NCBI RefSeq assembly: GCF_000241955.1
Contig: NC_016818.1
Coordinates: 1,984,001-2,048,000 of the forward strand
Direction: 5' to 3'
Source: Rahnella aquatilis CIP 78.65 = ATCC 33071
GTDB lineage: Bacteria > Pseudomonadota > Gammaproteobacteria > Enterobacterales > Enterobacteriaceae
DNA length: 64,000 nucleotides
The position numbers and the translations under genes were made by a program. Position 1 is the first letter of the stretch. Every line of letters begins with the position of its first letter. Positions 1 to 64,000 of the stretch are shown piece by piece. Under the pieces are notes generated by a model, which was given only the letters and a program-made list of their open reading frames with translations, made no database searches and was not told the origin of the DNA.

Positions 1-1
1 G

Positions 2-298
2 GGCCCGCACAGCGGCCTGGTGCGTGTGCGTCCCGAACTGGCGCAGATGGTGGCTTTCCAGCAGTTGAATCTTCTGGCTAACCAGTGGCAGCTTAACGGT
101 CCGTTTGATGCAATTTTCTGCCGTAATGTGATGATTTATTTCGATAAAGAAACGCAGGAGAAAATTTTACGCCGATTTGTTCCGTTGCTTAAACCGGGTG
201 GCCTGATGTTTGCCGGACACTCCGAAAACTTCAGCCAAATCAGCCGGGAATTTTATTTGCGCGGTCAGACTGTCTACGGCCTCGCCAAGGAGAGGTAA
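2..298 (+). CDS. cheR: CheR chemotaxis methyltransferase, C-terminal part (cut by window edge)
   Basis: CheR methylates glutamates of chemoreceptors using S-adenosylmethionine. Only about the last 98 codons are present, and the frame is open to the left edge. The segment holds the [14 protein letters not shown] stretch, the late S-adenosylmethionine-binding region of the CheR methyltransferase fold, then [13 protein letters not shown] and the usual C-terminal end. The stop TAA shares its last A with the ATG of cheB (TAATG), so translation of the two is probably coupled. The gene order cheR-cheB-cheY-cheZ is the usual one. The identification is firm, but the start is outside the window. Confidence 0.95.
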
Positions 299-1347
299 TG
301 AATAAAATCAGAGTATTGAGCGTCGATGATTCGGCGTTAATGCGTCAGCTGATGACTGAAATCATCAACAGCCATCCGGATATGGAAATGGTGGCGACCG
401 CCCCCGATCCGCTGGTGGCGCGCGATCTTATCAAAAAATTCAACCCGGACGTGCTGACGCTGGATGTTGAAATGCCGCGCATGGACGGCCTGGATTTTCT
501 CGAAAAACTGATGCGTCTGCGTCCGATGCCGGTGGTGATGGTGTCCTCGCTGACCGGTAAAGGCTCGGAAATTACCCTGCGGGCACTGGAACTTGGCGCG
601 ATTGATTTTGTGACCAAACCGCAACTGGGGATCCGCGAAGGCATGCTGGCCTACAGCGAGATGATTGCCGATAAGATCCGCACGGCGTCAAAAGCGCGTC
701 TGAACAAAAGCGTCAACATTGATCAGCCGCGCATTCTCAGCCATACGCCGTTGCTGAGCAGCGAAAAGCTGATTGCTATCGGCTCATCAACGGGCGGCAC
801 AGAGGCTATCCGCCACGTGCTGCAACCGCTGCCGCCAACCTGTCCGGCGCTGATGATCACCCAGCACATGCCGCCGGGGTTTACCCGTTCTTTCGCCGAT
901 CGTCTGAACAAGTTGTGTCAGATCACGGTGAAAGAAGCAGAAGACGGTGAGCGTGTTCTGCCGGGTCATGCGTATATCGCACCGGGCGACAGGCATATGG
1001 AACTGGTACGCAGTGGTGCCAACTATCAGGTTAAGTTGAACGACGGTCCGGCGGTGAACCGCCATCGTCCGTCGGTCGACGTTTTATTCCGTTCGGTGGC
1101 GCAGTTCGCCGGACGCAATGCCGTCGGGGTGATCCTGACGGGTATGGGCAATGACGGCGCCGCCGGCATGCTTGAGATGCACCGGGCAGGGGCTTACACC
1201 CTTGCACAAAACGAAGCCAGCTGTGTGGTGTTCGGTATGCCTCGTGAGGCTATCGCCGCAGGTGGCGTAAACGAAGTGGTGGATCTCAGCCAAATCAGCC
1301 AGCGGATGCTGGCGCAAATATCAGCCGGTCAGGCATTACGTATTTAA
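298..1347 (+). CDS. cheB: CheB receptor methylesterase/deamidase response regulator
   Basis: CheB removes methyl groups from chemoreceptors and deamidates specific glutamines; CheA activates it by phosphorylation. The protein is 349 aa, the normal length. The N-terminal receiver domain (about 1-125) has the acidic pair D10/D11, the phosphoacceptor D56 in TLDVEMP, and K107. The C-terminal esterase domain has the catalytic triad at the same numbers as the Salmonella enzyme: S164 in IGSSTGG, H190 in ITQHMPP and D286 in GMGNDG. It starts on the last base of the cheR stop codon. A 46-bp gap with a ribosome site (TTAGGAGT) leads to cheY. Confidence 0.98.
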
Positions 1348-1393
1348 TTTTTCAGCCTTGTGCTGGGTAGCAAACCTTAGGAGTAGATAAAAC

Positions 1394-1783
1394 ATGGCCG
1401 ATCCAAATCTGAGATTTCTGGTAGTAGACGATTTCTCTACCATGCGTCGTATCGTGCGCAACCTGCTGAAAGAGCTGGGCTTCAACAACGTTGAAGAAGC
1501 AGAAGACGGTGTGGATGCGCTGAACAAACTGCGCGCCGGGGGTTTTGACTTCGTGGTATCCGACTGGAACATGCCCAACATGGACGGTCTGGATCTGTTA
1601 AAAACCATCCGTGCGGACGCTGCGCTGGGCAAATTGCCGGTGCTGATGGTGACGGCAGAAGCGAAGAAAGAAAACATCGTTGCCGCCGCACAGGCCGGGG
1701 CCAGTGGCTATGTTGTGAAACCTTTCACCGCCGCCACGCTGGAAGAAAAGCTGGGCAAAATCTTCGAAAAACTGGGCATGTAG
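1394..1783 (+). CDS. cheY: CheY chemotaxis response regulator
   Basis: CheY is the diffusible single-domain response regulator that carries the signal from CheA to the flagellar switch protein FliM. At 129 aa it is the normal length. All signature residues fall at their E. coli positions: D12, D13, phosphoacceptor D57 (SDWNMP), T87, Y106 and K109. A strong ribosome site (TAGGAGTAG) precedes the ATG. Only about 10 bp separate its stop from cheZ, so the two are co-transcribed. Confidence 0.98.
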
Positions 1784-1793
1784 GAGTACATAT

Positions 1794-2438
1794 ATGGCAG
1801 AGATACCAATGCCTGCAAATGATGCAGCCACCGCGGGCGATATTATCGCCCGCATTGGGCAACTGACCCGTATGTTGCGTGACAGTATGCGTGAACTTGG
1901 CCTGGATCAGGCCATTGCTCAGGCGGCAGAAGCGATCCCGGATGCCCGGGATCGTCTGGACTACGTGGTCACCATGACCGCTCAGGCGGCTGAACGCGCC
2001 CTGAACTGTGTCGAGGCCGCACAGCCACGTCAGAACAAACTGGAGTCGGATGCCAAAAAACTCGACAAGCGCTGGGACGAGTGGTTTGAAAATCCGATTG
2101 AATTATCGGATGCCCGCGAGCTGGTCACGGATACCCGCAGCTATCTGAAAGAAATCCCTGAGCACACCAGCTTCACCAATGCTCAGCTGATGGAAATCAT
2201 GATGGCGCAGGACTTCCAGGATCTGACCGGTCAGGTGATCAAACGCATGATGACCGTCGTACAGGAAATCGAAAATCAGCTGTTAATGGTGCTGATGGAA
2301 AATATTCCTGAACAACAGGTCAAGGCGAAACGTGAAAACGACAGCCTGCTCAACGGCCCGCAACTCGATTCCAACGGTGTCGGCGTTGTGGCCTCACAAG
2401 AACAGGTAGACGATCTGCTGGATTCATTAGGTTTTTAA
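1794..2438 (+). CDS. cheZ: CheZ CheY-P phosphatase
   Basis: CheZ dephosphorylates CheY-P and so ends the tumble signal. The protein is 214 aa, as in E. coli. The long helical hairpin contains [12 protein letters not shown], placing D143 and the catalytic Q147 at the E. coli numbering. The extreme C-terminus, [11 protein letters not shown], is the conserved CheY-docking peptide. The ATG follows GTAGGAGT, which overlaps the cheY stop. It is the last gene of the che unit and is followed by a rho-independent terminator. Confidence 0.98.
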
Positions 2439-2457
2439 TGTGTCTGCAAGTCCGCTA

Positions 2458-2494
2458 TAAACACCCTTCCGTATCGCACTGAGGGGTGTTTTCC
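2458..2494 (+). terminator. Terminator after cheZ
   Basis: An inverted repeat ACACCC ... GGGGTGT with a 14-base loop is followed by TTTTCC. It lies 20 bp after the cheZ stop and separates the che operon from flhBAE. Confidence 0.75.
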
Positions 2495-2649
2495 TTATCT
2501 GGAATTTTTTTCACATAAATTCATCTGCTGAATAGCCGCCATTTTTCCTCTCTAATTCATCAATAAATTTTCACCGCTTTTGTCATGCTATGCATGAAAT
2601 TGTGCCCGTGGTGTTTTACATGCCGGGTAAATCCTGACAGGAACCGCCG
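2495..2649 (+). promoter_or_regulatory. Promoter region of flhBAE; possible FlhDC half-site
   Basis: This 155-bp AT-rich stretch between the cheZ terminator and flhB must contain the flhBAE promoter. GAATAGCCGCCATTTT (2530-2545) resembles the CTATTTCTGCCATT half-site of the FlhD4C2 box, about 9 of 14 positions by eye. A related string, AAATAGCACCCGATT, lies at 9486-9500 between flgA and flgB. No clear sigma-70 -35 element is seen, as is common for FlhDC-activated class 2 promoters. Assignment is tentative. Confidence 0.35.
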
Positions 2650-3804
2650 GTGGCTGAAGAAAGCGATCTCGAAAAAAGTGAGGCCCCCACCGCACACAGG
2701 CTTGAAAAAGCGCGTGAGGAAGGGCAGATACCGCGCTCGCGCGAACTGACCTCAATCCTGATGCTGGGTGGCGGTTTAACGCTGCTGTGGATGTCGGGCG
2801 AATCGATGGCGCGGCAGCTTGGCGTGATGATTTCGCAAGGGCTTAAGTTTGATCACGGCATGGTCAGCGATGACCGGCAGGTTTTGCAGCAGATGGCGAC
2901 GCTGCTGGGCCGCGCGGTCTGGGCATTACTGCCGGTGATCGGCGGCCTGATTTTGATTGCCCTCGCCGCACCGCTGTTACTCGGCGGCCTGATGTTCAGT
3001 GGCAAATCCTTTGAGTTCAAGTTCAGCCGTATGGATCCGATTGCCGGGTTTAAACGTTTATTTTCCGGGCAGGTGCTGGCGGAACTGCTGAAAGCCGTCC
3101 TGAAAGCCTTGCTGGTTGGCACCGTTGCCGGGTTGTATTTGTGGCATAAATGGCCGGATATGATGCGCCTCATGGCGCAACCGACCATTCCGGCGCTCGG
3201 TGAAGCGCTGAACATGGTGGTGTTCTGCGGGCTGATGGTGGTGCTTGGATTAACGCCGATGGTCGGTTTCGACGTGTTCTGGCAAATCTGGAGCAACCTG
3301 AAAAAGCTGCGCATGAGCAAGCAGGATATCCGCGACGAGCATAAAAGTCAGGAAGGGGATCCGCACGTTAAAGGGCGTATCCGCCAGCAGCAACGTGCGA
3401 TGGCCCGACGCCGGATGATGGCCGATGTCCCTAAAGCGGACGTTATCGTGACCAACCCGACGCACTATGCCGTTGCGCTGCAATACAGTGAAAACAAAAT
3501 GAGTGCACCGAAAGTCCTGGCGAAAGGGGCAGGAGACGTGGCGCTGCGCATCAGGGAACTCGGTGCCGAACATAAAATTCCGATGCTGGAAGCGCCGCCT
3601 CTGGCGCGTGCGCTTTACCGGCACAGTGATATTGGTCAGCAAATCCCGGCGACGCTCTATGCCGCCGTGGCTGAAGTTCTGGCCTGGGTTTATCAGCTAA
3701 AACGCTGGAAGCGCGAAGGCGGGCTGATCCCGAAAAAACCTCAACATTTGCCAGTCCCTGACGGTCTGGATTTTGCAGCAGGAGAGAGTGATACCCATGG
3801 CTAA
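2650..3804 (+). CDS. flhB: FlhB flagellar export apparatus, substrate-specificity switch
   Basis: FlhB is an inner-membrane part of the flagellar type III export gate. It switches export from rod/hook to filament substrates by cutting itself. The protein is 384 aa with four membrane segments (about 33-53, 92-115, 148-165 and 185-207) and a cytoplasmic C-domain. The autocleavage motif NPTH has N269-P270 at the Salmonella positions. Translation must start at GTG 2650: the first residues AEESDLEKSEAPT match the family N-terminus and no upstream ATG is in frame. Its 3' end overlaps flhA by 8 bp. Confidence 0.97.
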   Translation: MAEESDLEKSEAPTAHRLEKAREEGQIPRSRELTSILMLGGGLTLLWMSGESMARQLGVMISQGLKFDHGMVSDDRQVLQQMATLLGRAVWALLPVIGGLILIALAAPLLLGGLMFSGKSFEFKFSRMDPIAGFKRLFSGQVLAELLKAVLKALLVGTVAGLYLWHKWPDMMRLMAQPTIPALGEALNMVVFCGLMVVLGLTPMVGFDVFWQIWSNLKKLRMSKQDIRDEHKSQEGDPHVKGRIRQQQRAMARRRMMADVPKADVIVTNPTHYAVALQYSENKMSAPKVLAKGAGDVALRIRELGAEHKIPMLEAPPLARALYRHSDIGQQIPATLYAAVAEVLAWVYQLKRWKREGGLIPKKPQHLPVPDGLDFAAGESDTHG

Positions 3805-5881
3805 TCTGGCCGCGATACTGCGTTTACCCGCCAACTTTAAGTCCGGACAATGGCAGGTACTGGCAGGCCCAATTCTTATCCTGATCATCCTGTCGATGAT
3901 GGTGTTGCCGTTGCCACCCTTCATCCTTGACCTGCTGTTCACCTTTAATATTGCATTATCCATCATGGTGTTGCTGGTAGCGATGTTTACCCAGCGCACG
4001 CTGGATTTCGCGGCATTCCCGACCATTCTGCTGTTTTCCACCTTATTACGTCTGTCGCTGAACGTTGCCTCGACCCGTGTGATTTTGCTGGAAGGGCATA
4101 CCGGCGGCGCGGCGGCGGGGCGGGTAATTGAAGCTTTCGGCCACTTCCTGGTTGGCGGCAACTTTGCCATCGGTATCGTGGTGTTCATCATCCTGGTGCT
4201 GATCAACTTCATGGTTATTACCAAAGGTGCCGGGCGTATTGCTGAAGTGGGCGCGCGTTTCGTGCTCGACGGGATGCCCGGCAAACAGATGGCGATTGAT
4301 GCGGATCTGAACGCCGGTCTGATTGGTGAAGACGAAGCGAAAAAACGCCGCAGCGAAGTGACGCAGGAAGCGGACTTCTACGGTTCAATGGACGGTGCGA
4401 GTAAGTTTGTGCGGGGTGATGCCGTTGCCGGTCTGATGATCATGATCATCAACGTCGTCGGCGGCCTGCTGGTCGGTGTGTTGCAACACGGGATGGATCT
4501 CGGTCATGCGGCTGAAAGTTATACCCTCCTGACCATCGGTGACGGTCTGGTCGCGCAGATCCCTGCGCTGGTTATCTCCACGGCGGCCGGTGTTATCGTG
4601 ACCCGCGTCGGCACCAACGAAGACGTTGGCGAGCAGATGGTGACCCAGTTGTTCCGCAATCCGCGCGTCATGATGCTGAGTGCCGGTGTTCTGGGTTTAC
4701 TCGGTATGGTGCCGGGCATGCCAAACTTTGTCTTCCTGATGTTCACCGCCGGGCTGCTGGCGCTGGCGTGGTGGACGCGCGGTCAGGAGCAGAAAAAAAC
4801 TTCCACCGCCGAGGTCGCACCGGCCGTGGCGGACAACGGTAAACAAATGGTAGAAGCCAGCTGGCAGGACGTTCAGCTTGAAGATCCGCTGGGTATGGAA
4901 GTGGGCTACCGTCTGATCCCGATGGTGGATTTCGCACAAAACGGCGAGTTGCTGGGGCGTATCCGCAGTATCCGTAAAAAATTCGCGCAGGAAATGGGCT
5001 ATCTGCCGCCGGTTATTCATATCCGCGATAACCTCGAACTGCCGCCTGCGGGCTACCGAATTCTGATGAAAGGCGTGGAAATCGGCACCGGCACGGCGCA
5101 TCCCGGCCGCTGGATGGCAATCAATCCGGGCAGTGCGATTGGCGAATTGCCGGGCGAACCGACGGTGGATCCGGCCTTCGGGCTGGCGGCAGTCTGGATT
5201 GAACCCGCCATGCGCGAGCAGGCGCAAATTCAGGGTTATACCGTGGTGGAAGCCAGTACCGTGGTCGCCACGCACCTGAATCACCTGATCAGCATGCACG
5301 CCAGAGAACTGTTTGGCCGCCAGGAAACGCAGGAACTGATGGAGCGCGTCACCAAAGAAATGCCGAAGCTGACGGAAGATTTCATTCCGGGCGTCATTTC
5401 GCTGACTAACATGCACAAAGTGTTGCAGAACCTGTTATCCGAACGCGTTTCGATCCGCGATATGCGCACCATTGTTGAAACCCTGGCGGAATATGCGCCG
5501 AACCAGCCGGATCCTAACGAACTGACGTCCGTGGTGCGTGTTGCGCTCGGCAGGGCCATTACCCAGCAGTGGTTCCCCGGTAACGGCGAAGTACAGGTTA
5601 TCGGGCTGGATACCTCTCTGGAACGCCTGTTGTTACAGGCACTGCAAAGCGGCGGCGGTCTGGAACCGGGTCTGGCTGAACGCTTGCTGACCCAGTCCGA
5701 GGCGGCATTACAACGTCAGGATATGCTCAGCGCGCCACCGGTTCTGCTGGTGAACCACGCACTGCGTCCGCTGTTGTCACGCTTCCTGCGCCGTTCACTG
5801 CCAAATATCGTGGTGATGTCGAATCTGGAGATGACCGACAGTCGCCAGATCCGCATGACGGCCACCATCGGCGGTGAATAA
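3797..5881 (+). CDS. flhA: FlhA flagellar export apparatus protein
   Basis: FlhA forms the export-gate ring and docks chaperone-substrate complexes. From ATG 3797 (MANLAAILRLP, matching the E. coli N-terminus) the protein is 694 aa. An in-frame start 24 bp further upstream exists but lies deeper inside flhB and lacks family support. A ribosome site CAGGAGAG sits 11 bp before the chosen ATG. About eight membrane helices fill residues 20-330, including the conserved cytoplasmic loop with GARFVLDGMPGKQMAID, followed by the large cytosolic domain. Start overlaps flhB and the stop is one base from flhE, so flhBAE is one unit. Confidence 0.98.
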   Translation: MANLAAILRLPANFKSGQWQVLAGPILILIILSMMVLPLPPFILDLLFTFNIALSIMVLLVAMFTQRTLDFAAFPTILLFSTLLRLSLNVASTRVILLEGHTGGAAAGRVIEAFGHFLVGGNFAIGIVVFIILVLINFMVITKGAGRIAEVGARFVLDGMPGKQMAIDADLNAGLIGEDEAKKRRSEVTQEADFYGSMDGASKFVRGDAVAGLMIMIINVVGGLLVGVLQHGMDLGHAAESYTLLTIGDGLVAQIPALVISTAAGVIVTRVGTNEDVGEQMVTQLFRNPRVMMLSAGVLGLLGMVPGMPNFVFLMFTAGLLALAWWTRGQEQKKTSTAEVAPAVADNGKQMVEASWQDVQLEDPLGMEVGYRLIPMVDFAQNGELLGRIRSIRKKFAQEMGYLPPVIHIRDNLELPPAGYRILMKGVEIGTGTAHPGRWMAINPGSAIGELPGEPTVDPAFGLAAVWIEPAMREQAQIQGYTVVEASTVVATHLNHLISMHARELFGRQETQELMERVTKEMPKLTEDFIPGVISLTNMHKVLQNLLSERVSIRDMRTIVETLAEYAPNQPDPNELTSVVRVALGRAITQQWFPGNGEVQVIGLDTSLERLLLQALQSGGGLEPGLAERLLTQSEAALQRQDMLSAPPVLLVNHALRPLLSRFLRRSLPNIVVMSNLEMTDSRQIRMTATIGGE

Positions 5882-5882
5882 C

Positions 5883-6299
5883 ATGCGCCGCACCGCATTG
5901 TTGTTACTGACCGTACTGAGCCTGCCCGTGCTGGCCGCATCCGGCTCGTGGTCGGATACGCAGCGCGGTGTGGTATTGCAAAACCGTGGCGTGATGATGT
6001 CATCGGGTGCGTTAGCACCACCGGCCTCCGCGCCCGTGCGCAGTTCAGGCTCCGCCACCATCACAACGCTAAGCTGGAAATACGAAGTGCTCGGCGCAAG
6101 ACCCGCCGGTCTGCAGGTAAAACTCTGCAACACCCTGAATCACTGCATAAGCCTGGAAGCCGAAAGCGGGGTAACCCAATCGTTTTACGGCCAGACCGCC
6201 ACTTCGCCATTAAGGTTTATTTACTTTGTCCCCGGCGGCGGCGCGATGAATACGCCGCTGCGGGTGATGAGTAATCAGGTGATCGTGAACTATAAGTAA
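5883..6299 (+). CDS. flhE: FlhE periplasmic flagellar protein
   Basis: FlhE is a small periplasmic protein reported in Salmonella and E. coli to act as a gatekeeper of the flagellar export channel. From ATG 5883 it is 138 aa with a clear Sec signal peptide (MRRTALLLLTVLSLPVLAA, cut near residue 19). The E. coli-like features are present: the paired cysteines in LCNTLNHC, a FVPGGGAM turn and the C-terminus VIVNYK. A GTG three codons upstream (5874) overlaps flhA and is less likely. It closes the flhBAE operon. Confidence 0.93.
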   Translation: MRRTALLLLTVLSLPVLAASGSWSDTQRGVVLQNRGVMMSSGALAPPASAPVRSSGSATITTLSWKYEVLGARPAGLQVKLCNTLNHCISLEAESGVTQSFYGQTATSPLRFIYFVPGGGAMNTPLRVMSNQVIVNYK

Positions 6300-6677
6300 G
6301 TCGCCGGTTTTCCTCCCTTGTATCCCTCACGCTATTCTACTCCGCGCTGTCGCCGGTTCGACGGACATGTTCTGTTACCGCTATGGGTGGCGTAAAATGT
6401 CATCGGTCCGCGATTCCCGAATTTCAGCCTCCGAGCCTCGGGTCTCGCACCCTTGATTTGGTGCCATTTTTGAGCATGCCTGTGGGCATTTTTAAAGACA
6501 CATCTGCATATTTCTATAGTGCTGATATTTTCCGGCAGCGTTACGGAGTTAACAAAAGGGAGCCGGTAAACGTGTAAAATATTTCCCTGTTTGCAGGAAG
6601 AGAAAAATGCTTAACAGGGAAATTGACTTTATGGCGCGGTAGGAACAGCCGCTGGTATTCCGTCGGAGATACTTTTA
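6300..6677. other. Gene-free stretch with phage-satellite-like debris
   Basis: I see no intact gene here. About 6380-6575 resembles, from memory, the region around the ash (epsilon) gene and immunity RNA of P4-like satellite phages: a frame with YGWRKMSSVRDSRIS and another with TSAYFYSADIFR. Both are short and broken. At 6476-6495 a small hairpin ATGCC/GGCAT is followed by TTTTT. From 6576, one frame reads through RGRNSRWYSVGDTFNGRWVG to a stop at 6721-6723 but has no start codon. I interpret this as eroded mobile-element sequence. A search against P4-like satellites would decide it. Confidence 0.3.
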
Positions 6678-6824
6678 ATGGGCGCTGGGTGGGCACAATC
6701 CCGAGCCAGAACCTCACGACCTGAATGGGGGAAATGGCATGAAAAACCGCCCTATGGTGACGACCCGACTGACCAGCGAAACATCAGGGAAGGCATAGCG
6801 TATGCAATTCAGAACGGCTATTAA
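6678..6824 (+). CDS. Small ORF of unknown function, overlapping the next gene
   Basis: A 48-codon ATG frame contains PEWGKWHEKPPYGDDPT and ends AIQNGY. It overlaps the start of the following gene by 23 bp in another frame. The composition of the second half looks protein-like, but no ribosome site is convincing. It may be the remnant 3' end of a longer gene whose 5' part is lost in the debris upstream. No function can be assigned, and it may not be translated. Confidence 0.2.
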   Translation: MGAGWAQSRARTSRPEWGKWHEKPPYGDDPTDQRNIREGIAYAIQNGY

Positions 6825-7203
6825 GTTGGGCCACTACTTTTTAACGGTTTATTTGTTGGTTATGGTGGGTGGCTATTATTTTTTGAACCAACAAGATGAC
6901 GCTCCGGATACATTAAAAACTGTCTCTCAGTTAAATAGTGAACACTGGCTTTACATGACGGAGCACAATACAGGCGGTGCAACAGTGCCTATCACATATC
7001 GTTATTACGTTGAGCCGAAAATAAAAGGCAGTGACCAGCAGATAGCAAAGCAACTCAGTGCGCTTGAGCCATTAATATCGGGAATGGGTTCTATAAATGA
7101 TATTCATATTGATGATAAAAATCGCGTAACAGTTAATTACAGCGGGCGATTCATAAATATGGCGAGTGGTGTAGATCAGGTGACATTTGAAATACAGAGA
7201 TAA
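6802..7203 (+). CDS. Hypothetical membrane-anchored protein
   Basis: I do not recognise this 133-aa protein. It has one N-terminal hydrophobic segment (about residues 11-28, HYFLTVYLLVMVGGYYFL) with basic residues before it, which suggests a signal anchor. A soluble domain of about 105 residues follows, probably periplasmic, ending in alternating hydrophobic residues typical of beta strands. The upstream GGGAAGGC can act as ribosome site. Base composition is more AT-rich than the flanking flagellar genes and it sits in phage-like debris, so it is probably acquired. A strong terminator follows 12 bp after the stop. Confidence 0.6.
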   Translation: MQFRTAIKLGHYFLTVYLLVMVGGYYFLNQQDDAPDTLKTVSQLNSEHWLYMTEHNTGGATVPITYRYYVEPKIKGSDQQIAKQLSALEPLISGMGSINDIHIDDKNRVTVNYSGRFINMASGVDQVTFEIQR

Positions 7204-7214
7204 AACCTCAGATA

Positions 7215-7242
7215 ATAAAAAACCGCCATGTGCGGTTTTTTA
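7215..7242 (+). terminator. Terminator after the hypothetical gene
   Basis: AAAAAACCGC, a 5-base loop and GCGGTTTTTT form a classic bidirectional rho-independent terminator directly after the 6802-7203 gene. Confidence 0.9.
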
Positions 7243-7282
7243 ATGCACCCCCTAAAAACCTTCCGCAAGCCGTCTCCCATTC

Positions 7283-7456
7283 TCAATGTTTGCTCATTTT
7301 ATCGGTAATTCATGGACACTCACCGACAGTTGCCGGTTACTGCCGAACGCCCTGACACGCAAATGGCCGAAAGGTGAAAGGCTGATTGCTGAAGCGATGG
7401 GTGTAAGACCGGAACTCATCTGGCCGAGTCGCTACACCAGGATCACCTGTAACTGA
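7283..7456 (+). pseudogene. Degenerate Ner/Nlp (SfsB)-like DNA-binding protein fragment
   Basis: An open frame ending at TGA 7454-7456 encodes NALTRKWPKGERLIAEAMG followed by VRPELIWPSRY. This is the recognition-helix and C-terminal signature of the Ner/Nlp family of phage and host transcription factors. The upstream part is eroded (LTDSCRLLP where the family has a longer helix-turn-helix) and there is no suitable start codon. It is a remnant, in line with the phage-like debris on its other side. Confidence 0.6.
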
Positions 7457-7461
7457 GAACG

Positions 7462-7590
7462 ACTCCCTCCCCTGCGAAGGGGAGGGTTGGGGTGGGGTAT
7501 TAAATACAAATCAAAGTGTTGAAGTTTGCACTGATCAGGTGTTAGCCCTTAAAACCCCCTCCCAACCTCCCCTTCGCAGGGGGAGGAGCC
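7462..7590. repeat. Pair of inverted GC-rich dispersed repeats
   Basis: 7462-7500 contains CTCCCTCCCCTGCGAAGG followed by GGAGGGTTGGGGTGGGG. The same unit returns in reverse complement at about 7551-7590, with 50 bp between. Each arm is itself a small hairpin (CCCCT TCGC AGGGG type). Another copy lies at 21310-21350 and a shortened relative at 11132-11160, so this is a dispersed intergenic repeat. It lies between the phage-like debris and flgN. Confidence 0.8.
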
Positions 7591-7738
7591 AAGCAAACCG
7601 CGCCGTTCTGCTCATCAGGTGGGTAGTAAAAGATCGGGATAAATCAGAAGACGGGTTAATCTGACAGAGGTATCAGCAGGGGGCGGGATTTGAATAGCGG
7701 GGGAAATACGGAGGGGAAAACTTTCCCCTCGTCTGGCG
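7591..7738. other. Spacer downstream of flgN with a possible terminator
   Basis: No gene is seen. At 7711-7730 a perfect palindrome (GAGGGGAAA/TTTCCCCTC) lies 8 bp after the flgN stop and could end the flgMN transcript on the minus strand, although only a short T stretch follows it. Confidence 0.4.
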
Positions 7739-8176
7739 CTAAACCGAGATCTTGCGTACGGTTTGCCCCGACACGGTTTCCTGCCCGTTCGGCCCGTAGA
7801 ATTTTTGCGTCTGACTGGCGTTGAGGATCGCCAGCGCTTCGGTGTTATAGGCAATCTGCTTGCCCAGTAACATGCCGTTATGACGGTTAATCTGGCTCAG
7901 TTTGGTGGTCAGTTGCACCACCTCTTTCCACATCGCGGAAATCTCCGGCTGACGTGAATAGGGGGCTGCCTGCCTGAGGCGTTCGTCGTGCTGACGACGC
8001 TGTTTATCAAGATAGTCTACCGTGGCTAACAATGAGCTTTTTTGCTCGGTAATATGCTGCAAGGCTGCACCATTCACACGGCCTGAGCACAGTATCGTCT
8101 GTTCGTGATTAATCACCTGATCCAGCGCTTGCAACGTTTCAACCAAGGTAGTCATGGTCTTGATAAAGTTCTTCAT
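7739..8176 (-). CDS. flgN: FlgN export chaperone for FlgK/FlgL
   Basis: FlgN is the cytoplasmic chaperone that binds hook-filament junction proteins FlgK and FlgL and guides them to the export gate. The protein is 145 aa from ATG 8176, with a usable AAGG site upstream. A second ATG at 8155 (MTTLVETLQALDQV) aligns better with E. coli FlgN and may be the real start. The family core ITEQKSSLLATVDYLDKQRR is present and the protein is largely helical. It lies 49 bp after flgM in the same unit. Confidence 0.93.
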   Translation of the reverse strand: MKNFIKTMTTLVETLQALDQVINHEQTILCSGRVNGAALQHITEQKSSLLATVDYLDKQRRQHDERLRQAAPYSRQPEISAMWKEVVQLTTKLSQINRHNGMLLGKQIAYNTEALAILNASQTQKFYGPNGQETVSGQTVRKISV

Positions 8177-8225
8177 CTGGCCTTATTACCTTCCAACTTT
8201 TTGTCTTTACACTGAGATCTTCAGT

Positions 8226-8528
8226 TTAAAAACCTTTGAGATAATCCTGCGTGTCCTGTAACAAAGCATCAGCAATTTTGCCGGTATCCATCGTCAGTTT
8301 ACCGTCGCGGATAGCTTGTTTCAGTTCGTCGACACGTGCCGTGTTGATGTCCTGTGCACTTGACTGAGTCAGAGACGCTTGCGCTGAACTCAGGGTTACC
8401 GCCGTACCGCTGGTGGTGGTGCCAGAAACAGTGTCTTCTTTGCGCGCGTTCTGTACTGAAGCTTCAGACGGGTCGCGTTGCTGGATCGAGGTTAAAGGTG
8501 AAACACCTTGAGTACGATCGATAGCCAT
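8226..8528 (-). CDS. flgM: FlgM anti-sigma-28 factor
   Basis: FlgM holds FliA (sigma-28) inactive until the hook is finished and FlgM is exported. The protein is 100 aa. The N-terminal half is Ser/Thr/Gln-rich and disordered. The C-terminal FliA-binding part includes INTARVDELKQAIRDGKL and ends with ALLQDTQDYLKGF. A good ribosome site, GGAGAAG, sits 8 bp before the ATG. A sigma-28 promoter is visible about 90-115 bp upstream, so the gene feeds back on its own regulator. Confidence 0.96.
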   Translation of the reverse strand: MAIDRTQGVSPLTSIQQRDPSEASVQNARKEDTVSGTTTSGTAVTLSSAQASLTQSSAQDINTARVDELKQAIRDGKLTMDTGKIADALLQDTQDYLKGF

Positions 8529-8617
8529 AAATTTCTTCTCCAGTATGGGGACTCAGGGTTTTGGAAATCTCATGAAAACCCTAAAAATGCCGTCACGGGA
8601 CGACTCTGATACGTTTG

Positions 8618-8644
8618 TTATCGACATGTGGCGCAATAACTTTA
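8618..8644 (-). promoter_or_regulatory. Sigma-28 (FliA) promoter of flgMN
   Basis: Read on the minus strand, the sequence is TAAAGTTA-N11-GTCGATAA, one mismatch in each element from the FliA consensus TAAAGTTT-N11-GCCGATAA and with the exact spacing. It points at flgM. Confidence 0.85.
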
Positions 8645-8688
8645 ACCTTTATTGCAGCTTTTTGCAGAGCAACCGCTGCACTTTAGGA

Positions 8689-9414
8689 TTATATCGTCAC
8701 TGTCACAGACCCATCCGAGCCTACCGTCCCGTTCACAATTGCACCTGACGGCATTCTGATCCGCACTGATTCATTGGCTGCAGCATTGTTCATCGCCTTA
8801 CCGGCACTCGATACATTAAAACCACTGCCTGTTGCCTGAACCTGAACTTCCTGCCCCGCATGCACCATCCACGGCCGGCGCAGCATCGATAACGTTAACG
8901 GCTGGCCGATGCTGATGTTGCGCAGCGTAATACCATTAACAGCCTGTTTACTGTCAAGAATGGCCTTCGGCGGCAGCAGATCCAGCCGCCCGGTTTTCTG
9001 TTGCATATCTGTTTGCGCCAGGTGAGCGCCCGCCGGTACGTTCTTCGCCGCAACCCAGTAAGTTCCGCTGACCTGCACTTTGGTCTGAACGTAACTTTTC
9101 TGCCCGTTGCAGTTAACGGCCACAGAGACATTGCCCCAGGTGCGACTGTTCGGTGAAAGCATAAATTGTGGTGATAAGCACTGTGGCTGACGCGCCGCCG
9201 GGGTGTTCACGACCACGGTCACCTGCATCCCGCTGTCAGTATATTGCTGACGGAAGAATTGCTGGAGTTGCGAGGACAGCAGTGTATCGCTATTGGAGGA
9301 GGCCGGCACGCTTTTGACGGGCAAAGACTGCGCATAGCTCGTAGCACCAGACGTTACACCAATCATGATGCAGCCCAGCGCAATACCTAAACGACGGATT
9401 TTCAGCATGTTCAT
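8689..9414 (-). CDS. flgA: FlgA P-ring assembly chaperone
   Basis: FlgA is a periplasmic chaperone that helps FlgI assemble into the P ring. From ATG 9414 (AAAGGT site 10 bp upstream) the product is 241 aa with a signal peptide ending near TSYAQS. An in-frame ATG 90 bp further upstream would put 30 charged residues before the signal peptide and is rejected. The SAF-type C-terminal domain is visible: AAKNVPAGAHLAQTDMQ, then VNGITLRNISIGQPLT and the end IVNGTVGSDGSVTVTI. It is divergent from flgB across a 164-bp regulatory gap. Confidence 0.94.
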   Translation of the reverse strand: MNMLKIRRLGIALGCIMIGVTSGATSYAQSLPVKSVPASSNSDTLLSSQLQQFFRQQYTDSGMQVTVVVNTPAARQPQCLSPQFMLSPNSRTWGNVSVAVNCNGQKSYVQTKVQVSGTYWVAAKNVPAGAHLAQTDMQQKTGRLDLLPPKAILDSKQAVNGITLRNISIGQPLTLSMLRRPWMVHAGQEVQVQATGSGFNVSSAGKAMNNAAANESVRIRMPSGAIVNGTVGSDGSVTVTI

Positions 9415-9578
9415 ACGCAATTTACCTTTGTGCCAACCTACTACTGGCGACAAGTCTACGCTCACTTTGCAATTCCTAAAGGGACAAATAGCACCCGATT
9501 TCATGCTTATTCAGACGATAGCCAGTTGACACTCGCATTTATGCTGTCGACTCCAAAATCTCACTTTGCGGAGGGCGC
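9415..9578. promoter_or_regulatory. Divergent flgA / flgB control region
   Basis: The 164-bp gap must hold the class 2 promoters for flgA (minus) and flgBCDEFGHIJ (plus). AAATAGCACCCGATT at 9486-9500 partly matches an FlhDC half-site and resembles the string upstream of flhB. No sigma-28 promoter is seen, as expected for class 2. The flgB ribosome site GCGGAGGG is at 9567-9574. Confidence 0.45.
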
Positions 9579-9989
9579 ATGCTCGACAAATTGAACGCCG
9601 CACTACAGTTCCAACAGGAAGCGCTCAACCTGCGCGCCCAGCGGCAAGAAATTCTTTCAGCCAATATCGCTAACGCCGATACCCCGGGGTATCAGGCACG
9701 CGATATCGATTTTGCCAGTCAGTTGCAGAAGGTGATGGAGCAGGGGCGTGCGAGTGGCAGCGGCATCTCTTTGTCTCTGACGTCGGATCGTCATATTGCG
9801 GCGGCCAATGTACAGCCTGCTGATATGGATCTGATGTACCGGATCCCTGACCAGCCATCGGCAGATGGCAACACGGTCGATATGGATCGTGAACGTACCA
9901 ATTTTGCAGATAACAGCGTGCGCTATCAGACCGATTTGACCGTTCTCGGCGGACAAATCAAAGGGATGATGTCGGTGCTGCAAGGATAA
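9579..9989 (+). CDS. flgB: FlgB proximal rod protein
   Basis: FlgB is a structural subunit of the proximal rod of the flagellar basal body, exported without a signal peptide. The protein is 136 aa. The conserved N-terminal rod signature is present ([25 protein letters not shown]). The C-terminal helix contains [19 protein letters not shown]. First gene of the flgBCDEFGHIJ operon, with a strong ribosome site; flgC starts 6 bp after its stop. Confidence 0.97.
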
Positions 9990-9995
9990 TAGCCC

Positions 9996-10400
9996 ATGTC
10001 AATGCTTGGTATTTTTGATATCGCCGGTTCTGCGCTGGCCGCGCAGTCTCAGCGCCTGAACGTCAGCGCCAGTAACATGGCCAACGCCGACAGCGTCACC
10101 GGCCCGGATGGTAAGCCATATAAAGCGAAGCAGGTGGTTTTCCAGGTAGATGCGGCACCGGGTCAGGAAACCGGCGGCGTGAAAGTGGCGCAGGTTGTTG
10201 ATGACCCGGCACCGATGCGCATGGTGTATGAACCGGGTAATCCGATGGCGGATGCAAAGGGCTATGTGCAGATGCCAAACGTAGATGTGGTCAGCGAAAT
10301 GGTCAATACCATCTCCGCTTCCCGCAGTTATCAGGCTAACGTCGAAGTGCTTAACACCACCAAGTCGTTAATGATGAAAACCCTCACTCTGGGGCAATAG
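9996..10400 (+). CDS. flgC: FlgC proximal rod protein
   Basis: FlgC is a rod subunit built on top of FlgB. It is 134 aa, the usual length, with the N-terminal rod/hook motif [17 protein letters not shown] and the C-terminal helix [20 protein letters not shown] common to rod and hook proteins. It sits 6 bp after flgB and 11 bp before flgD. Confidence 0.97.
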
Positions 10401-10411
10401 CGGAGCGAATC

Positions 10412-11116
10412 ATGGCAATTACCACGTCGATTAATGACACCACTGATAACACGACGGTCGCCGGTACCCGTTCCGGTGGCTCGTCCACGACCGGCACCAG
10501 TTCTGCAGATGATCTGTCCAGCAGCTTCCTGACTCTGCTGGTCGCCCAGCTGAAAAACCAGGATCCCACCAATCCGATGGATAACAGTCAGCTCACCACC
10601 CAGCTCGCACAAATCAGCACCGTCAGCGGGATTGAAAAACTCAATACCACGCTGGGCAGCATTTCCGGGCAAATCACCAGTGGTTCGTCAGTGCAGGCAA
10701 GCTCACTGATCGGGCATGGCGTGATGGTGTCCGGCAGCGCAATTCTGGTCGGCAGTGAGACGGACGGCACGGTCAGCACCACGCCATTCGGATTTGAACT
10801 GGAAACGGCCTCCGATACCACCACCGCCACGGTCAGCGACGCCACCGGTAAAGTGGTGAAAACCATCACGCTGGGCGCCCAGACTGCCGGTGTGCACAGC
10901 TATAGCTGGGACGGTACACAGGACGATGGCACCAAAGCACCGGATGGCAGCTACACCTTCAGCATCAATGCCCTGAACAATGGTCAGCAAATGGTGGCAA
11001 CACCGCTGAACTATGCGCTGGTCAATGGTGTAACGACAGATTCAGCCGGGAATACTGCGTTGGATCTGGGCGTACGCGGAACCGCGAAAGTCGATTCCGT
11101 ACGCCAGATTTTGTAA
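10412..11116 (+). CDS. flgD: FlgD hook scaffolding protein
   Basis: FlgD caps the growing hook and is discarded after hook completion. The protein is 234 aa. After a Ser/Thr-rich flexible N-terminus comes the family core SSFLTLLVAQLKNQDPTNPM. The C-terminal part is the FlgD tudor/Ig-like region, with the GVHSYSWDGTQDDGTKAPDG motif near residues 163-182. Ribosome site GGAG lies 8 bp before the ATG. A 75-bp gap containing a short GC-rich repeat separates it from flgE. Confidence 0.96.
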   Translation: MAITTSINDTTDNTTVAGTRSGGSSTTGTSSADDLSSSFLTLLVAQLKNQDPTNPMDNSQLTTQLAQISTVSGIEKLNTTLGSISGQITSGSSVQASSLIGHGVMVSGSAILVGSETDGTVSTTPFGFELETASDTTTATVSDATGKVVKTITLGAQTAGVHSYSWDGTQDDGTKAPDGSYTFSINALNNGQQMVATPLNYALVNGVTTDSAGNTALDLGVRGTAKVDSVRQIL

Positions 11117-11131
11117 GCGAGTCACTCAGAC

Positions 11132-11160
11132 CGCTCCCTCCCTGCTAAGGGGAGGAGCTA
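11132..11160. repeat. Short GC-rich hairpin repeat between flgD and flgE
   Basis: GCTCCCTCCCTGCTAAGGGG and the following AGGAGC form an imperfect hairpin related to the dispersed repeat at 7462 and 21310. It lies inside the flg operon and could act as a partial attenuator or mRNA-stabilising hairpin. Confidence 0.55.
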
Positions 11161-11191
11161 ACAACACCACACACAGTAAAATGGAGCTAAC

Positions 11192-12436
11192 ATGAGCTTT
11201 TCTCAAGCAGTCAGCGGCCTGAGCGCGGCATCGACTAACCTCGATGTGATTGGTAACAACATTGCCAACTCCGCGACCGTGGGTTTTAAAACAGCCACCG
11301 CCTCTTTTGCCGATATGTTCGCCGGTTCCCAGACCGGTATGGGCGTTAAAGTCGCCGCCGTCACCCAGAATTTCAATGACGGTACCACCACTAACACCTC
11401 CCGCGGTCTGGATGTGGCACTGAGCGGCAACGGTTTCTTCCGTCTGACTGACACCAGTGGCGCGGTTTATTACTCCCGTAATGGTCAGTTCTCACTTGAT
11501 GCCAACCGTAACCTGGTGAACATGCAGGGTCTGAGCGTGACCGGTTATCCGGCAACCGGTACACCACCGACTATCGCGGCGGGTGCACAACCGGTTGCCC
11601 TGAACATTCCGACCACCATGATGAGCGCGAAAGCCTCTACCGTGGGTACGATGGTGGCCAACCTGAACTCCACGGATAAGGCGATCCCGGCCACCAAAAC
11701 GTTCAGCAGCAGCGATGACACCAGCTACAACTACGTCAACAGCATCACCACCTATGACTCACAGGGTAATGCCCACGATAACAACGTCTACTTCGTGAAA
11801 ACCTCGGCCAATAACTGGGATGTTTACGCGCAAGACGGCAGCGTGGCAGGTTCAGCCGCCGCCAAAATTGGTGCGATGCAATTTGATACCAGTGGTGCAC
11901 TGGTCAGCACGACCAATGCGGCCGGTACTGCAAACCCCGGTCTGGCACTGACGTTACCCATGAATACCGCCACGAACGGTACGGTAACACCGCAAACCGT
12001 GTCCCTCGATTTCACCGGCAGTATCCAGCAGAGCACCGGCAGCGACAGCATCGGTTCCCAGACTCAGGATGGTTATGCAGCGGGTCAGATGACCGGTTAC
12101 ACCATCAATGACGACGGCACGATCGCCGGTACTTACTCCAACAACAAAACCCAGTTACTGGGCCAGATTGTGCTGAGTAACTTCTCTAACCCGGAAGGGT
12201 TGAAATCTGAAGGTGACAACGTCTGGACGGCAACCTCTTCCTCCGGCCAGGCTGTGACCGGCATTGCAGGTCAGGGCGGTTTAGCCTCAATGACCAGCGG
12301 CGCGCTGGAATCTTCCAACGTCGATCTGAGTGCGGAACTGGTCAACATGATTGTTGCTCAGCGTAACTACCAGTCGAATGCGCAGACCATCAAAACTCAG
12401 GACTCCATCCTGAACACGCTGGTTAACCTGCGTTAA
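11192..12436 (+). CDS. flgE: FlgE flagellar hook protein
   Basis: FlgE polymerises into the curved hook that links basal body and filament. The protein is 414 aa, close to the E. coli length. The N-terminal D0 motif is SAASTNLDVIGNNIANSAT, followed by the hook-specific TVGFKTATASFADMF. The middle part is Thr/Asn-rich, as usual for exposed hook domains. The C-terminal helix VDLSAELVNMIVAQRNYQSN closes D0. A clear AATGGAG ribosome site precedes the ATG. Confidence 0.98.
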   Translation: MSFSQAVSGLSAASTNLDVIGNNIANSATVGFKTATASFADMFAGSQTGMGVKVAAVTQNFNDGTTTNTSRGLDVALSGNGFFRLTDTSGAVYYSRNGQFSLDANRNLVNMQGLSVTGYPATGTPPTIAAGAQPVALNIPTTMMSAKASTVGTMVANLNSTDKAIPATKTFSSSDDTSYNYVNSITTYDSQGNAHDNNVYFVKTSANNWDVYAQDGSVAGSAAAKIGAMQFDTSGALVSTTNAAGTANPGLALTLPMNTATNGTVTPQTVSLDFTGSIQQSTGSDSIGSQTQDGYAAGQMTGYTINDDGTIAGTYSNNKTQLLGQIVLSNFSNPEGLKSEGDNVWTATSSSGQAVTGIAGQGGLASMTSGALESSNVDLSAELVNMIVAQRNYQSNAQTIKTQDSILNTLVNLR

Positions 12437-12470
12437 TACGCGTTTTATCACCTGAGAACAGGGCAGCATT

Positions 12471-13226
12471 ATGGATCACGCTATCTACACCGCAGGCGGT
12501 GCAGCCAGCCAGACGCTGGTTCAGCAGTCGGTGACCTCAAGTAACCTGGCTAACGCCAATACACCGGGCTTCCGCTCGCAGCTTTTAGCGATGCGCGCCG
12601 TGCCGGTGGACGGTCAAAGCCTGCAAACCCGCACGCTGGTCACGGCATCTACGCCGGGCGCAGATATGACGCAGGGCAAACTGAACTACACCGGCCGTCC
12701 GCTGGATGTGGCTTTACAGCAGGACGGTTTCCTTGCGGTGCAGATGCCTGATGGCTCTGAAGCCTATACCCGTAACGGTGACATGCAAGTGTCACCGACT
12801 AACCAGCTGACCGTTCAGGGTCATCCGGTGATGGGGGATAACGGCCCGATTGAAGTTCCGCCGAACTCTCAGCTGACGGTCTCTGCCGACGGAACGATCG
12901 CCGTGCTTGAAGCCGGTGCTGACCCGAACACCATGGGTCAGCTCGGTAAGCTCAAGCTGGTGAAAGCGGCCAACAATGAAGTCGCCCGTGGCGATGACGG
13001 CATGTTCCGGCCAACACCGGCAACCGTTCAGGCGCGCGGTGCTGCTTTACAGGCTGACCCGACCATTCACGTCATGCCCGGAACGCTTGAGGGCAGTAAC
13101 GCGGATCCGGTTTCCACCATGGTTGACATGATTGCCAACGCCCGCCGCTTTGAGATGCAGATGAAAGTCATCCACAGCGTCGATGAAAATGAACAGAGTG
13201 CCAATAATCTGCTGTCAATGAGCTGA
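12471..13226 (+). CDS. flgF: FlgF proximal rod protein
   Basis: FlgF is a rod subunit below the distal rod. It is 251 aa, the normal size. The N-terminal motif is VTSSNLANANTPGFRSQLLA. The central region LDVALQQDGFLAVQMPDGSE, followed by YTRNGDM, is shared with FlgG. The C-terminus is VDMIANARRFEMQMKVIHSV. It is the fifth gene of the operon, 34 bp after flgE and 21 bp before flgG. Confidence 0.97.
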   Translation: MDHAIYTAGGAASQTLVQQSVTSSNLANANTPGFRSQLLAMRAVPVDGQSLQTRTLVTASTPGADMTQGKLNYTGRPLDVALQQDGFLAVQMPDGSEAYTRNGDMQVSPTNQLTVQGHPVMGDNGPIEVPPNSQLTVSADGTIAVLEAGADPNTMGQLGKLKLVKAANNEVARGDDGMFRPTPATVQARGAALQADPTIHVMPGTLEGSNADPVSTMVDMIANARRFEMQMKVIHSVDENEQSANNLLSMS

Positions 13227-13247
13227 TGATGGCAGAGGAGTAATGAC

Positions 13248-14030
13248 ATGATCCCATCGCTGTATATTGCGAAAACCGGTCTGGATGCCCAGCAGACCAA
13301 TATGGATGTAATCGCCAACAACCTGGCGAACGTCAGCACCAACGGCTTTAAACGCCAGCGTGCGGTATTTGAAGACCTGCTTTACCAGACAGTCCGTCAG
13401 CCTGGTGCGCAGTCTTCTGAGCAAACCAACCTGCCATCCGGTTTGCAGATTGGTACCGGTGTGCGTCCGGTTTCTACCGAACGTCTGTTCTCGCAGGGCA
13501 ACCTGTCGCAGACCAGCAACAGCAAAGACATCGCCGTTAAAGGGGAAGGTTTCTTCCAGGTGCAGTTGCCGGATGGCACAACGGCCTATACCCGTGACGG
13601 GTCTTTCCAGGTTGATCAGAACGGTCAGCTGGTGACCTCCAGCGGTTATCAGATTATCCCTGCGATCACCGTTCCGGCGAATGCGCTGAGCATGACTGTA
13701 GGACGTGACGGTATCGTCAGTGTGACCACACAAGGTCAGACCGCGGCACAGCAGGTCGGTCAGCTGACGCTGAGCACCTTCATCAACAACAGCGGTCTGG
13801 AATCCTTGGGTGAAAACCTGTACCAGGAAACCCAAAGCTCCGGCGCACCCACCGAAAGCACACCGGGCCTGAACGGCGCGGGCCTGTTGTATCAGGGTTA
13901 TGTGGAAACCTCTAACGTCAACGTGGCGGAAGAACTGGTCAACATGATCCAGACCCAGCGTGCATACGAAATTAACAGTAAAGCCGTGTCCACGTCGGAC
14001 GAAATGCTACAGAAACTTTCCCAGCTGTAA
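13248..14030 (+). CDS. flgG: FlgG distal rod protein
   Basis: FlgG forms the distal rod that crosses the P and L rings. It is 260 aa, identical in length to the E. coli protein. The N-terminal motif is [20 protein letters not shown]. The distal-rod-specific segment [20 protein letters not shown], followed by GVRP, is present. The C-terminal helix is [30 protein letters not shown] is the ribosome site. Confidence 0.98.
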
Positions 14031-14130
14031 TGTTTGGCGGTTGAGTGAAAACAAGAGGACAGGGGCACAAACGCTTCTGTCCTGAACCGGTTCAGATCCC
14101 TACCAGGTCGATTTTTTAAAGGCGATAACT

Positions 14131-14862
14131 GTGGTGACCAAAAAAAACACGTCGGTAATGACTTCTTCTAAAGACCGACCAGGCAAGCTGGTGCTGCCGC
14201 TGTTAATCACGCTACTGGCGAATGGCTGCGCGTATATGCCGCATACCCCGCTGGTACCCGGAGCAACCACAGCGACCCCTGCGCCTGCGGCACCGCCGGT
14301 TCCTAACGGTTCGATTTTCCAGTCAGTTCAGCCAATGAACTACGGTTATCAGCCTCTGTTTGAAGACCGTCGTCCACGTAACGTCGGTGACACACTGACC
14401 ATCGTCTTGCAGGAAAACGTCAGTGCCAGCAAAAGCTCCTCGGCCAACGCCAGCCGCAACGGGGCAACGACCTTTGGCGCCGCAACATCGCCGCGTTATC
14501 TGGAAGGGCTGTTCGGCAATGCCCGTGCCGACCTCGATATGTCCGGTGCCAACACCTTTGCCGGTAAAGGCGGCGCAGCAGCCAATAATACTTTCAGCGG
14601 CACTCTGACCGTGACGGTGGCGGAAGTGCTGGCAAACGGCAATCTGAAAGTTGTCGGTGAGAAACAAATCGAAATTAATCAGGGGACCGAATTCATCCGG
14701 TTCTCCGGTGTGGTTAACCCGCGCACCATCAGCGGTTCGAACGCCGTTATCTCCACACAGGTGGCAGATGCACGCATCGAGTACGTCGGGAATGGCTACA
14801 TCAATGAAGCGCAGAACATGGGCTGGTTGCAGCGGTTCTTCTTAAACTTATCGCCGTTATAA
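14131..14862 (+). CDS. flgH: FlgH L-ring lipoprotein
   Basis: FlgH is the outer-membrane lipoprotein of the flagellar L ring. The lipobox LLANGC is preceded by a basic N-terminus and a hydrophobic core. The mature part matches the family closely: [20 protein letters not shown], then the C-terminal [20 protein letters not shown]. The GTG start at 14131 is chosen because AAAGG lies 9 bp upstream; it gives 243 aa with an unusually long n-region. ATG 14158 is an alternative but has no ribosome site. Confidence 0.95.
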
Positions 14863-14872
14863 CGAGGCAATC

Positions 14873-15979
14873 ATGCGTAAACTCCTTTCCGGTCTTCTCT
14901 GTCTGGCGATGTCCGCCCTGGTGGTACTGCCCGCATCCGCCGACCGTATTCGTGATCTGACGACGGTACAAGGTGTGCGCGATAATGCCCTGATCGGCTA
15001 CGGTCTGGTGGTGGGCCTTGACGGCACCGGTGACCAGACCACCCAAACGCCTTTTACCACCCAGACGCTGACCAACATGTTGTCCCAGCTCGGTATTACC
15101 GTACCGGCAGGCACCAACATGCAGCTGAAAAACGTCGCGGCCGTCATGGTCACGGCCAAAATGCCGCCGTTTTCCCGCGCCGGTCAGGCCATCGATGTCG
15201 TGGTTTCATCAATGGGTAACGCCAAAAGTATTCGCGGCGGCACCTTGCTGATGACCCCGATGAAAGGGGTGGATAATCAGGTTTATGCCCTGGCACAGGG
15301 TAACGTGCTGGTCGGCGGTGCAGGCGCATCCGCCGGTGGCAGCAGCGTGACGGTTAACCAGGTATCCGGCGGGCGTATCACCGGCGGGGCGACGATTGAG
15401 CGTGAATTGCCAAGCACTTTCGGCACCGAAGGCGTGATCAGCCTGCAACTCAATGACGAAGATTTCAACCTGGCGCAGCAGATCAGCGACGCGATCAACC
15501 GTCAGGGGATGGGCACCGCCTCCGCCCTGGATTCCCGCAATATTCAGGTGATCGTGCCGCGTGGCAACACCTCTCAGGTGCGCATTCTGGCGCAGATCCA
15601 GAATATCGAAGTGAACGTCGGGCCGATGGATGCGAAAGTCATCATCAACTCCCGTACCGGTTCCGTGGTCATGAACCGCGATGTGACCCTGGATAACTGT
15701 GCGGTCGCACAGGGCAATCTGTCTGTGGTGGTCGATCGCCAGAATGATGTCAGCCAGCCGAATACGCCGTTTGGCGGCGGTCAGACGGTGGTGACGCCGA
15801 ATACCAATATTTCTGTACGCCAGTCCGGCGGGTCGATTCAGCAGGTGCGTTCCAGTGCCAGCCTGAATAACGTTGTCCGCACCCTGAATGCGCTGGGCGC
15901 GACGCCTATCGATCTGATGTCCATTCTGCAGGCCATGAAAACAGCCGGATGCCTGCGTGCCGATTTGGAAATTATCTGA
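14873..15979 (+). CDS. flgI: FlgI P-ring protein
   Basis: FlgI forms the periplasmic P ring around the rod, with FlgA as its chaperone. The product is 368 aa with a signal peptide ([20 protein letters not shown], cut after ASA) and the mature start [20 protein letters not shown]. The C-terminus [18 protein letters not shown] keeps one conserved cysteine. Ribosome site AACGAGGC precedes the ATG. The stop overlaps the flgJ start (TGATG). Confidence 0.98.
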
Positions 15980-16929
15980 TGAGTGATCTGATGTCGATGT
16001 CAGGGGCGGCGTATGACACGCAGTCCCTTAACAAACTGAAGCGGGATGTGGCGCAGGATCCTCAGGCGCACATCAAAGAAGTGGCGAAGCAGTTTGAAGG
16101 GGTTTTCGTGCAGATGATGCTGAAAAGCATGCGTCAGGCGCTGCCGCAGGGCGGTATTCTGGATAACGAATCCACCAAGCTTTATACATCGATGTACGAT
16201 CAGCAAATTGCCCAGGACATGTCCGACAAAGGGCTGGGCATGGCCGACATGATGGTCGAACAACTGACCGGCGGCAGCAAGCAACCGTCAGAACTGGCGG
16301 GGACGGTGCCGATGGCGCTGGACGGTGAAGTACTGAAAACCCTGCCGGTTCAGGCCATGGAACAGTATCTGCGTAAAGTCATTCCGACTGCGCCGGACCG
16401 CACCACCGGCGGCGCACCGTTGCCAGCCGACAGCGGACAGTTCGTGTCCAGCCTGACCATTCCGGCACAGGTCGCCAGTAAAGACAGCGGGATTTCGCAT
16501 CAGCTGATCATGGCGCAGGCTGCGCTGGAATCCGGCTGGGGCCAGCGTGAAATCCCGACCGCTGACGGCAAACGCAGCTTCAACCTGTTCGGTATCAAAG
16601 CGGGCAGCAGCTGGGACGGCCCGACCACGCAGATCACCACCACGGAATACACCAACGGCGTGGCGAAAAAAGTGCAGGCCAGTTTCCGCGTGTATGGCTC
16701 CTATGTGGAAGCCATCAGTGACTACATCAAATTGCTCACCAATAACCCGCGTTATGCGCAGGTTGCCTCTGCCAATACCCCTGAACAAGCCGCGCATGCC
16801 CTGCAACGCGCAGGCTACGCGACCGATCCGAATTATGCCGACAAACTGGTGAGTGTGATCCAGAAAATTAAAGGCGCGGGCGAGCAGGCGGTGAAAGCCT
16901 ATAGCCATGATTTAAAAGATATCTTCTAG
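15979..16929 (+). CDS. flgJ: FlgJ rod cap and peptidoglycan hydrolase
   Basis: FlgJ is the rod scaffolding cap; its C-terminal muramidase opens the cell wall for the rod. The start at 15979 overlaps the flgI stop and gives 316 aa. An in-frame ATG 30 bp upstream lies inside flgI and is rejected. N-terminal rod-cap domain: VAKQFEGVFVQMMLKSMRQA. C-terminal glucosaminidase domain from about residue 150: LIMAQAALESGWGQREIPT with the catalytic Glu of ALESGWG, then YNLFG-type FNLFGIKAG. Last gene of the class 2 flgB operon. Confidence 0.97.
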   Translation: MSDLMSMSGAAYDTQSLNKLKRDVAQDPQAHIKEVAKQFEGVFVQMMLKSMRQALPQGGILDNESTKLYTSMYDQQIAQDMSDKGLGMADMMVEQLTGGSKQPSELAGTVPMALDGEVLKTLPVQAMEQYLRKVIPTAPDRTTGGAPLPADSGQFVSSLTIPAQVASKDSGISHQLIMAQAALESGWGQREIPTADGKRSFNLFGIKAGSSWDGPTTQITTTEYTNGVAKKVQASFRVYGSYVEAISDYIKLLTNNPRYAQVASANTPEQAAHALQRAGYATDPNYADKLVSVIQKIKGAGEQAVKAYSHDLKDIF

Positions 16930-16953
16930 ACCTGCAAATCCTCGTTTTTTTTC

Positions 16954-16980
16954 TCAAGTTTTAGCGGTGCAGGCCGATAA
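16954..16980 (+). promoter_or_regulatory. Sigma-28 (FliA) promoter of flgKL
   Basis: TCAAGTTT-N11-GCCGATAA: the -10 element is a perfect match to the FliA consensus, the -35 has one or two mismatches and the spacing is exact. It lies about 90 bp before flgK, which allows late expression of the hook-filament junction genes. Confidence 0.92.
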
Positions 16981-17069
16981 CACGATCAGAATGGGAAAAG
17001 GGGAAATCCCCGGTTCAGCTCCCTTAATTACACGGTGGTAAAAAGTCACCGGCAGCCAAAAGGTCACTC

Positions 17070-18722
17070 ATGTCCAGTAGCTTAATTAATACCGCAATGA
17101 GCGGACTGAACGCAGCGCAGGCGGCGCTCAGTACCACCGGGAACAACATCGCTAACGTCAGTGTGGCCGGTTATAACCGCCAGACCGCCATTATTACGCA
17201 AAGTAATGGCACCTCGACGCCTGCCGGTTATATCGGAAATGGTGTGACGGTGACAGGTGTGAATCGTGAGTACAATTCTTTCGTGGTGAAACAGCTTCTG
17301 GGTGCCAGCGCAACCGGCAGCGCGCTGTCAACGCAGCTTGATCAGGCCAGTTCTATTGATGACCTGCTCGGCGACAGCTCCACCGGTATTGATGCCACTA
17401 TGTCGACCTTCTTTAAAGGCCTGCAAACGCTGACCAGCAATGCCAGCGACAGCTCGGCACGTCAGGCCGTTCTGGGTGAGGCTCAGGGTTTAACCGCGCA
17501 GTTCAACAGTTCCGCCAAATACCTGAACGACATGAATACCGCCGTTAACCAGCAAGTCACGCAGAATGTTGACCAGATCAACACCTTTGCGTCGCAGATT
17601 GCCAAACTGAACAATCAGATCACCGCAACGCGCGGCAGCACCGGGCAGGAACCTAACGCCTTGCTCGATCAGCGCGACCAACTGGTCAGTCAGCTGAACA
17701 ACGTCACCGGTGTGGTGGTGACCCAGCAGGACGGCGATACTTACAATGTTTCCTTCGCCAACGGCACGCCGCTGGTGAGTGGCGGCAACGCCAAAACGGT
17801 GGTTGCGATGCCGTCCAGTGCTGATCCTTCCAAACTGACGGTCGGCATGACCCAACCTGACGGTTCGGTTTCTGAAATTCAGGAAAGTCGTCTGACCACC
17901 GGTTCGCTCGGCGGTACACTGGCTTTCCGTAAAGACAACCTGGAACCGGCCATTAACCAGCTCGGGCAACTGGCGCTGGCGCTGTCTGACAGCTTCAACA
18001 CCACCAACAAAGCCGGTTTTGACCTTAACGGTGACGCAGGAACGAACTTCTTCTCCTTCACCGGCGCGACTACGGTCAGCAACACCAAAAACACCGGCAG
18101 TGCACAAGTGAACGTGGCGTATACCGACACGGCAGCGGTGAAAGCCAGTGATTACACCATGGCTTACAACGGCACCGGCTGGGATGTGACCCGCGTTTCT
18201 GACGGGGCAAAAATCACCCCGACGGCAGGCACAGACGGCAGCGGTAATCCGACGATGAATTTCGATGGCTTGTCGGTTTCCGTCAGCGGCACGCCCAATA
18301 CCAATGACAGCATCACCATCAAAACGGTCAGTAATGTCGCGGGCAGCATGAATGTGGCGATCAGTGATTCTTCACTGATCGCCGCAGCGGGTGCGGCAAA
18401 CAGCGGCGTGAGTGACAATACTAATGCGCAGAAACTGCTGAACCTGCAAACCGCGAAACTGGTGGAAGGTAAATCTACCCTGTCGGGTGCTTACGCCAGC
18501 ATGGTGAGTAACGTGGGTAACCAGGTTGCCACACTGACCACCACCAGCACCTCGCAGGCCAATATCGTCACGCAGCTTACCGCCCAACAGCAGTCTATCT
18601 CCGGGGTTAACCTCGATGAGGAATACGGCGATCTGCAACGTTACCAGCAATATTATCTGGCGAACGCGCAGGTCGTGCAGACGGCTTCGACGATATTCGA
18701 CGCGATCATCAACATTCGCTGA
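17070..18722 (+). CDS. flgK: FlgK hook-filament junction protein 1
   Basis: FlgK is the first junction protein between hook and filament, exported with the help of FlgN. The product is 550 aa. The N-terminal motif AALSTTGNNIANVSVAGYNR is the shared rod/hook/HAP signature. The C-terminus GVNLDEEYGDLQRYQQYYLA followed by NAQVVQTAST is diagnostic. The variable middle is Thr/Asp-rich. A sigma-28 promoter lies upstream and flgL follows after 27 bp. Confidence 0.98.
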   Translation: MSSSLINTAMSGLNAAQAALSTTGNNIANVSVAGYNRQTAIITQSNGTSTPAGYIGNGVTVTGVNREYNSFVVKQLLGASATGSALSTQLDQASSIDDLLGDSSTGIDATMSTFFKGLQTLTSNASDSSARQAVLGEAQGLTAQFNSSAKYLNDMNTAVNQQVTQNVDQINTFASQIAKLNNQITATRGSTGQEPNALLDQRDQLVSQLNNVTGVVVTQQDGDTYNVSFANGTPLVSGGNAKTVVAMPSSADPSKLTVGMTQPDGSVSEIQESRLTTGSLGGTLAFRKDNLEPAINQLGQLALALSDSFNTTNKAGFDLNGDAGTNFFSFTGATTVSNTKNTGSAQVNVAYTDTAAVKASDYTMAYNGTGWDVTRVSDGAKITPTAGTDGSGNPTMNFDGLSVSVSGTPNTNDSITIKTVSNVAGSMNVAISDSSLIAAAGAANSGVSDNTNAQKLLNLQTAKLVEGKSTLSGAYASMVSNVGNQVATLTTTSTSQANIVTQLTAQQQSISGVNLDEEYGDLQRYQQYYLANAQVVQTASTIFDAIINIR

Positions 18723-18749
18723 TCCCAGAACTGACAAGGAACTGATGCC

Positions 18750-19712
18750 ATGCGTCTTAGTACCAATATGATTTACAACCAAAACATGAATGCGGTGCTG
18801 GATGGCCAGAACCGTTTTCAGGCGACCGGTTTGCAGTTGTCCACCGGCAGCAAAGTGAGCAAGCCTTCAGATGATCCGCTGGCGGCGTCACAGGCGGTGC
18901 TGGTACGTCAGGCGCAATCGGAGAACGGCCAGTTTTCCGTAGCCCGTACCTTTGCTAACCAAAGTATGAGTCAGGAAGAGTCGACTTTAAGCAGTGTGAC
19001 CCTGACCATTCAGGGGGCACAGTCGTTGATCGTTCAGGCCGGTGACGGTTCTTTAAGCGATGATGACCGTTCTTCTCTGGCGACCAAACTGGAAAGCCTG
19101 AAATCACAGTTGCTGAACCTGGCAAACAGCACCGACGGTAACGGGCGCTTCATTTTCGCCGGTTACAAAAGTGATTCTGCGCCATATACACAGAACGCCA
19201 CAACGGGTGCGGTGACATATTCCGGCGGCACGACGTCTATTGCTCAGCAGGTTGATGCCAGCCGTACCATGACCATCAATCATACCGGTAATCAGATCTT
19301 TGATACCTTAACGGGTGATGCGAAGAAAGAGCCTGATGGTACAGACGGTGAATCAGATATTTTCAAAACCATCGATGGCGCGCTGACGGCGTTAAAAACA
19401 CCTTCTGCAAATTTCACGTCAGATACTGAATACACCGATGCTATCGATAAAGCCAACCGTGGCCTGAGTAATTCACTCAACAACGTGCTTTCCGTGCGTT
19501 CAGAGCTGGGTACGCAGATGGACGAACTGGACAATCTCGATACGCTGGGCGACAACCGCGAAGTGGCGAACTCCACCAAACTCAGTAATCTGGTGGATAC
19601 CGAATGGACCTCAGCCATTTCGACCTACACATTGCAGCAGGTCGCGCTGCAGGCATCCTATAAGACATACAGCGCCATGCAGGGTATGTCACTGTTCCAG
19701 ATGAATTCGTAA
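18750..19712 (+). CDS. flgL: FlgL hook-filament junction protein 3
   Basis: FlgL connects FlgK to flagellin and belongs to the flagellin superfamily. It is 320 aa. The N-terminus MRLSTNMIYNQNMNAVLDGQ and the GSKVSKPSDDPLAASQAV segment are typical of FlgL. The C-terminal helical part ends YSAMQGMSLFQMNS. A GGAACTG ribosome region precedes the ATG. In E. coli rne follows flgL; here the block ends and yohK is reached instead. Confidence 0.97.
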   Translation: MRLSTNMIYNQNMNAVLDGQNRFQATGLQLSTGSKVSKPSDDPLAASQAVLVRQAQSENGQFSVARTFANQSMSQEESTLSSVTLTIQGAQSLIVQAGDGSLSDDDRSSLATKLESLKSQLLNLANSTDGNGRFIFAGYKSDSAPYTQNATTGAVTYSGGTTSIAQQVDASRTMTINHTGNQIFDTLTGDAKKEPDGTDGESDIFKTIDGALTALKTPSANFTSDTEYTDAIDKANRGLSNSLNNVLSVRSELGTQMDELDNLDTLGDNREVANSTKLSNLVDTEWTSAISTYTLQQVALQASYKTYSAMQGMSLFQMNS

Positions 19713-19720
19713 TACTCTCC

Positions 19721-19800
19721 GGCGCGTAAGCTTACGCGCCAGGTCAAACTCTTCGTTATCGCTGTCTGTCTGCCTTTACCGGCAGACAGGCAGACACTTT
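19721..19800 (+). terminator. Hairpins after flgL
   Basis: Two hairpins follow flgL: a perfect 20-bp palindrome GGCGCGTAAG/CTTACGCGCC (19721-19740) without a T-tract, and CTGTCTGCC-TTTACC-GGCAGACAG at about 19766-19789, followed shortly by CTTTTC. The second is the more likely transcription stop for flgKL. Confidence 0.6.
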
Positions 19801-19885
19801 TCTGACTGTACTTAAACCGGGTACTTTCAGCTTTGTATGTCGTCTTTCTAAGGTTTGGCGACATACACTTTTTCCCTTCCTCGTC

Positions 19886-19993
19886 CTGTTTCGAATTGTC
19901 TCTGCGTTGGCTGCGTCTGCTCGCCCGAATCACTGACTTATTGTCAGCTCATCGGGACTTACAGGCTTGCCGCCTTGATACAATCCGAAACAG
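19886..19993. repeat. 108-bp palindromic intergenic element
   Basis: The ends CTGTTTCG-A-ATTGT and ACAAT-C-CGAAACAG are inverted repeats. The centre is CCCGA-ATCA-CTGAC-TTATT-GTCAG-CTCA-TCGGG, a nested hairpin. The whole unit can fold into one long imperfect stem. It resembles dispersed palindromic elements I remember from Yersinia and Serratia intergenic regions. It has no coding capacity and ends about 30 bp from the yohK stop. Confidence 0.65.
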
Positions 19994-20025
19994 TTAGAGG
20001 AATCTGTACTCGTTATTGTTATGGG

Positions 20026-20721
20026 TTAACGACCAAACAGGGCGAGCAGGACGGGGAACAGGAACGGGGCGAGGAGGGAGGTGATGATGCCGCAAATCAC
20101 CAGCGCCAGTGAGCTGAATGCGCCTTCCTGATAATCCATTTCTGCGCAGCGCGCGGTGCCCAGTGCGTGTGATGCGGTGCCCATCGCCAGCCCGCGTGAG
20201 GCTTTGGTGGTGATCTTCAGAATATTCAAAATCGTATGACCAAACACAGCGCCAAGAATACCGACGAAAATCACGCACACGGCGCTGATAGCCGGAATAC
20301 CGTTGATCGACTGCGCGGTGGCCATGGCAATCGGCGTGGTGACGGATTTCGGTAATACCGATGCGGCAATCTGCGGCGTTGCCCCCATCCATAATGCAAT
20401 CGCGGTGCCGGTTACCATCGCCACCACGCTGCCGATAAAGCAGATGCTGATGATAGATTTCCAGCGGGCACGGATCTGATGCAGTTGTTCGTACAGCGGA
20501 AAGGCCAGCGCCACAACGGCGGGTTGCAGCAGATCGTTAAGGATCTTGCTGCCCGCGAAATAGCGCGCGTAAGGAATATGGGTGACCAGCAACAGCGGGA
20601 TGATCACCACCATCGACATCAGCAGCGGGTTGAGCAGCGGCATTTTAAGTTTGATGGCGAGCTTGCGGGTAGCGAAAAACACCACCAGCGTCAGCGGCAG
20701 CGACCACAAAATATCAATCAT
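20026..20721 (-). CDS. yohK: YohK, LrgB/CidB-family membrane protein
   Basis: YohK is an inner-membrane protein of the LrgB/CidB family, the partner of the holin-like YohJ. The Gram-positive homologues modulate murein hydrolase activity and pyruvate transport; the role in enterobacteria is unsettled. It is 231 aa, as in E. coli, with about seven membrane segments. Near-identical segments include [40 protein letters not shown] and [12 protein letters not shown]. Its start overlaps the yohJ stop by 8 bp, so the pair is co-translated. Confidence 0.95.
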
Positions 20722-21118
20722 TTTTATCCTCCGCTTTATCCGTCACCGCACCGCGTTCACCATGGATATAGTGGGAACAATAGGCGACAACCAGCAACAC
20801 CACCAGGGTACTGACCAGACACGACACCACCAGCGGCCCGAACTGCGTGCGCAGTTGTGCGTAATAATTCATCACCCCGACGCCGATAGGCACGAACAGC
20901 AACGCCATATAGCGAATCAGTATATTGCAGCCCGGTTTAACCCATTTGAACGGCAGAATTTGGGTTGAAAGCAAACCAAACAGGATCAGCATGCCGATGA
21001 TGCTGCCGGGAATAGTGAGCGGTAAAAGTGATGAAATCGCATTCCCGGCGAATAAACAGAGATAAATCAGAATAAACGCCCGGATATATTGGAATGCCAG
21101 AGAAGTTGCGGTGCTCAT
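20714..21118 (-). CDS. yohJ: YohJ, CidA/LrgA-family holin-like protein
   Basis: YohJ is a 134-aa membrane protein of the UPF0299/LrgA family with about four membrane segments. The family core [20 protein letters not shown] and [20 protein letters not shown] are present. The C-terminal tail is charged. It is the first gene of yohJK, with a CRP-like site upstream, as known for the E. coli operon. The ribosome site (GGGTG) is mediocre. Confidence 0.94.
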
Positions 21119-21162
21119 GGTGTTTCACCCAGTTGAATAATGTATTCATCATACAATTAAGA

Positions 21163-21178
21163 TGTGATCTGCGCCACA
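21163..21178 (-). promoter_or_regulatory. CRP-like site upstream of yohJK
   Basis: TGTGA-TCTGCG-CCACA matches the CRP consensus TGTGA-N6-TCACA with one mismatch. It lies 45-60 bp upstream of the yohJ start, a suitable place for activation. Confidence 0.55.
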
Positions 21179-21309
21179 AAACGGAGTATGAAATTTAGGA
21201 ATGAAGTGTATTCCAAAATGGCGTTTGGTAAACGGGAAAATAGGGGGATATCTGGGTTGCTCGCTCTGCTCGCTGACTATGTTCCAGGTACAACAGCGAC
21301 AGCCGCAAA

Positions 21310-21350
21310 GCTCCCTCCCCTGCGAAGGGGAGGGTTGGGGTGGGGTATTA
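21310..21350. repeat. Copy of the GC-rich dispersed repeat
   Basis: CTCCCTCCCCTGCGAAGG followed by GGAGGGTTGGGGTGGGG is identical through its core to the 7462-7500 copy. A second palindromic arm, now split by the insertion sequence, lies 40 bp further on. Confidence 0.8.
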
Positions 21351-21400
21351 ATGGTGGTGTAATTGTATGAGTTGCCATCAAACCCACACTCCTTCCCCTC

Positions 21401-21404
21401 GTGA
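21401..21404. repeat. Left target-site duplication (GTGA) of the IS3-family element
   Basis: GTGA directly precedes the left terminal repeat and is repeated at 22819-22822 after the right one. The flanks CCTTCCCCTC (left) and GAGGGGAAGG (right) are complementary, so the empty site was a perfect palindrome with GTGA in its loop. Confidence 0.8.
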
Positions 21405-21454
21405 TGAACTGAACCCCGAATGTTGGACGTTTTAATCCTCATTCGGAGTTTAGT

Positions 21455-21961
21455 ATGAAGTACGATTTTCAAATCAAAATGATAGCCGTCAGGCACTATC
21501 TTGACGGCCACGATGGCTTCAAAATTACCGCCCGCAAATATCACGTTCCGGCATCCTCACTTCGTGCATGGACTGCTGCCTATCAATTTCACGGTGAGCA
21601 GGCTTTTCGTAAGGCGACTCGCATCTATTCCGAACAGTTTCGTGCTCATGTCGTCGATGTGACTCTTCGCGAACATCTTTCTATGCGTTCTGCCGCCGCC
21701 CGATTTAATATTGCTGATTATCAGACAATCAAACGCTGGATCCTGGCTGCTAAAAACTCAGCTTTTCCAGCTCTGAAAGAGAGGAATAACATGGCGCAGA
21801 AAACGCAAAAACCTGAGATAAAGCCTGAAGACATGACGCCTGCCGAGCTTCTGGAAGAGGTGCGCTATCTGCGTGCTGAACGCGCTTACAACGAAAAGCT
21901 CGACGCCCTGATGAAGTCAAAAACAGAACGGAAGAAAAAATCCACGCCATCAGGGCATTAA
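21455..21961 (+). CDS. IS3-family transposase OrfA
   Basis: The 168-aa product has two successive helix-turn-helix segments (about 10-50 and 65-105, e.g. MRSAAARFNIADYQTIKRWI). A charged C-terminal helix (EDMTPAELLEEVRYLRAERA) resembles the leucine-zipper region used for multimerisation. It binds the IS ends. Its last codons overlap the slippery stretch G-AAA-AAA at 21934-21940, where a -1 shift enters the orfB frame and yields the OrfAB transposase. Confidence 0.9.
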   Translation: MKYDFQIKMIAVRHYLDGHDGFKITARKYHVPASSLRAWTAAYQFHGEQAFRKATRIYSEQFRAHVVDVTLREHLSMRSAAARFNIADYQTIKRWILAAKNSAFPALKERNNMAQKTQKPEIKPEDMTPAELLEEVRYLRAERAYNEKLDALMKSKTERKKKSTPSGH

Positions 21962-22788
21962 TCGGAGAACACCGTCTCCAGGATCTGTTGAAATCTGCGA
22001 GGTTGCCACGAAGCACCTGGTACTGGTGGCAATCGCGGGAGCAAGCCGGGGATGACGTGACGTTATGTGACGCCATCGGGCAACTGGCCGTCCGCCACAA
22101 GCGGTGCTATGGCTATCGCCGCGTCACGTTAGAACTGCGCAATCAGGGCGTGCGGGTCAATCATAAAAAGGTGTTCCGCCTGATGCGGGAAATGGATGTA
22201 CAGGCGCGGGTGCGGCCTAAAAAATACCGGAGTTATAAGGACGATATCGGGATGGCGCCAGCGCCCAATCTGCTGAGACGGAAATTTAACGCCTCCGGAC
22301 CGGGGGTAAAGCTGGTGACGGATGTTACCGAGTTCAATGTGGGCGGGGATAAACTGTATTTATCGCCGGTCATGGATTTATACAATGCAGAAATCATCGC
22401 GATGAGTATAGGTACGCGGCCGACTTTCGAGCTGACTGAAAAGATGCTAAATGATTTACTTACATCAGGTTACGTCAGAAAAAAAGCCATTCTACATAGC
22501 GATCAGGGCTGGCAATATAGGATGCCTTCGTGGCAAAAAAGGCTCAAAGAGGCAGGGATAAGACAGAGCATGTCGCGAAAAGGCAATTGCTATGACAATG
22601 CCGCAATGGAAAGCTTTTTTGCGGTGTTGAAGACGGAGATGTTCCACGGTTATAAGTTCGAGAGCAGGGAAAAACTGGCTGAGTCGATAGAAGCGTATGT
22701 CGCTTACTATAACCACGATAGAATAAAGATGAAGTTGGGTGGAATGAGTCCAGCAGATTACCGGACTCAAATGTTCCCCCTGCACTAA
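21940..22788 (+). CDS. IS3-family transposase OrfB (DDE integrase domain, made as OrfAB fusion)
   Basis: This frame carries the rve-type catalytic core. It is open from the frameshift point at about 21940 (IHAIRALIGEHRLQDLL...). An internal ATG at 21988 could give OrfB alone. The HTH_21 region SARLPRSTWYWW and GYRRVTLELRNQGVRVNHKK precede the DDE triad: D in TDVTEF, D in LHSDQGWQY and E in DNAAMESFF. The C-terminus YYNHDRIKMKLGGMSPADYR is typical of the family. No interruption is seen. Confidence 0.9.
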   Translation: MHAIRALIGEHRLQDLLKSARLPRSTWYWWQSREQAGDDVTLCDAIGQLAVRHKRCYGYRRVTLELRNQGVRVNHKKVFRLMREMDVQARVRPKKYRSYKDDIGMAPAPNLLRRKFNASGPGVKLVTDVTEFNVGGDKLYLSPVMDLYNAEIIAMSIGTRPTFELTEKMLNDLLTSGYVRKKAILHSDQGWQYRMPSWQKRLKEAGIRQSMSRKGNCYDNAAMESFFAVLKTEMFHGYKFESREKLAESIEAYVAYYNHDRIKMKLGGMSPADYRTQMFPLH

Positions 22789-22818
22789 CCTGGTGTCCAA
22801 GTTTAGGGGTTCAGTTCA

Positions 22819-22822
22819 GTGA
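22819..22822. repeat. Right target-site duplication (GTGA)
   Basis: This is the second copy of the 4-bp duplication flanking the IS3-family element, followed by GAGGGGAAGGAG, the complementary arm of the interrupted palindrome. Confidence 0.8.
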
Positions 22823-22904
22823 GAGGGGAAGGAGCAAAAGCAAAATCGCGCAGTGTTTGCCGGGAAAGGAGTAAAGCAAAACTTTTGTCACATGTGTGTG
22901 GCAG

Positions 22905-23750
22905 CTAAAGCACCTTCTCCAGGAAAGCCCGGGTTCTGGCATGAACCGGCCGTTCCAGCACCTGTGCGGCATCGCCGCTTTCAACAACGCGCCCATCCAC
23001 CATAAACACCACCTGATCCGCGACCTGGCGCGCGAAGCCGATTTCATGGGTCACGACGACCAGCGTCACGCCCGATTGCGCCAGCTTCTTAATCACATCC
23101 AGCACTTCGCCGACCAGTTCAGGGTCGAGGGCGGAAGTCGGTTCATCGAACAGCATGACTTTAGGATTGAGCGCCAGTGCGCGGGCGATGGCAATGCGCT
23201 GTTGCTGTCCGCCCGACAAATGACGCGGCCACGCGTGGGCTTTTTCGCGCAGACCAACGGTGTCGAGCAGTTCATACGCGCGGGCAATGGCGTTTTTGCG
23301 GCTCAGCAGACCGTGAACCACCGGCGCTTCGATGATGTTATCCAGCACCGTCATGTGCGGGAATAAATTGAAATTCTGGAAAACGTAACCGACGTGTGTG
23401 CGTTGTTTGAGGATGGCGCGCTCTTTCAGTTCATACAGCGTATCGCCTTTGCGGCGGTAGCCAATGTAGTCGCCGTCGATCTGGATAAAACCTTCGTCGA
23501 CACGCTCGAGATGGTTGATCGTGCGCAGCAATGTCGATTTACCCGAGCCGGACGGGCCGAGAATAACGGTTACGGTGCCGGGTTCAATGCGCAGACTGAC
23601 GTTATCCAGCGCTTTATGCGCGCCGTAGTATTTGCTCAGATTATTGATCTCAATGCGCCCGACGGTGGCCGCCTGAGGTTTGTGCGGGAACAGTTGTTTA
23701 ACCGGGGATTCCTGCGGGCGGTTAACGAATAAATCAAAGGCTTCTGACAT
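22905..23750 (-). CDS. Polar amino-acid ABC transporter ATPase
   Basis: The ATPase of an amino-acid (PAAT-type) importer, 281 aa; usual family members are about 245-260 aa and the extra length is an N-terminal tail of about 30 residues. Walker A GPSGSGKST, signature LSGGQQQR, Walker B VMLFDEPTSALDP and the switch His in VVTHE are all present. It is the last gene of a minus-strand unit (binding protein, acetyltransferase, permease, ATPase) with gaps of 15-16 bp. By context it energises uptake of an S-modified cysteine or similar amino acid; the substrate is inferred. The IS element lies downstream and does not break it. Confidence 0.93.
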   Translation of the reverse strand: MSEAFDLFVNRPQESPVKQLFPHKPQAATVGRIEINNLSKYYGAHKALDNVSLRIEPGTVTVILGPSGSGKSTLLRTINHLERVDEGFIQIDGDYIGYRRKGDTLYELKERAILKQRTHVGYVFQNFNLFPHMTVLDNIIEAPVVHGLLSRKNAIARAYELLDTVGLREKAHAWPRHLSGGQQQRIAIARALALNPKVMLFDEPTSALDPELVGEVLDVIKKLAQSGVTLVVVTHEIGFARQVADQVVFMVDGRVVESGDAAQVLERPVHARTRAFLEKVL

Positions 23751-23765
23751 GATTCTTTCCCTTTA

Positions 23766-24680
23766 TTAAGAACGGGCGACGCGCCACTGACGCAGACGCT
23801 GTAAGGGGGTCGGCGCGACCTGACGTACGGTGCCGCGGGAGAAATAACGTTCGACGTAATACTGTAAAACCGACAACACGGTGGTGATCAGCAGATACCA
23901 GAGGGTGGCGACCATCAGCAGCGGGATCACCTGTTGCGTGCGGTTGTAAATCACCTGCACGGTGTAAAACAGCTCCGGCATCGACAGGACGTAAACTATC
24001 GATGTGCCTTTCGCCAGGCTGATCACTTCGTTAAAACCGGTTGGCAGAATCGAGCGTAACGCCTGCGGCAAAATAATGCGGAACGTGCGGCGATACGCCG
24101 GTAATCCCAGCGCGGCGGCCGCTTCATGCTGGCCGTGTTCCACGCCCAAAATCCCGCCACGAATGATCTCGGCGGTATACGCCGATTGCACCAGCGAAAG
24201 ACCGAGTACGGCGACGGAAAACTGATCCAGCAAATCCACCGTCGGCGTGCTGAAGAAGGAGATCGTGGTGAACGGAATGCCGAGCGAAAGGTTGTCGTAG
24301 AGATAGGAAAAGTTGTAGAGAATGATCAGCACCAGCAGCAGCGGCAATGAACGGAACAGCCAGATATACCCCCAGGCCAGCGCATTCAGTAAATAGGATT
24401 TCGACAGGCGGGCGAGGGCCAGCGCCGTGCCGAAAATCACCCCGAAGAGGGTGCCCAGCAGCGTAAGCAACAGCGTTTTGCCAAGCCCCGACAAGATCAC
24501 CGGATCAAAAAACCACTGGCGGAATACGCCCCATTCCCAGCGGGAATTGGTGGCGATTGACTGGATGATGCTCAGGAGAATAAACGCCGAAAATACCGCA
24601 CCGGCAAGACGCCACGGATAACGCGCCGGTACCACTTTCAGCGGCGGATGATTCACAGATGAAGGGGCATTTTCGCTCAT
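23766..24680 (-). CDS. Polar amino-acid ABC transporter permease
   Basis: The permease is 304 aa, long for this family because of an N-terminal membrane segment (about residues 27-47) before the core. The His/Glu/Gln/Arg/opine-type motif ILRGGI-like TAEIIRGGILGVEHGQHEAA, followed by AALGL, contacts the ATPase and is intact. At least five hydrophobic segments are visible. It probably works as a homodimer, because no second permease is present in the locus. Confidence 0.92.
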   Translation of the reverse strand: MSENAPSSVNHPPLKVVPARYPWRLAGAVFSAFILLSIIQSIATNSRWEWGVFRQWFFDPVILSGLGKTLLLTLLGTLFGVIFGTALALARLSKSYLLNALAWGYIWLFRSLPLLLVLIILYNFSYLYDNLSLGIPFTTISFFSTPTVDLLDQFSVAVLGLSLVQSAYTAEIIRGGILGVEHGQHEAAAALGLPAYRRTFRIILPQALRSILPTGFNEVISLAKGTSIVYVLSMPELFYTVQVIYNRTQQVIPLLMVATLWYLLITTVLSVLQYYVERYFSRGTVRQVAPTPLQRLRQWRVARS

Positions 24681-24695
24681 AGTGTTCTCTTGTCG

Positions 24696-25211
24696 TTATG
24701 TGGCAGATGACGTGACCGGCACGTCCGCCTTCAGCACTTTGGTAAATGGCAAACGCCCGTCATACGGCGGCCGGGAATAAACTTCCGGGTCGAGGCGGGT
24801 GTCGAACTGCGGCTGATAACCGTGGGATAAATACAATCCGACCGCTTCGGGCTGGCGGAAGCCGGTGGTCAGAAAGACCCGCCGGTAACCGTACGCGGCA
24901 GCACGCCGTTCCAGTTCATGCAGGATTTTTTGTGCCAGTCCCTGACGGCGCAGCGCACGGTCCGTCCAGATACGTTTGAGTTCGGCGGTCTGTTCGTCGT
25001 AGCGTTTGTACGCGCCCATCGCAATGGGCACGCCGTTTCTCAGCAGAACAATGAAAGTGCCATCGGGCGCGGAAAACACGCTGTCATCTTCCGGCGGCTG
25101 ACTGGAAAAGAAATCGCCATAACGGTCGCGGTATTCACCGAATAATCCTTCGATGACCGGTGCAATCAGCGGGTCTTCCGGCACGGTCTGAATGAAAATA
25201 TCTTCGCTCAT
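24696..25211 (-). CDS. GNAT-family N-acetyltransferase
   Basis: The 171-aa protein contains the GNAT acetyl-CoA-binding motif in RIWTDRALRRQGLAQKILHE (the R/Q-x-x-G-x-G/A loop). The strand and helix GYRRVFLTTGFRQPEAVGLY and the usual end of the fold follow. It sits between the binding protein and permease genes of an amino-acid transporter. In the Bacillus ytmI and yxe operons an acetyltransferase in the same position N-acetylates S-(2-succino)cysteine or other S-alkylcysteines before oxidation. The same role is inferred here. Confidence 0.8.
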   Translation of the reverse strand: MSEDIFIQTVPEDPLIAPVIEGLFGEYRDRYGDFFSSQPPEDDSVFSAPDGTFIVLLRNGVPIAMGAYKRYDEQTAELKRIWTDRALRRQGLAQKILHELERRAAAYGYRRVFLTTGFRQPEAVGLYLSHGYQPQFDTRLDPEVYSRPPYDGRLPFTKVLKADVPVTSSAT

Positions 25212-25226
25212 CGTTTCTGCTCCTGA

Positions 25227-26159
25227 TCAGTCGCCCAGTCCCGGCGGGTTAATTTCAGAGTGATCGATTTTCTCGACGCTTTCGCCCCAGCGATCCAGCA
25301 CTTTGAGGTAAGCCCCGCTGGCAATGGCGCTGTTCAGCGATGCCTGTACGGCATCCACCAGACCATTGCCTTTTTTCAGGGTGACGGCGATATTGGCGGT
25401 TTTCGGCCAGCCGCCGGGCACGGTGCCGACCAGTTTAGTTTTGCCGGTCAGCAGGGCTTTATAGGCACCGGTGACGTTCGGGCCAAACGTTGCGTCAGCG
25501 CGACCGGACTGGATGGCCAGCGTCGCGGCGGCGTCATCGGTGACGTATTGCGGTTTCAGCGCCGGTAATCCTTTGGCCTGATTCTCTTTGTCCCATGCCA
25601 GTAACACGGCTTCCTGATTGGTGCCGGAGCCGACAATAATGCGTTTACCGGCGATATCGGGTGCGGATTTTATCGAGGTGATTTTGCTGTCACTTTTCAC
25701 ATAGAAACCCAGGGTGTCTTCGCGGTAAGTGGCAAAATCGAATTTGGTTTTGCGGTCTTTGGTGACGGTGATGTTGTAGATTGCCGCATCGTATTTCCCG
25801 GAGGTCACGCCCAGTGGCCAGTCCTCCCATGAAGCCGGAACCACTTTGAGTTTCAGGCCCAAACCGTCGGCAACCAGACGGGCGATATCCGCCTCGCTGC
25901 CGATGACGGTTTTATTGTCACGGGCGAACAGCCCGAAGGGCGGGGCGCTGCCGAGCACGGCCAGCGCCACGGTCAGTGTGCCCGGTTCGACAAACTTAAA
26001 GTTGGCCGGGATTTTTGCCACAGCTTCCGGGCTTTTTGGCGTATGGACCGGCGTTTCATTGGCAATCAGATCAATACCCGGTGCGGCGTCAGCGACGGAT
26101 GAAAAACTTAATATTGCCGCGATGGCGGTCGCTGTGATGGTTGCGCTATGTTTCATCAT
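25227..26159 (-). CDS. Amino-acid ABC transporter periplasmic binding protein
   Basis: The type 3 periplasmic solute-binding protein is 310 aa with a signal peptide ending ADA-AP (about residue 26). Family features are present: VIGSEADIARLVADGLGLKL, the WPLGVTSGKYDAAIYNITVT lobe and VGSGTNQEAVL. It is the first gene of the transporter unit. A hairpin and 200 bp without a gene separate it from the upstream M20 gene, so it probably has its own promoter. The ligand is inferred to be an S-substituted cysteine. Confidence 0.9.
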   Translation of the reverse strand: MMKHSATITATAIAAILSFSSVADAAPGIDLIANETPVHTPKSPEAVAKIPANFKFVEPGTLTVALAVLGSAPPFGLFARDNKTVIGSEADIARLVADGLGLKLKVVPASWEDWPLGVTSGKYDAAIYNITVTKDRKTKFDFATYREDTLGFYVKSDSKITSIKSAPDIAGKRIIVGSGTNQEAVLLAWDKENQAKGLPALKPQYVTDDAAATLAIQSGRADATFGPNVTGAYKALLTGKTKLVGTVPGGWPKTANIAVTLKKGNGLVDAVQASLNSAIASGAYLKVLDRWGESVEKIDHSEINPPGLGD

Positions 26160-26307
26160 TATTATTTTTACCCTGCAATCTTATTTTAAGTGGCGATAAC
26201 CGTGAGGTGACGTTTTCACTATTCCCGAGTGTTACCGGGATGTAAAACAACAAAATTAAATAATCAAAGAGATAAAGTGGAAATACATTGCGCCGCAATT
26301 CCCTCAC

Positions 26308-26331
26308 GAAAAATGCCCGGAATATCCGGGC
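26308..26331 (-). terminator. Terminator after the M20 gene
   Basis: Read on the minus strand, GCCCGGATATTCCGGGC is followed by ATTTTTC. It lies 30-53 bp after the stop of the M20 deacylase gene and separates it from the binding-protein gene. Confidence 0.6.
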
Positions 26332-26360
26332 GTAACGAAATAATCTCAGGTATAAAAAGG

Positions 26361-27545
26361 TTATTTTCCGCTTAATTCTGCCAGCGCTTTTTCCGCCAAT
26401 TGCTGGAAATAATTTGCTGCCGGGTAAATGGCCGACTCATCCGGGTTAAATTGCGGATGATGTAAACCAAAGTCACTGGCAGACCCGATGCTGACAAACG
26501 CACCCGGCACATGATGCAGATAAAAGGCAAAGTCTTCGCCGCCCATTTGCGCCTGCGCCACCTGCGCGTTATAGCCAAATTCCGCTGCCGCCTTCAGGCT
26601 GAAATCCGCCCAGCGCGGCGTATTGACCACCGCAGGCGGCCCGGCAAACCAGTGCAGTTCTGCTGTGGCACCGAGTGCCTCAGCCACGCCACTGATCACT
26701 TTTTGGATGCGCTGCGGAATTTGCTCACGGATTTCAGTGCTGTAGGTGCGCACCGTGCCTTCCAGCTCCACGGTCTGGGGTAATACGTTCCAGGTATTGC
26801 CGCCTTCAATGCGGGTGACGCTGATCACCGCCGCGTCCTGCGCGCTGACGTTGCGGCTGACCACGGTTTGCAGCGCAGTCACGATATGACTGGCGGTGAC
26901 AATGCTGTCGGTGCCTTCTTCCGGATGTGCGGCGTGGGCGCCTTTGCCGGTCACGGTGATCTGGAAGCGATCCACATTGGCATAGAACGCTCCCCCTTTG
27001 GTGGCGAAAGTGCCGACCGGTAATTCAGGGGCATTGTGCAGGCCAAAAATCGCATCAACATTTTCCAGCGCACCGGCTTTAATCAGCTGCGACGCACCGC
27101 CAAACCGCTCTTCGGCGGGCTGGAAAAACAGACGCACGCGGCCGGGGAGCTGATCTTCACGGGCTTTCAGCAAACAGGCCGCGCCGAGGATCACGGACGT
27201 GTGGAAATCGTGGCCGCAGGCATGCATCACGCCGGGCTGTTGCGAACTGAATGGCACACCGGAGGCTTCTTCAATCGGCAGGGCGTCGATGTCACCGCGC
27301 AGGGCAACCACCGGGCCGTATTCCGGGCCGATTTCAGCCACGACACCGGTTTTCAGCCCGAGCGATAAAATGCGGATCCCGGCGGCATCCAGCCACCGGG
27401 TAATCTTTTGTGTGGTCACAAACTCCTGATTGGATAACTCAGGATGCTGATGTAATTCACGGCGATAAGCGATGAGTTGTTCTTCTAATCCTGTGGCATT
27501 TTGGGCGGCGATGTTTTTCGTTTGCTCGGCAAGTGAAATGCTCAT
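26361..27545 (-). CDS. M20-family amidohydrolase / N-acyl amino-acid deacylase
   Basis: The 394-aa metal-dependent amidohydrolase belongs to the M20D subfamily (hippurate hydrolase, YxeP, SndA). The metal-binding motifs are visible: HACGHDFHTS, QPAEERFGGA, the GLHNAPELPVG histidine and GGEDFAFYLHHVPG. The lid domain contains VTGKGAHAAHPEEGTD. Linked to an acetyltransferase and flavin monooxygenases, it most likely removes the N-acetyl group at the end of S-alkylcysteine breakdown. It is divergent from the monooxygenase pair, sharing a 230-bp control region. Confidence 0.88.
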   Translation of the reverse strand: MSISLAEQTKNIAAQNATGLEEQLIAYRRELHQHPELSNQEFVTTQKITRWLDAAGIRILSLGLKTGVVAEIGPEYGPVVALRGDIDALPIEEASGVPFSSQQPGVMHACGHDFHTSVILGAACLLKAREDQLPGRVRLFFQPAEERFGGASQLIKAGALENVDAIFGLHNAPELPVGTFATKGGAFYANVDRFQITVTGKGAHAAHPEEGTDSIVTASHIVTALQTVVSRNVSAQDAAVISVTRIEGGNTWNVLPQTVELEGTVRTYSTEIREQIPQRIQKVISGVAEALGATAELHWFAGPPAVVNTPRWADFSLKAAAEFGYNAQVAQAQMGGEDFAFYLHHVPGAFVSIGSASDFGLHHPQFNPDESAIYPAANYFQQLAEKALAELSGK

Positions 27546-27775
27546 GGCGAAATAACCTTATTGTCTGAATTAGCATGTTATAGAGATGCAGCAACTCATT
27601 TCATGCTAGCCAGACGGAAGGAAATAACTAAATACTCAGTCGCTATAATTTATAGTCATTTTGCACAGCGGCCCGCATAGCAAAATACTGACTATAGAAA
27701 CGTGTTTTTATTATTTAGCTTTGAACTTATTTCGTGGAACTCTTTTTATCACAACGGATAAAAAGGGACGCGCAG
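27546..27775. promoter_or_regulatory. Divergent control region between the M20 gene and the monooxygenase pair
   Basis: This 230-bp AT-rich region contains two related strings, ACTCAGTCGCTATAATTTAT (27634-27653) and TACTGACTATAGAAAC (27686-27701), each with a TATA-type -10. They could be opposing or tandem promoters. No regulator gene lies next to it. A longer GTG start at 27734 would shorten the region. Confidence 0.4.
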
Positions 27776-28762
27776 GTGAATTACCGACTGAGTTTATTAG
27801 ATCAAAGCCCGATCAACGACGGGCAGACCGCTGCGCAGGCGCTAGACGCGACGCTGACTTTTGCGCTGGCAGCTGAAAAACTGGGCTATCACCGCTTATG
27901 GGTGTCGGAACATCACGATACTGACAAGCTGGCGGGCAGCTCACCGGAAGTGCTGATCGCCTGGCTGCTGGCGCGCACTTCCCGGCTGCGGATCGGCTCC
28001 GGCGGCGTGATGCTGCAACATTACAGCCCGTATAAAGTGGCGGAGAATTTCCACCTGCTGTCATCACTGGCGCCGGATCGCGTAGATATCGGCATCGGCA
28101 AAGCCCCCGGCGGTTTACCGCTGTCGACCAAAGCATTGCGCGGTCATGCCCCGGCCGAATCATCGCCGGGTTTCCCCGCGCAGTTACAGCAACTGACGCA
28201 TTATCTGACGCACCTCGATGATCATCTGGCGGGCACAGAGGCGCGTGCGTTGCCGCGTCCGCCGGTTGCGCCGCAGCGGTTTTTACTGGGTGCCAGCAAA
28301 GAGAGCGCCCGTCTGGCGGCGTCGCTGGGCTGGAACTTTGTCTTTGCCGGTTTTATCAATGCCTCAGCGCAAGTGATGACCGAGTCGGTGCTGGCCTTCC
28401 ACGAATATTCCGCCGGACAGGGGCAGGCGCTGGTCAGCCTGGCGGTGCTGGCGGCAGAAACCCGGGAACAGGCGGCCGGGCTGGTGGCCGAGCGGCATAA
28501 TTTTCGCGTCACGGTGGGCGACCGGCACGTCACGGTGGGTTCCCGCGAACAGGCCGAAGCTTTTGTGCGGCAGTCCGGTGCGACGCAATACCACATCGAA
28601 CAGCAGCAAATCAGTGTGCTGCACGGCACGCCGGGCGACATCCATGAGCAGTTGCGCGATATCCAGCGCCGCCTGTGCGTAAACGAATTTGTTATTCACA
28701 CTCCCCTGACCGAGGCTGCTGTACGGCTGAAGTCCATCGAATTGCTGGCTGGCCAGCTGTAA
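27776..28762 (+). CDS. Luciferase-like flavin-dependent oxidoreductase (MsnO8/CmoO type)
   Basis: The protein is 328 aa from GTG 27776, chosen because MNYRLSLLDQSPI fits the family N-terminus and AAAGGGAC lies 9-14 bp upstream; GTG 27734 would add 14 residues. The TIM-barrel features of the bacterial-luciferase family are present: YHRLWVSEHHDTDKLAGSSP, TSRLRIGSGGVMLQHYSPYK and the PDRVDIGIGKAPGG turn. It is followed after 9 bp by a second flavin monooxygenase. In Bacillus the homologues YtmO/CmoO and YtnJ/CmoJ are also encoded together. Confidence 0.87.
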   Translation: MNYRLSLLDQSPINDGQTAAQALDATLTFALAAEKLGYHRLWVSEHHDTDKLAGSSPEVLIAWLLARTSRLRIGSGGVMLQHYSPYKVAENFHLLSSLAPDRVDIGIGKAPGGLPLSTKALRGHAPAESSPGFPAQLQQLTHYLTHLDDHLAGTEARALPRPPVAPQRFLLGASKESARLAASLGWNFVFAGFINASAQVMTESVLAFHEYSAGQGQALVSLAVLAAETREQAAGLVAERHNFRVTVGDRHVTVGSREQAEAFVRQSGATQYHIEQQQISVLHGTPGDIHEQLRDIQRRLCVNEFVIHTPLTEAAVRLKSIELLAGQL

Positions 28763-28771
28763 GGAGATTTC

Positions 28772-30109
28772 ATGAGCCATTCTAAAAGTATCAAGCTGGG
28801 TCTGATGTTGCACGGTGCCGGCGGCCACATGAATTCGTGGCGTCATGAGAAAGCGCCTGCGGATGCCAGCGTTAATTTCCCGTATTTTCGTGATCTGGCC
28901 CTGCGCGCCGAAGCTGCCGGTTTTGATTTCCTGTTTGTGGCCGACGGTTTACACATCAACGAAAAATCGTTGCCGCATTTCCTCAACCGTTTTGAACCTG
29001 TCGCGTTGCTGTCTGCGCTGGCTTCGGCCACGCACAGCATCGGGCTGGCGGGCACCATTTCAACCTCGTACAGCGATCCGTTCACCGTGGCACGCCAGCT
29101 GGCATCGATTGACAATATCAGTCAGGGACGGGCGGGCTGGAACGTGGTGACCTCGCCGCTGGCCGGTTCGGCGAAAAACTTCGGCAAGGATCATCCTGAA
29201 CACGCACTGCGCTATCAGATTGCGGAAGAATACATCAGCGTGGTGCAGGGGCTTTGGGATTCGTGGGAGGACGGTGCTTTTGTGCGTGACCGCGAAAGCG
29301 GGGTGTTTTTCGACGCGGCGAAGCTGCATAAACTGAATCATCAGGGGCAGTTTTTCTCGGTGGAAGGGCCGCTGAATATTCAGCGTTCGCCACAAGGGCA
29401 GCCGGTGATTTTCCAGGCCGGCGCGTCGGATGCCGGTATCGCGCTGGCGGGGAAATCTGCCGATGCCGTTTTCACTAACGCCCGCACGCTGGAAGAAGCG
29501 CAGGAATATTCAGCAAAATTGCAGGCGCAGGTCAGTAAAAATGGCCGTCATCCGGTGGGTATCTTCCCCGGTATCAGCCCGATTGTCGGCACAACCGAAG
29601 CGGAAGCTGAGGCCAAATATCAGTATCTGCTGTCGCTGTTGTCACCCGACGATGCCCTGGCCTACCTCGGACGGTTCTTCGATCACCATGATTTCAGCCA
29701 GTATCCGCCTGACGGCCCGTTCCCTGAGCTGGGCGATTTAGGTCAAAACACTTTCCGTTCCACCACCGACAGCATCAAGAAGCTGGCGCGGGAGAAAAAC
29801 CTGACGCTGCGTGAAGTGGCGTATCAGACCACGTTGCCGCGCGGCGAATTCTTCGGCACGCCGCAGCAGGTTGCTGACCAGCTGATCCGCTGGGTGGAAG
29901 AGGGCGGAGCCAGCGGATTTATCATCAGCGGACCGGTGCTGACCGAAGCGCTGGACGACATTACCCGGCTGGTGTTGCCGGTGCTGGAAGCACGAGGTTA
30001 CTGGCATCCTTCGCAGGCGACGACGCTGCGTGAGCGCCTGAATATTCCGTTCAAGACTAACCGTTACAGCGTACCGGAATCACTTCGTGAGACGGTGAGC
30101 ATAAAATAG
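28772..30109 (+). CDS. NtaA/SnaA/DszA-family FMNH2-dependent monooxygenase (CmoJ/YxeK-like)
   Basis: The 445-aa protein has the normal length for this family of reduced-FMN monooxygenases. The family core is clear: [19 protein letters not shown], then [40 protein letters not shown] and [14 protein letters not shown]. The C-terminal [20 protein letters not shown] is also typical. A strong AAGGAG site precedes the ATG. In B. subtilis homologues oxidise N-acetylated S-(2-succino)cysteine, cleaving the C-S bond; the neighbours make the same role likely here. A flavin reductase partner is not encoded in the window. Confidence 0.88.
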
Positions 30110-30135
30110 TTACAACATACTAAAGCTTTTCCACC

Positions 30136-30168
30136 GCCCGCCACGGTAGCCCCGAGCGGGCTTTTTGC
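30136..30168 (+). terminator. Terminator after the monooxygenase pair
   Basis: GCCCGC and GCGGGC flank a 14-base loop and are followed by TTTTTGC, 27 bp after the stop of the monooxygenase gene. Confidence 0.7.
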
Positions 30169-30262
30169 TTTGCAGGGGATCTGCGGGGGTTGTCTCACCG
30201 AAAAAAGGGGCGTAGGTTTCGACAAAACCATAAGAAATCTTTGAACAGATAAAGGGACAAAA

Positions 30263-31240
30263 ATGAAAGCATTGGTTCTGGAACAACAAGACAAGGCCAC
30301 GCTGGCCGAAGTGAAAGAGATTGCGCTGCCGGACATGGCGGCAGGCGATGTGCTGGTGGATATCAGCTGGTCAGGGCTGAATTACAAAGACGCACTGGCC
30401 ATCACCGGTAAAGGTAAAATCATTCGTCAGTTTCCGATGGTGCCGGGCATTGATTTCGCCGGCCATGTCAGCCGCAGCAACGACCCGCGTTTTTCCGTCG
30501 GGCAATCCGTCATTCTGACCGGCTGGGGCGTCGGTGAAACGCACTGGGGCGGTCTGGCTGAGCAGGCTTGCGTCAAAGGCGACTGGTTGGTGGCGCTGCC
30601 GGAAGGTCTGGCTGCGCGCAATGCCATGATCATCGGCACCGCCGGTTTCACCGCCATGCTGTGCGTCATGGCGCTGGAAGAGGCGGGCGTGACGCCGGAA
30701 AGCGGTACCGTGGTGGTGACCGGTGCCAGCGGCGGCGTGGGCAGTACGGCGGTGGCGCTGTTGCATACGCTCGGTTACACCGTGGCGGCCGTCACGGGCC
30801 GTGAGTCGACCCATGCTTATCTGCGTAAACTGGGTGCCAGCGAAATCCTCTCCCGCGATGATTTTGCCGAAACCCGTCCGCTGGAAAAACAAGTCTGGGC
30901 CGGTGCGGTGGATACCGTCGGCGACAAGGTGCTGGCAAAACTGCTGGCGCAAACCAATTACGGCGGCTGCGTGGCAGCCTGCGGTCTGGCGGGGGGCTTC
31001 AACCTGCCGACCACGGTGATGCCGTTTATTCTGCGCAATGTGCGTTTGCAGGGGGTGGATTCAGTGTCGGTTCCCGCTGAACGCCGCGCGGCGGTGTGGG
31101 AACGTTTACTGAATACGCTGCCGGAAGATTTTTATCAGCAGGCTGCGACAGAAATTACGCTGGAACAGGTTCCGGCTGTCGCAGCCGATTTCCTGAACAA
31201 TAAAATTCAGGGCAGAACGCTGGTTAAAATCGGCGGCTGA
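30263..31240 (+). CDS. acuI: Acrylyl-CoA reductase (NADPH), AcuI/YhdH
   Basis: AcuI is a zinc-free medium-chain reductase that converts acryloyl-CoA to propionyl-CoA and detoxifies acrylate metabolites. At 325 aa it matches E. coli YhdH closely: WSGLNYKDALAITGKGKIIR, TGWGVGETHWGGLAEQA, the NADPH loop VTGASGGVGSTAVALL and ACGLAGGFNLPTTVMPFILR. Ribosome site AAAGGGAC is 7 bp upstream. It is a single-gene unit with terminators on both sides. Confidence 0.95.
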   Translation: MKALVLEQQDKATLAEVKEIALPDMAAGDVLVDISWSGLNYKDALAITGKGKIIRQFPMVPGIDFAGHVSRSNDPRFSVGQSVILTGWGVGETHWGGLAEQACVKGDWLVALPEGLAARNAMIIGTAGFTAMLCVMALEEAGVTPESGTVVVTGASGGVGSTAVALLHTLGYTVAAVTGRESTHAYLRKLGASEILSRDDFAETRPLEKQVWAGAVDTVGDKVLAKLLAQTNYGGCVAACGLAGGFNLPTTVMPFILRNVRLQGVDSVSVPAERRAAVWERLLNTLPEDFYQQAATEITLEQVPAVAADFLNNKIQGRTLVKIGG

Positions 31241-31249
31241 CCGTTGTTG

Positions 31250-31272
31250 CCCGGTATTTCCGTGATACCGGG
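31250..31272 (+). terminator. Terminator after acuI
   Basis: CCCGGTAT and ATACCGGG pair around a 7-base loop 10 bp after the acuI stop, followed by TGCTTTCC. The T-tract is weak. Confidence 0.55.
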
Positions 31273-31300
31273 TGCTTTCCCTTCAATTTTCTTCCCGCTC

Positions 31301-31328
31301 TAAAGAATTCCCCCTGTCCGGCCGATAA
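31301..31328 (+). promoter_or_regulatory. Sigma-28 (FliA) promoter of cheV
   Basis: TAAAGAAT-N12-GCCGATAA: the -10 matches the FliA consensus perfectly, and the -35 begins with the key TAAAG. It points at cheV about 105 bp downstream and ties this distant gene to the flagellar regulon. Confidence 0.82.
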
Positions 31329-31432
31329 ACAGAGTGTCCCTCTGAGAAAAAAGAGAATGGAATTCCTTATTTTCCGAATGACGTACAGCGCAAACATAGT
31401 CAAAAACGAATAACAACAGGCATGGGGAAAGT

Positions 31433-32404
31433 ATGGATAATTTTCAGAAAGAAATTGATGAGAGAACCAATCTCACTTCATCAAACCGGTTTGAGCTTTT
31501 GCTGTTCCGTCTGGGGACGTCGCCGGATGACGAGCAATCTGAACTTTTTGGTATCAACGTTTTTAAATTGCGCGAAATCGTGCCGATGCCAACGCTGACC
31601 AAAGCCGCTGGCATGACCTCGCCGATGATGGGCATGGCGAACATCCGTGGCGAAATTATTCCGGTTATCGATCTGCCTGCCGTGGTGGGTTGCGTGCCAA
31701 AAACCGGCCTGAACATTCTGCTGGTCACCGAATATGCGCGCAGTACTCAGGCGTTTGCGGTGGAATCCGTTGACGACATCGTGCGTCTCGAATGGAGTCA
31801 GGTGCTGGCCGCCGAAGCCGGTGTGAAGAGCCGCAACATCACCAGTATTGCGCGTCTGGACAGCGATAAGTCCAGCAATCGTCTGGCGCTGGTGCTGGAC
31901 GTCGAACAAATCCTCCATGACATTATTCCGAACAGCAATATTGACATGGATAAGAAGAAAACCAGCGCATTTAAACTCAAGCCGGGCACGGTGGCGATTG
32001 TCGCCGAAGACTCGAAAGTCGCCCGTCAGATGCTGGAGAAGGGCCTGAACATGATGGAAATTCCGGCGCAGATGCATGTCACCGGTCTGGAAGCCTGGAA
32101 TAAAATCCGCAAAATGGCCGAAGAATGCAAAGCCCAGGGGCTGCCCATTTCCGATAAAATCTCTTTCGTATTAACCGATCTGGAAATGCCGGAAATGGAC
32201 GGCTTTACGCTCACGCTCAATATCAAGCGTGATGAATTCCTGAAAAATATCCCGGTCATTATCCACTCCTCTTTATCCGGCAGCGCCAACGAAGATCACG
32301 TGCGTAAGGTGGGTGCCGACGGTTACGTGGCCAAGTTCGAAATCAACGAACTGGAAGCGGCTATTCATAAAGCGCTGGATGCGAAGAATATTGCCCATGT
32401 GTAA
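31433..32404 (+). CDS. cheV: CheV chemotaxis coupling protein with receiver domain
   Basis: CheV couples chemoreceptors to CheA and fine-tunes the signal through its own phosphorylation. It is 323 aa: a CheW-like domain (about 15-165, with FGINVFKLREIV and MANIRGEIIPVIDLP) and a C-terminal receiver domain (about 185-320) with E192/D193 and phosphoacceptor D249 in LTDLEMPEMDG. E. coli K-12 lacks CheV, but Salmonella and many Yersiniaceae have it. Ribosome site GGGGAAAG precedes the ATG; a sigma-28 promoter and a strong terminator frame it as a single-gene unit. Confidence 0.96.
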   Translation: MDNFQKEIDERTNLTSSNRFELLLFRLGTSPDDEQSELFGINVFKLREIVPMPTLTKAAGMTSPMMGMANIRGEIIPVIDLPAVVGCVPKTGLNILLVTEYARSTQAFAVESVDDIVRLEWSQVLAAEAGVKSRNITSIARLDSDKSSNRLALVLDVEQILHDIIPNSNIDMDKKKTSAFKLKPGTVAIVAEDSKVARQMLEKGLNMMEIPAQMHVTGLEAWNKIRKMAEECKAQGLPISDKISFVLTDLEMPEMDGFTLTLNIKRDEFLKNIPVIIHSSLSGSANEDHVRKVGADGYVAKFEINELEAAIHKALDAKNIAHV

Positions 32405-32423
32405 TCTTATGAAACCCTGATAT

Positions 32424-32454
32424 AAAAAGCCCGCTCCCTTGTGCGGGCTTTTTA
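32424..32454 (+). terminator. Terminator after cheV
   Basis: AAAAAGCCCGC and GCGGGCTTTTT form a strong bidirectional rho-independent terminator 20 bp after the cheV stop. Confidence 0.92.
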
Positions 32455-32721
32455 TTATCAGCGGCAGACAGAACAACGTACAGGAAAATAGTGCCTGCCA
32501 TCCCCTGCAAAAAAGCATTTCCCCCGTCAGCCGGTGCCTCCGGCAAGTTCCCGCCTGTTAAGTGCCGCCTCGCATCTACGATTTCGATAGTGATATCGAA
32601 ATTATCCATTAGAGCAAAGATAGCAATTGTTCTATTAATAACGTTAGCAGCGTGTTTAAGGTTTGCCATCGTAACGGGAAAGTTTATTTCCATGAAGCTG
32701 AAAAAGAATAGGGAGTATTAA
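32455..32721. other. Gene-free stretch between cheV and the hydrolase gene
   Basis: No convincing gene is seen; a 76-codon frame (32491-32721) has atypical composition and no ribosome site. The sequence includes an imperfect palindrome around GATTTCGATAGTGATATCGA (32579-32598) and an AT-rich run that probably carries the promoter of the next gene, whose ribosome site is GGGAGT at 32711-32716. Confidence 0.3.
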
Positions 32722-33504
32722 ATGTTTATCCGGCCACTTAAATTAACTCAGCACGTCGATGTGCAGGGTTCAGAAAAAGCGCCTGCGTTGGTACTTCTGC
32801 ATTCTTTGGGAACGGATTTGCACTTGTGGGATTTGCAAATGCCGCGTCTGACCGAACGTTATCGCGTTATTCGTCTGGATATCCGCGGGCATGGATTAAG
32901 CGCCGTCGATTCGCTGCGATTCTCCATGTCAGATTTGGCCGACGATGTCGTGGCGGCGCTGGATCATCTGCACATTAACGAATTCTATGTTGCCGGGGTT
33001 TCCATCGGCGGAACGATAGCGCAATGGATTGGATACAAGATACCCAAACGCGTACAGGGAATGATCATTGTTGATACGGCGCTGGTGAATGCCGCGCCAC
33101 CTTCGCTCTGGCGGGCACGGGCTGAAGATGTATTTCACCACGGCGTTGAACATCTCGAAATGGGGATTTTAAGCAAATGGGTGACGCCGAAATTTATCGA
33201 CACGCCCGATGCGGATGGTTTGAAGCAGATGCTGCGGCGGACAACGGTTGAAGCTTTCGCGGGTTGCTCGTATGCCATCGCCGATACCGATCTGACCGAT
33301 ATGGATATTCCGGGGGTAAGGGCTGTTGTGGTGAGAGGGAGTGAGGATCAGCTTACGCCTCAGGACTACGCACAACGTCTGGCTGAAAAGCGCAATGCCC
33401 AATTGCATATCATTCCGGGTGCGGCGCATTTACCTAATTTTGAGAAACCCGACGCGCTCACTGATGAAATCATCTCGTTCATTGAGAAGAAGGATTCGCA
33501 TTAA
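32722..33504 (+). CDS. Alpha/beta hydrolase, 3-oxoadipate enol-lactonase-like
   Basis: The 260-aa alpha/beta hydrolase has the size and order of motifs of PcaD-type lactonases. The oxyanion region LLHSLGTDLHLWDLQMPRLT, nucleophile elbow GVSIGGTIAQ, acid in VRGSEDQLTP and His in PGAAHLPNFEKP give a complete Ser-Asp-His triad. No other beta-ketoadipate pathway gene is in the window, so the substrate is open. A plain esterase or lactonase role is equally possible. It appears to be transcribed alone. Confidence 0.8.
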   Translation: MFIRPLKLTQHVDVQGSEKAPALVLLHSLGTDLHLWDLQMPRLTERYRVIRLDIRGHGLSAVDSLRFSMSDLADDVVAALDHLHINEFYVAGVSIGGTIAQWIGYKIPKRVQGMIIVDTALVNAAPPSLWRARAEDVFHHGVEHLEMGILSKWVTPKFIDTPDADGLKQMLRRTTVEAFAGCSYAIADTDLTDMDIPGVRAVVVRGSEDQLTPQDYAQRLAEKRNAQLHIIPGAAHLPNFEKPDALTDEIISFIEKKDSH

Positions 33505-33611
33505 CAACCAGAGCGGAAAGTCAGCATCTGTAAGGGCGCCTGAGCGCTGTTAACGGGCAAATTTTGCATGGCAGACGATAAAAAGTCTGGTGCACCTACG
33601 GAGTCATTCCT

Positions 33612-34175
33612 ATGAATCGTCGGTTATTTATTGGCGGAAGTCTGGGCTTATGCGCAGGTGCTGTAATGCTTCCTGCTGCGTTAAAAGGGGTAAGGGATCA
33701 GGGAAATGTTATTGAGATGCAACTGGCGAGTGGAACAGTGAGCATTCGCTTATTTCCCGATTTGGCTCCGGTGCATGTTGAACGCATAAAAGCGCTGGTG
33801 CAGGCCAGGTTTTATGATGGTATGCCGTTTAACCGGGTCATAAAAGGCTTTATGGCGCAAACCGGTGACCCGGTAAAAGAGACGGGTCTGGATTATATGC
33901 GGTTACCGACGCTGACCGCAGAATTTAACAGCCTGCCTTTTGAGCGAGGTACCCTCGGCATGGCCAGATCACGACATCCGCACAGTGCCAGCCATCAGTT
34001 TTTCATCACCTCCGCCAGGGCCGGTTTTTTAGATCACAATTACACGGCTTTCGGGAAGGTAACCCATGGCATGGAGTTAATTGACCAGCTCCGCGCCGGG
34101 TCTTCCGAAATAGGTACGGTGCTTAATCCGGATGTCATAAAAAGCATGCGATTAGCCACTATCCGGTCCGTTTAA
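33612..34175 (+). CDS. Exported cyclophilin-type peptidyl-prolyl isomerase
   Basis: The 187-aa protein has an N-terminal hydrophobic segment after NRR (residues 5-24, LFIGGSLGLCAGAVMLPAAL). This suits a signal peptide or anchor, so the protein should act in the periplasm. The cyclophilin active-site residues are present: FNRVIKGFMAQTGDP (catalytic Arg), SASHQFFIT and HNYTAFGKVTHGMELID. It is distinct from PpiA, being shorter and more divergent. The gene lies 107 bp after the hydrolase and 45 bp before a tautomerase-like gene. Confidence 0.87.
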   Translation: MNRRLFIGGSLGLCAGAVMLPAALKGVRDQGNVIEMQLASGTVSIRLFPDLAPVHVERIKALVQARFYDGMPFNRVIKGFMAQTGDPVKETGLDYMRLPTLTAEFNSLPFERGTLGMARSRHPHSASHQFFITSARAGFLDHNYTAFGKVTHGMELIDQLRAGSSEIGTVLNPDVIKSMRLATIRSV

Positions 34176-34220
34176 AACCACCCAACGGCAGAAATATCAA
34201 TTCAAAGGAGTGGATGTAAG

Positions 34221-34547
34221 ATGCCCAGCATGACTGTCTATACCTCTGCAAGCCATCGGTTAGATGCAGATTCTTTTGCGGAATTTTCAACGTCTTTAAC
34301 GCATCTCGCCATGGAGATCCTGAAGGCGAAAGAAAATAATATTCACATCAGTTACCTCACCGCAGAGATAGGTTTTGGCACGCCGGTTTACTTCGAAGCA
34401 AAACTCAGGCAGGAAGTGTTCCGGAGCCTGCCCGTGTTGGATGAATTCATGCATCAGGTTGATTTATTAATTAAGGAGAAGACAGGAGTAATAGCGAGGA
34501 TTCGCTGTTTCTCTTTTGAAGCGAGTCATATTTATGCAAAGAACTAA
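34221..34547 (+). CDS. Small tautomerase-like protein
   Basis: The 108-aa protein begins Met-Pro, which would expose the catalytic Pro1 of the tautomerase superfamily after Met removal. It shows the beta-alpha-beta pattern of the CHMI/MIF-type fold, loosely like 5-carboxymethyl-2-hydroxymuconate isomerase. Similarity is weak and I cannot name a substrate. Ribosome site AAAGGAG is good. The next gene starts 10 bp after its stop, so the two are probably expressed together. Confidence 0.5.
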   Translation: MPSMTVYTSASHRLDADSFAEFSTSLTHLAMEILKAKENNIHISYLTAEIGFGTPVYFEAKLRQEVFRSLPVLDEFMHQVDLLIKEKTGVIARIRCFSFEASHIYAKN

Positions 34548-34557
34548 GGAACGGATT

Positions 34558-35394
34558 ATGAATACCAATTTTCCAGCAAGAGATCTCGGCGATATAACGG
34601 TGACAGCCGTCAGTGATGGCTATCTGCAAGTTGACTTCGGGATGCTTTCAAATGTGGATGAAGAAGAGTGCAGGGAAATTCAGCGCAGTGCGCAAGTCAG
34701 TGAACTCAATGCCGTTCACATTAACACCTTCTTAGTCCGTCAGAAGGGCAAAAATATCCTTATTGACAGTGGGGCGGGAGGGGTTAAGGGATGGGGGGGC
34801 AGACTGGTTGCCAATCTGGACCTGCTGGGGATACATCCTGACAATATTGACGCTGTATTGCTCACACATGCGCATCCCGATCATATTGGTGGGTTATTAA
34901 ACGCAGAGGGTGAGGCTGTATTTGCTAATGCCGAACTGGTCATCAGCAGCGATGAATTTAATTATCTTGAAAACGACGAGAATTTCGCTGCTGTCAGTGA
35001 CCGCGTAAAAGGTAGTTTCCTTTTGGCGCGAAGTATATTTAAAAAGTATCAGAAAAATCTTCGTCTCATCGATAAAGGCGAGGTATTTCCGGGTGTTTTT
35101 GCGATCCCGCTGAAAGGTCACACACCGGGTCATACGGGGTACCGGGTTGAGGGCAGCAGAGACAGCCTGTTGATTTGGGGGGATATTGTTCATTTCCCGC
35201 ATATTCAACTGCTAAAACCAGATGTTGCCATTGCCTTTGATTATGATCCGCAGATGGCCGCAGAGACACGTTGCCGCATGCTGGAAATGGTGAGCTCAGA
35301 CAGAGTGCTTGTCGGCGGTATGCATTTTGGCGAGCAAGGATTCGGTTATATTGAAAAACGTCAATCCGGATACGGGATTGTCGATTTCCACTAG
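34558..35394 (+). CDS. Metallo-beta-lactamase-fold hydrolase
   Basis: From ATG 34558 (AAGGA 7 bp upstream) the product is 278 aa; an upstream in-frame ATG at 34516 overlaps the previous gene and is rejected. The dinuclear metal site is complete: HAHPDH, GHTPGH, WGDIVHFP and a final His in VGGMHF. The spacing and the C-terminal GMHFGEQGFG recall the methyl-parathion-hydrolase/lactonase branch of the superfamily. There is no signal peptide. The native substrate is unknown; a lactone or ester is plausible. Confidence 0.82.
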   Translation: MNTNFPARDLGDITVTAVSDGYLQVDFGMLSNVDEEECREIQRSAQVSELNAVHINTFLVRQKGKNILIDSGAGGVKGWGGRLVANLDLLGIHPDNIDAVLLTHAHPDHIGGLLNAEGEAVFANAELVISSDEFNYLENDENFAAVSDRVKGSFLLARSIFKKYQKNLRLIDKGEVFPGVFAIPLKGHTPGHTGYRVEGSRDSLLIWGDIVHFPHIQLLKPDVAIAFDYDPQMAAETRCRMLEMVSSDRVLVGGMHFGEQGFGYIEKRQSGYGIVDFH

Positions 35395-35588
35395 TTAAAA
35401 AGTATCATCAGAACATTCTGCTCTGAAAATAATGTATTTCCTGACCGGCAATGCAACGGGTAAACACTGGCAATTTGTCAGGCTCTGCTTAAGTTGCTTT
35501 GCCGTTATTAATTTTTTACTGTGTAACACTGTCGCTATGCTACTGAATAAATTCTCAGGTTTAAAATACTATCCTCAGGGGGAGCAAA

Positions 35589-36803
35589 ATGAATCCTGCA
35601 ATAAACAGAGAAATAAGTATTGATGCTATTCGCGCCGGCGTAAATGAACCGGATATCAGTCAGTCAATAATGACGGAGAAATTACCTTCACAGCCCAAAC
35701 TTCCATCACTTACCGGAAGCCGATTCTGGGCCGCCTTATTAGTCTTTTTATTTCATTCATCATTACCCAGCGATCTTGCTCCCTTTTCTGACCCTGCCAT
35801 ACAGCACATTTACACTGTTATCGTGGGTAAAGCGGGTTGGCTCGGCGTTTCCTATTTCTTCATACTCAGCGGATTCATTATGGTGTGGTCTTCGAGAGAT
35901 AACGACACCGTGGGAGATTTTTACCTGCGACGTTTTGCCAAGATTTATCCCACGCACTGCCTGACCTGGGCTATGGCGTTCGTTATTGGTGCCATGAGCC
36001 TATATCAATATAAACTCTGGTCATCAAACCTTTTGTTACTGAATACCTGGGTTGATGATGTTCATTATTTTTTTGTGGGTAACAGGCCCAGCTGGTCTCT
36101 TTGTATAGAAGCGATGTTTTATCTTTCTTTCCCTTTTCTTTTCAGAATAATGAAGACGATACCTAAAAAATTCGATTTACCCGGTTTAGCGTTGGTCACG
36201 GCGGCATCCTTGTTGGTTCAAATATACATTTATATTTGGGTTGAGCCGAACAAGATGATGGGGGCGTTTCCAATTTCGCAGCAACACTTTTGGATTTCGT
36301 ACATTTTTCCTCCGTCACGCATATTTGAGTTTCTTGCCGGTATGTTTGCCGCCCGGCTGTTGATGAACGGTCGAATGCTCGTGTTGACGAAAACGGCTTC
36401 GTTTGCCCTGCTTGCAGCCGCTTATATCGGGTCCATGTATATCCCCTACCAGTTCAGTATGAGCGTGGTTTTCATCATCCCCGTTTGTTTGTTAATCACT
36501 TCGATTGCGGGTGATGATTTAAAAAACCGCAATACACTGTTAAACACTAAAACGTCGGTGTGGTTAGGAGAGATATCCTATTCATTCTATATGGTTCATT
36601 TCTTAGTACTCTTTTATTTTTTGAATCTCACGGCAGGAAGAAAGTTTAGCTTGCCGGAAGGGATTGCGCTTATTGCCGTTGCGTTAGTTTTATCTGTTTC
36701 ATGTGCCTCTTTTTTATATAAATACTTTGAAGTGCCCATGATGAAGTTAATTCTGGAGAAATGCCGAATGAAAGCATTAGTCGTTCTGCGTAAATCTGCA
36801 TAA
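35589..36803 (+). CDS. Acyltransferase family 3 (OafA/YrhL-like) membrane protein
   Basis: The 404-aa integral membrane acyltransferase acetylates or acylates sugars or other exported molecules. A hydrophilic N-terminus of about 40 residues is followed by LTGSRFWAALLVFLFHSSLP, whose His, with GVSYFFILSGFIMVW and the RRFAKIYPTH segment, forms the family signature (R/H catalytic motif). About ten membrane helices follow. Ribosome site AGGGGGAG is strong. The gene is more AT-rich than the flagellar and katG regions, which suggests transfer. No polysaccharide genes are nearby, so the acceptor is unknown. Confidence 0.85.
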   Translation: MNPAINREISIDAIRAGVNEPDISQSIMTEKLPSQPKLPSLTGSRFWAALLVFLFHSSLPSDLAPFSDPAIQHIYTVIVGKAGWLGVSYFFILSGFIMVWSSRDNDTVGDFYLRRFAKIYPTHCLTWAMAFVIGAMSLYQYKLWSSNLLLLNTWVDDVHYFFVGNRPSWSLCIEAMFYLSFPFLFRIMKTIPKKFDLPGLALVTAASLLVQIYIYIWVEPNKMMGAFPISQQHFWISYIFPPSRIFEFLAGMFAARLLMNGRMLVLTKTASFALLAAAYIGSMYIPYQFSMSVVFIIPVCLLITSIAGDDLKNRNTLLNTKTSVWLGEISYSFYMVHFLVLFYFLNLTAGRKFSLPEGIALIAVALVLSVSCASFLYKYFEVPMMKLILEKCRMKALVVLRKSA

Positions 36804-36819
36804 TGTAAAAGGGCGTATT

Positions 36820-36901
36820 CATCCTGTCGTCGTCAGAACAGGATGAGGCGGGAGAGTCTGCTGATTGGGTGGGAGGGCATACGTCAGACATATGCTCTCC
36901 C
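36820..36901. terminator. Hairpins between the acyltransferase and LysR genes
   Basis: Between the convergent genes lie CATCCTGT/ACAGGATG (36820-36845) and a longer stem GGGAGGGCATA-N9-TATGCTCTCCC (36871-36901) with one G-T pair. Neither has a good T-tract; they may act together as a bidirectional transcription barrier. Confidence 0.4.
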
Positions 36902-36965
36902 ATCGGTATTTGATGAGTGACTTTCACTAAAAAGAGGGGTGAATAAACGTTTTTCTACGAATGCT

Positions 36966-37853
36966 TTAATAACCGATATTGTGCAACCGGGGATCCTGAA
37001 AAAGGGAGGTCATTATGCCTTTGAATTTAGTGCTATCCAAATAAGGTGAATCAGTACGATAAACAAGCTCTATCTTGAAGTCATTGAACTGACCGCTGAG
37101 TTCATGAATTTTTATCTTATTTTGTACTTCGCTGCTGATCGAACAACGTAAAACTAACGATACGCCTTTGCCGGCAGCAATGCTGGAGAACAGTACGGGA
37201 TAGGAGCCGCATTCTACCACCCGCTTTGGTGTGATATGTCCTTCATTAAAAAGAACATTATAGTTACGGGTTGTGGTTGCACATTTTTTGCTGCTGAGCA
37301 AAAAAACTTCGCCATCAAGGCTGGAGATGTCTTGAATGGTCGGGTAATTTTTCTCTGTAATAATCACCAGTTCGCTGGAGAGTAATATGGAGCGTGCGTG
37401 TTGAGTATTGGAAAAACCCGCGCCGATTATTACCGCATCAAATTCATTTTGGTCAAAGGCATTGAGCAAGCTTAGGGTATTTCCAACCGAAATATCTATG
37501 TTCCAGCCCAGATCATGACCTAAATCGATCAGCGAGCTGACAATATAGGGGGGTAAACATTCGATTATGCCAATACGGATATTCAGCTGGCTGCTTTTTG
37601 AGTGGTAAATGTTGTTTTTACAATCATCCGCGAGGTTCAATATTTTAAGCGCATAGTCATAAAGTATCTGGCCCTGCGCAGTCAGCGTGCACCCGTCGGT
37701 TTTACGATCTAAAAGGGTGACATCCAGATTATCCTCCAGGCTCCTGATTCGGTGGGAAATACTCGACTGCACACGATTTAGACGCTCGGCTGCCTGGGTT
37801 ATGTTCCCTGTCTCCACGACTGTCACGAATGCAAGAAGTTCACTTAGTTTCAT
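36966..37853 (-). CDS. LysR-family transcriptional regulator
   Basis: The start is set at ATG 37853, where GAGG stands 6 bp upstream; this gives 295 aa and puts the helix-turn-helix (KLSELLAFVTVVETGNITQA, then QSSISHRIRSLED) at the usual place. An upstream in-frame start at 37925 would add 24 unusual residues. The effector-binding domain follows. The gene is divergent from the PrpD-like/GAPDH-like/kinase-like/exporter unit across a 466-bp gap and is the obvious candidate regulator of it. Confidence 0.9.
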   Translation of the reverse strand: MKLSELLAFVTVVETGNITQAAERLNRVQSSISHRIRSLEDNLDVTLLDRKTDGCTLTAQGQILYDYALKILNLADDCKNNIYHSKSSQLNIRIGIIECLPPYIVSSLIDLGHDLGWNIDISVGNTLSLLNAFDQNEFDAVIIGAGFSNTQHARSILLSSELVIITEKNYPTIQDISSLDGEVFLLSSKKCATTTRNYNVLFNEGHITPKRVVECGSYPVLFSSIAAGKGVSLVLRCSISSEVQNKIKIHELSGQFNDFKIELVYRTDSPYLDSTKFKGIMTSLFQDPRLHNIGY

Positions 37854-38319
37854 TTGAGACCTCATGCTAAAAATTAGTTCACCGTCACAACAATTATTTA
37901 TATTCTGTATTAATGAGTTTGTCACTCTATTTCAGACCTTCGCTCCGGGACACGGAGACAGGCACCGTATGGCCACATCAGGAGGCGCGTCAGTATTATT
38001 ACCCTTCTGACAGACATTAATTCTGAATTGTGAATTTCAACAACAGACTGTGCTTATTTTCCTGTCTGTCTCTCATGCTCATTTCCGCCAACTGCCGGTC
38101 AACCTCAACAGGCATTTTATCAGGGCATCAATACTTTCGATGAGTGCCTCGATTTTATTCGCTGGTCTTTTATTGCCCTGCCCATTACGATTTTATGAGT
38201 GACGAAGAGTATTTCCATATAAATCAATTGGTTGTCTATTTCTATTTTCTGAATATATATATTACCGGTTCTCAATTACTTGTATTTCAAAAAATTACTT
38301 TTTGTTAATGGGGTGAAAT
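37854..38319. promoter_or_regulatory. Divergent control region of the LysR / prpD-like cluster
   Basis: This gap has no gene and is AT-rich next to the plus-strand operon. A candidate sigma-70 promoter for the operon is TTGTCT (38232-38237) with 16 bp to TATATA (38254-38259). The ribosome site of the first gene is GGGGTG at 38309-38314. A long leader is possible on either side. LysR binding sites cannot be assigned by eye. Confidence 0.4.
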
Positions 38320-39747
38320 ATGGCGCAAGCAGGATTTGATGAGGTAATGGTTGATCTGGTTGACTACGCCTATGAGCAGACAACCTTTGATAATGAAACG
38401 TTACGTCTGGCGCGTTTCTGCCTGCTGGACTCGATAGGTTGCGCGATTGCCGCTTCTGCCGACCATGACTGCCAAAGGCTGATGGGCAGCGCTCAGTTCA
38501 GCAAGAGCCAGGAGGGTGTCCCGGTTGTCGGTACCGGACTCAGACTGGGACCGATCGAGGCAGCCTTTCATTTAGGTTCGATGATCCGCTGGCTGGAGTT
38601 CAATGACACATGGCTTGCGCAAGAGTGGGGGCATCCGTCCGATAATCTGGGGGCTATTCTGGCCGCCGCAGCCTGGCACAGTCTGGCTGACGGTAATCAG
38701 CCGCCCGCTACGATGACAGCCGTCCTGAATACGATGATCCGTGCCTACGAGATCCACGGCGTGCTGTGTCTGTCGAACTGTTTTAATGCACTGGGTATCG
38801 ACCATGTGGTGTTGGTGAAAGTGGCTTCTGCGATTGCCTCAGCCCAACTGCTCGGCTTGTCAAAAGACCAGGCACTGAGCGCACTGTCCAACGCTATTAT
38901 CGACGGCCACTCTCTCAGAACCTACCGGCATGCGCCAAATGCAGGTACCCGTAAGTCATGGGCCGCCGGGGATGCCACGGCGCGCGGCCTGCAGTTGGCG
39001 CTGTTCGCGCAAACCGGCGAAATGGGTTATCCCACGGCGCTGACGGTCAGCCGGTGGGGATTCGATGACGCTGTTTTGAGAGGCAAACCCTTCAATTTGT
39101 CGCGCAACCTGTCAGATTTTGTCATTAAGAATATTTTGTTCAAAGTCCCCAATCCTGCTGAATACCACGCCCAGACTGCTGTAGAAGCGGCCATTAACCT
39201 TCGGGAGCGGATACTGGCAGCCGGGTTCACACCTGAGAGTATCGAGTATGTGCGGGTGGAAACAACCCGACCGGCGATGCAGATTATTGATAAATCAGGG
39301 CCGCTGAATAACGCCGCAGACCGCGATCACTGTCTCCAGTACATGGTTGCCGTGGGGCTTCAGACCGGAAATCTGACAATTAAGGATTTCCACGAACCGC
39401 TCGCCAGCGACCCTCAGCTGGATGCATTGCGATTGAAAATTACCTGCACTGAACGCCCTTCCTTTACAGAGAGCTACTACGACCCCGATAAGCGCGCCAT
39501 TCCTAATGCACTCTTTCTGAAATGTCATGGAATGACTGAAGAGCTCTCCGAAACTATTGAATATCCGCTGGGTCATGTTCGTCGCCGTGAAGAATGTTTC
39601 GGGGCGCTGCTGACGAAATTCCATCTGAATCTGTCGGACAGCCCGCTGCGTGACCGCTCCTCTATTCTGGCGGAAACCCTGATTTCAGAATCGAAGCTTG
39701 ATGCTATGTCCGTCACTGACCTCCTGAAAATGTTCGCCTGGGACTAG
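38320..39747 (+). CDS. MmgE/PrpD-family enzyme
   Basis: The 475-aa member of the MmgE/PrpD fold includes 2-methylcitrate dehydratase, cis-aconitate decarboxylase and iminodisuccinate epimerase among its relatives. Visible family features are RLARFCLLDSIGCAIAASAD, WLEFNDTWLAQEWGHPSDNLGAI (the FND.W and HPSD active-site stretch), LRTYRHAPNAGTRKSWAAGD and NPAEYHAQTAVEAA. There is no prpBC nor other methylcitrate gene nearby, so a housekeeping propionate role is unlikely. It is first in a four-gene operon and probably dehydrates, epimerises or decarboxylates a tricarboxylate-like intermediate. Confidence 0.85.
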   Translation: MAQAGFDEVMVDLVDYAYEQTTFDNETLRLARFCLLDSIGCAIAASADHDCQRLMGSAQFSKSQEGVPVVGTGLRLGPIEAAFHLGSMIRWLEFNDTWLAQEWGHPSDNLGAILAAAAWHSLADGNQPPATMTAVLNTMIRAYEIHGVLCLSNCFNALGIDHVVLVKVASAIASAQLLGLSKDQALSALSNAIIDGHSLRTYRHAPNAGTRKSWAAGDATARGLQLALFAQTGEMGYPTALTVSRWGFDDAVLRGKPFNLSRNLSDFVIKNILFKVPNPAEYHAQTAVEAAINLRERILAAGFTPESIEYVRVETTRPAMQIIDKSGPLNNAADRDHCLQYMVAVGLQTGNLTIKDFHEPLASDPQLDALRLKITCTERPSFTESYYDPDKRAIPNALFLKCHGMTEELSETIEYPLGHVRRREECFGALLTKFHLNLSDSPLRDRSSILAETLISESKLDAMSVTDLLKMFAWD

Positions 39748-39795
39748 GTCGCATCTAACACACTTACATATATTCATTTAGCGCGAGGTGATGAA

Positions 39796-40938
39796 GTGAA
39801 AAAAGCCATATTGGTAGGTTGCGGAGCGGAGATCGGCGCAAATTTGCTGATTCAGAATGATCCGGCGAAGGATGGTTTTGCGATTCAAACCGTCGTCACG
39901 AATCCTCCTTCTTTAGATAAACATTATCCTGAACTGCGTCCGATAGATGGCATCGTGGCCCGTCTGGCGATGGCGCTTCCCGGCGTACAGTCCCGTGTCA
40001 ACATTATCAATAGCGACACCCTGCAAATCGACGGGCGTGAGGTCCACTTTTTCTTTGGCGATCTTGCCAAAGGTCTTCCCCCGCAGACGGGGCGCTTCGA
40101 CATTGGTTTTATCGCTACCAGCAAGCTGGATATGGACAAGAACAGCCCCGTCGCGCGCAACATGCAGGAGCTCGCTGACGTGGTGCTGGGCGTTGCAGAG
40201 GCAAATGCGCTGCCGAGTATCTATGGTTGTCTGGAGGACCTGACCCGCGATGATATTGGCACTATCCAGCGTCAGGTGGTCGATTCTGGCCTGTATTGCC
40301 TCGGATCCTGTCAGACGAATGGCATGCATGCCTCACTGCGCGTATTAACGGAAGCGCTGAGAACCCTCAACTGCAACGCCTCGCATATTGTGTCGGTTGA
40401 AACCGATATCGTGCATCCGGATACACCTAACGGCGTACTCGGTACCCGATCCTTTGAAGGGCGCCTGCAGGATGCGCGCGACAACCTCCGTCCGAGCTTC
40501 TCACAAATAGCCATGAGTCAGGACAAGGTGATGCCCTGGGCACCGTTAGTGAATACCGTTTCATTACGCGCCCCCGTGCACGCACCCGGCTATCAGATTA
40601 ACCGTTTCATCGTAAAGGATGACGGCGCGTTAAACACCGGTGTCATCGAGGCGGCGATTGAGCGGGTGAGCGCGACGCATCCTCATGTTGTTAAAGCATC
40701 GCGGACGCCTTTAGGCAGCCGTGCGTATGCTTACGAGCGCAGATGCTCAACCATTCTCTCTGACCCGAACCACTTGCTCATTCTCCGGCCGGCCTATCTG
40801 GCGAGCCAGAGTTTGAGTGAGGTCATCATCCAGTCGTTTGTTAACAACACCGTTGGCTATAGCGCTGTTGTACGTGCTGTAGCACGTAGCATCGCGCTTG
40901 GCCTGCCAGTGGCAACTTTCCAGGGGATTGAAAAATGA
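39796..40938 (+). CDS. Divergent GAPDH-fold dehydrogenase
   Basis: The 380-aa protein starts at GTG 39796 (GAGGTG 5 bp upstream). It has an N-terminal Rossmann stretch (ILVGCGAEIGANLL) and GSCQTNGMH at 170-178, corresponding to the SCTTN active-site cysteine motif of glyceraldehyde-3-phosphate dehydrogenase (Cys172). FEGRLQDARDNLRPSFSQ then resembles the GAPDH R-A-R...NI-P region. It is about 45 residues longer than housekeeping GAPDH. The equivalent of the catalytic His is not obvious. It probably oxidises or reduces an aldehyde/acyl-phosphate. Its stop overlaps the next start by 4 bp (ATGA). Confidence 0.7.
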   Translation: MKKAILVGCGAEIGANLLIQNDPAKDGFAIQTVVTNPPSLDKHYPELRPIDGIVARLAMALPGVQSRVNIINSDTLQIDGREVHFFFGDLAKGLPPQTGRFDIGFIATSKLDMDKNSPVARNMQELADVVLGVAEANALPSIYGCLEDLTRDDIGTIQRQVVDSGLYCLGSCQTNGMHASLRVLTEALRTLNCNASHIVSVETDIVHPDTPNGVLGTRSFEGRLQDARDNLRPSFSQIAMSQDKVMPWAPLVNTVSLRAPVHAPGYQINRFIVKDDGALNTGVIEAAIERVSATHPHVVKASRTPLGSRAYAYERRCSTILSDPNHLLILRPAYLASQSLSEVIIQSFVNNTVGYSAVVRAVARSIALGLPVATFQGIEK

Positions 40939-41915
40939 CAAGTTCACATACAGTAGATTTTTTAAGCTCAGGCTTTGTCGTGAAGACGGCCATGTCCGAA
41001 GTGTTCAATAGCAAACTGAAAGCCGAAGTCGATCAGATACGCGCATTGCACGATATTTATCCGGAACTGATGGTTCCGGTTCTGCACGACGGGCTGGCTG
41101 CCGGGCGGCAATTCTATATTCTCGAGAAAATGGACTCTCTTCCTCTGTCCAAAATCGTATTTGACGACCAGCGGTCGCTTGCTGAACGCAGGATGATCGT
41201 GAGAAACGCACTGGAAAACGTACAGAAAGCGATCAGCCTGGAATCAGAGACCCCGTCGGCGATGGTCAACGATATGCCAGCCCGGTTACTGGAAGAGTGG
41301 GAAGGCACGCGTTTCGCACACGAGCTGTTTGAAAAACCTGTTCTGCTTAACGGCGCATCATTGAGTATGACTGCCAGGGAAGTCTTTGAAAAAGCACTGG
41401 AACTGGCCAGAACCGAAGAATTCAGGTCAGTGGAAAAAGCCCATTTCAATTTTCATTTTGGCAATGTGCTCTATAACGAGGAACATGCTCAGACCCGTTT
41501 CATTGACCCTGATTTCTCAGTGCGGGGACTCGATCCGCTTTTCGGTTTTTCCCGGTTTGCCTTTTCGTTTTGGCATGAACTGGCGGCAGAGGTGAAAGAC
41601 GCGGTCAAAATTGTACCGATGCCTGATGCACTGATGTTCGTGCTGGCGAAGTCTGACTACGGCAACATTCTCAGCGAGATCCCTGAATTAGGGGGTATTT
41701 CCGGCCTGCTGCCGCTGATGGGGGAAAGTATGCGCAACCGGTTCTATGTCCTCACGACCTATTGTTTCCTGAGAAGCATTCGTATTAACGGCAGTAAACA
41801 GCCCTGGAAAGTACCCCGGTCTCCGGTTTTCGCCAGCCCCGAAGAAGTGCTGATGCTTGGCCTGCTGGCCTACCTCGAAGGGCCGGATGCCGCGTCTGAA
41901 AGCCTGTGTGCGTAA
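40935..41915 (+). CDS. Kinase-fold (aminoglycoside phosphotransferase-like) protein with atypical active site
   Basis: This 326-aa protein resembles the APH/choline kinase superfamily. An N-lobe Lys/Glu pair may be K17 in FVVKT and E31. The catalytic-loop motif reads HFNFHFGNVLY (H170, N172, N177), where the family has H-x-D. The metal-binding aspartate follows in FIDPDFS (D191/D193). The replacement of the catalytic Asp by Asn is unusual and could mean an inactive or re-purposed kinase. The glycine-rich loop is not evident, so the N-lobe looks short. It is translationally coupled to the dehydrogenase. Confidence 0.6.
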   Translation: MTSSHTVDFLSSGFVVKTAMSEVFNSKLKAEVDQIRALHDIYPELMVPVLHDGLAAGRQFYILEKMDSLPLSKIVFDDQRSLAERRMIVRNALENVQKAISLESETPSAMVNDMPARLLEEWEGTRFAHELFEKPVLLNGASLSMTAREVFEKALELARTEEFRSVEKAHFNFHFGNVLYNEEHAQTRFIDPDFSVRGLDPLFGFSRFAFSFWHELAAEVKDAVKIVPMPDALMFVLAKSDYGNILSEIPELGGISGLLPLMGESMRNRFYVLTTYCFLRSIRINGSKQPWKVPRSPVFASPEEVLMLGLLAYLEGPDAASESLCA

Positions 41916-41943
41916 TTCCAATTCAATATAGGACGTTAAGGAT

Positions 41944-43326
41944 ATGTCGTTGGTCAGCAGCAGTACCTTAGAACAAGGATTTGAAGCCCCAAGGCGCTAT
42001 CTGGCGGCCGCGGCCATTTTAATTGGCGTGATTATGGCGGCGCTGGACAGTTCCATTGTCAATATCTCGTTGCCCTCTATTGCGGGGGCTTTACAGGTAG
42101 ATTCGGCATCTATCATCTGGGTGACCAACGGCTATCAGGTAGCCAGTGCTGCAACGATGTTGATCTGCGCATCGCTGGGGTCAAGGATAGGGGAGCGGCG
42201 CTTCTATACGGCTGGCATGGTGCTGTTTACGCTGGCATCGCTGGGTTGTAGCCTCTCCCCGAGCTTCGGCATGCTGGTTACCATGCGCATACTCCAGGGG
42301 GTGAGCTATGCCGTCATGATCAGCGTCGGACTGGGCCTTTACCGGGTTATCTTTCCGCCGAATGCGTTGGGCACTATTTTAGGGCTGAATGCGCTGGCGT
42401 TTGCGGTGGGTACGGCCATCGGCCCTGCGTTAGGCGGCCTGATCATCTCGTATCTTGACTGGCCCTGGTTGTTCTATATCAATCTTCCGTTGGGTGCGCT
42501 TGCCATTGTGTTCTCGCTGATTTCTTTGGGCGTGGATACTGAGAAGGAAAAAGGGTTCGACTGGGGAGGTGCCGTCACGTCAGCCGCTGCCCTGGGTCTG
42601 ATGGTCATCGCTGTCGATCAAATCGGGCGCTGGGACAGCCGGTTACTCCTGCTTTGTGGCGTTGCTTCGGTGGCGTTGCTTGCCATCTTTGTCAAAGCGC
42701 AGACGCGTTCAAAGAGCCCGTTGCTGCCCCTCGATATCTTTCATTCCCGGCGCTATACCTTCGCGGTGATCTCTTCCGTCTCAATGTTTGTGGCCCAGGG
42801 GATGGCGCTGGTCGGTTTGCCCTTTGTACTGCAACACGCCTATCACTATTCCGTGCTGGAGTCGGCGTTCATTTTTACACCGTGGCCGGTTGCCGTTGCA
42901 ATCTGCGCCCCGGTGGCGGGCAGGCTGTCCAATCGTTTAAATCCTACTCAGATATCGACAGTCGGCGTGGTGATTTTCTGCCTGGGCTTAGGGTCTCTGG
43001 CGCTGTTGCCGCAAATGGCGACGGTGAATGATTTTCTCTGGCGCGTGGCGGTTTGCGGGATTGGCTACGGGCTGTTCCTGCCGCCGAACAATAAAGAGAT
43101 GTTTTCAAATGTGGCCGCGAACCGGACGGTCACGGCCTCGGGGGTCTTGTCGACCGCCAGGACCGCGGGGCAATCCATTGGCGCGGCGCTGGTCGCGATG
43201 GTTATTGCACTGTTGAACGGACTGACGGGGGAGGCGGGGGCACAGTTCGCCGTCTATGTCTTCGGGCTGGCCTGTCTTATCTCTGCACTGTCGTCGGTCT
43301 CAAGTATGCTACGCCTGCACCGGTAA
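41944..43326 (+). CDS. MFS transporter, DHA2 drug/metabolite exporter family
   Basis: The 460-aa protein has a 14-helix DHA2-like pattern, like EmrB or SmvA. TM1 carries the LDSSIVNISLPSIAGAL motif of DHA2 proteins, motif A is GSRIGERRFYTAG, and the antiporter motif C in TM5 is GTAIGPALGG. It is the last gene of the LysR-controlled unit, 28 bp after the kinase-like gene, and a bidirectional terminator follows. In context it may export the product of the three enzymes or give self-protection. The substrate is unknown. Confidence 0.9.
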   Translation: MSLVSSSTLEQGFEAPRRYLAAAAILIGVIMAALDSSIVNISLPSIAGALQVDSASIIWVTNGYQVASAATMLICASLGSRIGERRFYTAGMVLFTLASLGCSLSPSFGMLVTMRILQGVSYAVMISVGLGLYRVIFPPNALGTILGLNALAFAVGTAIGPALGGLIISYLDWPWLFYINLPLGALAIVFSLISLGVDTEKEKGFDWGGAVTSAAALGLMVIAVDQIGRWDSRLLLLCGVASVALLAIFVKAQTRSKSPLLPLDIFHSRRYTFAVISSVSMFVAQGMALVGLPFVLQHAYHYSVLESAFIFTPWPVAVAICAPVAGRLSNRLNPTQISTVGVVIFCLGLGSLALLPQMATVNDFLWRVAVCGIGYGLFLPPNNKEMFSNVAANRTVTASGVLSTARTAGQSIGAALVAMVIALLNGLTGEAGAQFAVYVFGLACLISALSSVSSMLRLHR

Positions 43327-43352
43327 TCTGCCGCGCAGAGATGAGGCTTTAT

Positions 43353-43387
43353 GCCAGCAGCAGTATTAATGCCATTCTGTTGCTGGC
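43353..43387. terminator. Bidirectional terminator between convergent exporter genes
   Basis: GCCAGCAGCAG and CTGTTGCTGGC pair with one bulge and a 13-base loop, followed by TCTTCTCATTTT. It lies between the MFS stop and the HlyD-family stop. Confidence 0.65.
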
Positions 43388-43417
43388 TCTTCTCATTTTA
43401 ATTTATTCTTCAGGCAA

Positions 43418-44335
43418 TCACCGGCCAGATAACAAAAGAGCCTTATGATCGGCTTTCACCTCCGCGCGCTTTGACGCGTTGATGGCGACACTGGCGGTCA
43501 TGCCTGCCACCAGTTCGACCCCTTCGGGCAGTTGATCAATATGGATGCGAACCGGAACCCGCTGAGCGAGTCGTACCCAGCTGAACGTCGACTCTACATC
43601 AGGGAGCCCCTGGCTGCCCGGTGCGTCATTGCTGTCATCTATCCCGCGACCAATGCTTTCCACGTGGCCGGTCAGCGTCGGTTCATATCCCATCAGCACG
43701 ATTTTCGCCGCGCTACCGACATGAATATGCTGCATTTTCGTTTCCTCAAAATAGCCGACTATCCAGAAACTGCTGGCATCAATAATGGCAACTTTTGTTA
43801 TCCCTGCGCTGGCATAATCGCCGGGACGCAGTCTCAGGTGCGTGACATAGCCATCTGCCGGAGAGTGAATCGTTGCGCGGGAAAGATTGAGCTTCGCCAG
43901 TTCCAGCGCGGCCAGCGCCCCCTGGTATTCCGCCGCCGCCACGCCCGCCGCACTGTTTGTATTTTGTATATCTTCTTTCGAAATCACCCCGCTAATCTGA
44001 CTGCGGCGTCTGGCCGCATCCTGACGCATTTGCATTTCATTTCGCTTCGCATCAACCTCAGCCTGAGCGCTGATCACCGCCAGTTTCAACCATTGCGGAT
44101 CGATTGAATAAAGCACGTCACCGCGATTAACCCATTGGTTATCGCGCACTGCGACGCGGCTGACCGGTCCGGAAACATCTGGCGTGATTTGTACCACATC
44201 GGCCCGTACACGACCGTCACGCGTCCAGGGTGTCTGTGCATAATGTTTCCACATCATGAAGGCAATAACCGCTGCCGCCATGACGGCGCTTAGGGTAAAC
44301 ATATAACGGGCTAACAGAGAAAAAAATGGCTTCAT
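43418..44335 (-). CDS. HlyD/EmrA-family membrane-fusion protein of an AaeA/YdhJ-type efflux system
   Basis: The 305-aa periplasmic adaptor has one N-terminal membrane anchor (about 8-27). The biotinyl-lipoyl-like half-motifs GRVRADVVQITPDVSGPVSR and VNRGDVLYSIDP are followed by a helical hairpin and IHSPADGYVTHLRLRPGDYA. It resembles AaeA/YdhJ. Its start overlaps the DUF1656 gene by 4 bp. With the FUSC protein it should export aromatic acids or related compounds. Confidence 0.88.
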   Translation of the reverse strand: MKPFFSLLARYMFTLSAVMAAAVIAFMMWKHYAQTPWTRDGRVRADVVQITPDVSGPVSRVAVRDNQWVNRGDVLYSIDPQWLKLAVISAQAEVDAKRNEMQMRQDAARRRSQISGVISKEDIQNTNSAAGVAAAEYQGALAALELAKLNLSRATIHSPADGYVTHLRLRPGDYASAGITKVAIIDASSFWIVGYFEETKMQHIHVGSAAKIVLMGYEPTLTGHVESIGRGIDDSNDAPGSQGLPDVESTFSWVRLAQRVPVRIHIDQLPEGVELVAGMTASVAINASKRAEVKADHKALLLSGR

Positions 44336-44547
44336 ACTAATAATCCTAACGCGTCCAGACCCTGCATTAACAAGGCGAAGATAATGATAAACGTCGTGAA
44401 ATCAATCAGCGGCCGACAGGGCAAACGCCGATAGAATGGGCTAAAAGAGAGAAAAGGCGTGATTAAAATCGTGCCGAAAAACGCCATCAAAGCCATGACT
44501 AATAAGCCAGGCAAAAAGACGCCCCCGATATTAATATCAGTCATCAT
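44332..44547 (-). CDS. DUF1656 small membrane protein (AaeX/YdhI-like)
   Basis: The 71-aa protein has two membrane segments and the family features INIGGVFLPGLLVMALMAF and FYRRLPCRPLIDFTTFIIIF. Homologues always accompany FUSC/HlyD efflux genes, but their function is unclear. It overlaps the upstream FUSC gene by 11 bp and the downstream HlyD gene by 4 bp. Confidence 0.88.
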   Translation of the reverse strand: MMTDINIGGVFLPGLLVMALMAFFGTILITPFLSFSPFYRRLPCRPLIDFTTFIIIFALLMQGLDALGLLV

Positions 44548-46561
44548 GTGTCTGTTCCTGGTCCGGTTTCTTATCTCTCTCTTTTAACGCACAGTGCAGA
44601 TCCACAATATGTTCAATGAGCGCGTGCGGGGGTTCAGGTGAATCCGGAGAGTCAATGGCGAGGATGATGTCAATACGTTGCTGCAATTCCCGGGGCTGCG
44701 CGCCACGGGCCAGCAGATTCAGAAGGTTATTGACCTGTGTTGCTGTTTCTCCCCTGAGCTGATTCAGGGAGCGTCTTAAATACGTCACTGCAAGGCCCGT
44801 GTTCAGATAATTGAGCAAACTGTTAAGCACGGCGTCCGCTGCCTGATTACTGCGCTGGAGCCGGGGCAGGATCAATGCGGTCCGGTCTATCATCAGGTTC
44901 ATCCAGGTCACATCATGGGTGGATGAGAGGCCCTTTGCACGATATCTGATATCACGCCGACACCGGTGCAGCAGACGACGGATAGCAGAATCTGCCTGGA
45001 CGGTCTGTAACAAACTCATACTGACCACGGCATAGCCGGTTGCGGCAAATAATGCGATCGCCGTGTTGATCGCAGAGGCAAAATCACCACTGTAGCGCGC
45101 CCCCAGTTCCGACATAATGGGGAGCGTTAAGGTGATGCCCATCGCCATAAACGTGGTGGGCGGTCTGGCCTGCAGCGATCCGGCCAGCAGATATGCAGGC
45201 GCAAGTACCGCCACCAATACAGAAAACTCGGTTACCTGAGGGAGAAGGATGAAGCTATAAAGCAGGCTGATAACGACCCCGTAGACTGAGCCCGCAATAT
45301 ATTTAACGATATGAGGAACCGGGGTGTCGAAACTGCCAAATAATGTGCAGCAGACGCCAAGAATTGATACTGCCGTGGCGCCATCAGGCCAGGCGGAATA
45401 AATCCATAGCAGGCAGCCACTGAAGATGATGGCAAACGCCCCCAGCGCAGCACGCGCAGCCGTAAAGTGATCCCGGTGATAAACATAACCTTTTACCTCC
45501 CTGGCGATATCAGGCACATGCTCAGGTTTCGCGAAAAGGATGGCATGAGAAAGCTGTTCGCATTGCTGCAAAAGCAGGATTGTCTCTTGCAGTCGTTTGA
45601 CAAAATTAACCTGCAACGCCTCTTTAAAATTTAATTCGTCAGCGCGTAACTGTTGTTGCAACGCCACACAGCGTAGCCGCAGCGTTTCGGCACCGGACTT
45701 ACGCGCGGATGAATCCTCACAGGCGAGCCAGTCCGTGGCCTCACGGACCAGCATCGCAAGGCTTTCCGGTAAGTTTTTTAATTCATGCAGGTAATCCTGT
45801 AACTGATTACTCAGTACCAAAAGCCGTGACAATCTGTCATGGATTAACTGACGCGCTTTACGCGATGATTTTGATATCGCGAAGTCATACGGCAGATGGT
45901 GGCCAAACCCCTCAAGAGACTGTAACGCCAGCGCAAGTTGAAGTTGCTTTTCTTTCCCGCCGGACGCGCTTTTTAACGTGTCAGTCACCATCCTGCGGGC
46001 ATCACGTTGCGTTGCCGAGAGCTTGCTGTTGAAGAGACCCGTAATACGCCTGGGTATGACATACCGGTGGATAAAGCTGGCGCACAGGATGCCGATCGTG
46101 ATCTCCTGCACCCGGGTGATGGCAATATCAAAAATGGTGCCCGGCTCGAATACGGCAGGAAAGCCGATAAGACTCGCCGTGTAGCCCGCCAGTACAAAGG
46201 CATAAGCGCGGGGGGTACGATCAAGCTGCGAAAAATAAAGGCAAAGTGTTATCCAGCCGGTGAGTACCAGACTGCAAATGATCGGGGTGTTAACAAAACC
46301 CGGCACAATCACCACCGTCATCGCCGCACCGGTTATCGTTCCCATCAGGCGATAAACGCTTCGGCTCAGTGAGGCACCGACGGACGTTTGCGAAACGATA
46401 TAGACGGTAATAATGGACCAGGAAGGCCTGTCCAGACCGATAGCTAACGCGATGTAATACGCCAGCATAGCCGCGGTAAAGGTCTTGGCCGAATATAACA
46501 ACGCGTTCGCATCATTAAGAAGAAAGGAGGAGGGGAACGCCCTGCGTAAAGAGTTAAACAT
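44537..46561 (-). CDS. FUSC-family inner-membrane efflux protein (AaeB/YdhK-like)
   Basis: From ATG 46561 the product is 674 aa; a TTG seven codons upstream is less likely. Two blocks of about six membrane segments (about 20-170 and 370-520) are each followed by a cytoplasmic helical region, the FUSC/AaeB layout. The motif DRPSWSIITVYIVSQTSVGA lies in the first block. It is first in a three-gene operon in the order FUSC-DUF1656-HlyD, which differs from the E. coli aaeXAB and ydhIJK order. A divergent AraC gene lies 125 bp away and is a likely regulator. Confidence 0.9.
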   Translation of the reverse strand: MFNSLRRAFPSSFLLNDANALLYSAKTFTAAMLAYYIALAIGLDRPSWSIITVYIVSQTSVGASLSRSVYRLMGTITGAAMTVVIVPGFVNTPIICSLVLTGWITLCLYFSQLDRTPRAYAFVLAGYTASLIGFPAVFEPGTIFDIAITRVQEITIGILCASFIHRYVIPRRITGLFNSKLSATQRDARRMVTDTLKSASGGKEKQLQLALALQSLEGFGHHLPYDFAISKSSRKARQLIHDRLSRLLVLSNQLQDYLHELKNLPESLAMLVREATDWLACEDSSARKSGAETLRLRCVALQQQLRADELNFKEALQVNFVKRLQETILLLQQCEQLSHAILFAKPEHVPDIAREVKGYVYHRDHFTAARAALGAFAIIFSGCLLWIYSAWPDGATAVSILGVCCTLFGSFDTPVPHIVKYIAGSVYGVVISLLYSFILLPQVTEFSVLVAVLAPAYLLAGSLQARPPTTFMAMGITLTLPIMSELGARYSGDFASAINTAIALFAATGYAVVSMSLLQTVQADSAIRRLLHRCRRDIRYRAKGLSSTHDVTWMNLMIDRTALILPRLQRSNQAADAVLNSLLNYLNTGLAVTYLRRSLNQLRGETATQVNNLLNLLARGAQPRELQQRIDIILAIDSPDSPEPPHALIEHIVDLHCALKERDKKPDQEQTHDD

Positions 46562-46686
46562 GAGAGTAATGGCCCCTGGCAAGCGGTGGTGGCAAACAGT
46601 TCATTTGCGCATACCGGCAATTATTGCCAGATTACTCAGATGTGAAAATACTCTATACTGCCAAAAAATACCTAAATCATGCCAAT

Positions 46687-47472
46687 ATGACGCCTTCCCG
46701 CGACGCTATTTCGCTTTTCGATCCTGACTCTACAGCCAGTGCGGCCGTGGCACGTCATCTTGATTTCACCGAGTACGAAGCGGAAGTCCCGGTGCACACG
46801 CACCGCAAAGGACAGTTAATTCTTGCCCTTTATGGTGCGGTTACGTGTCGGGCTGAAAATGATATCTGGATAGTGCCGCCCCACTGCGGCGTGTGGATCC
46901 CCGGTGGTATTCCCCATAGCGCGAGAGCCACCTGGAATGCGCATCTCAGCTACTTATTTATTGAGCCGGGCGCGGCCGCACTGCCGGAACAATGCTGCAC
47001 ATTTGCTATTTCTCCGCTGATTCGCGAACTGATTAGCCGTCTGGTCAGGGAAGATACGCATTACCTGCCGGACAGCCATGCCGCAAGGCTGGCCCGGGTG
47101 ACGCTTGATGAGCTGGTGAATATGCCACAGCAGAATTTTAATTTGCCGGTTTCTGCCCATCCCAAAATACAGAGGATGGCCGACGCGCTGGTCAGTCATC
47201 CGCATGACCGCAGCACACTGAATGCGTGGGCAAAACGGCTGGCATTAAGTGAACGGTCCCTTGCCCGACTGATGGTGCGTGAAACCGGTCTGTCATTCGG
47301 ACGCTGGCGTCAGCAACTCCATTTAATTATTGCATTACGGAGGCTTGCCAGCGGAGAGTCCGTGCAAAATGTGGCCAGTGAATTGGGCTATGAGTCAGTC
47401 AATGCGTTTATCACCATGTTTAAGAAGTCTGTCGGCTGCACGCCTGCGCTCTATTTTAGTGAAAGAAAATAA
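46687..47472 (+). CDS. AraC-family transcriptional regulator
   Basis: From ATG 46687 the product is 261 aa; a TTG start at 46624 is possible but has no ribosome site or family support. The N-terminal cupin includes HTHRKGQLILALYGAVTC and PPHCGVWIPGGIPHSARA, the layout of NimR/YeaM-type regulators. The C-terminal double helix-turn-helix includes WAKRLALSERSLARLMVRET and VASELGYESVNAFITMFKKS. It is divergent from the FUSC operon and probably controls it. Confidence 0.88.
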   Translation: MTPSRDAISLFDPDSTASAAVARHLDFTEYEAEVPVHTHRKGQLILALYGAVTCRAENDIWIVPPHCGVWIPGGIPHSARATWNAHLSYLFIEPGAAALPEQCCTFAISPLIRELISRLVREDTHYLPDSHAARLARVTLDELVNMPQQNFNLPVSAHPKIQRMADALVSHPHDRSTLNAWAKRLALSERSLARLMVRETGLSFGRWRQQLHLIIALRRLASGESVQNVASELGYESVNAFITMFKKSVGCTPALYFSERK

Positions 47473-47699
47473 CCCTGATAGTTTCCCCGCATGCTGAAGT
47501 TTAATGCGCTCCGGCTGGTGATTGATGGGATACCAAAATCTGCCAGCCTCGCAGTGGTTAATCAAATAAACTGAATCTTTATGTTAAACAAATGATATTT
47601 ATTCTCATCCTGAGTCGCGTAAAGTAAACCCATCACAACGCCTTGTCCCGCATGAGAGAGACAGCGCACAGGTTCACGGATTATGAGGATGAAGACGCG
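47473..47699. other. Spacer between the AraC gene and the luciferase-like gene
   Basis: No gene is seen in these 227 bp. They must hold the promoter of the luciferase-like gene; AT-rich sequence at 47572-47610 is the likely region. A candidate ribosome site GAGGAT lies at 47685-47690. Confidence 0.3.
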
Positions 47700-48725
47700 A
47701 TGAAAAAGATTGGATTTTTATCATTTGGACACTGGACACCGTCACCCCAGTCGGGCACGCGCTCGGCGGCTGATGCCTTATTGCAATCTATCGATCTGGC
47801 GGTCGCCGCCGAAGAACTGGGCGCCGATGGTGCGTATTTCCGGGTGCATCACTTTGCGCGCCAGCTGGCATCGCCTTTTCCGTTGCTGGCCGCCATCGGC
47901 GCGAAAACCCGCAAGATTGAGATCGGTACCGGCGTTATCGATATGCGTTATGAAAATCCGCTGTATATGGCGGAAAGCGCCAGTGCGGCGGATCTGATTT
48001 CCGGGGGGCGTTTACAACTGGGTATCAGCCGTGGCTCTCCGGAGCAGGTCATCGACGGCTGGCGCTATTTTGGTTATCAGCCGGAAGAAGGCGAAACGGA
48101 AGCCGATATGGCGCGCCGTCATACAGAAAAACTGCTTGATGTCCTGCGTGGCGAAGGTTTTGCGAAACCGAATCCGCAACCGATGTTTGCGAATCCGCCG
48201 GGTTTGTTACGCCCTGAGCCGTATTCAGAAGGGCTGCGTGAACGTATCTGGTGGGGCGCAGGGTCGAATGCCACCGCAGCCTGGGCGGCGAAACTGGGCA
48301 TGAACCTGCAAAGTTCCACGCTGAAAGATGATGAAACCGGTGAGGCGTTCCATATTCAACAGGCGCAGCAAATTCGCGCATACCGCAAGGCATGGGCGGA
48401 GGCGGGGCATGAGCGCGCACCGCGTGTCTCCGTCAGCCGCAGTATTTTTGCCCTGATGGATGACCGCGACCGCGCGTATTTTGGTGGCAGCGGCGATGAC
48501 GGCGACAAAGTCGGGTTCCTCGATGAGAAAACCCGCGCTATTTTTGGCCGCAGCTATGCAGCGACACCGGACCGGCTGATCACACTGCTGAAACAGGATG
48601 AAGCGATCGCTGAAGCCGATACGTTATTGCTGACCGTCCCGAATCAGCTCGGCGTCGATTACAACGTGCACGTGATTGAGTCAATCCTCAAATATGTCGC
48701 CCCTGAAATGGGCTGGCGTGAGTAA
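47700..48725 (+). CDS. Luciferase-like (LLM class) flavin-dependent oxidoreductase
   Basis: The protein starts at ATG 47700 (MKKIGFLSFGHW), giving 341 aa, the typical size; the longer frame from 47643 adds 19 unlikely residues. The TIM-barrel luciferase-family features are present: AVAAEELGADGAYFRVHHFA, KTRKIEIGTGVIDMRYENPL and SGGRLQLGISRGSPEQV. It is a single-gene unit with a strong terminator. It is distinct from the two flavin monooxygenases at 27.8-30.1 kb and its substrate is unknown. Confidence 0.87.
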   Translation: MKKIGFLSFGHWTPSPQSGTRSAADALLQSIDLAVAAEELGADGAYFRVHHFARQLASPFPLLAAIGAKTRKIEIGTGVIDMRYENPLYMAESASAADLISGGRLQLGISRGSPEQVIDGWRYFGYQPEEGETEADMARRHTEKLLDVLRGEGFAKPNPQPMFANPPGLLRPEPYSEGLRERIWWGAGSNATAAWAAKLGMNLQSSTLKDDETGEAFHIQQAQQIRAYRKAWAEAGHERAPRVSVSRSIFALMDDRDRAYFGGSGDDGDKVGFLDEKTRAIFGRSYAATPDRLITLLKQDEAIAEADTLLLTVPNQLGVDYNVHVIESILKYVAPEMGWRE

Positions 48726-48753
48726 CTGCTGAAGAAAGTTTTAGAAACCCCAG

Positions 48754-48785
48754 GCCCGCCGGCGGAAAACCGGCGGGCTTTTTGC
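48754..48785 (+). terminator. Terminator after the luciferase-like gene
   Basis: GCCCGCCGG and CCGGCGGGC pair around a 7-base loop, followed by TTTTTGC. A strong rho-independent terminator. Confidence 0.92.
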
Positions 48786-48900
48786 ATTTTGAGACACTGG
48801 CGGAGAAGTCTCTGTGATTAAGTGGCTACGCTGTAATCAGGAATGGAGTATTTTTGTTGTGAAAATGCGCAGAAATAGCGCCAAATTCCGAAGGGAAGGT

Positions 48901-48915
48901 CTATCAAATACATAG
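48901..48915 (+). promoter_or_regulatory. Possible OxyR half-operator upstream of katG
   Basis: CTAT-N7-ATAG matches the central part of the OxyR consensus ATAG-N7-CTAT-N7-ATAG-N7-CTAT. The outer elements are not recognisable. It lies 72-86 bp before the katG start, which fits peroxide induction. Confidence 0.35.
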
Positions 48916-48920
48916 GGTGA

Positions 48921-51197
<2,277 letters not shown>

Positions 51198-51219
51198 TTT
51201 GAACGGATAGTTTGAAAGC

Positions 51220-51257
51220 AAAAAGCCCGCTTAAATTTTCTTAAGCGGGCTTTTTTT
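51220..51257. terminator. Bidirectional terminator between katG and the FAD oxidase gene
   Basis: AAAAAGCCCGCTTAA and TTAAGCGGGCTTTTTTT pair around a 6-base loop. It serves katG on the plus strand and the eight-gene catabolic unit on the minus strand. Confidence 0.95.
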
Positions 51258-52657
51258 CAGTCACGCAATAGCAGGGGATTGTTATCTAATACCAGTGAGT
51301 CGCGTACCTCCCAGCCCCGGAGCTTGCCGGGATTAAGTAACCCGCCGGGGTCAAGACACTTTTTAACGGAAACGACGTCAGGTTTAATTTCTCCCTGTTT
51401 GCCATCTTCAATGTGATAAACGTGAGGATTATTTATTTTCACGCCATTATCACGGAAGATGTTCATTATTTCATTCAGCCTTTCTTCGGTAGAATAACGA
51501 ACCAGTTGTAAGCCGCTGGCGGTGATATTGCCGTCATTGTCACGCAGGAATTCAATATGCGAAATAACCTCGTCACCCAACAGCGCCGCCATATCGATAA
51601 TCTGCTGACGATAATTCGCATGATTAAACGCCGTCTGTAAATAGGTCAGGGAGCTGTCGATTTTCAGTGCGTGCAGCGTGGTATGGTTCCAGCAATATTC
51701 CATCAGTGACGCATTGGCCTCACGCGCCACATCGGCAGACTGCCGTACCGCGCTGTGTCCACGGTATTTTTCCAGCAGACCGGCACAAAACCCTTCGCTT
51801 TCCTGCGCAATCACGCTAATCACCGCATGCTGACTGGCCTGATAATGCCCGTTCAGATGACTGAAATAAGACGGGATCGGCGCGGCAAACAGCGCAAGCT
51901 GGCGCTTGACCAGCCCCGGCGAACGGGCAATTGCATTGGCATAATCGAGTGCGTCGGTGAAGTCATCGAACACGTCCAGCCGTTCAGTCCACGAGTGAAC
52001 CGGTGCCAGCGCCAGTTCAACCTCCAGTACAATGCCGTTGCTGCCGTAAGCATGATGCAGCAGTAATGCCTGCGGCGCAGGAACGTGCAGAATGCGCGGC
52101 TCGGCTTCCATGGTCATGACCTTGACGCTGAGCACATTGCCCGGCGCGCCGAGCGGACCGTAGTTAATGGAGCCGATGCCGCCAAAGCCGCCGCCGTAAA
52201 GGCCGCCGAGGCTGGCGAGCCGGTAGGTTGACGGCATGCAGCGCAATTCCCAGCCTGCCGGACGGGTCAGGGTTTCAATCGCGGAAAGACGGATCCCCGC
52301 CTGGGCACGCACCACGCCGTTACCCAGTTCGCAGATCTGATCAAAGCCGGTCATGTCCACCAGAATTCCGCCTTCCAGCGGCACCAGCTGGCCGTAGTTA
52401 CCGGTCGCGCCGCCGCGCAAAATCAGCGGTAACTGATGCTTAACGCAGGCCTGCACCAGTAAACTCAGCTCTTCTTCGCTGCGCGGCCTGACCACGGCAT
52501 CGGCCTGTTTGTCTTCCAGTTGCCGCTTCAGCACCGGGCTGAACCAGTGAAAATCGCGCGAAAGGCGCTTGACCTTGGGCGACTGCAAAGTCCAGTCGAG
52601 ATCCGGGAGCGCCTGCTGAATCAGGGCAAGCGCCTGTTGACGTTGTTCGCTGTCCAT
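51257..52657 (-). CDS. FAD-binding oxidase (GlcD/VAO type)
   Basis: The 466-aa FAD-linked oxidase or dehydrogenase has a PCMH-type FAD domain with VRPRSEEELSLLVQACVKHQ, RGGATGNYGQLVPLEGGIL and YGGGFGGIGSINYGPLGAPG. A C-terminal cap ends with the SVKKCLDPGGLLNPGKL motif of the GlcD/D-lactate dehydrogenase family. There is no signal peptide. It is the last gene of the minus-strand unit, 27 bp after the permease. It could oxidise a hydroxy acid or amine released from the imported compound. The substrate is unknown. Confidence 0.83.
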   Translation of the reverse strand: MDSEQRQQALALIQQALPDLDWTLQSPKVKRLSRDFHWFSPVLKRQLEDKQADAVVRPRSEEELSLLVQACVKHQLPLILRGGATGNYGQLVPLEGGILVDMTGFDQICELGNGVVRAQAGIRLSAIETLTRPAGWELRCMPSTYRLASLGGLYGGGFGGIGSINYGPLGAPGNVLSVKVMTMEAEPRILHVPAPQALLLHHAYGSNGIVLEVELALAPVHSWTERLDVFDDFTDALDYANAIARSPGLVKRQLALFAAPIPSYFSHLNGHYQASQHAVISVIAQESEGFCAGLLEKYRGHSAVRQSADVAREANASLMEYCWNHTTLHALKIDSSLTYLQTAFNHANYRQQIIDMAALLGDEVISHIEFLRDNDGNITASGLQLVRYSTEERLNEIMNIFRDNGVKINNPHVYHIEDGKQGEIKPDVVSVKKCLDPGGLLNPGKLRGWEVRDSLVLDNNPLLLRD

Positions 52658-52684
52658 ATTCTTCCTGCCAAAAAATGTATGAGA

Positions 52685-53500
52685 TTAATGAGATTGCACG
52701 GCTTCGCTTTCATGCCAGGCGCTCAGGGCGCGCCTCGAAATCCACGACATCACCCCAAACAGCGCGATACCGGTGAGTGAAATGAGCAGCAGGGCGGCAA
52801 ACATCAGCGGGATGTCGAGCTGGTATCCCGCCTGCAATATCTGGTAGGCCAGACCGGTGTTATTGCCGCCGGTACCGGCAACAAATTCCGCGACCACCGC
52901 ACCAATCAGCGACAGGCCGCTGGAAATGCGCAGCGCACCGAAAAAATACGGCAGGGCAGAAGGAATGCGTAACCGGATCAGGATTTGCAGACGGCTGGCG
53001 CGGCTCAGCTGGAAATAACTTAGCAGGCCGGGCGAGACACTGCGCAGTCCCTGCGTGGTATTGGAAATGATCGGGAACACCGCCATCAGTGTCGAACACA
53101 CCACCAGCGACAGCGTGGTATCTTTGACCCAGATGATGATCAGCGGCGCGATGGCGACAATCGGCGTTACTTGTAAAAACACGATGTACGGGAACAACGC
53201 AGTTTCAACAAAGCGGTTTTGCACCAGCACGAAAGCCACCACCGAACCGATGACTATCGACAGTAAAAACGAGATCAGGGTGATTTTCAGCGTAAACAGC
53301 AGCGACATCGTCAGCGAGCCGAAGTTGGTCCACAGGCTTTCCAGCATCACTACCGGCGAAGGCACCAGAAACTGGGGGATTTTGAAATAACTCACCCAGC
53401 CCTGCCACAGCAAAATCACCACAATCGCGACCACTGCCGGATACAGCACCTTGCGAAAGGTCTGGTTATTGATCCACGGAGAGGATTTTTGAGTTTGCAT
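52685..53500 (-). CDS. ABC transporter permease (SsuC/TauC/ThiX type)
   Basis: The permease is 271 aa from ATG 53500; the open frame runs further upstream into the ATPase gene, but only MQTQKSSPWINN fits the family. About six membrane segments are visible. The ATPase-contact motif is the stretch around QLSRASRLQILIRLRIPSAL followed by PYFFGALR. It follows the ATPase gene by 4 bp and serves the NMT1/THI5-type binding proteins of this locus. Confidence 0.9.
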   Translation of the reverse strand: MQTQKSSPWINNQTFRKVLYPAVVAIVVILLWQGWVSYFKIPQFLVPSPVVMLESLWTNFGSLTMSLLFTLKITLISFLLSIVIGSVVAFVLVQNRFVETALFPYIVFLQVTPIVAIAPLIIIWVKDTTLSLVVCSTLMAVFPIISNTTQGLRSVSPGLLSYFQLSRASRLQILIRLRIPSALPYFFGALRISSGLSLIGAVVAEFVAGTGGNNTGLAYQILQAGYQLDIPLMFAALLLISLTGIALFGVMSWISRRALSAWHESEAVQSH

Positions 53501-53504
53501 AGCG

Positions 53505-54332
53505 TTACTCCATACCCGATTGGCTGGCTTGCAGCAGGCTGTCCTGCAACTGCTTCGCATAGCGTGAAAACGCCGGACTGACGCGAAAATCTTCGCTGCG
53601 CGGAAAGGGCTCGGTAATGGCGATATCTTCCACCACACGCCCCGGACGGGCTGCCATCATGATCACCCGCTGTGACAGAAATACCGCTTCATGAATCGAG
53701 TGCGTGACAAACACCACCGTCAGACCCTGTTCCCGCCACAGGCGCAGCAGGTCGCTGTCGAGCTTGTTACGGGTGATTTCGTCGAGCGCCCCAAAGGGTT
53801 CATCCATCAGCAGCAGTTTCGGACGCGTCACCAGTCCGCGGGCAATGGAGACGCGCATCTGCATGCCGCCCGACAACTCGCGTGGCAGGACTTTGGCAAA
53901 TTTACCCAGCCCCACCAGTTCCAGCGCCTCGCTGACGCGGGTATTGGCTTCGGCCCGCGGTACGCCCGCGAGATCCAGCGGCAAACGCACGTTGTTTTGC
54001 ACATTGCTCCACGGCATCAGCGTGGCTTCCTGAAACACGAAAGACAGCGGCACCTGCGTTTTTTCGCGACTGTCACGCCGCCACAGCACCAGTTTCCCGT
54101 CGCTGGGTTCCGTCAGCCCGGCGACCATTTTTAACAGCGTACTTTTGCCACAACCCGACGGGCCAAGCAGGGTGACGAATTCACCCTGATTAATGGTCAG
54201 ATTGACCGGCAAAAGGGCGCGTGTGCCGTTGCTGTAAATTTTCTCCGCCGACAGCACTTCGATGGCGGGTACGGGCGGAGGATTGGCTGAGCGGACATCG
54301 CTCATCACGGTCAGTTTAGGGGCTGAATTCAT
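53505..54332 (-). CDS. ABC transporter ATPase (SsuB/TauB/ThiZ type)
   Basis: The 275-aa ATPase has Walker A GPSGCGKST, signature LSGGMQMRVSIARGL, Walker B LLLMDEPFGALDE and switch His VTHSIHEA, the nitrate/sulfonate/taurine-type family. Its first codon overlaps the stop of the binding-protein gene (ATGA). An N-terminal extension of about 25 residues precedes the core. It powers import for one or both binding proteins in the locus. Confidence 0.93.
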   Translation of the reverse strand: MNSAPKLTVMSDVRSANPPPVPAIEVLSAEKIYSNGTRALLPVNLTINQGEFVTLLGPSGCGKSTLLKMVAGLTEPSDGKLVLWRRDSREKTQVPLSFVFQEATLMPWSNVQNNVRLPLDLAGVPRAEANTRVSEALELVGLGKFAKVLPRELSGGMQMRVSIARGLVTRPKLLLMDEPFGALDEITRNKLDSDLLRLWREQGLTVVFVTHSIHEAVFLSQRVIMMAARPGRVVEDIAITEPFPRSEDFRVSPAFSRYAKQLQDSLLQASQSGME

Positions 54333-55312
54333 GGCATAACCTTCGCGTCTTTGATCATGTCGAGGGTATAAGTCTGCTCAAACGGCACTTTATCCGCGTC
54401 GATCAGCTTGTTTTTCACCAGCATGTCCCAGGTTTTTTTCAGACGCGGTTCAGTGATGATGCCGATGCCGCTGGTTTGCGCGTCTCCGCCGGTCACCAGC
54501 GCATACTTCTTCATCTGCGCGATGCCGAAGGCTATCTGGTCGGCACCCATACGCGGGTTGGCCTGAGTGATAAGCTGGTTGCCTGCGGTCGGATCCTGCA
54601 AATAGTCTTTCCAGCCCTGCATGGAGGCTTTCACGAAGGCCGCCACCGCCGCCGGACGTTTTTTAACGGTGTCGGCCATGCAGATAATCGAGTTGCCGTA
54701 CGGCGGATAACCCCAGTCGCTGAGCATGTAGACGTAGAACGGCCTGCCGCCTTTTTCGATTGAGAAAGGCTCGGAGGTGACATAACCCTGCTGAACCAGA
54801 TTATTGTCGGCCAGGAACGGCTGCACGCTGAAGGTGTACGGGCGGATTTTGGCACCCGCCAGCCCCAGTTCACTCTTCGCCCACGGCCAGAACGAGGTAT
54901 ACGCCTCGGTGGCCAGCAGGAAGGTTTTGTCTTTCAGTTCCTGACCTTTCTCCACTTTGTCGTGGCTGATAAACACCGTCGGCGAATGCTGGAATACCGT
55001 CGCGACTGTCACCGCATGCACGCCAGCCTGCCAGGTTTCCAGCGCCTGACCGTTGTCGCCAAGCGTACAGTCAGCCTGTCCGGCAGCCATCAGTTGCATC
55101 ACGTTGACCTGCGGACCGCCCATTTTGATGCTGACATCCAGACCGGCGGTTTTGTACAGCCCTTTGGCCTGCGCCTGGTAAAAACCGCCGTGCTCCGCCT
55201 GTGCGTACCAGTTGGTCAGGAAGGTGAATTTCTCTTCCGCCATGCTGGTGGCGGAAACCCCGGCCAGCAGCAGGGCAAGCAAGGTGTAAGCCGGTGTACG
55301 TCGTATTTTCAT
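54329..55312 (-). CDS. NMT1/THI5-like ABC substrate-binding protein (first of two paralogues)
   Basis: From ATG 55312 the product is 327 aa with a signal peptide ending ATSMA-EE. The frame is open 213 bp further upstream into the creatininase-family gene, but that part is not plausible. Its segments LTNWYAQAEHGGFYQAQAKG and AGLDVSIKMGGPQVNVMQL match closely the second binding protein at 60362, so the two are paralogues. The NMT1/THI5 fold is typical for pyrimidine precursors, taurine or aromatic sulfonates. The ligand is unknown. Confidence 0.9.
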   Translation of the reverse strand: MKIRRTPAYTLLALLLAGVSATSMAEEKFTFLTNWYAQAEHGGFYQAQAKGLYKTAGLDVSIKMGGPQVNVMQLMAAGQADCTLGDNGQALETWQAGVHAVTVATVFQHSPTVFISHDKVEKGQELKDKTFLLATEAYTSFWPWAKSELGLAGAKIRPYTFSVQPFLADNNLVQQGYVTSEPFSIEKGGRPFYVYMLSDWGYPPYGNSIICMADTVKKRPAAVAAFVKASMQGWKDYLQDPTAGNQLITQANPRMGADQIAFGIAQMKKYALVTGGDAQTSGIGIITEPRLKKTWDMLVKNKLIDADKVPFEQTYTLDMIKDAKVMP

Positions 55313-55325
55313 CGTAAGAATTCCT

Positions 55326-56207
55326 TTATTTGGAGACCAAAGAAGACGAAGGAGGCGTGAAACTGGTTTGCACAAAACCGTTCCAGTGGTGTTTTCCCCA
55401 GGTCGGTTCGCTGCGGACTTTCCATTCCATGTGATGGATTTCGGTGATCGCCTGCGCCCAGCTTGCCGCCAGCGAATCGAGGATCGCATGACCCTGTTCA
55501 GCGGTGGCGCCGGTCGGGTCGCCAATCACGCCACTCGGACCAAAATCATAAGAAGCCCAGGCAGCGGCAGGACGGCCCGAGGAAAGTGTCGGACACGGGA
55601 ACTCCGGCGGATAATTGGCGACCGCATGTTCGATGTGGACACATTCCGGTGCCAGCGCCAGCATGACAGCGGTTTCGCTGTGACCGGCGTGCATCGCCAT
55701 TTTTTGCTCCTGTGCGCTCAGAAACTGGTTTTCCACGTTGGGTACGCGAAACACATCGTGAGGGATCATGATCATGTCGCCGTGACGCAGGCGCATTTCC
55801 CGCGAGGCCATTTGCAGCACCTGCGGTTGTCCGCCGTGACCGTTGATCATCAATAGTTTGCGGAATCCGGCGCGGTACAGGGATTCGGCAATTTCTAAAA
55901 TGGTCTGCAGCAGCGTGTCGCCGGTCAGGGTCAGCGTGCCGGGGAAATTCAGATGTTCGTCAGATTTGCCGTAGGTGATCGGAGGAATAGCGTAAGCCGG
56001 AATATCTTCCGGCAACCGCGCCAGGGCATGGCCCGCCACACCGGAGGAGATCACGCTGTCAACCGAACACGGCAGATGCGGCCCGTGCTGCTCAATCGCA
56101 CCGGTCGGCAGGACGATCACGGTGTTGGCTTTATCGGGCAGGGCAGCAATGGCTGTCCAGCTCAGAAAGGGGAGAAAACGCGCTGCGGGAATATAACCGT
56201 TAATCAT
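55326..56207 (-). CDS. Creatininase-family amidohydrolase
   Basis: The 293-aa metal-dependent amidase contains the family signatures LPTGAIEQHGPHLPCSVDSV, MINGHGGQPQVLQ and MHAGHSETAVMLALAPE, which supply the Glu, His, Asp and second Glu metal ligands. Relatives include creatininase, 3-dehydro-scyllo-inosose hydrolase and MftE. It could hydrolyse a cyclic amide. The gene lies 13 bp before the binding-protein gene and 29 bp after the Rid gene in the catabolic unit. Confidence 0.88.
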   Translation of the reverse strand: MINGYIPAARFLPFLSWTAIAALPDKANTVIVLPTGAIEQHGPHLPCSVDSVISSGVAGHALARLPEDIPAYAIPPITYGKSDEHLNFPGTLTLTGDTLLQTILEIAESLYRAGFRKLLMINGHGGQPQVLQMASREMRLRHGDMIMIPHDVFRVPNVENQFLSAQEQKMAMHAGHSETAVMLALAPECVHIEHAVANYPPEFPCPTLSSGRPAAAWASYDFGPSGVIGDPTGATAEQGHAILDSLAASWAQAITEIHHMEWKVRSEPTWGKHHWNGFVQTSFTPPSSSLVSK

Positions 56208-56236
56208 GCTGTACCTCAGGGTCGGACTTTATCGGG

Positions 56237-56698
56237 TTAGCGGGACAGGGGTAACCAGGCAGTGGCTTCCACTTCAATCAGTACGTCGGCGTCAGGCAGC
56301 ATTTCACTGACCTGCACCACGGTGGAGACCGGCGGTTGCCCGGCGTAAAAGAGTTTTCTGACCCGGCTGTAATACGGGAAGTGATCGAGATTGCGAAAAT
56401 ACTGCACCAGCTTGATCACATCGCTCATTTGTCCGCCCGCATCTTCAATGGTGTGGCGGATGCTTTCGAGTACATACCAGCTCTGGGCGAGGATCGGCCC
56501 CTGTTTGGCGTCGGTGGAAAACTCACCGGTTTCGCCCAGCAGCAGGCGCGCTTCGGCGGGGATATCCTGAAAACCGCGCACGATCGTCGCCGTCTGCGGG
56601 TTAACGGGAATAATGCCGGAGAGAAAAACGAAATCACCGGCGCGACGCCAGGCGGCATATTGGGCGAGCGGTTTGCCCGCTCCCGCGTCAAGACTCAT
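56237..56698 (-). CDS. RidA-family (Rid/YjgF) protein lacking the deaminase arginine
   Basis: The 153-aa Rid-fold protein is longer than RidA (128 aa). The C-terminal segment reads QPPVSTVVQVSEMLPDADVL with IEVEATAW. RidA has Arg105 immediately before the S-C/T-V strand; here a Val occupies that place, so enamine/imine deaminase activity of the RidA kind is doubtful and a Rid4-7-like subfamily is more likely. Such subfamilies are usually linked to catabolic operons. Its start overlaps the deaminase gene by 11 bp. Confidence 0.85.
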   Translation of the reverse strand: MSLDAGAGKPLAQYAAWRRAGDFVFLSGIIPVNPQTATIVRGFQDIPAEARLLLGETGEFSTDAKQGPILAQSWYVLESIRHTIEDAGGQMSDVIKLVQYFRNLDHFPYYSRVRKLFYAGQPPVSTVVQVSEMLPDADVLIEVEATAWLPLSR

Positions 56699-57968
56699 GG
56701 GATAACTCCTGATTCCAGGTGCGTTGATGGGTCAGCCTGCCGTGGCGGATAACCAGGCGGGCCGCGCTGTGTAAAGGCCAGGTCATGCTGTCGCTGCCGG
56801 GGAAAAGAACCAGCGTGGCATCGCTGCCGGGTGTCAGCGGCAGGCCGCTCTGCGCATTACCGGTCAGGGCGGCGACATCGCAGATAAGCCGCGACTGCTG
56901 ATCAAAAACATTTTCAAGCTGAAGCGCGAACAGGGCGCAGCTCAGCGTATCCAGCGGGTCATAACTGCCTGCCGGACAAAAAGCGTCCTGTACGTTATCG
57001 CAGCCGAGCAGTAGCGGAATGCCCGCCGCCTGCGCTTCTTTCAGCAAGGTGATGCCGCGCTGGCGCGGTGTGCGGCCCGTCACGGCGTCCTGTAACAGCA
57101 GGTTGGTCATCGGCAGCGCAATTAGCGTAACGCGCTGCGCCGCCAGCAAACTCAGCACATTCTGCGCCTGCGGGTCACTGCCCGAGGCCAGTGCGCAACC
57201 GTGGCTGCAACAGATATGGCCGCTGAAGGTGTTCTCCGACAGGTAATGCGCCAGCCAGCTCAGGCCGTGTGCGACCGGCGAAAGCTCCTCGTCGATATGC
57301 AAATCCAGACTCAGTTGCCAGCGTGAGGCGCTGCGCATCAGGTGGGTCATCGCCGCCGGATCCCAGTTTGAGGAGTGGATAAATCCGCCCAGCAGACAGT
57401 CTTTTCCGCTTTGTGCGACCGCACGGGCAATGCGGTCAGCCGCGTCGGCATCTGCGAAAAAACTCAGCGGTGCCAGCGCCACCCGCTCCAGCGTGACACC
57501 CGCTTGCGCCATTCCGGCCAGCTCAGACCAGGCCAGCGGCGGCACCACGTCAAACCAGTCAATGTGGGTGCGCAAACGGGTCACACCGTTAGCCGCCGCC
57601 CAGGCCAGCCCCTTGCCTGCACGCTGGCGAAGGTCAGCCGCCGTCCAGTGCTGACGGTCCTGATGCAGGGTTTCAATGGCCGCCAGCAGACCGGGTTTTG
57701 ACGGACGGCTGCGGGCAAGGGTGAAGGTTTTATCGAGATGCGCATGGGGTTCCACCAGCCCCGGCAGCGCCAGCGCACCGTGCACGTTCCACAGATCGTC
57801 CTGAGACGGCAGGGCAGGCATCAGCGAGGAAATTTTGCCCGCGTGAAAGCGCACATCTGCCGTAACCGGCTCGCCATTTTGTAAAGGCCAGTTCTCAGGA
57901 AGTAACCACGCCGGGAGGCGAACGTTGGCAATGCCTTTAAGCGCTGCTGCGGGGGTCGAAATGTTCAT
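56688..57968 (-). CDS. Cytosine-deaminase-like amidohydrolase
   Basis: From ATG 57968 (GGAG 7 bp upstream) the product is 426 aa. The CodA-type metal site is visible: PHAHLDKTFT (H-x-H), DLHIDEELSP (His and catalytic Glu), CCSHGCALAS (His) and the Asp of GCDNVQDAF. CodA itself has HVHLDTTQ and HCDEIDD, so the substrate need not be cytosine; related enzymes act on isocytosine, triazines or hydantoins. It is second in the minus-strand catabolic unit. Confidence 0.87.
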   Translation of the reverse strand: MNISTPAAALKGIANVRLPAWLLPENWPLQNGEPVTADVRFHAGKISSLMPALPSQDDLWNVHGALALPGLVEPHAHLDKTFTLARSRPSKPGLLAAIETLHQDRQHWTAADLRQRAGKGLAWAAANGVTRLRTHIDWFDVVPPLAWSELAGMAQAGVTLERVALAPLSFFADADAADRIARAVAQSGKDCLLGGFIHSSNWDPAAMTHLMRSASRWQLSLDLHIDEELSPVAHGLSWLAHYLSENTFSGHICCSHGCALASGSDPQAQNVLSLLAAQRVTLIALPMTNLLLQDAVTGRTPRQRGITLLKEAQAAGIPLLLGCDNVQDAFCPAGSYDPLDTLSCALFALQLENVFDQQSRLICDVAALTGNAQSGLPLTPGSDATLVLFPGSDSMTWPLHSAARLVIRHGRLTHQRTWNQELSHES

Positions 57969-57988
57969 CGTCAGGCTCCGCGTTGACA

Positions 57989-58963
57989 TTACAGGTCGAG
58001 GACCAGAACGGGGCTTTGGGAACGCGAACAGCACAGCGTAATCTGCGTGTTCTCCGCTTTCTCTTCTTCGGTCAGCACGCAGTCGCGGTGATCGGGAATA
58101 CCGTCGATAACGTCAGTAATACAGGAGCCGCAAATACCCTGTTCGCACGACAGCATAATATCGACCCCGGCACTTAATAGGACTTCGGCAATCGTCTGGT
58201 GCGGGCCGACTAAATACCGTTGCCCGCCGGTGCCGAGCTGAATATGAAATGCCTGACCGCCTGCATCATTATTCAGATTCGCATTACTGAAACGCTCAAA
58301 AGATAATTGGTTTTCCTGCCAGTGATGCGTCTGCATAATATCGTTAAGTCGCTGAATAAACCCGTCCGGGCCGCAGGCCAGCACCTGCGTATTCTCATCC
58401 GGCTGACACAAACTCAGCGGTGTATTGTTGCGCAGGGAATCGTTTGCGCTGCTGTCATGCAAAAAAACGTGCCTGGCTAATGCAGGCGCGGTTAAACGCG
58501 GGAGAAACGCGGCTTTTTCACTGTCCGAGACATAATAATGCAGTTCAAATTCAATCTTTTGCTGCGCCATATGTTCTGCCATTGCCAGCAAGGGTGTGAT
58601 GCCGATCCCCCCGGCAAACAGTAAATATCGCCCGGCCTGCGGCAGCGGGAAATGATTGCGCGGTGCCGAGATCGTCAGGTTATCGCCGGGGCTGAAATGA
58701 TGATGGATGAAGTGCGAGCCGCCGGTGGAGTTTTCCGCCAGTTTTACGCATATTTCATAATATTCACCGCGGCTGTTTTCACTGCATAAAGAATACTGGC
58801 GCGGGCCGAGATCAGGAATAAAAACGTCAATGTGCGCGCCCGGTAAATAAGCCGGTAATAAATTCCCCTGCTGCGCAATAAGCTGCAAGGAAATATTCCC
58901 GACACCGTTGATGTCGGCGGTTTTAATAGTGACAGGAATTAATCCGGCATCTTTCATCGTCAT
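57989..58963 (-). CDS. Phthalate-dioxygenase-reductase-like (VanB type) oxidoreductase with 2Fe-2S domain
   Basis: The 324-aa protein has a flavin/NAD(P)H reductase part with RQYSLCSENSRGEYYEICVK, LTISAPRNHFPL and LLFAGGIGITPLLAMAEHMA. A C-terminal plant-type ferredoxin domain has C-x4-C-x2-C (CEQGICGSC) and a last Cys in HRDC. Such reductases feed Rieske oxygenases, but no oxygenase alpha subunit is encoded in this locus. It is the first gene of the minus-strand unit and divergent from the LysR gene. Confidence 0.9.
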   Translation of the reverse strand: MTMKDAGLIPVTIKTADINGVGNISLQLIAQQGNLLPAYLPGAHIDVFIPDLGPRQYSLCSENSRGEYYEICVKLAENSTGGSHFIHHHFSPGDNLTISAPRNHFPLPQAGRYLLFAGGIGITPLLAMAEHMAQQKIEFELHYYVSDSEKAAFLPRLTAPALARHVFLHDSSANDSLRNNTPLSLCQPDENTQVLACGPDGFIQRLNDIMQTHHWQENQLSFERFSNANLNNDAGGQAFHIQLGTGGQRYLVGPHQTIAEVLLSAGVDIMLSCEQGICGSCITDVIDGIPDHRDCVLTEEEKAENTQITLCCSRSQSPVLVLDL

Positions 58964-59176
58964 TTACCGTATTTGCTCTGGTGAATCATTCATAAAAGGG
59001 AAATTCATTCGTTCGCCGCATAACCTGCTGTCTTAACCCGCATTACTGCACAGGGTCAGCCTGAAAAGTGATGAAACGATTGTTCCCGTTGCAATGAAAG
59101 CTACGTTATTGTTATAAAACTGTTGCGTCCAGCGCTTTGATTCGCACGTCCCGTTGCATAAAAGAGAGCACTCATT
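58964..59176. promoter_or_regulatory. Divergent control region of the catabolic locus
   Basis: This 213-bp gap lies between the reductase (minus) and the LysR regulator (plus). No gene is seen. It should contain the LysR operator; T-N11-A candidates occur but cannot be ranked by eye. Confidence 0.4.
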
Positions 59177-60100
59177 ATGTTCGCATTCTCCCGTTTTCTG
59201 CTGTACTTCACTGAGGTTGCCCGCCAGGGATCGTTTCGTAAGGCGTCCGAAACCCTGCATGTGGCCGCATCATCCATTGACCGGCAGATATTGCGGGTTG
59301 AAAAAGAATTAGCCATGCCGCTGTTTGAGCGGCATCCCACCGGGCTGCGGCTGACGGCGGCCGGAGAGCTATTGCTGCATGCCGCCAGTAACTGGAAAAA
59401 GGATTTTTCACGTGTCTGCGAACAGCTCGATGACCTGCGCGGGTTGCGGCGCGGGCATGTGCGGATTGCCACCATCGATGCCATCAACCGGCAGTTTTTC
59501 TCATCGATGCTCAAAAAGGTGCATCTCGATTATCCGAACATCTCATTCACACTGACGACCATGAACAACGTGGATATTCAGCAGGCACTGATTTCAGGCG
59601 ATGCCGATTTCGGACTGATGCTGAATCCGCAAAGTTCCCGCGAGTTGCAGGTGCGGGCTTTTGCCGAAATCGAGTTGGGGGTTGTGGTGCCGAAGGGGCA
59701 TCCGCTTGGCGACAGAAGCGGCGTGCGTTTTAATCAGTGCATGGAATACCCGTTTATCCTGCCCGCCGCGCCGCTGATGCTGGCCGAACCGGTTCAGGCA
59801 CTGATGAATATCAATGGCGATAGGATCCACGAGGTCGCGGTATCGAATAACATCCACATGATCCGCTCGCTGATTAAGGAGAGAATGGGCATCGGCATTC
59901 TGTGCTGGCTCGACATTATGGATGAGGTGCACAACGACGAGTTGCGGTTTATTCCGCTGACCGATCCGCAGTTAAAAACCTTCACGCTTTCCCTGTGCGT
60001 TGCCCCTGCCCGACAACTTTCCCTGGCCGCCTCAATGATGCTCAAACAACTGGAGATGTTGTTCAGTCAGATCCCGACAACGGGGGGCGACCGGCATTGA
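59177..60100 (+). CDS. LysR-family transcriptional regulator
   Basis: The 307-aa regulator has an N-terminal helix-turn-helix (FLLYFTEVARQGSFRKASET, then VAASSIDRQILRVEKELAM). The effector domain includes GHVRIATIDAINRQFFSSML and VVPKGHPLGDRSGVRFNQCM. Located between two divergent halves of a catabolic locus, it is the likely regulator of both the minus-strand eight-gene unit and the plus-strand three-gene unit. Confidence 0.92.
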   Translation: MFAFSRFLLYFTEVARQGSFRKASETLHVAASSIDRQILRVEKELAMPLFERHPTGLRLTAAGELLLHAASNWKKDFSRVCEQLDDLRGLRRGHVRIATIDAINRQFFSSMLKKVHLDYPNISFTLTTMNNVDIQQALISGDADFGLMLNPQSSRELQVRAFAEIELGVVVPKGHPLGDRSGVRFNQCMEYPFILPAAPLMLAEPVQALMNINGDRIHEVAVSNNIHMIRSLIKERMGIGILCWLDIMDEVHNDELRFIPLTDPQLKTFTLSLCVAPARQLSLAASMMLKQLEMLFSQIPTTGGDRH

Positions 60101-60361
60101 TTTGCACTGTTTTGGTGCTTCGCGCTCTGTGGTGAATCAAAGGTTGCAGAGCGCACAGGTCAGATCCCCCGGCAAAGCGCACGGGAGGCGCATCAGCGAA
60201 GTTGGCATCCTTTTTGTATAGCTTAATGTGAGTAGAAGCGGTCAGTGCAGGCAACTGCGCGGGACATTGCTCAGCAACCATTTCGCGGTTCATTTTGAGC
60301 CGGTCAGGGGGCTGAGCCGCGTTTGCTTGTCCCCCCTCCGGCGATGATTAGGAGAGGAGCA
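60101..60361. other. Gene-free stretch before the second binding protein
   Basis: No gene is seen in 261 bp. It probably holds a second promoter for the binding-protein/deaminase/oxygenase unit. TTTTTGTATAGCTTAATGTG around 60210-60229 is the most AT-rich, promoter-like part. The ribosome site AGGAGAGGAG is at 60350-60359. Confidence 0.3.
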
Positions 60362-61351
60362 ATGAAGTCAATATCCCGCATTCCCCTGTCTTGCTGCGTG
60401 CTGAGCACGCTGGTTCTTGGATCATTTTCCCTGTCGGCAAGTGCCGATGAGAAAATCGCCTTGCTGACCTCGTGGTACGCCCAGGCCGAGCAGGGCGGCT
60501 ATTATCAGGCGCTGGCGACAGGCATTTATAAACGTTACGGGCTGGATGTCAGTATTCAGTCCGGCGGCCCGCAGATCAACGGCATGCAGTTACTGTTGTC
60601 AAAACGCGCTAACGTGATCATCGGTTATGACCTCCAGTTGCTCGAATCTGTACAGCGCGGTTTTCAGGCCAAAGCTATCGCTGCTCCCTTTCAGTACGAC
60701 CCGCAGGGTTTACTGACCCATGCCTCCGTCACCTCCCTGGATGGCCTGAAAGATAAAACCATTCTGGTTTCCAGTTCCGGTCAATCAACCTGGTGGCCGT
60801 GGCTCAGGGCGCGTTATCAGCTCAGGGATGCACAGGTGCGCCCCTATACCTTCAACATTCAGCCGTTTGTTGCTGACGAAAATGTAGCGCAGCAGGCGTA
60901 CGTCAGTTCTGAAGTGTTTCAGGCGCAGAAGGCTGGCGTGAAATCCAATTTCTTCCTCTTCTCGGAGCATGGCTATCCGCCTTACGGCGGGATCCTGATC
61001 ACCCGTCCGGACCTTATCAGCAGCCGTAAAGAGGCAATGGCGAAATTTGTGCAGGCGTCGATGGAAGGCTGGGTGAGTTATCTGCAAAACCCGGCACCGG
61101 GCAACGCGCTGATCAAAAAAGACAACCCGAAGATGACCGACGACCTGCTGGCCTGGGGTGTTCAGCAAATCAAAGAACATCACCTGATTGATGGCGGCGA
61201 TGCAGCGACGCAGGGCTGGGGCACCATGACCGAAGCCCGCTGGCAGAAAACCCGTGATTTCATGGTCAGCGCCAAACTGCTGAATGCGGATACCGACTGG
61301 AAGCAGGCGTATACCACCGAATTTGTTGAGCACATGCAGGTTAAACCCTGA
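60362..61351 (+). CDS. NMT1/THI5-like ABC substrate-binding protein (second paralogue)
   Basis: From ATG 60362 (AGGAGAGGAG just upstream) the product is 329 aa with a signal peptide ending LSASA-DE; the longer frame from 60323 is rejected. LTSWYAQAEQGGYYQALATG and YGLDVSIQSGGPQINGMQL align directly with the binding protein at 54329-55312, as do the GYPPYG and GGDA..T..G segments. No separate permease or ATPase accompanies it, so it probably shares the transporter encoded at 52.7-54.3 kb or senses a related ligand. Confidence 0.9.
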   Translation: MKSISRIPLSCCVLSTLVLGSFSLSASADEKIALLTSWYAQAEQGGYYQALATGIYKRYGLDVSIQSGGPQINGMQLLLSKRANVIIGYDLQLLESVQRGFQAKAIAAPFQYDPQGLLTHASVTSLDGLKDKTILVSSSGQSTWWPWLRARYQLRDAQVRPYTFNIQPFVADENVAQQAYVSSEVFQAQKAGVKSNFFLFSEHGYPPYGGILITRPDLISSRKEAMAKFVQASMEGWVSYLQNPAPGNALIKKDNPKMTDDLLAWGVQQIKEHHLIDGGDAATQGWGTMTEARWQKTRDFMVSAKLLNADTDWKQAYTTEFVEHMQVKP

Positions 61352-61362
61352 GGAGCGTTGCG

Positions 61363-62790
61363 ATGTCATCTGACTCTTTACTGATTAAAAATGCGCACGC
61401 CATCCTCACCGGTCTGCCGGGAGAAAAAGCGCGTCACGCAGGACCGGATATTCGCGTCCGCGATGGTGTTATCGGCGCGATCGGTTCCCTGACGGCGCTG
61501 CCCGACGAGCGGCTGATTGATGCGCGTGACTGCGTGGTCTATCCGGCCTGGGTGAATACTCACCATCATCTGTTTCAGTCCTTGCTCAAAGGCGAGCCAC
61601 AGGGGCTGAACAAAAGTCTGACCGCGTGGTTAAGCGCGACGCCGTATCGCTTTCGCGCCACGTTTGATGAATCCACGTTTCGCCTTGCGGTGCGTATCGG
61701 CCTGACCGAACTGCTGCGTTCCGGCTGCGCCACCGTGGCGGATCACAATTACCTTTACTGGCCGGATATGCCGTTCGATACCTCGGACATTCTGTTCAGT
61801 GAAGGGGAAGCGCTGGGCATGCGCATTGTGTTGTGCCGGGGCGGCGCAACGCAGGGACGGGCGATTGAGCAGGATTTACCGCAAGCGCTGCGACCGGAAA
61901 ATTTCGACCACTATATGGCGGACATGGAACGGCTGGTTGGCCGCTATCACGATCCGCAACCGGCGTCTCTGCGTCGTGTAGTGATGGCACCGACCACGCT
62001 GCTGCATTCTGCGCCCGGCGCGCAGTTGCGTGAAATGGCGAAACTGGCGCGCCGTTTAGGCATCCGGCTGCACAGTCATTTGTCGGAAACCGTGGATTAT
62101 CTTGATGCGGCGCGCGCTAAATTCGACATGACGCCGGTGCAGTTTTGTGCGGAACACGACTGGCTGGGGGACGACGTGTGGTTTGCGCATCTGGTGAAGT
62201 TACTGCCGCAGGAGATTGCGATACTGGGACAAACCCGCACCGGCATTGCGCATTGTCCGCAAAGCAACGGGCGTCTGGGCAGCGGCATCGCCGATCTGCT
62301 GGCGCTGGAGCAGGCTGGCGTTCCGGTTTCGCTGGGCGTTGACGGCGCGGCATCGAACGAAGCCGCGGATATGCAAAGTGAGGCGCATGCCGCGTGGCTG
62401 TTGCAACGTGCCCGAAAAGGCATGCTGGCGAAGCCGCGCTATGACGGCGGCACCTTTGAAGGCGGCGGCGATGCGGCATCCATCGAAGACGTGGTGCGCT
62501 GGGGCAGCGCGGGCGGGGCGCAAATCCTCGGCCTGCAACAGAGCGGCACCGTGCAGGTGGGCATGCTGGCAGATATCGCCATTTACCGGCTGGACGACCC
62601 ACGTTACTTCGGCCTGCATGACATGGCGATCGGGCCGGTAGCCTGCGGCGGCCGCGCGTCACTTAAGGCGCTGATGATCAAGGGCCGCGTTATCGTCGAA
62701 AACGATGTCATCCCCGGTCTTGATCTGGAGGCCATGCGCCACGAGGCAATGTCTGCCGTCCGAACCCTGCAACAGCGCGCTGCGGGTTGA
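61363..62790 (+). CDS. Amidohydrolase of the AtzB / 8-oxoguanine deaminase group
   Basis: The 475-aa COG0402-type deaminase has metal ligands in NTHHHLFQSL (H-x-H), RLHSHLSETVDYL (His and Glu), WFAHLVKL (His) and GVDGAASNEAADM (Asp). The overall layout and the extended HHLFQSLLKGEPQGLNKSL helix recall hydroxydechloroatrazine ethylaminohydrolase (AtzB) and 8-oxoguanine deaminase. Its natural substrate is probably a purine- or pyrimidine-like amine. It follows the binding protein by 11 bp and precedes the oxygenase by 27 bp. Confidence 0.86.
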   Translation: MSSDSLLIKNAHAILTGLPGEKARHAGPDIRVRDGVIGAIGSLTALPDERLIDARDCVVYPAWVNTHHHLFQSLLKGEPQGLNKSLTAWLSATPYRFRATFDESTFRLAVRIGLTELLRSGCATVADHNYLYWPDMPFDTSDILFSEGEALGMRIVLCRGGATQGRAIEQDLPQALRPENFDHYMADMERLVGRYHDPQPASLRRVVMAPTTLLHSAPGAQLREMAKLARRLGIRLHSHLSETVDYLDAARAKFDMTPVQFCAEHDWLGDDVWFAHLVKLLPQEIAILGQTRTGIAHCPQSNGRLGSGIADLLALEQAGVPVSLGVDGAASNEAADMQSEAHAAWLLQRARKGMLAKPRYDGGTFEGGGDAASIEDVVRWGSAGGAQILGLQQSGTVQVGMLADIAIYRLDDPRYFGLHDMAIGPVACGGRASLKALMIKGRVIVENDVIPGLDLEAMRHEAMSAVRTLQQRAAG

Positions 62791-62817
62791 ACCCTATTGA
62801 TTATGAAGGATAAAAAA

Positions 62818-63822
62818 ATGACACAATCCACTCACACCTCATCCGCTCAGGCATCAGGTTATGCATTACAGGAACTGGAAAAAGAAGCGGGAATGGGCGC
62901 GATGGGCGAAGAGACGTTTGCCCGCGAAGTTCGCTGCATCGATCTCTCTGATTTCGAAAACCGTAAAAGCGAGATCGCCGATGAACTCTGGCTGGCAGCC
63001 GTCGAAATCGGTTTCTTTCAGGTGAGCAACCACGGCATTGCGCTGGACGATATTCGTCAGGCATTCAGCATGACGGAAGATTTCTTCTCGCTGCCCGACG
63101 AAGTCAAAGCGCAATATCCGCTGGCGCGTAACGCCGGCTGGGAAAATAAGTCTCAGGTGCGCCCGTCGACCAAAACGCCGGATCAGAAAGAGTCCTATCA
63201 GATCACCCGTCCGCTGATGGCGTCGCTGTGGCCCGGCGAACAGGAGTTGCCTGCTTTTAAACAGACCATGCTGAGTTTTGAGTCACAGTGCTGGCAACTG
63301 GGCATGAAATTGCTTTCCTGTTTTGCGCTCAAGCTGGGTTTCCCGGAGCACTTTTTCGAGCAGGCGCACAATCCAGATCAGCAAAGCTATCAGAGTACGC
63401 TGCGCATGCTGCACTACTATGCTACCGAACAATCGGAGCAGGGGATGTGGCGTGCCGGTGCGCACACTGATTTCGATTGCCTGACACTGCTTTTCCAGCG
63501 TCCCGGTCAGGGCGGCTTACAGGTGTGTCCGGGCAAAGATCGCGAAAGTCAGCAGTGGACCAGTATCGAACCGCGCGAAGAGGTGATCACCTGCAATATT
63601 GGCGACATGCTGATGCGCTGGAGCGACGATCAGTTGCCTTCCAATTTCCATCGGGTAAGAAACCCGCTGCCCGGCGAATATCAGGGCGCGCGCTACAGCC
63701 TGGCGTTTTTCTGCCAGGCCAACAAAGACGTCGAAATTCTGGGACCGCAGGCGAAATATCCGGCCATCAGCGCCGAAGACTATCTGCAGCAGCGAATTCA
63801 GGCGAATTTCGCGAAAGGATAA
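62818..63822 (+). CDS. 2-oxoglutarate/Fe(II)-dependent oxygenase, isopenicillin-N-synthase family
   Basis: The start at ATG 62818 is supported by AAGGA 7 bp upstream; ATG 62803 and TTG 62797 are alternatives. The product is 334 aa. The N-terminal DIOX_N domain has VRCIDLSDF and LWLAAVEIGFFQVSNHGIAL. The iron ligands are HTD in RAGAHTDFDCLTLLFQ and His in NFHRVRNPL; the 2OG-binding Arg-x-Ser is RYSLAFF. It could hydroxylate or N-dealkylate the heterocycle. It is last in the three-gene unit. Confidence 0.9.
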   Translation: MTQSTHTSSAQASGYALQELEKEAGMGAMGEETFAREVRCIDLSDFENRKSEIADELWLAAVEIGFFQVSNHGIALDDIRQAFSMTEDFFSLPDEVKAQYPLARNAGWENKSQVRPSTKTPDQKESYQITRPLMASLWPGEQELPAFKQTMLSFESQCWQLGMKLLSCFALKLGFPEHFFEQAHNPDQQSYQSTLRMLHYYATEQSEQGMWRAGAHTDFDCLTLLFQRPGQGGLQVCPGKDRESQQWTSIEPREEVITCNIGDMLMRWSDDQLPSNFHRVRNPLPGEYQGARYSLAFFCQANKDVEILGPQAKYPAISAEDYLQQRIQANFAKG

Positions 63823-63835
63823 GGGGATCTGAAAG

Positions 63836-63875
63836 CAAAAAAAGCCCGCTGAGTTTACTCACGCGGGCTTTTTTG
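63836..63875. terminator. Bidirectional terminator before the window end
   Basis: AAAAAAAGCCCGCTGAG and CTCACGCGGGCTTTTTT pair around TTTA, with one unpaired base. It separates the oxygenase gene from the convergent YjfB-like gene. Confidence 0.93.
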
Positions 63876-63881
63876 TATCAG

Positions 63882-64000
63882 TCAGGCGGTGGTATTGATA
63901 TTGCGACCGATTGCCGGATTAGCAGGTAACGCGGGGATCGAGTCAATCATGCTGGTCACTGCCGTCTGCTGACTATCCAGCGACTTTTTCAGCAGGATGT
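63882..64000 (-). CDS. YjfB-like putative motility protein, C-terminal part (cut by window edge)
   Basis: The last 39 codons of a minus-strand gene read ILLKKSLDSQQTAVTSMIDS followed by IPALPANPAIGRNINTTA. The pattern L-K-K-x-L-D-x-Q with following hydrophobics is the signature of the small YjfB-like motility family (about 60 aa), often part of the sigma-28 regulon. The start and promoter are outside the window. The call rests on a short motif. Confidence 0.6.
   Translation of the reverse strand, partial: ILLKKSLDSQQTAVTSMIDSIPALPANPAIGRNINTTA

Follow-up and report, generated by a model that had tools for sequence, protein, structure and literature searches.

A conserved PrpD-like, GAPDH-like, kinase-like and exporter gene set of Rahnella aquatilis that fits a secreted-metabolite gene cluster

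What could a PrpD homologue, a GAPDH-fold oxidoreductase, a kinase-like protein and an exporter make together? The question is raised by four closely spaced genes in a stretch of 64,000 nt (the window) of the 5.45 Mb genome of Rahnella aquatilis CIP 78.65. An initial annotation had described these genes as a cluster with a divergent LysR gene, and open reading frames and profile matches confirmed their positions and spacing. The plus strand encodes a PrpD paralogue of the aconitate/methylcitrate dehydratase type (38320–39747), a GAPDH-fold oxidoreductase (39796–40938), an APH-fold kinase-like protein (40935–41915) and a DHA2-family MFS exporter (41944–43326), with intergenic gaps of 48, -4 and 28 bp. 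The exporter, correctly assigned from the start, scored 255 bits against TIGR00711 (cut-off 230). The LysR-type regulator is encoded on the minus strand (36966–37925). The four genes stood as the core of the locus, but five further genes beyond LysR had been overlooked: comparison of the window proteins with 11 loci carrying a relative of the GAPDH-like protein outlined a conserved block at 32722–43326. Pfam and NCBIfam matches within the conserved gene set included no family of CoA ligases, thiolases or aldolases.

The five additional genes all lie on the plus strand. The first encodes a PcaD-like (3-oxoadipate enol-lactonase-type) alpha/beta hydrolase (32722–33504) that matched Abhydrolase_1, carries GVSIG at position 92 and scored 214 bits against TIGR02427, below the cut-off of 255.9. 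It is followed by a cyclophilin-type prolyl isomerase (33612–34175; Pro_isomerase, E 7.9e-37) with an N-terminal export signal as judged by eye, a putative tautomerase of 108 aa (34221–34547), an AidB-like, lactonase-like hydrolase of the metallo-beta-lactamase (MBL) fold (34558–35394; Lactamase_B, HAHPDH motif, NF047979 at 214 bits, below 360) and a membrane acyltransferase (35589–36803; Acyl_transf_3, PF01757, E 1.1e-27). The MBL-fold reading frame was listed with a TTG start at 34516, and its likely start is the ATG at 34558. The 108-aa protein had no match in Pfam, NCBIfam or PDB; we infer its putative identity from its size and from one residue, the Pro after the start Met, which is invariant in 7/7 aligned sequences (the start codon in locus L010 was chosen by hand). 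The PcaD-like hydrolase was found in eight other cluster loci with 64–91% identity, and the cyclophilin in the same eight with 50–82%.

The initial annotation had named in advance what would speak against it, namely four genes that are not conserved together. They do stay together: counting the window, 12 gamma- and alphaproteobacterial loci have the order PrpD, GAPDH-like, kinase-like, exporter. A 13th locus, from Microvirga (L012), has the PrpD, GAPDH-like and kinase-like genes only, and the exporter thus adjoins the core in 12/13 loci. In Microvirga an amidinotransferase gene precedes PrpD, its best match being inosamine-phosphate amidinotransferase (E 1.3e-134). The six accessory genes, LysR included, are present in eight complete enterobacterial copies: the window, Serratia inhibens, R. 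rivi, Erwinia, Kosakonia, Xenorhabdus, Cedecea and another Rahnella (L025). The alphaproteobacterium Telmatospirillum carries the other five accessory genes, with no LysR match in the examined stretch. In R. perminowiae (L004) the locus is truncated by the contig, which begins 147 bp before prpD. The five non-LysR accessory genes are absent from 7.5–8.5 kb on each side of the core in Marinomonas (L009), where the core is accompanied by LysR, and in Pseudomonas sp. SDI (L011). In Klebsiella aerogenes NCTC10006 (L015), LysR and the exporter are kept, and the PrpD, GAPDH-like and kinase-like genes were not found in the stretch. We considered this locus as a resistance-only version of the cluster; as the annotation splits its MBL gene in two, decay is equally likely.

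Protein relatives were also named from Burkholderia, Klebsiella, Enterobacter, Salmonella, Pantoea, Gilliamella, Rubrivivax and Acidithiobacillus, and the wider GAPDH-like protein family includes members from Streptomyces and Omnitrophica, among others. Of 394 genomes sampled from the order and 398 from the phylum, the window's own was the sole carrier seen; among 59 relatives there were five, a number that includes the window's own genome and one divergent type. The family was present in 3/297 genomes of the order of Telmatospirillum (Telmatospirillum and two others) and in 1/385 of its class, Telmatospirillum itself. E. coli genomes gave no match at the megablast level, and plasmid searches with two distant members returned Pantoea alhagi only. 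As the occurrence is sporadic, horizontal spread is likely. The four core proteins have diverged concordantly, with pairwise-distance correlations of 0.97–0.995 across 11 loci (near-copies included, L012 and L025 excluded). Across 17 loci compared, matches to six window proteins from the flanks were confined to L004 and L025, apart from weak ones of two of these proteins to L063; a flanking 110-aa reading frame was also matched in L003. In all seven enterobacterial loci measured, the G+C content of the LysR-side genes is 6.4–9.1 points below that of the core, and this difference hints at a cluster built of two modules. The part whose G+C deviates from the surroundings is the core in Kosakonia and Xenorhabdus; in Telmatospirillum core and LysR-side genes are both at 55%. 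Taken together, the conserved co-localised enzymes, the exporter and the sporadic occurrence fit a gene cluster for a putative secreted metabolite.

A conserved element, TTTCGATGAGTGCCTCGATTTTATTC, was found upstream of prpD at 38135–38160 (no strand assigned). In a 23-base form with two free positions it occurs exactly in the window and in L002, L003, L005–L008 and L025, which makes 7/7 complete enterobacterial loci besides the window; among these is Erwinia, whose LysR gene is relocated. The number of occurrences expected from shuffled sequences was 0. The element was absent, allowing up to three mismatches, from L009–L012, from L015 and from the 147 bp available upstream in L004. It is likely a regulator-binding site, as yet a predicted one. 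The LysR reading frames of four relatives are 295–299 aa long, and comparison suggests that the true LysR start may lie about 20 codons inside the window reading frame.

The first core protein had been called a homologue of a PrpD acting on a tricarboxylate-type compound, and this is borne out: it scored 521 bits against a curated prpD cut-off of 458 and is homologous over its whole length to E. coli PrpD (1szq, ∼50% identity). A score above the ordinary prpD cut-offs is an observation that we counted against the mechanism proposed below. Its likeness to the 2-methylcitrate dehydratase PrpD is thus one of homology above curated cut-offs, which is what an ordinary methylcitrate-cycle PrpD with unrelated neighbours would give as well. 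However, the 12 cluster PrpDs and 20 canonical PrpDs fall on opposite sides of a branch with 100/99 support, in a tree without outgroup in which L011 and L012 form long branches and midpoint rooting places L012 on the canonical side. Residue 93 is Glu in 12/12 cluster PrpDs and Asp in 20/20 canonical ones (D93E). H143Y, V158L, A223G and F282Y are likewise fixed, and A150C and Y357F are nearly so, with one canonical exception each, bringing the changes besides D93E to six. No prpB over the cut-off was found in the genome (best 73.8 against 354.4 bits), and the synteny spans classes. We therefore regard the methylcitrate-cycle role as highly improbable. The window protein is the sole PrpD match in its own genome, and of nine other cluster genomes, seven have one PrpD that passes the cut-off, to which Microvirga adds three weak matches; the other two, Marinomonas and Xenorhabdus, each contain a further PrpD with a higher score.

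Residue numbers counted off along an alignment place residue 93 at Asp93 of the human aconitate decarboxylase. According to a preprint on that enzyme, Asp93 bonds to Lys272, and Lys272, His103 and His159 are named as catalytically relevant (PMC12259180; see also PMC11814083). Since residue 93 maps to an Asp bonding Lys272, the cluster PrpD probably keeps the reaction type, with the substrate or its placing changed. An itaconate-type decarboxylase was considered and rejected, as the match to cis-aconitate decarboxylase (E 6e-12) compares with one of E 6e-149 to PrpD.

The second core protein is 380 aa long and has a GAPDH fold (pLDDT 90, pTM 0.89, residues 212–231 mostly below 50). The best structural matches of the model are GAPDHs, at 15–22% identity among the structures listed, yet no GAPDH family model of Pfam or NCBIfam matched any of 55 members. 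A profile alignment to GAPDH covers residue 193 onward (E 0.0026), and hhalign aligned the whole length, C172 included, with a probability of 97.5. C172 and H207 align with the catalytic Cys and His of GAPDH, T210, S236 and R258 with its anion-site residues and N351 with an Asn, which we take to be that of the nicotinamide site; the roles of the aligned residues are presumably those of GAPDH. Together with S171, these residues are invariant in 55/55 aligned proteins, the window protein plus 54 of 120 listed matches (181 found; near-copies and fragments dropped). Among the 120 listed, SCQ is present in 120, HPDT in 119 (the exception being P0065, of 309 aa) and R(P/A)(S/G)FSQ in 118 (missing in P0065 and P0103). 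The protein thus resembles glyceraldehyde-3-phosphate dehydrogenase in fold, Cys/His pair and anion site and differs from it in identity, length and lack of a family match. We predict an NAD(P)-dependent acyl-phosphate reductase. Fold and active site would also suit a drug-resistant GAPDH copy guarding against a cluster-made GAPDH inhibitor; with an identity of ∼17% to the GAPDH-type proteins of the same genome (three matches, of which two exceed the cut-off) and a pairing with the kinase-like gene in unrelated settings, such a self-resistance copy is very unlikely.

The third core protein was modeled with a pLDDT of 93 in an APH/maltokinase fold and is classed with the APH/choline-kinase fold. 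Its Pfam APH score (12.4 bits) is below the gathering cut-off of 23.2, and 20/33 relatives matched APH at E ≤ 1 (best 5.3e-7). K17, E31, N177, D191 and D193, which we take to be the ATP/metal residues of the kinase fold, are invariant in 33/33 aligned proteins (the window protein and 32 of 43 matches, near-copies and fragments dropped). In fold and in these Lys, Glu, Asn and Asp-x-Asp residues it resembles APH-like kinases. Ordinary APH kinases keep a catalytic Asp, and the known acceptors of APH-fold enzymes are hydroxyls or amines. Here, the catalytic-loop Asp is replaced: counted on all 43 database matches, HxN is present in 43, HxD in 0 and DPD in 43, and in a weak profile match (E 0.15) to a kinase domain, the Asn falls on the domain's Asp. 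A carboxylate is already deprotonated and would make a general base superfluous, so that Asn could be tolerated. Of the two acceptors left open by the initial annotation, a carboxylate is therefore favoured over a hydroxyl by the residue pattern. Asn at this site may alternatively mark a pseudokinase, a weak kinase or an AMP-transferase, and this, like the hydroxyl and amine acceptors of the fold, we counted against the mechanism proposed below.

Phosphorylation of a hydroxyl in a sugar-like compound or hydroxy acid, with the GAPDH-like enzyme acting on the phosphorylated aldehyde, would follow APH-fold precedent, but Asn in 43/43 matches, where ordinary APH kinases keep Asp, makes it rather unlikely. 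The pair of locus L034, which lies amid nucleotide-sugar-type genes, speaks for it, as does ErbB3, which is reported to retain residual activity with Asn at the catalytic Asp site (PMC3281104). The same article describes SELO as lacking the catalytic Asp (PMC3281104), a loss that SelO has in common with the kinase-like protein. For SidJ, another article gives auto-AMPylation and no kinase activity, proposes AMP transfer to glutamate and cites SelO AMPylation (PMC6858067). With these kinase-fold precedents, the kinase-like protein might transfer AMP to a carboxylate and the GAPDH-like enzyme might reduce the acyl adenylate. YrdC, of an adenylate-forming family, takes the kinase's place in two loci (L016 and L024), which also fits. 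The invariant GAPDH anion-site residues suit an acyl phosphate better, and we consider AMP transfer unlikely. Likened to SidJ and SelO by kinase fold and to SelO by the lost Asp, the kinase-like protein differs from both in its small-molecule operon setting and its HxN and DPD motifs.

The pairing of a kinase-like with a GAPDH-fold protein, proposed in the initial annotation, is supported by both folds and by adjacency of the two genes outside the cluster as well. The kinase-like gene adjoins the GAPDH-like gene in 14/16 scanned loci and YrdC does so in the other two. In two distant alphaproteobacteria (L034 and L035), whose GAPDH-like proteins show 36–38% identity, the pair is adjacent and the kinase-like protein is also HxN; the neighbours in L034 are cytidylyltransferase, HAD, Gfo/Idh, radical-SAM and SDR genes. 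On a Pantoea alhagi plasmid (L016) and in another Rahnella (L024) the order is YrdC, GAPDH-like, PEP-utilizers_C, and 8/8 L024 proteins compared have a counterpart in L016. Both also carry LysR, an EamA-type transporter and a PcaD-like hydrolase; this recurrence was counted for the mechanism below. What these settings share would be a GAPDH-like reductase next to a carboxylate-activating enzyme, and outside the cluster the substrate of the pair is probably not aconitate.

The gene set, its synteny, the folds, the conserved residues, the loss of the kinase Asp and the separate PrpD group were computed. From them we infer a substrate, an acyl-phosphate chemistry, a direction, a product and a protective role. 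We tentatively propose, at somewhat less than even confidence, a horizontally spread operon that makes a small secreted metabolite by converting an aconitate-type acid to a semialdehyde, which is exported while lactonases protect the cell. PrpD would act on a substrate that is probably citrate or a similar acid and yield an unsaturated tricarboxylate of the aconitate type. One carboxylate of this would be activated by the APH-fold enzyme as an acyl phosphate, which the GAPDH-fold enzyme would then convert to the aldehyde by reduction via a Cys thioester. The aconitate-type semialdehyde would close spontaneously, perhaps to a hydroxybutenolide-like electrophile, and leave through the DHA2 pump. 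Protection of the producer, or tailoring of the product, would fall to the two lactonases (PcaD-like and MBL-type) and the small tautomerase candidate, and perhaps also to the acyltransferase and cyclophilin; LysR would control the operon. Lactonase protection would not be universal, since lactonase genes are absent near the core in L009 and L011. Of the overall interpretation first given, the gene set, the pairing, the PrpD type and the exporter stand, and the secreted antimetabolite or signal is a candidate reading.

LysR, enol-lactonase, putative tautomerase and lactonase together also look catabolic, and this we counted against the mechanism. GAPDH chemistry works in both directions. In a catabolic operon, the lactonases would open a lactone or tricarboxylate from the environment; after tautomerisation, PrpD would remove water and the GAPDH-like enzyme would carry out an oxidation. 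The kinase-like protein would then either recover ATP or phosphorylate one of the intermediates. The divergent LysR gene, the PcaD-like and AidB-like hydrolases and the reversible chemistry agree with this, but the transporter, which adjoins the core in nearly all loci, belongs to the DHA2 efflux type, two core loci have no lactonases nearby, and the conserved set is without CoA ligase, thiolase and aldolase families. We thus consider catabolism unlikely. Returning to the secreted metabolite, the fuller claim, a hitherto unnoticed route of carboxylic-acid reduction, is a doubtful possibility: an APH-fold kinase with Asn for a carboxylate acceptor and a new GAPDH branch, used in more than one kind of cluster, here as a mobile three-enzyme pathway from citrate to a secreted aldehyde or butenolide with lactonase self-protection.

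How does this compare with known systems? Alkylcitrate pathways also employ a methylcitrate-dehydratase-type enzyme, and we know of no kinase/GAPDH-like pair in itaconate or maleidride/alkylcitrate pathways. As proposed for the cluster, itaconate/2-hydroxyparaconate and maleidride/alkylcitrate pathways give citrate-derived acids or lactones (PMC9875883, PMC6162547, PMC7338620); unlike the cluster, they are fungal. The initial annotation knew of no characterised pathway with this gene set; in accordance with this, neither a matching operon nor a described cluster or chemistry of this kind was among the matches listed in the open-licence literature, and subscription papers might differ. If true, the proposal would extend the short list of kinase/reductase pairs for carboxylate-to-aldehyde reduction by one whose kinase fold differs, give a role to a GAPDH branch outside the Pfam and NCBIfam models and to a kinase branch at the edge of what Pfam APH detects, and predict that diverse proteobacteria secrete a new small compound made from central metabolism in three steps. 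Known pairs of a carboxylate kinase and an acyl-phosphate reductase are LysC/Asd, ArgB/ArgC and ProB/ProA, with PGK/GAPDH beside them. All combine a phosphate-transferring enzyme with a Cys-dependent reductase, as the cluster appears to do. In contrast to them, the cluster kinase-like protein has the aminoglycoside-phosphotransferase fold without the catalytic Asp, and its reductase belongs to a GAPDH branch beyond the Pfam and NCBIfam GAPDH models. By analogy, the cluster would work like these pairs and yet, because the kinase fold and the missing base differ, be a member of none of them.

G+C content was 45.8% in the LysR-side genes of the window (32722–37925) as against 54.5% in the core of PrpD, GAPDH-like, kinase-like and exporter genes (38320–43326), and it was the lower of the two on the LysR side in all seven enterobacterial loci measured.

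Klebsiella aerogenes NCTC10006 (locus L015, 7049–10387) carries a LysR gene, an exporter gene (85% identical) and the gene of the lactonase-like metallo-beta-lactamase-fold hydrolase, which the annotation splits into two pieces; no match to PrpD, the GAPDH-like or the kinase-like protein was detected within this stretch. An exporter gene, 71% identical, was seen in Burkholderia stagnalis (L014, 8001–9353), where the remaining cluster genes were not found in the stretch examined around it.

The PrpD, GAPDH-like and kinase-like genes of Microvirga sp. KLBC 81 (L012) are immediately preceded by an amidinotransferase gene (384–1523). Two further alphaproteobacteria contain the GAPDH-like gene paired with the HxN kinase gene (L034, 8303–10611; L035, about 8235–10525), surrounded in L034 by nucleotide-sugar-type genes. 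The 309-aa database protein P0065 matches portions of the GAPDH-like as well as the kinase-like protein; it may have arisen by fusion, by deletion or through assembly of the sequence.

A second cluster type, defined by a gene set kept in both, is common to another Rahnella (L024, 3757–11600) and a Pantoea alhagi plasmid (L016, 5625–14999). It encodes LysR, an EamA-type transporter, a PcaD-like hydrolase, an HTH protein, YrdC, a GAPDH-like protein whose gene is divergent, a PEP-utilizers_C protein and a 172–174-aa protein, with 46–84% identity between the two loci.
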